Position numbers and translations under genes: made by a program. DNA of 36,366 nt. Source: Chthoniobacterales bacterium. GTDB lineage: Bacteria; Verrucomicrobiota; Verrucomicrobiia; Chthoniobacterales; JACTMZ01. Below the pieces are notes generated by a model. It worked only from the letters and a program-made list of their open reading frames with translations, was not told where the DNA came from and made no database searches. The stretch is from the NCBI GenBank assembly GCA_018883245.1, contig VEQL01000027.1, forward strand, positions 1 through 36,366. Reading direction: 5' to 3'. Below are positions 1 through 36,366 of this stretch, one piece after another (the stretch's first letter is position 1; each line of letters opens with the position of its first letter).

Positions 1-5
1 AAAGA

Positions 6-30
6 GGACAGTTGAAAAGTGAAGTTCTGC
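6..30. repeat. IS3 element, inner part of the left inverted repeat
   Basis: GGACAG (6-11) and TGAAGTTCTGC (20-30) match the reverse complement of 1335-1359 with the same spacing. This marks the left terminal region of the insertion sequence; the outermost bases are outside the window. Confidence 0.75.
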
Positions 31-52
31 GCCATTAGAAGGAGCAGAACCA

Positions 53-379
53 ATGAAACGGAGTCGATTCAGCGAGGAGCAAATTATCGGGATCTTGCGA
101 GAGGTCCAAGGAGGGGGCAACACGCGCGCGGTCTGCGCGGCCCACAACATCAGCGAAGGCACCTACTATGCTTGGAAGCGCAAGTATGGCGGTATGGATG
201 TGAGTGAGGCGCGGCGTTTGCGGGCGTTGGAGGATGAACCGAGCGAAGCGAGATAGCCTGCCGCAGGCAGCCCGAAGGGCGAGGCGAAGCCGAGGCAAAA
301 CGCGCGACTCAAGCGCATCATCGCCGACCTCAGCGTGCAGAACCACATCCTGAAAGAAGTTAACGCAAAAAAATGGTAA
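53..379 (+). pseudogene. IS3 OrfA (HTH, transposase N-terminal part), interrupted by an in-frame stop
   Basis: The ATG at 53 follows AAGGAG at 40-45, a good ribosome site. The protein opens MKRSRFSEEQIIGILRE and continues through an HTH_8-type domain to the conserved KYGGMDVSEARRL and ALEDE. After the GAA codon at 236-238 a 60-nt insert adds Pro-Ser-Glu-Ala-Arg and then TAG at 254-256. Reading resumes in the same frame at AAC (299-301) with NARLKRIIADL and ends KKW-TAA at 377-379, the normal end of this family. Without the insert the protein would be 88 residues. Function of intact homologues: DNA binding at the IS ends and formation of OrfAB by frameshifting. This copy encodes only a 67-residue truncated product unless the TAG is read through. 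Confidence 0.88.
236..302 (+). repeat. 67-bp repeat, copy 1 (60-nt hairpin insert in orfA)
   Basis: Positions 236-302 are identical to 1015-1081 over 67 bases and differ immediately outside. Removing 60 nt restores GAAAACG and the normal OrfA frame, so the insert is 60 nt (20 codons) placed after GAA. It holds GCGAAGC twice (once as GGCGAAGCC), GCCCGAAGGGC, and the palindrome GCCTGCCGCAGGC; most can fold as small hairpins with GAA loops. In the orfA frame it contains a single stop, TAG at 254-256. The exact ends are ambiguous by two bases because of the A run. No target duplication is evident. Confidence 0.9.
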
Positions 380-401
380 GCCCGTCTGCAAAAAGGCGGG
401 C
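367..401 (+). promoter_or_regulatory. Programmed -1 frameshift signal (A7 slippery site plus hairpin)
   Basis: Seven A's at 367-373 are phased as A-AAA-AAA in the orfA frame, and orfB lies in the -1 frame. Six nucleotides downstream, GCCCGTC (380-386) can pair with GGCGGGC (395-401) around an 8-nt loop. This is the arrangement used by IS3 elements to make an OrfAB fusion. An independent orfB ATG overlaps the last A (373-375). The signal is intact although both frames are now broken. Confidence 0.75.
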
Positions 402-1014
402 TGCCCAAAGGAGTGTGGAGAACGGCGCAGGGAGCAAATCGGCGGCTTGCCGTGCGTTGGGTCTGGCCAGATCCGGGCTGTATCGCCAAGCAAAGGCGAG
501 CGTGGAGAGCCGGCGCATCCGCAAGGAGGTGCTGGAACTCAGCGCCAAACATCCTCGCTACGGTTATCGGCGCATCACGGCGCTGTTGCGTCGTGAGGGC
601 TTCGAGGTCAACCCGAAGCGGGTGGCGCGCATCCGGCGAGAGGAAGGCATCAAGGTGAGCAAGAAGCAGCGACGCATGAGGCGCGTGGGAACATCGACCG
701 CGCAGCGGACCCGGGCCGAGAGGCCTCGGCAGGTCTGGAGTTGGGACTTTGTCGAAGACCAGACCGAGAACGGCAGCCGGTTCCGGATTTTGACGATCCT
801 CGACGAGTATACGCGCCAATGTGTGGCGATGCATGCAGCGTGGTCGATCCGGGCTGTGGACGTCATCACCGTCTTGGAAGCAGCTATTGCCCGCTACGGA
901 GCGCCAGAGCATCTGCGCAGCGACAACGGGCCGGAGTTCATTGCCTGCGCAATCCAAGACTGGCTTGGGGAAGCTTCCATCAAGACGATCTACATCACCC
1001 CGGGGAGCCCGTGG

Positions 1015-1081
1015 GAACCGAGCGAAGCGAGATAGCCTGCCGCAGGCAGCCCGAAGGGCGAGGCGAAGCCGAGGCAAAACG
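1015..1081 (+). repeat. 67-bp repeat, copy 2 (60-nt hairpin insert in orfB)
   Basis: This is an exact copy of 236-302, again flanked by GAA on the left and AACG on the right, and again in the phase that gives Pro-Ser-Glu-Ala-Arg-TAG (stop at 1033-1035). It sits directly after the codon for the catalytic glutamate of the DDE triad (PGSPWE followed by NGYIESF). I saw no third copy in the window. Confidence 0.9.
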
Positions 1082-1250
1082 GCTACATCGAAAGCTTCCA
1101 CGACAAGCTGCGCGACGAGTGCCTGAACCGAGAACTCTTCGGCAGCCTGCTTGAGGCACGCGTCATCCTCGAAACTTGGAGGATCGAATACAACGAGTCA
1201 CGTCCGCACAGCTCCCTGCGCTATTTGACGCCAGTGGAGTTCGTGCGGCG

Positions 1251-1303
1251 TAGCAACTCTGGACTCCGGTCGCCCTCCGGGCTCCCTACGTCCAGAGTTG
1301 CTA
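1251..1303. repeat. 53-bp palindromic insert near the end of orfB
   Basis: TAGCAACTCTGGAC (1251-1264) is the perfect reverse complement of GTCCAGAGTTGCTA (1290-1303), enclosing 25 nt that themselves contain CCGG pairs. The arms begin and end with TA, so the unit may be 49 nt flanked by a TA duplication. It interrupts the variable C-terminus of OrfB just after VEFVRR. It is not related in sequence to the 60-nt repeats. Confidence 0.7.
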
Positions 1304-1334
1304 TCAACACCAAAACCAAGCACAACCAACAACG

Positions 1335-1378
1335 GCAGAACTTCAGATCTGAGCTGTCCCACTTACGGGGTCAGGCCA
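1335..1378. repeat. IS3 element, right inverted repeat and terminus
   Basis: GCAGAACTTCA (1335-1345) and CTGTCC (1354-1359) mirror the left repeat. The sequence then runs to a terminal CA at 1377-1378, the usual IS3 end dinucleotide. The exact terminus is inferred because the left partner of its last 19 nt is not visible. Confidence 0.65.
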
Positions 1379-1419
1379 ATTGAAAATAAGTGGCTACTGA
1401 GCGGCCGCTGCGGACGGCG

Positions 1420-2403
1420 CTACAATTTGCAGGCCTTATCGATGGTCGTCAGTTCGTCGGGAGAGAAGGATGTGTTCTTCATTGCCCCAAGGTTGTCTTC
1501 AATCTGGCTCCAACGACTGGCACCGATGAGGACGGACGTGACGAAGGACTTCGCCAGCAACCATGCGATGGACATCTGGGCGAGGGATTGTCCGCGTTTT
1601 GCCGCGATGTCCGTTAACGCGCTCACTCGTCGCAGTTTCTCCTCGGTGACATGCTCCGGACGCAGAAAGCCGTCGGGTTTGCCCGCACGCGAATCCGGCG
1701 CGATGCCGTTGTTGTAACGTCCAGCCAGCAAACCTTGGGCGAGGGGACTGAACGGGATGCAGCCAATCCCGTCGCTCCGCAAAACTTCTGACAGTCCGTC
1801 TTCCACCCAGCGGTCGAAGAGATTGAAGACAGGTTGGTGGATGAGGAGCGGCACACCCTCGGCACGCAGGATATCGGCGGCGCGGCGTGTGATGTCCGCA
1901 TAATAGCTCGAGATACCGACGTAAAGAGCCTTACCTGATTTCACGGCGGTCACGAGTGCGCCCATGGTTTCTTCCAACGGTGTTTCGGGATCGGGGCGGT
2001 GGCTGTAAAAGATGTCCACGTAATCGAGTCCCATGCGTTGGAGACTTTGATCGAGGCTGGCTAGCAGATATTTCCGCGAGCCCCACTCGCCGTAAGGTCC
2101 GGGCCACATGTAATAGCCGGCTTTGGTCGATATGATGAGTTCATCCCGATGGGCGGCGAGATCTTCGCGAAGGATGCGTCCGAACGTTTGCTCCGCGCTG
2201 CCGGGTGGCGGACCGTAATTGTTTGCCAGATCGAAGTGCGTGACGCCGGCATCGAAGGATCGCAGCACCATCTCACGGGCGTTGGAATAATCATCATTCG
2301 CCCCAAAGTTGTGCCAAAGCCCCAGCGAAAGCGCGGGCAGTTTCAATCCGCTGCGTCCGCATCGGCGATACTCCATGGTTTCATAACCGACGGGGGAGGA
2401 CAT
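1420..2403 (-). CDS. gpr: Aldo/keto reductase, YghZ / L-glyceraldehyde 3-phosphate reductase type
   Basis: The 327-residue protein matches the E. coli YghZ/Gpr type along its length from memory: CGRSGLKLPALSLGLWHNFG, HFDLANNYGPPPGSAE, ISTKAGYYMWPGPYG, SRKYLLASLDQSLQRMGL and VTSVLIGASR. The AKR catalytic tetrad is present as Asp58, Tyr63, Lys94 and His135. E. coli Gpr reduces L-glyceraldehyde 3-phosphate and other aldehydes with NADPH in the cytosol; the same activity here is inferred. The ATG at 2403 lies 2 nt after the stop of the nucleotidyltransferase gene, so the two may share a transcript. The stop at 1420-1422 is only about 40 bp from the end of the insertion sequence, but the coding region looks complete. 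Confidence 0.9.
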   Translation of the reverse strand: MSSPVGYETMEYRRCGRSGLKLPALSLGLWHNFGANDDYSNAREMVLRSFDAGVTHFDLANNYGPPPGSAEQTFGRILREDLAAHRDELIISTKAGYYMWPGPYGEWGSRKYLLASLDQSLQRMGLDYVDIFYSHRPDPETPLEETMGALVTAVKSGKALYVGISSYYADITRRAADILRAEGVPLLIHQPVFNLFDRWVEDGLSEVLRSDGIGCIPFSPLAQGLLAGRYNNGIAPDSRAGKPDGFLRPEHVTEEKLRRVSALTDIAAKRGQSLAQMSIAWLLAKSFVTSVLIGASRWSQIEDNLGAMKNTSFSPDELTTIDKACKL

Positions 2404-2405
2404 GG

Positions 2406-2894
2406 CTATTGCTCTCCAGATTTTTTTCTGTGGCGAATTTCCTCCAGTTCGGCGGCGACCTCGAGGTCCTTGGCGCGCCCGGTCGATCGCTTGAGATGCA
2501 GCAATTTGTCAAGCGTGACCACGCGGCAGGAGTGACCGAAAACAATGCGCTCCTCGGTATCGGGAAGAAGTTCCTCGTAGGTCCGTCCTCCCGGAATTTC
2601 TCCGAACAGATCGAGATCGCCGAGCGCGGTGGTGAGCGTGAAATTCAACCCGAAAGCAACCGTCTTCGGGTCGAGGATGAAAGGAAGTCCGGCAGGAGCG
2701 CCTCGCAGTCTTGGGGAGTGTTGAGTAAGAGCTTCGCAAAGCCGCGCGATGTTTCCGGGACTACGGCGGTAAACGACGTCCACGTCATAGGTGGCCCTGG
2801 ACGAAGAGTGCGCTACTGCCGCGAGTCCGCCGATAAGGATGAACTCGACGCCGGCCGCGGAGAGCGCCGGGATCAGTTGCTCGAAACGGGTCAT
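2406..2894 (-). CDS. Nucleotidyltransferase-fold protein (MNT/AbiEii-like, DUF6036-like)
   Basis: This is a 162-residue protein starting at ATG 2894. The N-terminus has the minimal nucleotidyltransferase signature: IGG at 21-23, then Ser residues and DVDV with Asp37 and Asp39. The middle (FTLTTALGDLDLFGE) and the C-terminal DKLLHLKRSTGRAKDLEVAAELE stretch are typical of small stand-alone nucleotidyltransferases that pair with a short partner gene. Its ATG overlaps the TGA of the upstream 69-residue gene (ATGA), so translation is probably coupled. The substrate is unknown; relatives act on RNA, proteins or small molecules, or serve as toxins. A frame that reaches to 3110 exists, but the upstream part is in a different frame from the convincing 69-residue gene, so I use the internal ATG. 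Confidence 0.75.
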   Translation of the reverse strand: MTRFEQLIPALSAAGVEFILIGGLAAVAHSSSRATYDVDVVYRRSPGNIARLCEALTQHSPRLRGAPAGLPFILDPKTVAFGLNFTLTTALGDLDLFGEIPGGRTYEELLPDTEERIVFGHSCRVVTLDKLLHLKRSTGRAKDLEVAAELEEIRHRKKSGEQ

Positions 2895-3100
2895 TCTGCA
2901 GCAGGCACGGGGGGTTGGCTCGAACGGAGGGCCTCGACCAAGCGCATGAAGCTGGCGAATTTCTCCATCCTTTCCGGCACGGCCAGCTTCAGGTTTTCCT
3001 CGATCAAGCTGACATCGATACCTGAGCGGTAAAAGTCCAGCATGGCCGGCCAACTGCCGCGCCCTTCGACGCTTTCGTCGGTTTGTTGGCGAATATTCAT
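2891..3100 (-). CDS. Small protein of a nucleotidyltransferase two-gene module
   Basis: A 69-residue, mostly charged and helical protein with no signal peptide or membrane segment. The stretch IDVSLIEENLKLAVPERMEKF followed by a run of Arg, Leu and Glu resembles the short partner commonly found just before this kind of nucleotidyltransferase. Its TGA (2893-2891) overlaps the next ATG. By analogy it could be an antitoxin or a subunit; nothing in the sequence proves that. The start at ATG 3100 is the only reasonable one. Confidence 0.6.
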   Translation of the reverse strand: MNIRQQTDESVEGRGSWPAMLDFYRSGIDVSLIEENLKLAVPERMEKFASFMRLVEALRSSQPPVPAAE

Positions 3101-3186
3101 GCCAACGCAATTATGAGGCTGAACTGCAAATGTGGCAATGATCGGACGGCGCTAATCTGATGCCGTTGCTTGAAGCATGTCCGCAG

Positions 3187-3220
3187 CAAGAATGCCGTTC
3201 CTTGCGGAACGGCATTCTTG
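3187..3220. terminator. Strong hairpin between ahcY and the next minus-strand module
   Basis: CAAGAATGCCGTTCC (3187-3201) and its exact complement (3206-3220) enclose TTGC, a 15-bp perfect stem. On the plus strand it is followed by a T-rich stretch (TGTTTGTTTG); on the minus strand, the direction of all nearby genes, there is no U tract. It may separate ahcY from the nucleotidyltransferase module, or be a palindromic repeat. Confidence 0.5.
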
Positions 3221-3265
3221 TGTTTGTTTGATCTGTAAACTGGCAACTGAACACTGCCTACTCAT

Positions 3266-3286
3266 GTGGTCGCCGACGGCGACCAC
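3266..3286. terminator. Hairpin just after the ahcY stop codon
   Basis: GTGGTCGCC-GAC-GGCGACCAC is a perfect 9-bp stem with a 3-nt loop, 3 nt beyond the ahcY stop. No U tract follows on the minus strand, so it may stabilise the 3' end rather than terminate. Confidence 0.4.
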
Positions 3287-3289
3287 GTG

Positions 3290-4726
3290 TCAGTAGCGGT
3301 AGTGCTCGGGCTTGTAGGGACCTTCGACAGCAACGCCGAGGTATTCCGACTGCTCCTTGGTGAGCTTTGTCAGTTTGACGCCGATCTTCTCGAGGTGCAG
3401 GCGCGCGACTTCCTCGTCGAGCTTTTTCGGAAGGACATAGACGGCGGGTTTGTAGATGTCCTTGTTCTTCCACAGATCGAGCGCAGCCAGTGTCTGGTTG
3501 CTGAAGCTGTTGCTCATGACGAAGCTCGGGTGGCCGGTGGCACAGCCGAGGTTGACGAGGCGTCCTTCGGCGAGGAGGAATACTTCCTTGCCGTTCGGGA
3601 AGACGTATTTATCGAGCTGCGGCTTGATGTTGACCTTCTTCACGCCGGGCAGGCTGTTCAGTTTGTCCACCTGGATCTCATTGTCGAAGTGGCCGATGTT
3701 CGCGATGACCGCCTGGTCCTTCATCTTGGAGATGTGGTCGGCGGTGATGACGTCCTTGTTGCCGGTCGTCGTGATGTAGATGTCGCCGCGGCCGAGGGTG
3801 TCCTCGAGCGTGGTGACTTCGAAGCCTTCCATCGCGGCCTGCAGGGCGTTGATCGGGTCGATCTCGGTGACAATGACGCGCGCGCCTTGTCCGCGCAGCG
3901 ACTGGGCCGAACCCTTGCCGACGTCGCCGTATCCGCAGACCACGGCGACCTTGCCGGAGATCATCACGTCGAGCGCGCGGTTGAGTCCGTCCACCAGTGA
4001 ATGGCGGCACCCGTAGAGGTTGTCGAACTTCGACTTGGTCACCGAGTCGTTGACGTTGAACGCGGGGACAAGAAGTTTTCCGACTTCCTGGAGCTTGTAG
4101 AGCCGGTGGACGCCGGTCGTGGTTTCCTCGGAGACGCCTTTCCATTCCTTGACCAATTCGTGGAACACAAAAGGGTTTTCGGCGTGGATGCTCTTGAGCA
4201 GGTCTTTTATAACTTTCTCTTCGTGGCTCCCGCTGGGCGAATTCACCCAATCGTCGCCTTCCTCCATTTCGTAGCCTTTATGGAGCAGCAGCGTGACATC
4301 GCCGCCGTCATCGACGACGAGCTGCGGGCCTTTGCCCTCGGGATTGACGATGGCTTTCCAAGTGCAGTCCCAATACTCCTCGAGCGTCTCGCCTTTCCAT
4401 GCGAAGACGGGAATGCCGGCGGCGGCGATGGCCGCGGCCGCTTGGTCCTGCGTGGAGAAAATGTTGCAGCTGGCCCAGCGGACGTCAGCGCCGAGTTCGA
4501 CGAGCGTCTCGATGAGCACGGCCGTCTGGATGGTCATGTGCAGCGAGCCGGTCACGCGCACGCCCTTCAGCGGTTTTTCCTTCGCGTATTTCTCGCGAAT
4601 GGCCATCAAGCCGGGCATTTCCTTCTCGGCGATTTCGATTTCTTTGCGGCCCCATTCGGCGAGGCTGAGGTCGGCGACTTTGAAGTCGTTGGTGACTTTG
4701 GTCTGTTTGATTGCGGCAGTGCTCAT
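3290..4726 (-). CDS. ahcY: S-adenosylhomocysteine hydrolase
   Basis: A cytosolic enzyme that splits S-adenosylhomocysteine into adenosine and homocysteine, relieving product inhibition of methyltransferases. At 478 residues it is full length. Visible family features are [16 protein letters not shown] (60-75), [31 protein letters not shown], the NAD-binding GYGDVGKG at 265-272, NIGHFDNEI, and the C-terminal KPEHYRY that closes the active site. It lies 55 nt downstream of metK on the same strand with no obvious terminator between, so both are probably transcribed from the promoter next to the 6027-6060 palindrome. The start at ATG 4726 gives the normal N-terminal length. Confidence 0.97.
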
Positions 4727-4781
4727 AGTTTTTGAGTCTTCGAGGGTTTAAGGACGGGTGTTGGTGTTGATTCGGGCGGAA

Positions 4782-5966
4782 TTATTTCAAACCCGCTTTC
4801 CGGCGGAGTTCTTTGGCTTTCGACGTGTCTTCCCACGGTGCCCATTTGAGGCCGGACTTGTGTCCGAAGTGACCGTAGTTGGTCGTCTTGCTGTAGATGG
4901 GGCGCAGGAGGTTGAGTTGCTTGACGATGTCGGCGGGTTTGAAGCTGAAGGTGCTCAGCACCGCACGCTGGAGTTTGCGCTCGCTGACTTTGTTCGTGCC
5001 GAAGGTCTCGATCGTCACGGAAACCGGCTTCGGATAGCCGATGGCGTAGGCGAACTGGATTTCGGCGCGGTCAGCGAGGCCGGCGGCCACGATGTTCTTC
5101 GCCACCCAGCGGGCCATGTAGGCCGCGCTGCGATCCACCTTGCTCGGGTCCTTGCCGCTGAACGCGCCGCCGCCGTGACGACCCATGCCGCCGTAGCTGT
5201 CCACGATGATCTTGCGTCCGGTGAGTCCGGCGTCGCCCTGCGGTCCGCCGATGACGAACTTGCCCGTCGGATTGACCAGATACTCGGTATTTTTGGTGAG
5301 CATCTTGGCGGGAAGGACCTTTTTGATCAGCTCGTTGATGATGAATTTTTCAATCGTCGCGTGGGAAACGTTCGCCGCGTGCTGCGTCGAAACGACGACG
5401 GCAGTGATCTCCTTCGGCTTGCCGTTGACGTAGCGGACGGAAACTTGGGTCTTGGCGTCCGGACGAAGCCACGGAGCTTTGCCGCTCTTGCGGATCTTGG
5501 TAAGGGCGCGGCCCAAGCGGTGCGCGAACATGATCGGCGCGGGCATGAGTTCGGGCGTCTCGTCGCAGGCGAATCCGAACATCAACCCTTGGTCGCCGGC
5601 TCCCTGCTCGGAGGTCTTTTTGCCTTTGGCCTTTTTTGCATCGACGCCCTGAGCGATGTCCTGGCTTTGCTGGGTGATCGCCTTGGTGATTATGACTTTG
5701 TCGGCGTGGAAAACATCGTCGTCGTTGACATAGCCGATCTCGCGGATGGCGTTGCGGACGATTTTTTCGAAATCGAGATTGGCGTTCGTGGTGATTTCTC
5801 CGGCGAGCACGACCATGTTGCTCTTCACGAGGGTCTCGCAGGCCACGCGGCTTTTTTTGTCCTGCCCGAGGCATGCGTCGAGGACGGCGTCGGAGATGGT
5901 GTCGCAAACTTTGTCGGGGTGGCCTTCGCCGACCGACTCGGAAGAAAAGATGTAGTCAGAAGTCAT
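4782..5966 (-). CDS. metK: S-adenosylmethionine synthetase
   Basis: This enzyme makes S-adenosylmethionine from methionine and ATP in the cytosol. The protein shows [16 protein letters not shown] near the N-terminus, the ATP-site motif [10 protein letters not shown], and the phosphate loop [20 protein letters not shown] start at ATG 5966 (MTSDYIF), which gives 394 residues and fits the family N-terminus; an in-frame GTG at 5987 would add seven residues. No strong Shine-Dalgarno is seen before either. The gene is divergent from the ArsR-methyltransferase regulator, with a 34-bp palindrome 61-94 nt upstream of the chosen start. Co-transcription with ahcY is likely. Confidence 0.96.
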
Positions 5967-6026
5967 TGGAGTTGAGAGGTTGATCACACGCGGAATTGCC
6001 GGGCGTCGGCCTCGGTTTTTCCGCGT

Positions 6027-6060
6027 GACGCATCAACATATCATGATATTTTGATGCGTC
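6027..6060. promoter_or_regulatory. 34-bp palindromic operator between metK-ahcY and the ArsR regulator
   Basis: GACGCATCAA (6027-6036) and TTGATGCGTC (6051-6060) are exact inverted repeats. Between them ATATCATGATAT (6038-6049) is itself a perfect palindrome. Only one base pair of the whole 34-bp unit fails (C6037 against T6050). It sits in the 104-bp divergent gap, ending 10 nt before the regulator ATG. ATCA/TGAT half-sites recur at two scales, so two dimers could bind. Auto-regulation plus control of metK-ahcY is inferred from position. Confidence 0.85.
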
Positions 6061-6070
6061 CACCCGAAAA

Positions 6071-6991
6071 ATGCAGGGAACCCTCAAAATTCTCAAGCTG
6101 CTTTCCGACCCTACGCGGTTGCGCATCTTGCGGCTGCTCGGGCGGGAGGAACTGACTGTCGCCGAGCTGCAGCAGATTCTGGGCATGGGTCAGTCCCGCA
6201 CCAGCGCGCATCTGGCCCAGCTGAAGGTCGAGGGCTTGGTTTCCGACCGGCGCGCCGGGAAAAACATCTATTACACGCGCGGGGGCAAGGTGTCGGGAGC
6301 CGTTGCCGAGCTCGTCGAAAGCGGCGGCGAAGAATTGGCCGAGGGTGCGGCTGATGATGCCGCGGTGAAGCTGGTCCTTCGGAAGCGCCAGGACAAAGCG
6401 GGCGAGTATTTCAACCAGCTGGCCGGCAAGTTTGGTCGCACCTATGTGCCGGGGCGTTCTTGGCGGGCCTTGGCCCACGGGTTGTTGCGACTCCTGCCTC
6501 CGATGGTTATCGCCGACCTCGGGGCGGGCGAGGGAACGCTGTCGCAACTGCTCGCGCGCACGGCGAAAAAAGTGATCGCCATCGACAGTTCGCCGGCCAT
6601 GGTGGAATTCGGATCAAAGCTTGCGGCCGACCACGGCTTGAAAAATCTCGAATATCGTCTCGGGGAAATAGAGGCCCCTCCTATCAAGGCGGGCGCGGTT
6701 GATCTGGCGCTCTTCAGTCAGGCCCTGCACCACGCGGCGAGTCCGGGCAAAGCCCTTTCGGCTGCACACAGGATTCTCAAGCCGGGCGGACGCCTGCTGG
6801 TCCTCGATCTGCTCAGTCACTCGTTCGAGCAGGCTCGGACCCTCTATGCCCATGTGTGGCTCGGGTTTTCCGAGGTCGAATTGATGCGCCTCATCGAGAA
6901 GGCGGGGTTCAAGGATGTGGAGGTTTCCGTGGTCAGTCGCGAAGCCCGCGCCCCGCATTTCCAGACCGTGTTGGCCACGGCGCGGAAGTAG
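6071..6991 (+). CDS. ArsR-family HTH fused to a SAM-type methyltransferase domain; probable SAM-cycle regulator
   Basis: A 306-residue protein. Residues 5-70 form an ArsR winged helix (LKLLSDPTRLRILRLLGREE, then ELTVAELQQILGMGQSRTSAHL and a KNIYYT wing). Residues 140-260 form a class I methyltransferase fold with motif I DLGAGEG (149-155), acidic residues at 172, and a motif IV-like region around LALFSQALHH. No metal-binding cysteines of ArsR/SmtB type are visible. Divergent placement next to metK-ahcY across a strong palindrome suggests it senses SAM or SAH through its C-terminal domain, as SahR-type ArsR proteins sense SAH. Whether the domain still transfers methyl groups cannot be told. 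ATG 6071 follows the operator closely; no good ribosome site is seen. Confidence 0.88.
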   Translation: MQGTLKILKLLSDPTRLRILRLLGREELTVAELQQILGMGQSRTSAHLAQLKVEGLVSDRRAGKNIYYTRGGKVSGAVAELVESGGEELAEGAADDAAVKLVLRKRQDKAGEYFNQLAGKFGRTYVPGRSWRALAHGLLRLLPPMVIADLGAGEGTLSQLLARTAKKVIAIDSSPAMVEFGSKLAADHGLKNLEYRLGEIEAPPIKAGAVDLALFSQALHHAASPGKALSAAHRILKPGGRLLVLDLLSHSFEQARTLYAHVWLGFSEVELMRLIEKAGFKDVEVSVVSREARAPHFQTVLATARK

Positions 6992-7070
6992 AGGTTTCGC
7001 CCTTGGTTAATAACCTTGCGGCACGGTAGTGACGGATTCAGAGTCGCTACTCCCACATAATAAATCTTCT

Positions 7071-8219
7071 ATGCCCGATTCCTTTCAAGTCACTTCGAAT
7101 TCGTCATGGTTCAGCCGCATCGGTAAATCGATCAGCGGTATTATCGTAGGCCTGATTTTGCTGCTGATCGGCGTTGGCCTGCTCTTCTGGAACGAAGGCC
7201 GCGCCGTCAAAACCTACAAGACTTTGAAGGAAGGTCAGGGGCTGGTTATCGACGTGAGCGCCGAGTCGGTCGATGCCGCCAACGATGGCAAGCTCGTCCA
7301 TCTGACGGCCGATGCCGTGACGGACGAAATCCTCTCGGACCAAGATTTCGGCGTTTCGGCCAACGCGATCCGGCTGCGTCGAGATGTCGAAATGTATCAG
7401 TGGCAGGAAACCGAAAAGAGCGAAACCCGCAAAAAGCTGGGCGGCGGCGAGGAAACGGTGACCACCTACACTTACAGCAAGGCGTGGAGCAGCCAACTGA
7501 ACAACTCGGCCAATTTTCAGGATCCGGCCGGACACGAAAATCCTGCGGAGTTCCCCTATGACAGCATGACGTGGGATGCCCGGGATGTGGGTGTCGGGGC
7601 ATTTTATCTGCCTCCCGACCTCGTGGGGAAACTTTCGGACTACAAGGATCTTCCGGTGCGCGATATCCCCGAAGGTGCGCAGTGGCCGGAAGATGCGCGG
7701 GCGGACAAAGGCGGTATCTATCTCGGCGCCGATCCCTCCAAGCCGCAAGTCGGCGACGTGCGCATCAAATTTTCCCTCGTCGAGCCCGGCCCCGTGAGCA
7801 TCGTTGCTGCGCAAAGCGGCGATTCTTTCGCAGATTACCGCGCCGAAGCCGGGGGGGCGATTGCCATGATCGTCCCCGGGAAAGTTCCCGCGCAGCAGAT
7901 GTTCGAGAATGCGTTGAGCGAAAACACCGTGCTGACTTGGATCCTGCGGCTCGCGGGGTTCATCCTTATTTGGATCGGTTTCAGTCTGATTTTCGCGCCG
8001 CTTTCTGTGCTCGCCGACATCGTGCCGCTTTTCGGCAACTTGGTCGGTGCGGCAACGGGTTTGATCGCGTTCCTGCTGGCTCTGGCAGTTGCGCTTACGG
8101 TCACGGCCATCGCGTGGCTGTTTTTCCGGCCCTTGCTCGGCATCGCTCTGCTTGTGCTCGCGATCGCGGCTGCCGTGTTCGGATTCCGCGCCTTCCGCAA
8201 AAAGCCGCAGGCCGCATGA
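7071..8219 (+). CDS. TMEM43-family membrane protein
   Basis: A 382-residue protein from ATG 7071; an in-frame GTG at 7029 would add 14 residues that look non-coding. One hydrophobic helix (about 21-40) ends in FWNEGRAVKT, a hallmark of the TMEM43/LUMA family. A long hydrophilic, beta-rich region (about 50-285) follows, then about four hydrophobic helices (about 290-370) and a basic tail. Eukaryotic TMEM43 is an inner nuclear membrane and ER protein; the role of bacterial members is not established. The TGA at 8217-8219 overlaps the ATG of the secreted transglutaminase-like gene, so the two are translationally coupled and may act together at the envelope. Confidence 0.8.
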   Translation: MPDSFQVTSNSSWFSRIGKSISGIIVGLILLLIGVGLLFWNEGRAVKTYKTLKEGQGLVIDVSAESVDAANDGKLVHLTADAVTDEILSDQDFGVSANAIRLRRDVEMYQWQETEKSETRKKLGGGEETVTTYTYSKAWSSQLNNSANFQDPAGHENPAEFPYDSMTWDARDVGVGAFYLPPDLVGKLSDYKDLPVRDIPEGAQWPEDARADKGGIYLGADPSKPQVGDVRIKFSLVEPGPVSIVAAQSGDSFADYRAEAGGAIAMIVPGKVPAQQMFENALSENTVLTWILRLAGFILIWIGFSLIFAPLSVLADIVPLFGNLVGAATGLIAFLLALAVALTVTAIAWLFFRPLLGIALLVLAIAAAVFGFRAFRKKPQAA

Positions 8220-9385
8220 TGAAAAAGTTCCTCGCTACATTTGTCCTGTTCGCTTTTTGCGCCGCAGGTGCGGTCGCGGAAGTCGAGTGGGATCCCGAGA
8301 TTTACCCGGACAGCCAGATCTTTCCCTCGCTCATCATCGGGACGGCCGCGGTGAAGCCGGAGAATGAAGTGTTTGCCATGTGGGAAGGCAACCATATCGG
8401 GGACCGCCAGGGTGTCGTCGGCGCTTCTGTGGAGGGCGTTTCCTCCGGAAGCACGGTGGAGCTCGAGGTGCGGGAGAACGACATCATGAACGCCAGCCAC
8501 ATCAAGGGCACGGCTGAGAACAACGATGCCCTGACCATTTACCCGAAGATTTCCTGGAAATACGACCGGTTGGCGAAGGTCAAGCAAACCGTGCCGATCG
8601 ATGTCACCATGGAACTCAAAGTCGATGGCAAAAGTCTCGGCGACAAGACTGTCACCGCAACGCTCCGCACGGTGAACGACTGTCTTTTCGGCGTGATGGA
8701 ACCGGGAGAGGAGGAGAACTATTCGGATTACTCGTGGCTCTTTGCGGCCTATGTGAACGAGAACCATCCTTGGGTTGATCGCACGCTCAAGGAGGCGCTG
8801 GATACGAAGATTGTTTCATCGTTCGACGATTACCAGAGCGGCGATCCCCAGCAGGTGCTTCGCCAGGTCTTCGCCATTTGGAACGTCATGCAGCGGAAAG
8901 GGCTGCGCTACAGCAATGTCGTCACCACCGCCGCGGAGTCGGAGTCGGTGCACAGCCAGCATGTCCGTCTCTTCGACGAGTCGGTGAAGGCCGCGCAGGC
9001 CAATTGCGTGGACGGGTCCGTGCTTCTCGCCGCCGTCTTGCGCAAGATCGGTCTTGATCCGCATCTCGTTTCCGTCCCCGGCCACATGTTTCTCGCGTTT
9101 TCCCTCGACGACGAGACGATGGTCGGTCTGGAGACGACAATGATGGGCGATGCGGACCTGCCCGCCGTCGATGGCAAGCGGTTGCGCTCGTTTCTCAAGT
9201 TCGATCCCGAGCAACGCAAAAACGACGAGTCTTGGGCCACCTTCGAGGCTGCGCTCGATACGGGGACGCAGGCGCTGGTCGAGGCGTCGGACAAATTCGG
9301 CGAAGATCCTGATTACCAGCTCATCGATCTCCAGGCTGCGCGCAACCTCGGTATCTTGCCGGTAAGCAGTGCGGTGACCGACTGA
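8216..9385 (+). CDS. Secreted transglutaminase-like cysteine protein
   Basis: A 389-residue protein starting MMKK with a Sec signal peptide (cleavage probably after AGAVA at about 21). ATG 8216 overlaps the TMEM43 stop as ATGA; ATG 8219 is an equal alternative. The C-terminal half carries a transglutaminase-core triad: Cys264 in NCVDGSVLLAA, His290 in PGHMFLAF and Glu306 in GLETTM. The N-terminal half is beta-rich and unassigned. Members of this superfamily are proteases, amidases or cross-linkers; the substrate here is unknown. The close pairing with the TMEM43-like protein suggests a shared periplasmic or surface process. Confidence 0.8.
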   Translation: MMKKFLATFVLFAFCAAGAVAEVEWDPEIYPDSQIFPSLIIGTAAVKPENEVFAMWEGNHIGDRQGVVGASVEGVSSGSTVELEVRENDIMNASHIKGTAENNDALTIYPKISWKYDRLAKVKQTVPIDVTMELKVDGKSLGDKTVTATLRTVNDCLFGVMEPGEEENYSDYSWLFAAYVNENHPWVDRTLKEALDTKIVSSFDDYQSGDPQQVLRQVFAIWNVMQRKGLRYSNVVTTAAESESVHSQHVRLFDESVKAAQANCVDGSVLLAAVLRKIGLDPHLVSVPGHMFLAFSLDDETMVGLETTMMGDADLPAVDGKRLRSFLKFDPEQRKNDESWATFEAALDTGTQALVEASDKFGEDPDYQLIDLQAARNLGILPVSSAVTD

Positions 9386-9391
9386 TCGCCG

Positions 9392-9550
9392 CTATAGCAA
9401 TCGCATCCCTACCCAGAAATCCGCTGCCGCCATCCCCAAGCTTTTGAAGGGCTGCGGAATCAGGGAGAACAAGGGTCCAAGCCGTTTTCCATCGAACCAC
9501 ACGGTCCAACCGCAACGGGCAAACACCCATGGCTCCTGCCCGAGCCACAC
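9392..9550 (-). CDS. Possible small protein (52 residues), uncertain
   Basis: The 191-nt gap between two convergent genes holds a minus-strand frame starting at GTG 9550 and ending with TAG at 9392-9394. It reads WLGQEPWVFARCGW, then WFDGKRLGPLF and SLGMAAADFWVGMRLL. The composition is rich in Trp and looks protein-like, but there is no clear ribosome site and the start is a guess. A different frame with ATG 9528 after GCAGGAG also exists and looks less natural. Treat as hypothetical. Confidence 0.25.
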   Translation of the reverse strand: MWLGQEPWVFARCGWTVWFDGKRLGPLFSLIPQPFKSLGMAAADFWVGMRLL

Positions 9551-9576
9551 GACTGCAGGCAAAGGGGAGTTTGGTA

Positions 9577-10107
9577 TTACTTGGACGTCGGCTTGAACGA
9601 ATTCAGCACGGCCTGCGCCGTGGTGAGGTCGTTGTTGCCTTCCGGGAAAACCGCGGCCCAGATTTCGGCCACCGTTTTCGGCCCGAGGGCGATCATTGCC
9701 GAAACGAACTGCACCGCGTTGCCTTCCTTGTCCTTGCCCGTTCCCGCGAGTTGCGCGCCGGGCTGGCCTTCCACGGTGATTTCCTTGGGTTCGTCGAGCT
9801 TGATGTCGGTGTAGTTCTCCGCGAGGAACTCGCCCGTCGAATCGAAGATCGAATCGATTTCTTTTTTGGCCTCTTCCTCGTTTTCGCACTCCACGGCGCG
9901 GAACTGCAGCACCGATCCGTTCTCGCTTTCGAGCGAGCCGAATTCGCCGACCTCGTCGATGGAAGTCACTTCCCAATCGGCCGGAGCTTCGATGGTGAAC
10001 ATCGAGGCGTCCTGGGTGGGGTAATGCAGTGTCTTTGTTTCGGCTTGCGCGGAAGTCAGCAAAGCCAGCAGTAGAGCCGACAGGGGGAGGGCGAGGAGTT
10101 TTTTCAT
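9577..10107 (-). CDS. Exported protein, PsbP/DcrB-like fold possible
   Basis: A 176-residue protein with a clear Sec signal peptide (MKKLLALPLSALLLALLTSAQA). The mature part is acidic and contains FTIEAPADWEV, a pattern common in small periplasmic proteins that relate loosely to DcrB and PsbP, but I cannot assign it firmly. It lies convergent with the transglutaminase-like gene and 58 nt downstream of the LprI-like gene on the same strand. Function unknown. Confidence 0.75.
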   Translation of the reverse strand: MKKLLALPLSALLLALLTSAQAETKTLHYPTQDASMFTIEAPADWEVTSIDEVGEFGSLESENGSVLQFRAVECENEEEAKKEIDSIFDSTGEFLAENYTDIKLDEPKEITVEGQPGAQLAGTGKDKEGNAVQFVSAMIALGPKTVAEIWAAVFPEGNNDLTTAQAVLNSFKPTSK

Positions 10108-10165
10108 ACGCCGTGTATCTTTTCTTCAAGTCGCGGCACTTCAAGCCTTATTTGACAGGGGGGTG

Positions 10166-10597
10166 CTATTCAGGGCTTTCCCCGGCGCCGGTTTGCTCCT
10201 TGGTCTTCACCGAGCCGGCGCAGGCGTCGCCTTCCTCCACGCCTTCGAGCCAGACTTTGAGCGCCGCAGTGCGTTCCTGGGTCAGCTCCGCCAGATAATC
10301 CGCCTCGCACATCGGTTGGATGCTGCCGTAGTAGCCCGGTTCCCGCTCGGGATATTTCATCTGCAGCTGCGCGTCGCGAAACGCCACCCAACAGCGCTGA
10401 GCCTCCTTGAGGCTGGCGATGAAAGCTTCGTCTCCGGCGTATTCCTCGAGGAGTTTGCGGTAGGTGGTGTTGAGTTCGTCGTCCGCTTCGCGGAGACCCT
10501 CGGCTGCCTGCCCGTTCATCTCGAGTTGCGTTTGACCTTGTGCAAGAGGGGCGGTGCAGAGAGAGAGGATCGCAAGCATCAAGACGGTAATTTTCAT
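10166..10597 (-). CDS. Exported LprI/DUF1311-domain protein
   Basis: A 143-residue protein starting at ATG 10597 with a signal peptide (MKITVLMLAILSLCTAPLAQG). Mature residues show the LprI/DUF1311 pattern: ADDELNTTYRKLLEEY, AQRCWVAFRDAQ, and a second Cys in IQPMCEADYLAELT, which probably pairs with the first. Mycobacterial LprI inhibits lysozyme; most DUF1311 proteins have no known role. The longer frame reaching to 10780 runs through the divergent promoter region and is not used. The gene is divergent from the small membrane protein at 10695. Confidence 0.85.
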   Translation of the reverse strand: MKITVLMLAILSLCTAPLAQGQTQLEMNGQAAEGLREADDELNTTYRKLLEEYAGDEAFIASLKEAQRCWVAFRDAQLQMKYPEREPGYYGSIQPMCEADYLAELTQERTAALKVWLEGVEEGDACAGSVKTKEQTGAGESPE

Positions 10598-10694
10598 GCG
10601 GGTGCCAGCAATACGCCGGTTCCGGCGGCCTGTCGAACGCTGTTCGCAAGAAAACTTGCCTTGTGCGCCACCAACAGCAGGCCAAACTCCGGCC

Positions 10695-11006
10695 ATGCGC
10701 AAGCGTGTCTGGGTGGCCATTGTTCTCACTTTGATGCTCCTTTGTGCCCTGGGCGGATCTCTCCTGCTGGTCGTCATCACACCGTTTCTTTTCGATGATC
10801 CCTATGCCGCGGATTTGAAGGCGACCTGGATCATGGCCGGCGCCGTGCTCTCTCTGCCGGTGATGTGCCTCTTGGCTATCGCCGGCGTGTGGATCGCCGC
10901 GTTTCCCGCCGGGCGCAGTCGTTGGTGGTATGCGGTTCTTGCGCTTCCTCTGCTCAGCCTTTTGGTCTTCCGTGTTGCGGGCTCCTACCGCCCGGGATTT
11001 TTTTGA
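10695..11006 (+). CDS. Small integral membrane protein
   Basis: A 103-residue protein from ATG 10695 with three predicted membrane helices (about 5-28, 42-64 and 73-93). The in-frame extension upstream to 10554 covers the start of the divergent LprI-like gene and is not used. No family is recognised. It converges with another small membrane protein, with only 4 nt between the stops. Confidence 0.6.
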   Translation: MRKRVWVAIVLTLMLLCALGGSLLLVVITPFLFDDPYAADLKATWIMAGAVLSLPVMCLLAIAGVWIAAFPAGRSRWWYAVLALPLLSLLVFRVAGSYRPGFF

Positions 11007-11010
11007 GCGC

Positions 11011-11349
11011 TCAGCCCGTGATCTGCGACGCGAAGGCGTAAACGCCGGCCACCTGCATCAGCAGTCCCGCACCCAGCAGGCACGCGAAGACGAACAACAG
11101 CAGTTTTCTCCTCGCTCGCCAGAAACATGCCGCGCCGAGCGGAATGCCTGCCGCACCGGCGAGAATTTGTCCGCCCAGCACAAGCACAACCATGGTGGTC
11201 TGGCTTGACTCCGGGGCGTTACCGGCATCGTTCGCCATGAGAGTGCCCATGAGGGAGAGGGTGGCGACAACAGTGGCGCCTCCACCCCACACCGCGGTGA
11301 GCAGGAGGCCGCCCGCAATACGGAGAGCGTTGGCGGTGTTCGTCTTCAA
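11011..11349 (-). CDS. Small integral membrane protein
   Basis: About 112 residues with three hydrophobic helices (ALRIAGGLLLTAVWGGG, VVLVLGGQILAGAAGIPLG, LLLFVFACLLGAGLLMQVAG) and no recognised family. No ATG fits: TTG 11349 (giving MKTNTANALRIAGG) is my choice, and GTG 11391 is an alternative that would overlap the upstream gene by 10 nt. It lies directly downstream of the 252-residue exported protein and may be co-transcribed. Confidence 0.5.
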   Translation of the reverse strand: MKTNTANALRIAGGLLLTAVWGGGATVVATLSLMGTLMANDAGNAPESSQTTMVVLVLGGQILAGAAGIPLGAACFWRARRKLLLFVFACLLGAGLLMQVAGVYAFASQITG

Positions 11350-11381
11350 GCCGCGTGAATCCTTCCGTCCGCCAGCCGATT

Positions 11382-12140
11382 TTATTTCCACGTCACGCCG
11401 AGCAGGATATCGATATCCATCGTGCCTCCGGCCTCGGGAATTTCTTCGGTCCTGCGCTCCCACCGGATTGTGCATGCGCGCCCCTCGTATTCCTGCGGAT
11501 CGGCCAGCACGCGTTCGATGGCCCCGTCGGTGTTCATGATGAAGAAGGATCTTTCGGTGCCGTCGTCTTCGCGCAACTTCCAGTGCGCGTAATCACCCTG
11601 CTCGATGCCGGTGAAAACACCATCGATCGTGGCGCCGTCGTTGTTTTTCGCCTTTGCTCCAAGGCCGAGTGCGGCGGCGTAGCGCGGCACCTCCGCGGCG
11701 ACGCGGCTTTCCATGCTTTCGCAGTCCTCCCCGTGCGGCACGAAAGACGGATCCGAGGACAGCCATTTGACGATTTTGCCGCCCGCGAAGTAGATTCGCT
11801 CTTCGGTCGGAGCGGCATTGGCCTTGTCGATGCGGCTGAACACGAAGACGGGATTTCCCTGGTCGAGATACAACTCGTCGGAACCCGGACCGCTGATTCC
11901 CGGCGAGGTTTCGATCTTGCGCAGTTTTCCGTTCTCGAACCATCCGGTGAGCGACACCTTGCCTTCGCTGCCCCGCACGGACGCCTTGGCCTGCTGCATT
12001 TTCGGCTCGCCGGCATTGATCTGCCGGTAAACTTGCCTCTGGTGCGACACATCCGCGTCCTGCCCGAGGACGGTCGCGATGCTCAGGGCCGAAGCAAACG
12101 CCGCGTAAAACGCCCGCGCCTTGGGGAGACAGTAGATCAT
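11382..12140 (-). CDS. Exported protein of unknown function
   Basis: A 252-residue protein from ATG 12140 with a signal peptide (FYAAFASALSIATVLGQ). The mature part starts with a polar segment (VSHQRQVYRQINAGEPKMQQ), has a beta-rich middle (GKVSLTGWFENGKLRKIE and LYLDQGNPVFVFSRID), and a C-terminal half with HWKLREDDGTERSFFI and GRACTIRWERR that could be a small beta barrel. No family recognised. The ORF continues upstream without a credible start. It is 55 nt downstream of rsfS on the same strand. Confidence 0.7.
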   Translation of the reverse strand: MIYCLPKARAFYAAFASALSIATVLGQDADVSHQRQVYRQINAGEPKMQQAKASVRGSEGKVSLTGWFENGKLRKIETSPGISGPGSDELYLDQGNPVFVFSRIDKANAAPTEERIYFAGGKIVKWLSSDPSFVPHGEDCESMESRVAAEVPRYAAALGLGAKAKNNDGATIDGVFTGIEQGDYAHWKLREDDGTERSFFIMNTDGAIERVLADPQEYEGRACTIRWERRTEEIPEAGGTMDIDILLGVTWK

Positions 12141-12195
12141 CGTCGCTGCATACCCGCCGCGTTGTCCCGCGGCAAGGCGAAGATGCGAGGGCTCG

Positions 12196-12561
12196 TCAGC
12201 TTCGCGCGGGGCCGTCCTCGAAAGGAATCTCGGCCGCATCGCGCCAAAGCGATTCCAAATCGTAGAAGGCGCGTTTGTCGGACTGGAAGACGTGGATGAG
12301 GACGCCGCTGTAATCGAGGACGATCCATTGGCTGGCGGGAAATCCGTCCGCGTGCGCGCTGGACCCGAATTTTTCGCGCAGCTTTTCGCGGATTTCGGAG
12401 GCAATGGCTTTGAGGTGGGGTTCGCTGGTGCCGGTGCAAATGACGAAGTAATCGGCGAAGCTGGAAATTTTCCGCAGGTCGAGGATACGGATGTTTTCGG
12501 CCTTCTTGTCGGATGCCGCGTGCGCTGCGGCGAGGGCGATGGATTCGGAGTCGGATGTCAC
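12196..12561 (-). CDS. rsfS: Ribosomal silencing factor RsfS
   Basis: A 121-residue DUF143 protein. RsfS binds ribosomal protein L14 and blocks subunit joining when nutrients are scarce. Family motifs are ILDLRKISSFADYFVICTG, TSEPHLKAIASEI and WIVLDYSGVLIHVF. The GTG start at 12561 overlaps the nadD TGA as GTGA, and this fixes the start although the frame stays open further upstream. The nadD-rsfS order is a very common bacterial pairing. Confidence 0.93.
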   Translation of the reverse strand: MTSDSESIALAAAHAASDKKAENIRILDLRKISSFADYFVICTGTSEPHLKAIASEIREKLREKFGSSAHADGFPASQWIVLDYSGVLIHVFQSDKRAFYDLESLWRDAAEIPFEDGPARS

Positions 12562-13121
12562 GCGTTGCGGTAAAGGCCTTTCTCTGTGATGTAATCGCAC
12601 ACGCCGTCCGGCGTCAAATAACGGATGCTGAGACCGCAGCCGGCGCGGGCGCGTATGTCGGTCGAGGAGATGCCGATCGTCCGTCGCACGACCGGCCAAT
12701 CGCGGGCGGTGGCTCCGGCCCCGGCGCGATCCAGAACGACGATGCGCGCGAGGCGGGCGATTTCCTCCGGCCGGTGCCATGTGTCGAACTTCGCCACGTT
12801 GTCCGCCCCGATCAGCAGATGAAGTTCGTCCTGTGGGTGGCGTGATTTGAGTTCCCGCAATGTGTCCACCGTGTAGCTCGGGGGCGGACGGCGCAGTTCG
12901 CAGTCGCAGACCTCGAAGCCGGGCTCGTTGGCGACTGCGAGCCGGATCATGGCCAGCCGGTCCGCCGCGGTGGAGGGCGTGGTCCCCGTCTTGTGCGGTG
13001 AAATTTTGGCCGGCACGAAAATCACCCGGTCGAGGCCGAATTCTTCCTTGGCTGCGCGCGCGAGAACGAGGTGTCCGTGATGGACGGGATCGAAGGTTCC
13101 CCCGAGGACGCCGGTGCGCAT
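12558..13121 (-). CDS. nadD: Nicotinate-nucleotide adenylyltransferase
   Basis: A 187-residue enzyme that adenylates nicotinate mononucleotide to form deamido-NAD in NAD synthesis. It has the N-terminal nucleotidyl-transfer motif GGTFDPVHHGHL (8-19), IGADNVAKFDTWHR in the middle and the C-terminal ISSTDIRAR. It is full length for the family. It is followed by overlapping rsfS and preceded by leuD with a 55-nt gap on the same strand. Confidence 0.95.
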   Translation of the reverse strand: MRTGVLGGTFDPVHHGHLVLARAAKEEFGLDRVIFVPAKISPHKTGTTPSTAADRLAMIRLAVANEPGFEVCDCELRRPPPSYTVDTLRELKSRHPQDELHLLIGADNVAKFDTWHRPEEIARLARIVVLDRAGAGATARDWPVVRRTIGISSTDIRARAGCGLSIRYLTPDGVCDYITEKGLYRNA

Positions 13122-13176
13122 GCGGATACTCTACAGGCGGCGGTTGCCGCTTGGAAGGACCGCTTCGGCGGAGCGC

Positions 13177-13782
13177 TCAGGCCGCGCGCATGTAGGGAAG
13201 CTTGGCCGCGGTGGCGCGGACCGCATCGAGCCCCTCGAGCAGATCGGCGATCGCGTCCCAGCGCCCGTTGACCAAAGCTTCCTTGGCGTGAGCGGGGAGC
13301 GTAGCGGGAAAGCCCGTGTCGGCCATGCTCACCCTGCCAGCCGGAATATCGATGTTGATCTCGGTCTGCGGCGCCTCGTCGATCAACGCGGCCAAAGCGC
13401 GGATGTCGCGCCCGTCCATGACGAGACACGGCATGCCGAGGGTGATGGAGTTGCCGAAAAAAATCTCGGCAAAGCTCTCGGCGAGGATCGCACGGAAGCC
13501 GTGGCGGTAGAGCGCCTGCGGGGCGTGCTCGCGCGAGCTGCCGCAGCCGAAGTTGCGCCCGGCCAGCAAAATGGCCGCGTCGTCGTATCTGGCGTCGTTG
13601 AGCGGATGGGGCTTTTTCTTGCCGTCCGCGTCGAAGCGTTCGTCATAAAACGCGTATTCGCCGAGCCCGTCGAATGTCACGCATTTCATGTAGCGCGCGG
13701 GGATGATGCGGTCGGTATCGACATCGTCACCGGGGACATGAACGCCGGTGCCTGCGATTTGGGAAATTGGAGGAAGCGCCAT
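13177..13782 (-). CDS. leuD: 3-isopropylmalate dehydratase, small subunit
   Basis: A 201-residue subunit of isopropylmalate isomerase, which with LeuC converts 2- to 3-isopropylmalate in leucine synthesis. Recognisable motifs are DDVDTDRIIPARYMK, LLAGRNFGCGSSREHAP and ILAESFAEIFFGNS. It follows leuC after 40 nt on the same strand. The C-terminal region is slightly longer than in short archaeal LeuD proteins but normal for bacteria. Confidence 0.96.
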   Translation of the reverse strand: MALPPISQIAGTGVHVPGDDVDTDRIIPARYMKCVTFDGLGEYAFYDERFDADGKKKPHPLNDARYDDAAILLAGRNFGCGSSREHAPQALYRHGFRAILAESFAEIFFGNSITLGMPCLVMDGRDIRALAALIDEAPQTEINIDIPAGRVSMADTGFPATLPAHAKEALVNGRWDAIADLLEGLDAVRATAAKLPYMRAA

Positions 13783-13822
13783 ATGTGAGTCGGGAATTGA
13801 GGAATGAGGTTTTTAAGAAAAA

Positions 13823-15232
13823 TCAGCTCAGGCCGAAGACTTCGCGGGCGTCGCTGATTTCGCCCGTCACCGCCGCGGCGGCGACCATGAGCGGGCTCAT
13901 CAGGACGGTGCGTCCTGTCGGGCTGCCTTGGCGGCCTTTGAAATTGCGGTTGCTCGAGCTGGCGCAGAGTTGGTCGCCGACAAGCTTGTCGGGGTTCATG
14001 CCGAGGCACATCGAGCATCCGGCGCCGCGCCATTCGAAGCCCGCTTCGCGGAAAATATCCGCCAACCCCATCGATTCGGCGACAGAGGCCACGCCCTGCG
14101 ACCCGGGGACGACGATGCCTTTGACGCTCTTTTTGATTTTTTTGCCTTGGAGATATTTGGCCACTTCCTGCAGGTCGCCGATGCGCGCGTTGGTGCAGGA
14201 CCCGAGGAAGGCGACATCCACTTTCGTGCCCTTGATGGGTTTTCCGGGCCGCAGCTTCATGTGCGCATACGCTTCCTCTGCCGTGGCGCGGTCTTTCTCG
14301 GGCAACTGGCCGGGTTCCGGAACGTCCTCGTCGATGAAGATGGCCTGGCCAGGATTGATTCCCCACGTGACCGTGGGGGCGATATCCTCCGCCGAGTATT
14401 TCGCCACGTCGTCATAAGCCGCGTCCTTGTCGCTGGCGAACGACTTCCAGCGCGCCACCGCCGCGTCATAATCTCCCCGCGCCGGCGCGTAGGGGCGCCC
14501 GCGGAGATAGTCGAACGTGGTCTGGTCGGGATTGACGTAGCCGACGCGCGCGCCGCCCTCGATCGACATGTTGCAGACGGTCATGCGCTCTTCCTGCGTG
14601 AAGTTGTCGAACGTTGATCCCGCGTATTCGTAGGCGTAGCCGAGGCCGCCGTTGACGCCGAGCTTCCGTATGATGTGGAGCACGACATCCTTCGCATACA
14701 CGCCGGGCGAGAGTTTTCCATCGACCTGCACTCGGCGGACCTTCGGCTTGCGCAGCGCCATGGTCTGCGTGGCGAGCACGTCGCGGACCTGGCTGGTGCC
14801 GATGCCGAACGCGATGGCGCCGAATGCCCCGTGCGTCGAGGTGTGCGAATCGCCGCAGGCGATCGTTGTGCCGGGCTGCGTGATGCCTTGTTCGGGGCCG
14901 ACGATGTGGACGATGCCCTGCTTGCCGCTGGCCAGATCGAAAAATTCGATGCCGAACTCGGCGCAGTTTTTGCGCAATTCCTTGATCATTGCGTCAGCCA
15001 ACGCGTCCGAGAACGGTTCCTGCCGCTCGTCCGTGGGCACGATGTGATCGACGGTGGCGAAGGTGCGGTTGGGATAGAGAACTTTGAGGTTGAGGTCGCG
15101 CAGCATGCCGAAAGCCTGCGGGCTGGTGACCTCGTGGATGAGGTGTGTCCCGATGAGCAGTTGCGTCATCCCGTTGGCCAGTTCCCGCACGGTGTGCTCT
15201 TCCCACACTTTGTCGAACAATGTTTTGCCCAT
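13823..15232 (-). CDS. leuC: 3-isopropylmalate dehydratase, large subunit
   Basis: A 469-residue aconitase-superfamily subunit from ATG 15232 ([13 protein letters not shown]). It shows [20 protein letters not shown] and the [4Fe-4S] cysteines in [13 protein letters not shown] and [11 protein letters not shown]. The reading frame stays open far upstream to 15898, but that part is antisense to the next gene and is not coding. LeuC and LeuD form one enzyme, and the genes are in order leuC-leuD on minus. Confidence 0.96.
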
Positions 15233-15322
15233 AAGCGAATGGGCAGCGTAGCGCCCGCGCGCCTGGCCGGCAAGCGTGCGCGGGCTTGAACCCCGCCTGC
15301 GGTGCGTGGATGCTGGCGGCGC

Positions 15323-16330
15323 ATGGATCCGGCGGAAGCGAAATTGAAGCCCGGGGCGGCGGACGCCGATTACGCGCAGTTCGCGCAGCGCAATCTCGAC
15401 AAGATGTCGTGGCTCTATCCGCTGGTGAACAACAAGCTCGGGTCGTTGCTGCGCCTGCAACTGCGGCACGACCACCTTTTTTTCATGAAGGACGGCGGGG
15501 TCGTGGACGAAATCGGATACGGCGACAACGGGAAGCGTTTCCACGAGCGCGCCTACGGCAAGGTCATGCAGACCCCGGAGGACATCACCGCGCAGGGCTA
15601 CTGGTTCGTCGAACCGCGGTTCAACGCCCGCGCGGCTTATGATGCCGTGCAGCGCGTGCAGGACGGCGCGTATTACTCGGTTTTCAGCAACCAGTGCCAG
15701 GACTGGGCCTACCGCGTGCGCGTGAAAGCAGAGCAGATCGAGAAGGCCCAGGATTTGCAGCCCCCGCCCGGGCGCGAGTCCTGTCCCGCGCTCTACAAGG
15801 AAGTCGCGCCGACCGTTCCCGCGGCCTGGTATTTCGGGATGATTGCGGTGATCGTCGGCGTGCTTGGATTGGGAACGCCGATGATGATGGGGTTCCATTA
15901 TCTTCGTTTTGTCGCGTTCCTTCTTTTTGCGATCGGCGTGTCGGACGTGATCTACGCCTTTTCCTGCCGCGCGTGGGGCACATTCCTATCGACGGTCTTT
16001 TTCGGACTGCTTTCCATGGCCGGCGGCGCCGCGGTCTGGCTCAACGATTATTTTCTCATGACGCGAAGCAACGGCGTCCTCGCGCTGGTGCTTGCGATCG
16101 TGGGTTGCGCCCGCATTGGCGTGGCCGTGCGAAGTCGCCCCTTCAGCGCGTGGGTCGGCACATTTGTCGCGGGCCTGCTCATGCTTCTCACCGCCTGGAT
16201 TGCATGGCGTTTCCGCGACGGTGCCACGGCCGCGTGGTTCACCGGCGCCGCGCTTTCGGTGTCGTTCATTTCCGCGGGCGTCTCCACGATCTGGCTCAAC
16301 TGGCAGTTGCGCCGCAAGAGTTTCGACTGA
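15323..16330 (+). CDS. Papain-like (LRAT/NlpC-P60-like) domain fused to a six-helix membrane domain
   Basis: A 335-residue protein from ATG 15323; GTG 15302 is a less likely alternative. Residues 35-140 contain a His-rich strand (LRHDHLFF, His49/His51) and, further on, [12 protein letters not shown] with Cys125. This is the His-then-Cys order and the N-C-x-x-(W/F)-A pattern of circularly permuted papain-like enzymes such as LRAT and YiiX. Residues 166-330 hold six hydrophobic helices in short repeats, like HdeD/DUF308. No signal peptide is seen, so the catalytic domain would be cytosolic. The activity (acyl transfer, deacylation or peptidase) is unknown. Its stop abuts the stop of the convergent MEKHLA gene (TGATCA). 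Confidence 0.6.
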
Positions 16331-16807
16331 TCAGGCCAGCGGTTCCCAGTCGGCGAAAGTTGCGGCTTGGCCGATGTAGGCGCCGGCTTCGTCGAGCAAG
16401 TTGAAAACCGTCGCCTGTTTGATGCGGAAACGGCGGCCTTCGCTGCTGATCCGGACGCCGGAATAATTTTCGATGAACCCCCGGCTGCGCACCTCTTCGA
16501 GCAACCGCCGGCGCTCGTCGCGGTGCACGGGCTCCGCGCTCTTGCTCGAAGGTTGACCGATCAATCCGTCCCATGTGGTCTCGAACAACTCCAAGGCCGC
16601 GCGGTTGGCGTAATTGAAAGTGTGATCCGTTCCGAACGGACCCAACGCGCTCAAAACGATGCGGGGTGCGTCGAAGAGTGCCCCCACGGCATCCGACGGA
16701 TGATCCATCGCCACCAGGTCGGCCATGAACCAATGCCGGTAGCTGCGCAAAATGAGCGCGGTCGTTTCCTCGATTTGCCCGCGCGGAATGGGAAGCGGAG
16801 TGCTCAT
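16331..16807 (-). CDS. MEKHLA-domain (PAS-like) protein
   Basis: A 158-residue protein from ATG 16807. A PAS-like core is seen: HTFNYANRAALELFETTWDGLIGQPS, then HRDERRRLLEE and a C-terminal FRIKQATVFNLLD. MEKHLA domains occur alone in bacteria and at the end of plant HD-ZIP III proteins, and are thought to bind a ligand. Its ATG overlaps the TGA of the BioC-like gene (ATGA), so it is co-translated with it; no link between MEKHLA proteins and biotin is established to my knowledge. Confidence 0.8.
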   Translation of the reverse strand: MSTPLPIPRGQIEETTALILRSYRHWFMADLVAMDHPSDAVGALFDAPRIVLSALGPFGTDHTFNYANRAALELFETTWDGLIGQPSSKSAEPVHRDERRRLLEEVRSRGFIENYSGVRISSEGRRFRIKQATVFNLLDEAGAYIGQAATFADWEPLA

Positions 16808-17526
16808 TCGCGTTGTGCCTCCACCCTCATAAAAACGAAAGGGGTTTCCAGATCGCCGCCGCGGCGCGTCAGGTCGTGGTTTCGCATCGCGTCGCGCAGA
16901 CGCCCCGGCGTCGTTCCCCGCGGAACGAAAGCCCCGAGATTGTGGATTTCGCGCAGCAGCGATTTGGTGTCGGGGTGGCGCCGGATGAATGTGCGCACTT
17001 CGGAACGCATCACGCGCCAGCCTGCGCCCCGCAACAGATCCTGCCATTCCGCCGCGCTTCTCCAAGCGCAAGGGGAGGGCAGGGGGCTCGAGCGGAAGAA
17101 CGGCTCCATCGTCCCGCCGATGAACCATCCGGCAATGAGCCTCGCGGAGTTGTCGGCAAAATCATGCCAGCGGCGGAATGTCGCACACGGATCCGGCAGC
17201 CATTGCACGAGGCTGCAGCTGAAAATCCAGCGGTAGGCCGCGCCATTCGGCGGCGACATGGCATCGGCGACAAGCCATCGCGCCTTCGGCAGCGCCCCGG
17301 ACCCGGCCTGCACCATCCGTGGTGACGCATCCGTGGCGACGAGTTGCGAAGTGCGGGCCGCAAGATGTCGTGTGAAAACACCCGTGCCTGCGCCGAGTTC
17401 GAGAGCGGGTCCATCGATGAGCGCGGGCAACCACACTGCCAGCCACGCGGCGGCCTCCTGCTGCACCACGGCGTGCGCGTTGTAGAGCGGGGCCCGGCGG
17501 TCGAATTCGGGGCGGTCGTGAGTCAT
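16804..17526 (-). CDS. bioC: BioC-like malonyl-ACP O-methyltransferase
   Basis: A 240-residue class I methyltransferase. BioC methylates malonyl-ACP so that fatty acid synthesis can build the pimelate part of biotin. Features are FDRRAPLYNAHAVVQQEAA at the N-terminus, motif I LELGAGTGVFTRHL, SCSLVQW (compare the SNLAVQW type in E. coli BioC), and a C-terminal region with SLLREIHNLGAFVPRG typical of BioC. It starts directly after the hydrolase stop (TGA-ATG, no gap) and overlaps the MEKHLA gene. A different small-molecule methyltransferase is possible; the hydrolase neighbour supports BioC. Confidence 0.75.
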   Translation of the reverse strand: MTHDRPEFDRRAPLYNAHAVVQQEAAAWLAVWLPALIDGPALELGAGTGVFTRHLAARTSQLVATDASPRMVQAGSGALPKARWLVADAMSPPNGAAYRWIFSCSLVQWLPDPCATFRRWHDFADNSARLIAGWFIGGTMEPFFRSSPLPSPCAWRSAAEWQDLLRGAGWRVMRSEVRTFIRRHPDTKSLLREIHNLGAFVPRGTTPGRLRDAMRNHDLTRRGGDLETPFVFMRVEAQRE

Positions 17527-18138
17527 TCAACCCACATCCTGCAAGAGCGCGGCGGTCGCGGCGAGCAAAGGCTCGGGCTGATGGCCCGCATCAACGATGC
17601 GCAGAGAGGTAAGGATGCCGGCAAGTTTCGCCGCATCGAGCAGCGGGTCCGCGTTTCCCGCCACCGCGATGCTTCCTTCGGGCAGTGGCGCGGGCGCCCC
17701 CGAGTTTTCGAGCATGCGTTCCAGTCCCCACGCGAGGCGTTCGACATCGAAAGGCCCGTCTTCCGCCGCGGGTGGTGCTGCCCCGATGCGGCGGCGGAAA
17801 TCCGCGACCGCCGACGCAGGATCCCGACGGAGTTGGCGCAGTTGCTGGCGGATCTGCACCGTGGCGACCGCACCGCCGAGTCCTGCTTCGCTTTTCAAAT
17901 CGACAAACGGTGCAAGCAAAATGCGCGGACGCGGATCGTCGATCCCGAGCAGCAGATGTGCGCCGAAGGAAAATCCGCCGAGGAAATCCGCCGGTGACGC
18001 GATGGCCCTTGCCGCGGCGTCCGGTCCTGCGTCAACCGCATCGTGTCGCCACCCGGGCATGGCTTTGGTTGCCATACCCGCGAGGGTGTGTGCTGGTATC
18101 GTCCAACCGGAAATCCAGAACACCGACCGGCCGGTCAC
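17527..18138 (-). CDS. Alpha/beta hydrolase, probable pimeloyl-ACP methyl ester esterase (BioH/BioG-like)
   Basis: A 203-residue small alpha/beta hydrolase. The nucleophile elbow GFSFG carries Ser57; Asp164 (GNADPLLD) and His186 (AGHQPE) complete a plausible triad. It starts at GTG 18138 and its TGA directly abuts the bioC ATG. BioH, BioG and similar esterases cleave pimeloyl-ACP methyl ester to end the BioC branch, and different lineages use unrelated members, so this may be a lineage-specific version. The assignment rests on the fold and the neighbour. Confidence 0.65.
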   Translation of the reverse strand: MTGRSVFWISGWTIPAHTLAGMATKAMPGWRHDAVDAGPDAAARAIASPADFLGGFSFGAHLLLGIDDPRPRILLAPFVDLKSEAGLGGAVATVQIRQQLRQLRRDPASAVADFRRRIGAAPPAAEDGPFDVERLAWGLERMLENSGAPAPLPEGSIAVAGNADPLLDAAKLAGILTSLRIVDAGHQPEPLLAATAALLQDVG

Positions 18139-18168
18139 GCCCAGAGCTGGATCTTGGCCAGGAATTTT

Positions 18169-18546
18169 TTAGTAGCCCCAGTAGCCCCAGCCGCCCCACA
18201 TGCCGGGCATGCTTTCCATCTGTGCGGCCATCAGGTTCTGGTTCGAGATCTGCTCTTTGACCACGAGGTTCTGGTAGCTCGAGTAGGCGTTCTGGTCGCC
18301 GACATAGAGGAAGTTGCCTTGGTCATCGGGATAAACGTAGTAGACGTTGTTGCCGCGTATCTGGCGCGAGATCGTGTAAGGCTTGAGCTGGGTCAAGGCC
18401 GCTTGCCGCTTTGCGTTGTCAGCCGGAAGGACCTTGAAGCCCGCGGCAGAGAGCATCTGTTCGGTTTGGTTGCGTTCGGCGCGTTCGATGGCGGCACAGC
18501 CGGCCAGGAGCACGACCGCGAGAGCGAGAGGAAGAAGTTTTTTCAT
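18169..18546 (-). CDS. Lipoprotein with Trp/Gly-rich tail
   Basis: A 125-residue protein from ATG 18546 with a lipoprotein signal (MKKLLPLALAVVLLAGC, lipidated Cys17). A helical segment (AERNQTEQMLSAAGFKVLPAD) precedes a middle region with NNVYYVYPDDQGNFLYVGD, and the end is rich in Trp, Gly and Tyr (GMWGGWGYWGY). It is 30 nt upstream of the biotin-like cluster on the same strand. No function is known. Confidence 0.8.
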   Translation of the reverse strand: MKKLLPLALAVVLLAGCAAIERAERNQTEQMLSAAGFKVLPADNAKRQAALTQLKPYTISRQIRGNNVYYVYPDDQGNFLYVGDQNAYSSYQNLVVKEQISNQNLMAAQMESMPGMWGGWGYWGY

Positions 18547-18597
18547 CGGGGGAAATTTCGCGCGGAGCGTGTCCGAGGCCAAGCGAAAAGACGTTCC

Positions 18598-18765
18598 TCA
18601 AGGCTGGGGCATTTCCAGCACATCGAGCGGGTGCTCGGACAATTGACGGGCGTCGGGCAAGGCTGTCTGCCGGGCCGGGGCTTGCGGCGCTCCTTGGGGC
18701 GGCAACGAGGCACACCCTGCGAGCAACGCGGCGCCAGCCATGGCAAGGAGTTTTCGCGCCATCAT
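18598..18765 (-). CDS. Small lipoprotein coupled to the OprB porin gene
   Basis: A 55-residue protein with a lipoprotein signal (LLAMAGAALLAGC). Its ATG at 18765 overlaps the porin stop as TGATG, so translation is coupled; ATG 18762 is equally possible. The mature part is short and rich in Pro, Ala and Gln. It may help assemble or anchor the porin; that is inferred only from position. Confidence 0.7.
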   Translation of the reverse strand: MMARKLLAMAGAALLAGCASLPPQGAPQAPARQTALPDARQLSEHPLDVLEMPQP

Positions 18766-20057
18766 CAGAATGTTACCCCGATTTCCGCGCCGAGGACCAG
18801 AGCATCCGGTATCCGCCCCGTGCCGCCCGGATTGATCACCCATTGCGCGCAGGGCATCACATAAAGCCATGGCGTCAGTTGCGCGCGGTAGTCCCATTCC
18901 AGCACCCACTCGTAAGTCGGATCCCCGAGCCCTTGGGCCTCCCGCTTTGCCGCAAAATCACGGCTCATCGTGCCGAAGTAGGATCCGAAAAGAATCCAGT
19001 CTTCCTCGCGCCCGGGCAGCGCGCCTTGCCAGCCGCCGCCGGCGCCGCTGAAGAACGGAAAGCGCGAAATATTGCCCGTCGGCGCATACACGAACGAATA
19101 CCAGAGCGTGACGCCCTCGTCGGTCTTCGCGCGCTCGCGCCAGACCATTTGCTGCCCGATCCAATAAAGGCCGTGCGTGTTCGCCCCGGTTCCGCCGCCG
19201 AACTCCGGATACTCCCAGCTCGACCAATATCCTCCGAACTTGTGCTCGCCCGGCAGGGCCTCGCCGTCACCCCACGGATCGCGCAGTCTCGTCTTCCAGC
19301 CCGCCTCGCCGAAGATTTCCACGCCGTCGGACGGATTGAAATCCATGTTCAGCCCGTGGTTGGCGATGACGCGATTGGCGGTCGTCGCCTGGTAAACCCC
19401 GAGTCGCAGCGTCCAATCCTTCCGCGGTTCCACCTTCAGCACACCCGCCCACGTGGATGTCGCCGCCCCGCTCCAAAACGTGTTCCAGACAAAGACCGGC
19501 GTGTGTCCGTCGATCCCGCCGACGTAGAGGTTGAATATGTCCATTATGACAAAGTCCGACCCCACCCCCATGCGTCCGATTTTGAGGCTGATTTTGTCAT
19601 CGAGAAAACGCTGTTCGAAATACATCTGCCCGAGCACGACTGTCGGGATCGACGCCACCTCGGTGACGTTGAAGTAGTTGCCGATGTAGTTGCGCGACAG
19701 GTTGTTTCCCGCCGAGTCGAACATGCTCGCGACGAAATACGCGTCCTTCCATTTGATCAGTTTTTCGAGGTCTGCCGCCAAGATCAGCTGGAGCTGCCCG
19801 TAGTAGGTGAACCCCTGCCGCTGACCCCCGGCCGGGTTTCCGAGAAGATCAGTGGTGTAGGAGCCGCCGAAACCGAGCCCGTCGTCGGAAAGTTTTTTCC
19901 GCGCCGGGACAAAAGTGTCCAAGGCACGGTCTTCAGCAAACCAGCGCTGCCAGAGCGGGCCCGTGCTGCTGTTTGTCGTTTCCGCGCGCGCCGCGGCAGC
20001 GAGGCAAAGGAGGGCGATTGCTATTCTGCGGGGCAAGACCATTTGCGGTGCGTGCAT
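18765..20057 (-). CDS. Carbohydrate-selective porin, OprB family
   Basis: A 430-residue outer-membrane protein. The N-terminus has a signal peptide ([17 protein letters not shown]); ATG 20042 is an alternative start five residues in. The mature protein shows the OprB pattern: [16 protein letters not shown], a [12 protein letters not shown] strand, [11 protein letters not shown], and a C-terminal [10 protein letters not shown] ending in Phe as outer-membrane barrels do. OprB porins let sugars diffuse across the outer membrane; the substrate here is not known. It is divergent from pgi, with about 97 nt between. Confidence 0.88.
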
Positions 20058-20154
20058 CCTACCGCGTGGACACTGCGCTTGGAAGGCCCGCGGCTGCGCG
20101 GCGCATTTCGTGATTCAACCGCCGCCCGAACTCTGGTTCCCTCGTCGGCTTGCC

Positions 20155-21786
20155 ATGAGCACGAAATCCCTGACCGAAAGCCCCGCCTGGAAGGCGCTGC
20201 AAGATCATCACGCCGGCATGGCCGGACTGCATATGAGCGAGCTTTTCGCCGCCGACCCGCGTCGCGGGGAAAGTTTCACCGCGGAGGGTGCGGGCCTTTT
20301 CCTCGATTATTCCAAAAACCGCGTGACCGCGGAGACCATGCGCCTGCTCCGGGCTTTGGCCGACCAAGCGCAGCTGCGCGAACGCATCGCCTCCATGTTC
20401 CGCGGCGATAAAATCAACGCTACCGAGAATCGCGCCGTGCTTCACACCGCCCTGCGCGCGCCGCGCGGTGAGACGATCATGGTGGATGGACACAACGTCG
20501 TGCCTGAAGTCCACGAAGTGCTCGACAAAATGGCCGCCTTCGCCGATCGCGTCCGCTCCGGCGCATGGCTCGGACACACGGGAAAAAAGATCCGCAACGT
20601 CATCAACATCGGCATTGGCGGATCGGACTTGGGTCCGGTCATGGCCTGCGAGGCCCTCAAGTTTTTCAGCGACCGCGCGCTCGCCTTCCGGTTCGTCTCC
20701 AATGTGGACAGCGATGACTTCGCCGAGGCGGTCCACGGTCTCGATCCCGCGCAGACGCTTTTCATCGTCTCCTCGAAAACTTTTACCACGCTCGAGACCA
20801 TGACCAACGCGCACACCGCGCGCGAGTGGGCCCTGCGCGGCCTCGGCGGAGATGAGTCGGCCATTGCCAAGCATTTCGTTGCCGTCTCGACCAACGCGGA
20901 AAAAGTCCGCGAGTTCGGCATCGACACGGCCAACATGTTCGGGTTCTGGGATTGGGTCGGCGGGCGCTACTCGATGGACTCCGCCATCGGGCTTTCGACG
21001 ATGGTCGCTATCGGACCGGAAAACTTCCGCGCCATGCTCGATGGATTCCGCGAAATGGATGAGCACTTCCGCACCGCCCCCTTCGAGAAAAACCTTCCGG
21101 TCATCATGGGGCTGCTCGCCGTCTGGTATGCCGACTTTTTCGACGCGCAAACCTCGGCCGTGTTGCCCTACGAGCAATATCTCAAAAGATTCCCCGCCTA
21201 CCTGCAGCAACTCACCATGGAGAGCAACGGCAAGAGCGTGCGTCTCGACGGACGCCATGTCGATTACGCCACGAGCCAGATTTACTGGGGCGAGCCCGGC
21301 ACCAACGGCCAGCATTCTTTTTACCAACTCATCCACCAGGGCACCCACCTGATTCCGTGTGATTTCATCGGCTTTGCCAAGACTCTCAATCCGATCGGAC
21401 GGCACCACGACATCCTCATCGCCAACATGTTCGCGCAGGCCGAAGCGCTCGCGTTCGGGAAATCGGCGGACCAGGTGCGCGCCGAGGGCACGGCCGAAGC
21501 CCTTGTCCCGCACCGCGTTTTTGAAGGCAACCGGCCTTCGAACACCATCCTCGCGGAGGTGGTCGATCCGCGCACCATCGGGCGCCTCGTCGCGCTCTAC
21601 GAGCACAGCGTGTTCACCCAGGGTGTGATATGGGACATCAATTCCTTCGACCAGTGGGGCGTCGAACTGGGCAAGGTGCTTGCGCAGCGCATTATTCCCG
21701 AACTGGAGGAAAAAGAAGCGCCGGCCTTGAATCACGACAGTTCGACCAATGCGCTCATCGCGCGCTACCGGCGGATGAAATCATGA
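20155..21786 (+). CDS. pgi: Glucose-6-phosphate isomerase
   Basis: A 543-residue glycolytic enzyme interconverting glucose 6-phosphate and fructose 6-phosphate. Motifs are [44 protein letters not shown], and [18 protein letters not shown], which holds the catalytic Glu and the conserved His. I start at ATG 20155 ([15 protein letters not shown]), which fits the family N-terminus; the frame is open further upstream into the divergent porin gene. The end overlaps the next gene (ATGA). Placement next to an OprB sugar porin suggests sugar uptake and use. Confidence 0.97.
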
Positions 21787-22172
21787 CACTTTTCCTGCAC
21801 CGCATGGCGAGGGTGTCTTTCCCTGCTCTCGCGGTCGTTCTTTCCGCCTGCGACTCTCCGCAGTCCGTCATCGATGCGCTGCGGCGTGACATCGCGACCT
21901 ATGCAACTGCTCCGACAGCGGAAGCCGCCGCGGCGATCGACGCGAATTTCGACCTCTTGGATTCGCGGATTGCCAAGTTACGCGCTTCCGGACGCGATCA
22001 GGAAGCCGCTGCGTTCGCCAACGAGCGCGACACCTTGCGGGCGCAATACGCCGCGGCCCGTGTCGGTGCCAGCCTCCAGAAAGCCAGGCAGGCCGTCGAA
22101 GGTCTGGGCGAAGCCTTCCGTCAAGCGGGTGAGACTTTGGGTGGCGTGCTCAAAACCAACTCCGCGCCTTGA
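21783..22172 (+). CDS. Helical lipoprotein coupled to pgi
   Basis: A 129-residue protein whose ATG overlaps the pgi stop. The N-terminus is a lipoprotein signal (ALAVVLSAC, lipidated Cys23). The rest is Ala- and Arg-rich and almost entirely helical ([16 protein letters not shown], then [20 protein letters not shown]), likely a coiled coil. No family recognised. Confidence 0.7.
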
Positions 22173-22219
22173 CACCTTCCGGCCCTGCTGGTCATTTAGT
22201 GGATTCTCTCGCGAGCGAT

Positions 22220-22294
22220 TCCTGAGTAGCTCAGTGGTAGAGCGATCGGCTGTTAACCGATTGGTCGTAGGTTCGAATCCTACCTCAGGAGCCA
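22220..22294 (+). tRNA. tRNA-Asn (anticodon GTT)
   Basis: The acceptor stem TCCTGAG (22220-22226) pairs with CTCAGGA (22284-22290). The D arm is GTAGCTCAGTGGTAGAGC, the anticodon loop CTGTTAA carries GTT, and the T arm has GGTTCGAATCC. The discriminator G at 22291 is followed by an encoded CCA (22292-22294). An integrase gene fragment lies just downstream, so this tRNA was probably used as an integration site. Confidence 0.96.
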
Positions 22295-22320
22295 GCCCGC
22301 TACGCGTTGGCCCATAGGTA

Positions 22321-22343
22321 TTTGCGATTGGGAAAATCGCAAA
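22321..22343. other. Hairpin downstream of tRNA-Asn
   Basis: TTTGCGATT (22321-22329) pairs perfectly with AATCGCAAA (22335-22343) around a 5-nt loop, 27 nt after the tRNA. It may end the tRNA transcript, although the following bases are AAAGTGCC rather than T-rich. Two GTCAGCAAA repeats follow within 22355-22376. These may belong to the integrated element's attachment region. Confidence 0.35.
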
Positions 22344-22469
22344 AAGTGCCAACTGTCAGCAAAAGTGTCAGCAAACCGCGCGCTCGCGCACTCTGCTCCA
22401 CCTTGACGGCACTTTGGAAAACTCCGCGGCCTTCATTGCCTCCAAACAAGAAAACATGGAGGAAAACAG

Positions 22470-22656
22470 ATGAAGAATCGCTACCGCCTGTTCCGTCGCG
22501 GACAGGTCTACTACACGCATGATGCCGAGAGCGGCAAACAGCAGAGCCTGCGCACGACAAACAGGAAAGAAGCCGAGCGCCTGCTCATCGCGCGCAACGA
22601 AGCGCAGGACAATCGTCTGCTCAATCTGAAGATCCTTTATTCCAATAATGCCTGGC
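22470..22656 (+). pseudogene. 5' stub of a tyrosine-recombinase (integrase) gene
   Basis: ATG 22470 follows GGAGG (22457-22461). The first 55-60 codons read MKNRYRLFRRGQVYYTHD, then SLRTTNRKEAERLLIARNEA. This is the pattern of the N-terminal arm-binding and SAM-like part of integrases common beside tRNA genes. Similarity then fades after LNLKILY, and the frame simply runs on antisense to uup with no catalytic domain (no Arg...HxxR...Tyr). It looks like the remnant of an island or phage that used tRNA-Asn as its attachment site. I saw no direct repeat of the tRNA 3' end in the window. Confidence 0.6.
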
Positions 22657-22749
22657 GTTCGAGGAAATCGACCCCTCGCATTCCTGCTATAGATAATTTC
22701 TCCGACGCCGAACCCTCCGCGCGCAAGAGGCTTCCAAATGAAAAGCCTT

Positions 22750-24561
22750 TTACTCGAGCGCGCATCTCCTTGCTTCCAACTCCTCCCATCGGGCGTAGGC
22801 GGCACGGATTTTCGCCTCGAGAGCCGTGGATTCGGCTTCAATCTTGGGCAAGGCGTCGGGGTCGGTTCGATACAACTCGGGATCCTGCAACTGCGCGGCA
22901 TATCGGACTTGCTCCGCTTCCAACAACTCGATCTGTCCGGGTAGTTCTTCCAACTCCCGCCGCTCGCGATTGAGGAATTTTTCCGCACGTCCCCGGCGTT
23001 CCTTTTTCGGTTCTTCCGCCTTCGCTGGAGACTTCGTGACCACGGCAGGCGCTGCGTTGCGCGCCGACCAACGCTGCCAATCGCTGTAACCCCCGTTGAC
23101 TTCACTGATCGTTCCGTCGCCTTCGAAGACCAGCAGGCTTGTGACCACCGCATCAAGAAAAGCACGGTCGTGGGAAACCAGCAGCAAGGTTTGATCCCAG
23201 TCGACCAACAATTCCTCGAGCAACTCCAGCGTCTCGGCATCGAGATCATTGGTTGGCTCGTCGAGCACCAAAACATTCGCAGGTTGCAGAAAGAGACGGG
23301 CAAGAAGCAGGCGATTGCGTTCACCGCCGGAGAGCAACCGCGCGGGCATGCGCACGCGGTCGGAGCGGAACAGGAAGTCCGCCAAATAGCTGTGGATGTT
23401 GCGATCGCGCCCTTGAAAGCGCACGGATTGCGAGACGCCCGCCACGTTTTCCGCCACCGTCTTGTCCGGATCGATCTGATCGCGCAACTGGTCCAAGTAG
23501 ACCACCTGCAAATTGGTGCCGGTGGTCACGCTGCCCGCCTGCGGTGCCAGCTGTCCAAGCAACAACTTGAGCAGCGTAGTCTTGCCACATCCGTTCGGTC
23601 CCAAAATCCCGATCTTGTCCCCGCGAAAAATCTCCGAGGAAAAATCCCGCACCACCGGCCCGGGCATTTCCGGGTGCGCGAAGGTGATGCCCTCCGCCCG
23701 CAGAACCCGCTGACCCGACAACGCACCGGCTTGAATCTCCATCTTCGCCGTTCCCGAGCGCTCACGGCGACGCGCTCGCTCGCGCCGGAGTTCGAGAAGA
23801 GCCCGCACCCGACCCTCGTTGCGCGTGCGACGGGCTTTGACCCCCTGGCGCAACCACGCTTCCTCCTGCGCCAGTTTCTTATCGAAGGCTTTCCACTGCA
23901 CCGCCTCGGCTTCGAGCATGTCGGCTTTGCGTTTTAGAAATGTGTCATATTCACAAGCCCAACCGAAAAGCCGGCCACGATCCAACTCGACAATCCGCGT
24001 GGCCAGACGTCGGAGAAAGGTCCGGTCGTGCGTGACAAAAAGCAGGCTCATCGGATGCCGGAGCAGAAAATCTTCCAGCCAGAGAATGGAATTCAGGTCC
24101 AGATGGTTGGTCGGCTCATCGAGCAGGAGCAAATCCGGCTGTCCGGCCAGCGCGCGGGCGAGCAGCACGCGGCGTTTCAGTCCACCGGAAAGCGAGCCGA
24201 ACGCGGCCTCGGCGGGCAATTCCATTTCCGCCAGCAATTCCTCCAACCGCACATCGATCTCCCAGTCTTCCTCGTGACGGGTGGGCGAGATCCCGCCCCG
24301 CACTACCGAGAACACCGTGCCGTCGACCCCTTGCGGAACTTCCTGATCCAAGCGCGTCATCACCGAGCCGGACGCACGAATGACCTCGCCCCCGCTGGCC
24401 CCCTCCTCTCCGGCAATCAGCCTCATCAAGCTGGTCTTGCCGCAACCGTTGCGCCCAAGCAGCGCCACTCGCTCACCTGGCTCGATCGAAAGGTCGGCCC
24501 CGTCGAGGAGATAATCTCGCCCGTAGTGGAGCGAGACCGATTTTAACTGCAGCAGAGCCAT
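22750..24561 (-). CDS. uup: ABC-F family ATPase Uup
   Basis: A 603-residue cytosolic protein from ATG 24561. Two ABC domains are seen: Walker A GRNGCGKTS and signature LSGGLKRRVLLA in the first, GPNGCGKTT and LSGGERNRLLLA in the second, each with LLLDEPTNHLD or LVLDEPTNDLD. They are joined by the charged ABC-F linker, and a C-terminal Lys/Glu-rich coiled coil (ERRELEELPGQIELLEAEQV) marks Uup rather than EttA. There are no membrane segments. Uup acts on ribosomes and also suppresses excision of transposons. It is divergent from fumC. Confidence 0.9.
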   Translation of the reverse strand: MALLQLKSVSLHYGRDYLLDGADLSIEPGERVALLGRNGCGKTSLMRLIAGEEGASGGEVIRASGSVMTRLDQEVPQGVDGTVFSVVRGGISPTRHEEDWEIDVRLEELLAEMELPAEAAFGSLSGGLKRRVLLARALAGQPDLLLLDEPTNHLDLNSILWLEDFLLRHPMSLLFVTHDRTFLRRLATRIVELDRGRLFGWACEYDTFLKRKADMLEAEAVQWKAFDKKLAQEEAWLRQGVKARRTRNEGRVRALLELRRERARRRERSGTAKMEIQAGALSGQRVLRAEGITFAHPEMPGPVVRDFSSEIFRGDKIGILGPNGCGKTTLLKLLLGQLAPQAGSVTTGTNLQVVYLDQLRDQIDPDKTVAENVAGVSQSVRFQGRDRNIHSYLADFLFRSDRVRMPARLLSGGERNRLLLARLFLQPANVLVLDEPTNDLDAETLELLEELLVDWDQTLLLVSHDRAFLDAVVTSLLVFEGDGTISEVNGGYSDWQRWSARNAAPAVVTKSPAKAEEPKKERRGRAEKFLNRERRELEELPGQIELLEAEQVRYAAQLQDPELYRTDPDALPKIEAESTALEAKIRAAYARWEELEARRCALE

Positions 24562-24784
24562 TGGCGCGACACCATGCCGCAAGGAAACCAGGGCGCAAAC
24601 CCAAACTGGGCAGTTTATTACGAAAGGAGCGAAATTATCGGTAGCGTCGTTTCTTGCCCCGCGATAGCTTCCCTGCGCTCATGTCCCTTAAGACCCATCC
24701 GCGCGCTCGCTGATCGATCACCGTAATACTTTCGATTCCCCACCCTGACGGCACCACAGCCCCTCTTAATTAGCCAAAAATTAT

Positions 24785-26188
24785 ATGCCAAACATCCGCA
24801 AAGAAACCGACAGCCTCGGCGAGGTCGATGTGCCGGCCGATAAACTGTGGGGAGCCCAAACGCAACGCTCGCTCGAACACTTCAGCATCGGCACCGACTT
24901 GATCCCGCGCGAGATGATCGCGGCCTACGCCACGCTCAAGAAGGCCGCCGCTATCGCCAACCACGACGACGGGCGTCTCGGCGACGAACAATTCAATCTC
25001 ATCACCAAAACGTGCGACGAAATTTTGTCCGGACAGCACGCCGACATGTTCCCGCTGCACGTGTGGATGACCGGCAGCGGCACGCAGTTCAACATGAACG
25101 TGAACGAGGTCATCTCGAACCGCTGCTGCCAGCTGGCCGGCACGGCGCTCGGTAGCAAGGCGCCCGTGCACCCCAACGATCACGTGAACATGGCGCAGTC
25201 GTCGAACGACTCCTTCCCTTCGGCCATGTATATCGCCGCGGCGGTCAACGTGAAGACGCGCCTCATGCCGTCCGTCGGTGCCCTGCGCGACGCCATCGCG
25301 GCCAAGGCCACCGAGTGGAAAGACGTCATCAAAATCGGACGCACCCACATGCAGGATGCCACGCCGCTCACACTCGGGCAGGAGTGGTCCGGCTATGCCG
25401 CCGCGCTGACCGACGATCTCGAGCGCATCGAGGACGCGCTCAAAGGCGTCTACCAACTCGCTCTCGGCGGCACCGCCGTGGGAACCGGCATCAATTCCGC
25501 GCCCGGCTTCGCCGAGGCCGCCGCCGCGCAGATCGCCAAGCTCACCGGTCTGCCCTTTGTCACTGCTCCGAACAAATTCTGCGTGCAAGGCGGACACGAT
25601 GCTCTCGTCCAGCTTTCCGGCACCCTGCGCACGCTGGCCGTCACGCTTTTCAAAATCGGCAACGACGTCCGCCTCATGTCTTGCGGCCCGCGCGCCGGTT
25701 TCGCCGAGCTGATCATTCCGGCCAACGAGCCCGGCTCCTCGATCATGCCCGGCAAGGTCAATCCCACCCAGGCCGAAGCCCTCACCATGCTCAGCGCGCA
25801 GGTCATGGCCAACGACGTGGCGGTCGGCATCGGCGGCTCGGCCGGTTATCTTGAGATGAACGTCTACAAACCGCTCATCATCTACAACCTGACCCATTCC
25901 ATCACACTGCTGACCGACGGTTGCACCAATTTCCGCAAGTTCCTCGTCGAAGGCACCAAGCCGAACCTCAAGAAGATCGCGGAATACGTCGATCGCTCCC
26001 TCATGCTGGTCACGGCGCTGTCGCCGGTCATCGGCTATGACAAGGCATCGAAGATCGCCCACTACGCGATGGACAATGATCTCACCCTCAAGGAAGCCGC
26101 TCTCAAGCTCGGCTTCGTCAGCGAGGCGGAATTCGACCGTGTGGTCGATCCGGCCAAGATGGTCTCGCCCTACGTGGCGAAGGCCTGA
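24785..26188 (+). CDS. fumC: Fumarate hydratase, class II
   Basis: A 467-residue TCA-cycle enzyme interconverting fumarate and malate. The family signatures [16 protein letters not shown] and [19 protein letters not shown] are present, as are [10 protein letters not shown] and the N-terminal [18 protein letters not shown]. No clear Shine-Dalgarno precedes ATG 24785. The malic enzyme gene follows 31 nt later on the same strand, so the pair probably forms a fumarate to malate to pyruvate unit. The 223-nt gap before it, shared with divergent uup, shows no clear regulatory motif. Confidence 0.97.
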
Positions 26189-26219
26189 ACTTTCCCGACC
26201 AAGCAGAAATCCAAACTCC

Positions 26220-27854
26220 ATGAGCACCACCGTTACAAAACGCGGCACAGATCTTCTCCAAGATCCCGCCCTCAACAAATCCACCGCTTTCACCGAAGCC
26301 GAGCGCCAAGCCCTCGGGTTGGTCGGCCTCGTGCCCGACGCAACAGAGACCGAAGATCTCCAACTCAAGCGCGTGCTGCTGCAACTCAGCCACAAGACAT
26401 CGGACATCGACCGTTACATCTATCTGGTCAACCTGCTCGACCACGATGAAACCCTCTTCTACCGCACGCTTATGTCGGATCCGGCGCGCTTCCTGCCTAT
26501 CGTCTATGATCCGACGATCGGCGAGGCCTGCTTGAAGTTCGGACACATCTTCCGCGGCCCGCGCGGCATGTATCTCTCGATCAAGCGTCGCGGCCACGTG
26601 AAAGAAATCCTGCGCAACTGGCCGCAGAAAGACGTCCGCTTCATCTGCGTGACCGACGGCGGACGCATCCTCGGCCTCGGCGATCTTGGCGCCAACGGCA
26701 TGGGCATTCCCATCGGCAAACTCCAGCTCTACACCGCGGCGGCCGGCGTGCCGCCTCAAGGCCTCCTGCCCATGTATCTCGATGCCGGAACGAACAACGA
26801 GCAATACCTGAATGACCCGCTCTACCTTGGTCTGCGCGAGCGTCGGCCCTCCACCGAAGACCTCTATTCCTTCGTCGATGAGTTCGTCGAGGCGGTGCAG
26901 GAGGTTTTCCCGAAATGCTGCATCCACTTCGAGGACTGGACCGGCGTCGATGCCGTCCACCTTCTCGAGCGCTATCGCGACAAATACTGCGTCTACAACG
27001 ACGACGTGCAGGGCACGGCGGGCATCACGCTGGCCGGCATGATCAACGCGACCAAGCTCAAAGGCACGCAGCTCAAGGACGAGAAATACCTCTTCCTCGG
27101 TGCCGGTTCCGCCGGCATCGGCCTGGCCAACCTCCTCTGCTCCGCGCTGGTCGATCAGGGCATGTCGCTGAAGGAAGCGCAGTCGCGCGTCTACATGTTC
27201 GACGTGAACGGTCTGCTCGAATCGACGCGCACCGACCTTGTTGACTTCCAGCTCCCCTACGCGCACCCGCATGCGCCGACGCGCGATTTCGTCGCGGCGA
27301 TCGAGAGCATCAAGCCGACCACCATCATCGGCGTCAGCACCATCGGCGGAGCGTTCACCAAGGAAGTCGTCGAGGCCATGAGCCGCATCAACGAGCGTCC
27401 GGTCATCCTCGCCTTGTCGAACCCGACCGAGCACGCCGAGTGCACGGCCGAGCAGGCCTACACGTGGTCGAATGGCAAGGCGATCTACGCGGCGGGTGTT
27501 CCGTTCCAGCCGGTGCAGTTCAAGGGACAGACCTTCATTCCCGGGCAGGCCAACAACTTCTACATCTTCCCCGCGGTGGCCATGGCGATCTACGCGACGC
27601 AGGCCAAGCGCGTCAGCGACGAGATGTTCATCGAGGCGGCCAAAGGTGTAGCCGACCAGGTCTCGCCCGATCTGCTCAAGCAAGGCCTGCTCTATCCGCT
27701 GCAAGCCAACATCCTCGAGACCGAGATCAAGACGGCGGCCCGCGTGGCCAAGCTCGTCTTCGACAGCGGCCTCGCCACGGTTGAGCGTCCCGCGGACATG
27801 GAGGCCTTCATCCGCTCCCATGTTTACACGCCGGCTTATCCCAAGCTGGCCTGA
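26220..27854 (+). CDS. maeA: NAD-dependent malic enzyme (MaeA/SfcA type)
   Basis: A 544-residue enzyme that oxidatively decarboxylates malate to pyruvate. It shows FLPIVYDPTIGEAC with the catalytic Tyr, ICVTDGGRILGLGDLGANG, the metal-site VYNDDVQGTAGITLAG and the NAD loop LGAGSAGIGLAN. The length suits the large NAD type and not the short bacterial MaeB. I start at ATG 26220 (MSTTVTKRGTDLL), 31 nt after fumC. Its last 35 nt overlap the proposed start of the next porin gene in another frame. Confidence 0.95.
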   Translation: MSTTVTKRGTDLLQDPALNKSTAFTEAERQALGLVGLVPDATETEDLQLKRVLLQLSHKTSDIDRYIYLVNLLDHDETLFYRTLMSDPARFLPIVYDPTIGEACLKFGHIFRGPRGMYLSIKRRGHVKEILRNWPQKDVRFICVTDGGRILGLGDLGANGMGIPIGKLQLYTAAAGVPPQGLLPMYLDAGTNNEQYLNDPLYLGLRERRPSTEDLYSFVDEFVEAVQEVFPKCCIHFEDWTGVDAVHLLERYRDKYCVYNDDVQGTAGITLAGMINATKLKGTQLKDEKYLFLGAGSAGIGLANLLCSALVDQGMSLKEAQSRVYMFDVNGLLESTRTDLVDFQLPYAHPHAPTRDFVAAIESIKPTTIIGVSTIGGAFTKEVVEAMSRINERPVILALSNPTEHAECTAEQAYTWSNGKAIYAAGVPFQPVQFKGQTFIPGQANNFYIFPAVAMAIYATQAKRVSDEMFIEAAKGVADQVSPDLLKQGLLYPLQANILETEIKTAARVAKLVFDSGLATVERPADMEAFIRSHVYTPAYPKLA

Positions 27855-29148
27855 GTCGGGCCGGGCGCTTTTCGCGTCCGCGGTCGCTGCCCTCGCGCTG
27901 TGCCTCGGCATGGCGCGGGCGGCCGTCCCCGACTCCGCCGCGGTGGAGGACGCCAATTTCCGGGAGAATTATCTCCTCGGAGATTGGATGGGCGTGCGCA
28001 CGTCTCTCTGGGAGAAAGGCGTGAAGCCCAAGTTCCTGCTCATCTCCGATGCCTACGGCAATCCCTACGGCGGTGTGGAGCAAGGCTTCACGTCCTACAG
28101 CATGTTCTGCGCGGACCTGAAGCTGGATACCGAGAAGCTGGTCAACATTCCCGGCGGCGAATTCCACATCGGCTTTGCCGTCAACTTCGGCACGCAGTTG
28201 TCGCAGGATGTGGTCGGCAACGTGTTTCCCATCCAATCCTCCGACGTCGCCCCGCCCGGACCGCGCCTCACCGATCTCAGCTACACGCAATCGCTCTTTG
28301 ACGGGAAACTCAGCCTGCGCGCCGGGCGCGTCTCCATCGACAGCCTCTACGGCGAGGAGTTTGCCGCATCGGCCTATTTCCGCACTTTCACGTCGGTCGC
28401 TTTCAACGCCATCCCCTTCGCCATCTTTTACAATTCGCCCGGCGCCTTCGGCTATCCTGCCACCACGTGGGGCGCGCGCGTCAAAATCGCACCCGTCGAG
28501 CAATTCTACGCCATGGCCGGCATCTACAACGGCGATCCCGATGTCGGGCTGGCCGATCGCTACGGTCTGGATTTCACCTTCGATGGTCCGCCCTTCGGCA
28601 TCGGTGAAATCGGTTGGCGGCGCAACCAGGCGACCGGTGACACCGGCTTGCCCGGCAACTTGAAACTCGGCGGCTTTGTCCTCGGCGGCAGCGTGCCGGC
28701 CTATGACTCGAACACCTCGAGCGACGGGCGCTTCGGTCTTTACGCGGTCGCCGATCAGGCGCTGATGCGTTTCGGTGAGCCTTCGGCCAACCGGCATCTC
28801 GGCGTTTTCGGCAGCTTCGTGGTTGCGCCGAGCCAAGCAGTCAGCCCCATGCCTTATTATTTCAGCTCCGGTCTCGTCGCTTATGGGCCGCTGGAAAGCC
28901 GTCCGAAAGATTTCGTTTCCCTCGGTCTGGCCTACGGCGCCTACAGCAGCCAGCTCCGCAGCGAGCAGGCCGCCAGCGTGACGACCAAACCGCAGTTCTA
29001 CGAAATGACGGTGGAACTTTCTTACGGCATCCAAGTCCTGCCCGGTCTGATCATTCAGCCCGGCGCGCAAATGCTGGTCAATCCCGGCGGCAGTCCGTCC
29101 ACACCGAGCGCCCTCGCCCTCGGCGTCAACGCCGTGGTGAGTTTCTAG
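27820..29148 (+). CDS. Carbohydrate-selective porin, OprB family
   Basis: About 442 residues. The start is uncertain: ATG 27820 (MFTRRLIPSWPESGR) overlaps the malic enzyme end by 35 nt and leads into a signal peptide (FASAVAALALCLGMARA). The mature protein has the OprB pattern, with LLGDWMGVRTSLWEKGV, AYGNPYGGVEQGF, LSLRAGRVSIDSLYGEEF and a C-terminal VNAVVSF ending in Phe. The TAG stop at 29146-29148 is formed by the TA duplication and the first base of the adjacent MITE. Without the element the frame would add 19 residues. Possible sugar or organic-acid porin; the C4-acid neighbours hint at the latter but do not prove it. Confidence 0.85.
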   Translation: MFTRRLIPSWPESGRALFASAVAALALCLGMARAAVPDSAAVEDANFRENYLLGDWMGVRTSLWEKGVKPKFLLISDAYGNPYGGVEQGFTSYSMFCADLKLDTEKLVNIPGGEFHIGFAVNFGTQLSQDVVGNVFPIQSSDVAPPGPRLTDLSYTQSLFDGKLSLRAGRVSIDSLYGEEFAASAYFRTFTSVAFNAIPFAIFYNSPGAFGYPATTWGARVKIAPVEQFYAMAGIYNGDPDVGLADRYGLDFTFDGPPFGIGEIGWRRNQATGDTGLPGNLKLGGFVLGGSVPAYDSNTSSDGRFGLYAVADQALMRFGEPSANRHLGVFGSFVVAPSQAVSPMPYYFSSGLVAYGPLESRPKDFVSLGLAYGAYSSQLRSEQAASVTTKPQFYEMTVELSYGIQVLPGLIIQPGAQMLVNPGGSPSTPSALALGVNAVVSF

Positions 29149-29423
29149 AACCTATCCCAAAACCTCGCGGGGTGGCGCAGGGTCATGGCGGGGCGGATGG
29201 CAAGGCGCGAGCAGGGAGCGATGCCTCTGCGCATCGTGACTGGCGAAGCAACGCCGCCAGACGCCCCGCCATGACCCTGCCCGAGAGGGTTGCGGCGCTT
29301 TTCTTCCGTGGCTGCGTCGCGGCGCTCGGGACTGTATCGCAGAGGATACAGCCACATCGCTTGCTCCTTGCCACAAACGAAAATTATCCGCAACGCCACC
29401 GCGCCAGGTTTTGGGATAGGTTC
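29148..29423. mobile_element. MITE-like element, 276 bp, flanked by TA duplications
   Basis: The ends are perfect inverted repeats: GAACCTATCCCAAAACCT (29148-29165) and its complement (29406-29423). Imperfect similarity then extends about 14 bp more (GGTGGCG and CGCCACC). TA flanks both ends (29146-29147 and 29424-29425). No transposase is encoded. Inside are two more inverted repeats: a perfect 19-bp pair at 29177-29195 and 29262-29280, and a broken pair at 29199-29231 and 29338-29372; the two pairs interleave. TA targets fit IS630/Tc1-mariner or some IS5-related transposases; which one moved it is unknown. Confidence 0.85.
29177..29280. repeat. Internal 19-bp perfect inverted repeat of the MITE
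   Basis: GCAGGGTCATGGCGGGGCG (29177-29195) is the exact reverse complement of 29262-29280. It could form a long stem in RNA from either convergent gene and may act as a bidirectional terminator. Confidence 0.7.
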
Positions 29424-29905
29424 TACTCCGGCTGTTCCTTGTCCAAGCGGCAGTGCTGCAGGACTATGTCACCGCCATCGTAGCTCAAAAAGGAACCGGT
29501 AGCCACGATCTGCTGGCCGACATCGACCAGCGGTTCGGAAGAGGTCAGGTTCCCGGCGGAGTCCTTTTTGCGGAGAATAGCTTCGCTTCCGTCACCCGTG
29601 ACATAGATCTCGGTGCCGACAGGAAGATCTTCGTTCTGGAAAAGGCACTTCACGTCGGGGCCCGGACCATCGGCTGATGACAGGATGACGGCCACGGATG
29701 GATCATCGACCGTCATGTCGCCCGCGGCGATGGATGCCACTGGTCCGGTGACGGTTATCAGCTTGCCTTGATACTTGGCAGTGGCCGCCGCCTGATCTTG
29801 GGCGAACTCGGCGGCTAGCGTTTTCCAATCGACGGGCGCCTGCTGGGCCCAAAGCGGAGATGCGATAATTGCAAAAACAACGAAGGCGAGGGTGAAATTT
29901 TTCAT
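29423..29905 (-). CDS. Exported OB-fold (tRNA_anti-like) protein
   Basis: A 160-residue protein from ATG 29905 with a signal peptide (FTLAFVVFAIIASPLWA). The mature part, after WKTLAAEFAQDQAAATAKY, has the strands of a tRNA_anti-like OB fold: GKLITVTGPVASIA, VAVILSSADG, VKCLF and GTEIYVTGDG, then GQQIVATGSF and DIVLQHCRL. Its TAG stop uses the TA next to the MITE; the same stop would exist without the element. It is 55 nt downstream of the exonuclease gene. Function unknown; such domains in exported proteins may bind peptides or nucleic acids. Confidence 0.75.
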   Translation of the reverse strand: MKNFTLAFVVFAIIASPLWAQQAPVDWKTLAAEFAQDQAAATAKYQGKLITVTGPVASIAAGDMTVDDPSVAVILSSADGPGPDVKCLFQNEDLPVGTEIYVTGDGSEAILRKKDSAGNLTSSEPLVDVGQQIVATGSFLSYDGGDIVLQHCRLDKEQPE

Positions 29906-29960
29906 CAACGCATTTTTGCGGTAACAGCCGCCGTTGGCAACAGCGGACGCGTGGCGACGC

Positions 29961-30881
29961 TCAGAACAGCTCGCCTTGGGATGCGGAGCCTCCTGCTTTG
30001 GCGAGCTTTTCAAATTCCGCAAGGAGGCTGCGGAACTCGCAGCGTTTGGCCAGGGCCGCCATCGCCGCCGCATCGGGCCTGATCTCCAAATCCTTCGGCG
30101 CCACGGGCAGAGGAAGATCATGCTCAAGCCGGACGAGTTCGAGATTATCGCGCAACCTGGCGGCGGCTGCTGCGACCTTTTCACGCAGCTTTTCGTTCGC
30201 GATCACCGAGGGATTCTCGGCAAGCAGTGAAGCCGAACCGTGTTCGCGCACAAGTTTCGCGGCCGTTTTGGGTCCGACGCCATCGACCCCGGGGATGTTG
30301 TCCGCCGTGTCGCCGGTGAGCGCCAGCACATCGGGAATCTGTTCCGGCCGGACTTCCCATTTTCTTTCAACTTCCGCCGGACCCAGCAACGCAAAGCCGT
30401 CCTTCGGGTCTCCAAGGTCGGTTTTGTTCGTCGAATAGATCGCCACTCCGTCGCCGACCAGCGCGTAGATGTCTTTGTCGTTGGTGGCAATGACCACCTC
30501 GCCTTTTTCTTTCCGCGCCGCCGCGGCGTAGGAGGCGATCAGGTCGTCCGCTTCGTGCCCCTGCAGGCTGACGTTGCGCAAACCGAGGGCAGTGACGGCC
30601 TCCTCGATCACCGGCAACTGCTTTACCAAATCGTCCGGCGTTTCTTCGCGCTGCTGTTTGTAGGACGGCAGAAGTTGCATGCGGCGCTCCGGCAAGCCTG
30701 CATCCCACACCACCGCAGCCGCGTCGGGTTTCACGTCGGACAACATTTTGCGCAGCGCTTTGACGAAACCGAACACGGCGTTGGTCGGCTCTCCACGGGA
30801 ATTGGTGAGTCCGCGAATCGCGAAAAACGAACGGTAAGCGTAATAGTGACCGTCAACGAGCAGCAGGCGCATAAAGTTCAT
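29961..30881 (-). CDS. Stand-alone 5'-3' exonuclease (PolI N-terminal domain-like)
   Basis: A 306-residue flap-nuclease-type protein. It opens LLLVDGHYYAYRSFFAIRG (first metal-binding Asp), followed by GHEADDLIASYA, VVIATNDKDIYALV and the helix-three-turn-helix LTGDTADNIPGVDGVGPKTA. The polymerase domains of PolI are absent. It is expected to remove RNA primers or flaps in replication and repair. ATG 30881 lies 1 nt after the DUF72 stop; ATG 30872 (MRLLLVDG) is an alternative. It is the last replication-type gene of the dnaE cluster. Confidence 0.88.
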   Translation of the reverse strand: MNFMRLLLVDGHYYAYRSFFAIRGLTNSRGEPTNAVFGFVKALRKMLSDVKPDAAAVVWDAGLPERRMQLLPSYKQQREETPDDLVKQLPVIEEAVTALGLRNVSLQGHEADDLIASYAAAARKEKGEVVIATNDKDIYALVGDGVAIYSTNKTDLGDPKDGFALLGPAEVERKWEVRPEQIPDVLALTGDTADNIPGVDGVGPKTAAKLVREHGSASLLAENPSVIANEKLREKVAAAAARLRDNLELVRLEHDLPLPVAPKDLEIRPDAAAMAALAKRCEFRSLLAEFEKLAKAGGSASQGELF

Positions 30882-30882
30882 G

Positions 30883-31767
30883 CTAGGCCTTGGAGAGACC
30901 GGCGAAAAGATCGAGCTGCTCCTTGGCATCTGGCGGATCAGACGGAAGATCCACTCCCAGCTTGAAGCAAAGCCGGCGCGCTGTTTCCACCGCCATGCCT
31001 TCGTAGTGGTTGTTGGTGAAGACGTAGAGCGCGCTTGCATCGGCGTGGTGGCGCAGTTTGACCGACCAGTGTTCGAGCGCCGTTTCTCGAGGCCAGAGCA
31101 GCTTGCCGTAGCGATGCGTCTCGTGCCCGCCGGGTCCGTATTTCGTGCGCGGGTCGCCGAGGAGACGCACGTAAATATGCGGTGCCGTCACCGGCAGGAA
31201 GCCGAATCCGGCACGCTTTTCCCCACCCAGCGGCCACTGGTCGGACCAAACCCAAGCCACGCCATGCGCCTGGAGCAGGGATGCGGCATGCGGTGTGTCC
31301 CAATCGGCATGGCGGAATTCGACGGCCAGCGGGACGTCATGCGGCCACGCGCCGAGAAAAGCGCGCAAGGCTTTTTGCTCCGCCGGACGGGCATGGAAGG
31401 ATGGCGGGAGCTGCAGCAAGGCACAGCCCATGCGCGACCCGAGTTCACGCGCGAGGTGTTTCATCATGCTGATCTCGGGTGCGGGGTCCTCGAGACGCTT
31501 CTCGTGGCTTAATGTTTTGGGAAGCTTGGGGCAAAACCGGAAGCCGGGTGGAGTCAGTCCGCTCCAATGATCAACCGTCTGCGCCGAGGGCATGTGGTAA
31601 AAACTCGAGTCCATCTCCACGGCACGGAAACGGTGCGCGTAGTATTCGAGCCAGCGATTGCGCGGCAACCCGTGCGGATAAAAGACATCGCGCCAATCAT
31701 CGAAGCTCCAAGCGCAGGTGCCTGCGAAAACGCGGTCGGCAGGCAGGGCCCGCACGGGCGTTCTCAT
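30883..31767 (-). CDS. DUF72 (YecE-family) protein
   Basis: A 294-residue TIM-barrel protein of the YecE/DUF72 family: FAGTCAWSFDDWRDVFYP, NRWLEYYAHRFRAVEMDSSFYHMP, FRFCPKLPKTLSHEKRL, VPLAVEFRHADWD and a C-terminal LYVFTNNHYEG. The biochemical role is not settled; members often sit near DNA repair genes. Its ATG overlaps the upstream gene (ATGA) and the exonuclease ATG follows 1 nt after its stop. Confidence 0.88.
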   Translation of the reverse strand: MRTPVRALPADRVFAGTCAWSFDDWRDVFYPHGLPRNRWLEYYAHRFRAVEMDSSFYHMPSAQTVDHWSGLTPPGFRFCPKLPKTLSHEKRLEDPAPEISMMKHLARELGSRMGCALLQLPPSFHARPAEQKALRAFLGAWPHDVPLAVEFRHADWDTPHAASLLQAHGVAWVWSDQWPLGGEKRAGFGFLPVTAPHIYVRLLGDPRTKYGPGGHETHRYGKLLWPRETALEHWSVKLRHHADASALYVFTNNHYEGMAVETARRLCFKLGVDLPSDPPDAKEQLDLFAGLSKA

Positions 31768-32819
31768 GGCCCTGGGCTCGGCAGCGGCTTGCGTAGCTTT
31801 CGCGAATGCGACAAACGCAGCACGCGTTTGCCCTCGATGAAATAGGCGATGGCCGCCCTGCCGAGCGCGTAGGTTCCCGCTCCGGCCACGCCGCCAGAAA
31901 TCATATGCCCCCAGACGGGAAGAATCTTCACCGCCGCGCGTGCGGTTTCCCGGAAAACCAAGCCCGCACCGAACCCCACACCGAGGGATGCAGCAAATTC
32001 CCCGGCAAGTCGCAGGGAAAATTCGCGGCCGCTGACATGGATGATGAGCGCCACCATGAACATCTGGAGCGTGAGCAGAATCGGGAAATCCGCCAAAGGA
32101 ATGGGCTGCACGCCGATGATCCCGGCCACGGCGCCGAAAGATTTGAGCACGGTTCCGGCGAGGCGGGCCTGCGCACCCCGTGCGGAGAAAAAGCGCGCCA
32201 TTTCAAGCTGCGATTCCTCCGGGATGTATTCGCACAATCGGTCTCCGAGAGCGGAGCGCGAGACGGTGGTGAATCCGTGGTCCAGGCCACTGTGCGGCAG
32301 ATGGGTGGAGAAAAGGACAGCGCCGGAGGCCTGTGTTTCCGCCAAGGCTGACAGAACGCGCGCGTTGTCGCCAGCATCACCAAGCGTCAGAACAGCCAAG
32401 CCGGCCGCACCGCCTCCCTCGCGCGGCGTGGCAGCGGCAAGAACCTCCGCGGTGCGGTGAGCGTCGGACGCGGAAAACGAAGACGTCGCGACAAGCAGAT
32501 AAATGTCAGCAGGTCCACCCGACAGAGAACCGGAGCCACGCAGATCAGCCCAGTCCACCGTGCCGCTGCCTTGCACGGGGGTCCAAGGTCCGCGCAGGAT
32601 CGGTGCATGCAGGACGGCGCGCCCGGCCAAGGCGTTGATCAACGCCGGCAACTCGATCGCGTTCTCGCCAAAGACACACACCCTCGGCGCGCGCTGACGC
32701 AGAAAAATTTCCTTGATGGGCTCGAGTTCCCGCAGCACGGGTTCCTGCAGGGAGCCCGGCAGTTTTTCCAGCAACGCGGCGAGCTTGTCATAGACCGAAA
32801 GGAGTGCTTGGCGGCTCAT
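31764..32819 (-). CDS. Decayed GTPase domain plus DUF697 membrane domain
   Basis: A 351-residue protein from ATG 32819. The N-terminal part has the layout of an Era/YcjX-like GTPase, but the P-loop reads FGENAIELPALINAL (50-64), where GKS/T would be expected, and the G4 region reads LTLGDAGDN in place of NKxD, so GTP binding is doubtful. The C-terminal part (about 225-345) is a DUF697 domain with hydrophobic helices (FPILLTLQMFMVALIIHVSG and a Gly-rich VWGHMISGGVAGAGTYALG). It is 7 nt after dnaE and overlaps the YecE gene. Function unknown. Confidence 0.75.
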   Translation of the reverse strand: MSRQALLSVYDKLAALLEKLPGSLQEPVLRELEPIKEIFLRQRAPRVCVFGENAIELPALINALAGRAVLHAPILRGPWTPVQGSGTVDWADLRGSGSLSGGPADIYLLVATSSFSASDAHRTAEVLAAATPREGGGAAGLAVLTLGDAGDNARVLSALAETQASGAVLFSTHLPHSGLDHGFTTVSRSALGDRLCEYIPEESQLEMARFFSARGAQARLAGTVLKSFGAVAGIIGVQPIPLADFPILLTLQMFMVALIIHVSGREFSLRLAGEFAASLGVGFGAGLVFRETARAAVKILPVWGHMISGGVAGAGTYALGRAAIAYFIEGKRVLRLSHSRKLRKPLPSPGP

Positions 32820-32826
32820 GGCGCGT

Positions 32827-35800
32827 TCAGTTGGCCAGCAGACCATTGAGAGCCTCGCGCAGACCCTGCTCGTTCCCCACCTTGAACTGCTCCGCCGCGC
32901 GGACCCTCATCGTCCGCCCGTCGCGCGCGACAAATTCGAGGACGAGAGGCCGACGCCCGGGAAAATCGAGAACGGCGGCACGCACGTTTTCGACCTCGCG
33001 GCGCCCTGCGCCCCCCGCGGCCAGGCGGAGGATGACCGGCTTCTCGCTCCCGGGGGTGGGAGGCAGCACTTTGATCTCCGAGGCCGTGACAGCCGGTTTG
33101 TCGTCGCGTTTGTCGAGGCGCCCGGTCACCTGCACCACTTTGCCCGGGACGAGCAGGCCCGCATATTTCTCGAAGGCTTCGCTCCAGACGCGCACCTCGA
33201 CTTTGCCGGTGAGATCCTCCAATGCGAGAAAGGCGCAGGGCTTGCCGGTGGACTTGGTGAATTTTTTTTCCACGGCGTCGAGCAAGCCGGCAACGGTGAG
33301 GGTCACGCGGTCGTCCATTTCCTCCAAGGCGCGAACCTTGGTGAATTTTGCGTTGTCGAGCGTGCCACGGTATGGGTCGAGCGGGTGCGCGGTGACATAA
33401 AAGCCGAGCAATTCCTTCTCGAAGGACAGGAGTTCCGACTCTTCGAAGGGGCGCGCCCGGCGACGGCCTCCGGCTTTGGCCGTGACCGGAATCGTTTCGG
33501 ATCCGAAGAGGCTTTGCTGACCGGCGTTGCGGTCGCGGTGGGCGGAAGCGCTGGCGGCCAGGACCGGCTCCAAATCCTCGACCATTTGCGCGCGCTCCTC
33601 GCCGGTAAAATCGAAAGCGCCGCATTTGACGAGGCACTCCATGGACTTGCGGTTGATCGCGCGGGGATCCATGCGTGCGGCAAAATCCTCGATGGAAGCG
33701 AAGGGGCCCCTCGCCTCGCGCTCTTTCACCGCCTCGGCCATGGCGGCTTCGCCGACATTTTTGATCCCGCTCAGACCGAACCGGATGGCCATCTTGCCCT
33801 CGTGCTCTTCGGGGGCGAATTTGAGCAGACTTTTGTTCAGGTCGGGCGGCAGGATCGCCAGGCCCATGCGTTTGGCTTCGTCCACGTAGAACGAAATCTT
33901 GTCCGTGTCGTCGACTTCATTGCTCAGCACCGCGCACATGAATTCCACCGGGTGGTGCGCCTTGAGCCAGCACATGCGGTAGCTGATGAGCGAGTAGGCT
34001 GCGCTGTGGCTTTTGTTGAAACCGTAGTCGGCGAATTTTTCCAGCAAGTCGAAAATTGCCGCCGCCTTTTTCTCGGGGATGCTGTTGTGAGTCTTGCATC
34101 CCTCGATGAAAACCTCGCGCTCCTTCGCCATCTTCTCCTTGTCTTTCTTGCCCATCGCACGGCGCAAGAGGTCGGCTTGGCCGAGGCTGTAGCCGGCAAG
34201 CAAGTTCGCCGCCTGCTGCACCTGTTCCTGGTAGATCAGGATCCCGTAAGTCTCCTTCGCCACTTTCTCCAGAAGCGGATGATCGTAATTGATCTTGGTC
34301 TCGCCGCGCTTGCGCTTGATGTAATCGGGGATCAGCGCCATGGGACCGGGACGGTAGAGTGCGCACAGCGCGTTCATATCATCGAGGCTGGCGAAGCCGA
34401 AATTGCGGCAATAGCGGGACATGCCGCCTTCAAATTGGAAGATGCCGACGGTCTCGCCGCGGTTCAGAATGTCGAAAGCCTCCTTGTCATCGACCGGCAC
34501 TTTCTCGATGTCGAAGTCCGGAATTTTGCGGCGGATCAACCCCTCGGCGTCGCGCATGACCGTGAGTGTTTTGAGCCCGAGGAAGTCCATTTTCAGCATC
34601 CCGAGGTCGGTGAGCGGCTCCATGGAATACTGCGTGACCACCTCGTTCTCCTTGCCCCGGCAGAGCGGGACAATCTCGGAGAGATCGCGGTCGCCGATGA
34701 CCACGCCCGCCGCATGGATGCCCGCATTGCGCGAAAGACCTTCGAGGACCGTGGAGTAGCTCCAAAGTTGTTGCGTGGCCGGCTCTGACTGGATCGCCTG
34801 CTTCAGCTCGGGGTTTTTCTCCTTGGCGGTCTCGAGCGTGATATTCAGCTCGTTGGGGATCATTTTGGCGATGCGGTCGCCTTCGCCGTAGCTCATGCCG
34901 AGGACGCGCGCGACATCGCGCACCACGCTTTTCGCGCCGAGTTGGTTGAACGTGACGATCTGTGACACGCAACGCTCGCCGTATTTCTGCCGCACGTATT
35001 CGATGACCTCCCCACGCCGCGCCTGGCAAAAATCCACGTCGATGTCGGGCGGGCTGACGCGCTCCGGGTTGAGGAACCGCTCGAAGATCAAGCCGTATCG
35101 CACCGGGTCAAGATCGGTGATGCCCAGCACGTAAGCCACCATGCTTCCGGCGGCCGATCCGCGTCCGGGGCCCACGGGGATCCCGCGCTCCTTTGCAAAG
35201 CGGATAAAATCCCAGACGATGAGAAAATAACTCGTGAAGCCGAGCTTCTGCAGGACGCCGAGTTCGTAATCCAAGCGCTCCGCCAACTCGGGCGCTCCCT
35301 TGCCATAACGTCTGCGGAATCCCTCTTCGCACAGCTCGCGCAGGTAGCCCTCGCGGGTTTTTCCTTCCGGCGGATGGAATACGGGAAACCGCGACTTGCC
35401 GAATTCCATGGTCACATCGCAGCGTTCGGCTATGCGAGCCGTGTTGGACAGGGCATCCGGATGATCGCGGAAAATTTCCGCCATCTCCGCAGGAGTCTTG
35501 AGGTAAAGCTCCGGCACGTAGCGCAGACGGCGCTCGTCGGTGACATTGGCACCCGTGCCGATGCAGACCATGACGTCGTGCGCCTCGTGGTGGCTGCGCT
35601 CGAGGAAATGGACATCGTTGGCCGCGACAAGACCGAGGCCCAAGTCACCGCTCCAGCGCAGCAGGTGCGAGTTGACCTCACGCTGCGCGTCCATTCCATG
35701 GTCATGGATTTCGACGAAAAAGTTTCCCGCACCGAAAATATCGCGGTATTGCGCGGTGAGGTCGCGTCCGCGCTTCGGATTGCCGTCGAGGATAGCGCTG

Positions 35801-36240
35801 CTGATTTCTCCTTTCAGGCACCCGCTGAGGCCGATGAGACCCTTGGCATTGCGCGCAAGCAGGTCCTTGTCGATGCGCGGCTTGTAGTAGAATCCTTCGA
35901 GGTGCGCGGCGCTCACGAGCTTGATGAGGTTCGCCCAGCCTTCGTTCGTCTCGGCAAGCACCGTGAGATGGTATGCGGCGTCTTTGCCGGAGGAGGACTT
36001 CTTTTCGTGCATCGAGCCCGGCGCGACATACATCTCGCAGCCCAGCAACGGCTTCACACCCGCCTTCTGCGCCTCCTTGTAGAACTCAACAGCGCCGTAG
36101 AGGACGCCATGATCGGTCATTCCCACGGCTTTCATCCCGGACTCCGAAACCTTGCGCATCAAGTCGGCAATGCGCACCGCCCCGTCGAGCATGGAATACT
36201 CGGTATGCACATGCAGGTGCGCGAAGTCGGGGACGGCCAT
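32827..36240 (-). CDS. dnaE: DNA polymerase III, alpha subunit
   Basis: The 1137-residue replicative polymerase (DnaE type), starting at ATG 36240 (MAVPDFAHLHVHTEYSML). An N-terminal PHP domain with HLHVHTEYSMLDGA and MTDHGVLYG is followed by the polymerase core with [18 protein letters not shown] and the catalytic PDIDVDF (about residue 400). Further on come GIHAAGVVIGDRDLS, ALYRPGPM, FADYGFNKSHSAAYSLIS, a beta-clamp motif QQSLFG near 907, and an OB domain (VTLTVAGLLDAVEK). It heads a minus-strand cluster with the DUF697, YecE, exonuclease and OB-fold genes. Confidence 0.97.
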   Translation of the reverse strand: MAVPDFAHLHVHTEYSMLDGAVRIADLMRKVSESGMKAVGMTDHGVLYGAVEFYKEAQKAGVKPLLGCEMYVAPGSMHEKKSSSGKDAAYHLTVLAETNEGWANLIKLVSAAHLEGFYYKPRIDKDLLARNAKGLIGLSGCLKGEISSAILDGNPKRGRDLTAQYRDIFGAGNFFVEIHDHGMDAQREVNSHLLRWSGDLGLGLVAANDVHFLERSHHEAHDVMVCIGTGANVTDERRLRYVPELYLKTPAEMAEIFRDHPDALSNTARIAERCDVTMEFGKSRFPVFHPPEGKTREGYLRELCEEGFRRRYGKGAPELAERLDYELGVLQKLGFTSYFLIVWDFIRFAKERGIPVGPGRGSAAGSMVAYVLGITDLDPVRYGLIFERFLNPERVSPPDIDVDFCQARRGEVIEYVRQKYGERCVSQIVTFNQLGAKSVVRDVARVLGMSYGEGDRIAKMIPNELNITLETAKEKNPELKQAIQSEPATQQLWSYSTVLEGLSRNAGIHAAGVVIGDRDLSEIVPLCRGKENEVVTQYSMEPLTDLGMLKMDFLGLKTLTVMRDAEGLIRRKIPDFDIEKVPVDDKEAFDILNRGETVGIFQFEGGMSRYCRNFGFASLDDMNALCALYRPGPMALIPDYIKRKRGETKINYDHPLLEKVAKETYGILIYQEQVQQAANLLAGYSLGQADLLRRAMGKKDKEKMAKEREVFIEGCKTHNSIPEKKAAAIFDLLEKFADYGFNKSHSAAYSLISYRMCWLKAHHPVEFMCAVLSNEVDDTDKISFYVDEAKRMGLAILPPDLNKSLLKFAPEEHEGKMAIRFGLSGIKNVGEAAMAEAVKEREARGPFASIEDFAARMDPRAINRKSMECLVKCGAFDFTGEERAQMVEDLEPVLAASASAHRDRNAGQQSLFGSETIPVTAKAGGRRRARPFEESELLSFEKELLGFYVTAHPLDPYRGTLDNAKFTKVRALEEMDDRVTLTVAGLLDAVEKKFTKSTGKPCAFLALEDLTGKVEVRVWSEAFEKYAGLLVPGKVVQVTGRLDKRDDKPAVTASEIKVLPPTPGSEKPVILRLAAGGAGRREVENVRAAVLDFPGRRPLVLEFVARDGRTMRVRAAEQFKVGNEQGLREALNGLLAN

Positions 36241-36336
36241 GGACAAAGATTAAAGCACGGCACAAGGCTGGCAAGCGGTAGAGGGAATTACTTTTCCGGA
36301 TGGCCAAAAATAGCGGCACGGGTAACCTCGCACGCC

Positions 36337-36366
36337 ATGCCGCAAGAAGAGAATATCCTCGTTGTT
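36337..36366 (+). CDS. Start of a gene cut by the window edge, possibly a response regulator
   Basis: ATG 36337 opens MPQEENILVV, ten codons before the edge. ENILVV is the usual first strand of a response-regulator receiver domain, where Asp pairs would follow, but ten residues cannot prove it. It would be divergent from dnaE, with 96 nt between. Confidence 0.3.
   Translation, partial: MPQEENILVV

Follow-up and report, generated by a model that had tools for sequence, protein, structure and literature searches.

The TMEM43-TG pair and its site in the window's genus

The window, i.e. the whole stretch of DNA analysed here, is contig C27 in its entirety (36,366 bases) and comes from a 2.9 Mb genome of the Verrucomicrobiota. 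Its plus strand carries a gene for a membrane protein of the TMEM43 family (PF07787; 7071..8219, ATG at 7071, stop at 8219, 382 aa) followed by a gene for an apparently exported transglutaminase-like protein, hereafter TG (8216..9385, ATG at 8216, stop at 9385, 389 aa). The start codon of TG (8216-8218) overlaps the stop codon of TMEM43 (8217-8219) and the ATGA reported for the pair in an earlier note on this DNA was indeed found at 8216-8219; the TG gene opens with ATGATG, so that the in-frame ATG at 8219 is an alternative start.

Assignment of the first gene product to the TMEM43 type, as previously proposed from its FWNEGRAVKT motif (residues 39-48), was confirmed by a match to PF07787 covering all 250 model positions (1-250) with a score of 278.1 bits (cut-off 23.3; E 7.8e-83). 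Hydropathy analysis displays an N-terminal hydrophobic segment (14-46) and a C-terminal hydrophobic block (286-376) separated by a long hydrophilic domain. This fits the single N-terminal helix and the C-terminal membrane block of the earlier description, hydropathy giving no helix count against which its figure of about four C-terminal helices could be set. The AlphaFold model of TMEM43, obtained from a 5-row alignment, has a pLDDT of 45.3, a quality too low to inform this topology. The C-terminal tail is positively charged (R373, R376, K377 and K378) and, if it is cytoplasmic, the large domain would face the periplasm. TMEM43 is predicted to reside in the inner membrane with its middle domain of ~240 residues most likely periplasmic.

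In the available text of two papers, human TMEM43 is presented both as a protein of the nuclear envelope and as a cation channel, and is linked to cardiomyopathy, muscular dystrophy and hearing loss (PMC7889174, PMC11059273). The window protein resembles this human TMEM43/LUMA family by its full-length profile match, its FWNEGRA region and its N- and C-terminal hydrophobic segments, but differs in being bacterial and, in this order, tied to TG. The earlier note knew of no described role for TMEM43 in bacteria; likewise, neither a treatment of bacterial TMEM43 nor a role for it was found in the text available from the open-access literature (PMC). PDB sequence searches with TMEM43, TG and two small neighbouring families presented below (c2 and c3) returned nothing useful.

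On the left, the site is bordered by an ArsR-family regulator/methyltransferase gene (6071..6991, plus strand) and on the right by a conserved flanking gene (12196..12561, minus strand), presumably RsfS, both lying outside the module. Between TG and the right border are found c2, a small secreted-looking protein with no Pfam family over cut-off (9577..10107, minus strand), c7, a secreted-looking protein with an LprI domain (PF07007; 10166..10597, minus strand), c15, a small membrane protein of 103 aa homologous to c37 (10695..11006, plus strand), and a small membrane protein of 112 aa (11011..11349, minus strand). This site was compared among the 11 members of the window's genus (g1), G004 and G007 being covered in part. 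Non-conservation of the pair in close relatives, set beforehand as an argument against the proposal, was not seen: 4 of the 11 members carry TMEM43 and TG, together at one site, and 7 carry neither. In all four, the pair lies beside the ArsR-methyltransferase gene and is accompanied by c2 and the LprI-domain gene, c15 being present at the site in three; the gene taken to be RsfS comes after in three as well, the contig of G004 ending before it. Among the members without the pair, G008 has c2 alone at the site, the flanking genes of G006 nearly touch, G001, G002, G005 and G009 have other genes, and G007 has other genes after the methyltransferase, the part covered ending before the RsfS gene.

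The content of the site beside the ArsR-methyltransferase therefore differs among the 11 genus members, which is consistent with a shared lifestyle without joint function, i.e. TMEM43 and TG being independent envelope genes of particular habitats that have a variable site in common in this genus and co-occur for ecological reasons. The overlap itself is variable too. An identical ATGA overlap of 4 bases is present in G010 (L069 9800-9803), while in G003 and G004 a c3 gene of 123 aa stands between TMEM43 and TG; the overlap is thus present in two of the four pair-carrying genomes of the genus and broken in the other two. Both genes look to be under purifying selection within the genus, judging from dN/dS ratios of 0.07-0.14 for TMEM43 and for TG in 6 genome pairs each (own Nei-Gojobori script; dS of 0.6-1.7, so that the values are rough).

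Three further observations were made along the contig and its counterparts. In G010, TMEM43 and the intact ArsR-methyltransferase gene are separated by a 54-residue piece (G010:C1:367476-367637, within L069; 59% identity, one stop in frame) that corresponds to the 3' end of this gene; it looks as if integration had occurred there. The window gene at 3290-4726, which we take to be adenosylhomocysteinase-like, has 57-59% identity to the versions of G002, G003 and G010 and 92-95% to those of G007, G008 and G009, hence two versions at one site. At the contig end (53-1035) lie two frames which we take to resemble an IS3-type transposase pair.

Distribution of TMEM43 and TG in the order and phylum

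Among 213 genomes of the order, 29 carry a stand-alone TG, 20 carry TMEM43 and 19 carry both (Fisher p 6e-19). For this count, TG was defined by a score of at least 400 bits; one of the genomes so counted, G475, has a stop within the matched frame, and G437 (69.6-bit fragment) and five genomes with weak matches are left out. The association holds after removal of the six genomes with adjacent pairs (TG 23, TMEM43 14, both 13 of 207; p 1e-13) and when counted by genus (TG 14, TMEM43 10, both 9 of 45; p 2e-5). It is also asymmetric, TMEM43 being absent from 10 of the 29 TG genomes and TG from 1 of the 20 TMEM43 genomes of the order, counts to which MAG incompleteness may add absences. In a sample of 97 genomes, 22 have TG (strong matches, four weak genomes dropped), 16 TMEM43 and 15 both, and the association survives shuffling of labels within families (p at most 5e-5). 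After removal of g1 and G092 (85 genomes: TG 17, TMEM43 11, both 10), shuffling within families gives p 2e-4 and shuffling within genera only p 0.085. These co-occurrence statistics are Fisher tests and label shuffles.

Several results argue against a shared lifestyle without joint function. Catalase, the sole control family (30 of 97 genomes), shows no link to TG (p 0.19) or to TMEM43 (p 0.36), and in five genera (g1, g7, g10, g16 and g29, in the 97-genome sample and order listing) both genes or neither were reported for every genome listed. Adjacency, which the earlier note advised to follow across genomes, was found in 6 of the 19 genomes of the order with both genes, in both gene orders and with different flanks: TMEM43 comes first in G000, G003, G004 and G010, and TG in G092 and G413. 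This low proportion, on the other hand, counts in favour of a shared lifestyle. The two genes lie 29 kb apart on the same contig in G054, TG is at a contig edge in G419, so that its adjacency cannot be read, and in the remaining 11 genomes they are on different contigs; this is the case in g10 and in G405 of g16, with other neighbours around each gene.

The association vanishes phylum-wide, again in keeping with a shared lifestyle. Among 288 genomes including that of the window, 7 have TG, 43 have TMEM43 and 2 have both, one of these being the window's own (p 0.28). TG was counted here as matches in frames shorter than 700 aa, including G221 (72 bits, with a stop) and G178 (142 bits) and dropping G138 (33 bits), and TMEM43 as matches at E 0.001, 42 of the 43 being over the cut-off. 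Since the two genes meet in only 2 of 288 genomes, TMEM43 also exists without TG. TG was beside TMEM43 at none of 34 loci of the phylum outside the order, within the stretch covered (four contigs being shorter than 8 kb), and any neighbour family of TMEM43 was common to at most 3 of these 34 loci. The coupling of TMEM43 with TG is therefore specific to this lineage.

In the tree of TMEM43, 4 label changes suffice for the 19 rows of the order that carry TG, compared to 16.2 for shuffled labels, suggesting that there is perhaps a TG-associated TMEM43 lineage, such clustering being inflated by near-copies; the row of G221 is unlabelled in this tree in spite of its TG match, and the window was entered with a shorter start. 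G021, which has TMEM43 without TG, falls among the others on a long branch and its position is unsure. Genomes with TMEM43 do not cluster on the TG tree, where their label changes 10 times for a shuffled mean of 8.7. G413 groups with g16 in both trees while the other listed g7 genomes lack both genes, which fits a joint transfer of the two genes into G413. Similarly, G019 and G029 of g10 form no pair in either tree, some forks being weakly supported, which would fit two separate acquisitions of both genes in g10.

TG as a stand-alone relative of the ProA front module

TG begins like a signal peptide, with a single N-terminal hydrophobic stretch (best window 5-23), and its putative catalytic residues correspond to those named in the earlier note. 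In an alignment of 26 TG sequences including that of the window (members of the order, two MAGs titled Proteobacteria and Desulfarculaceae, and Bacteroidota), C264 and H290 are invariant and E306 is at least 90% conserved (D in L087), in agreement with the Cys, His, Asp/Glu order of the transglutaminase-like superfamily. The predicted layout consists of a beta-sandwich (~22-153) followed by the transglutaminase domain with C264, H290 and E306. The N-terminal Ig-like sandwich is the confident part of the model; much of the transglutaminase domain has a pLDDT below 70 and was barely probed by fold searches. The sandwich resembles many Ig-like domains (factor XIII, C3, HAP2, GH2), its best Z of 7.2 being in the range of a common arrangement, and Foldseek with the TG model gave no match at E 0.001 or below.

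Profile searches raise the question of whether TG could be a catalytically dead, secreted binding or scaffold protein for TMEM43. The Pfam transglutaminase profile scores the window protein (P0002) at 11.6 bits, under its cut-off of 23.5, and this is the result in favour of a dead TG; among the 26 members, PF01841 matches 11 and PF13369 matches 7 (E up to 1; best 0.00025). The conservation of C264, H290 and E306 over the 26 sequences, however, and the presence of the same C, H and E in eight ProA-type proteins considered below, make a loss of catalysis very unlikely.

NF058533, the NCBIfam model of the anti-phage protein ProA, matches all 26 TG sequences with its N-terminal part (E up to 1; best 2.2e-30). 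For the window protein, residues 97-387 align with ProA positions 47-316 of 1903 (E 4.8e-27) at 93.9 bits, the equivalog cut-off of 1500 not being reached. The likeness extends to the C, H and E, recognised by eye in the eight ProA-type proteins that could usefully be read from 20 loci (L026, L106, L107, L109, L111, L113, L114 and L117). TG differs from ProA in being a protein of 389 aa, apparently exported, without helicase, Vsr, nuclease or wHTH part. Related modules occur in large proteins elsewhere: 29 records of a plasmid collection match TG, the matched gene carrying a DUF4011 or DUF3320 annotation in 21, and in the phylum-wide TG search the match lies within an open frame of 1,643-2,196 aa in 18 of the 27 genomes that have one. 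In the available text of Anantharaman et al. 2013 (PMC3710099), an architecture is described which combines an SF-I helicase, a transglutaminase-like peptidase, a Vsr nuclease and a wHTH overlapping DUF3320, and the transglutaminase part of these helicase proteins is proposed to cleave proteins. By sequence comparison, TG is a stand-alone, apparently exported form of the ProA/DUF4011/DUF3320 front module, a form in which this transglutaminase module is seen here. A paper explaining the name ProA was searched for and none was found. ProA-type matches in TMEM43 genomes outside the order (6 of 42, compared to 20 of 287 genomes overall; p 0.054) are a weak signal and were left out of the argument.

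This kinship brings in an outward-facing defence or competition module, in which TG would be an exported N-terminal module of ProA acting against phage or rivals, with TMEM43 as its membrane partner. The match of all 26 sequences to NF058533, the LprI-domain neighbour at all four genus loci, the patchy presence and the variable site are consistent with such a role. It is nevertheless quite unlikely, as only the N-terminal module of ProA is in common, without helicase or nuclease, both TMEM43 and TG look to be under purifying selection, PADLOC 2.0.0 models gave no family at E up to 1 for these two proteins, which were the ones scanned, and in viral contigs none of 24 and 16 candidate stretches was confirmed as a relative.

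LapG and LapD, a periplasmic transglutaminase-like protease and its inner-membrane receptor, provide another known system for comparison. The likeness would lie in the logic only, that of a periplasmic Cys enzyme under the control of a membrane protein; PF06035, which we take to be the LapG-type protease family, is absent from the 13 families listed for the 26 TG members (E up to 1).

A further transglutaminase-like type of ~570 aa (NGLCIELA...PGH) was observed in L024 and L031 (order families f5 and f4).

Shared accessory families and a probable joint function

Neighbours of TG were compared with neighbours of TMEM43 across genera, a descriptive comparison in which housekeeping genes also appear. 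The family c2, which recurs near TG or the pair in several genera, adjoins TG or the pair or is one gene away in g1, g7, g10 and g16; in G044 and G419 it is no more than a few kb from TMEM43, and in G092 it is on another contig. c3 adjoins TMEM43 in three g28 genomes and separates the two genes of the pair in two g1 genomes. c15 and c37, which merge into one family on iteration, occur in three genomes each of g1 and g28, c37 directly after TMEM43 in the three g28 genomes. In 5 of 7 g21 TG loci, a member of one membrane-protein family is 38-256 bases away from TG, and in G419 a member stands at 61 bases from TMEM43 (a GYF_2 domain being detected in the two g21 members scanned and none in that of G419). 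For a family of 389/446 aa, the distances are 16 bases to TG (G405) and 1.8 kb to TMEM43 (G413). Finally, a membrane family of 112/133 aa is common to the window and G413, where the homologue of the 112-aa window protein (E 1.5e-8) is 236 bases from TMEM43.

In the 97-genome sample, c2 is present in 15 genomes, 12 of them with TG, and c3 in 18, 15 of them with TG. As c3 is associated with catalase too (11 of 18, p 0.003), its co-occurrence alone is weak evidence. When the order loci were set against the 34 TMEM43 loci from outside the order, 25 pairs were obtained (E 1e-5, within 4 kb). Inspected by eye, most of them belong to large, widespread families (helicases, sensors, ABC, dehydrogenases); 4 of the 25 have a member shorter than 200 aa, among them L060/L143 (243 and 119 aa). 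Profiles of c2, c3 and c15/c37 matched nothing in the 34 loci outside the order, nor are these families among the 25 pairs. The recurring small families are taken to link TG and TMEM43 loci that lie apart into one putative module, which speaks against a shared lifestyle; with the catalase control, the both-or-neither genera and the two gene orders pointing the same way, that explanation is possible but rather doubtful.

In G004, a c2 protein is fused to a c3-like C-terminal domain (L089 4034-4867, minus strand), which is the second c3 domain there. In L092, a Bacteroides TG homologue (46% identity, residues 107-315) has a DUF3805 protein as its neighbour; near the TG homologue of L093 lies a protein with 50% identity to this DUF3805 protein. 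An identity of DUF3805 with c2 was considered and dropped, the profile comparisons giving probabilities of 5.5% and 0.4%.

Taken together, these results make it likely that TMEM43 and TG have a joint function and act in one process. The earlier note had based a joint envelope function on the coupling of the two genes; joint function is now favoured by the co-occurrence in the order (TG in 19 of 20 TMEM43 genomes) and by the shared accessory genes more than by the ATGA overlap, which is kept in two of four genus members and belongs to a lineage-specific link. The reading preferred here, to which we give a probability of about 0.45, is that of a lineage-specific envelope module in which TMEM43 would serve or control a periplasmic TG peptidase. 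TG would be made with a signal peptide, exported, and function as a Cys-His-Glu enzyme either in the periplasm or outside. It would most likely be a peptidase, because its closest described relatives are predicted to cleave proteins in the text available of PMC3710099. TMEM43 would anchor, activate or restrain it, and c2, c3, c15/c37 and the LprI-like proteins may be substrates, inhibitors or adaptors. As TMEM43 is hardly ever found without TG in the order (1 of 20) and TG is often found without TMEM43 (10 of 29), TG may be the effector, able to act without TMEM43, and TMEM43 an accessory or regulator. This particular mechanism, an exported peptidase controlled or anchored by TMEM43, is a tentative proposal and on the doubtful side. 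Less likely still is the most extended version, in which TMEM43 would be a membrane protein dedicated to regulating or anchoring a periplasmic transglutaminase-like peptidase, the latter an exported derivative of the front module of ProA, and both would belong to a new envelope system of several genes comprising TMEM43, TG, c2, c3, c15/c37 and further membrane proteins; the TMEM43 family would then have its first bacterial process.

The TMEM43 and TG families are both already known, their combination here being one of a membrane protein with a transglutaminase-like enzyme. A TMEM43 from bacteria, tied genetically to an enzyme partner, would make it possible to ask in a simple system what this family does.

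On three Roseobacter plasmid records (L094, L095 and L096), TG was absent among the families scanned or annotated around TMEM43. These records have in common a TMEM43 cluster with conserved hypothetical proteins of 189, 155 and ~270 aa, and two of the three are plasmids typed as conjugative.
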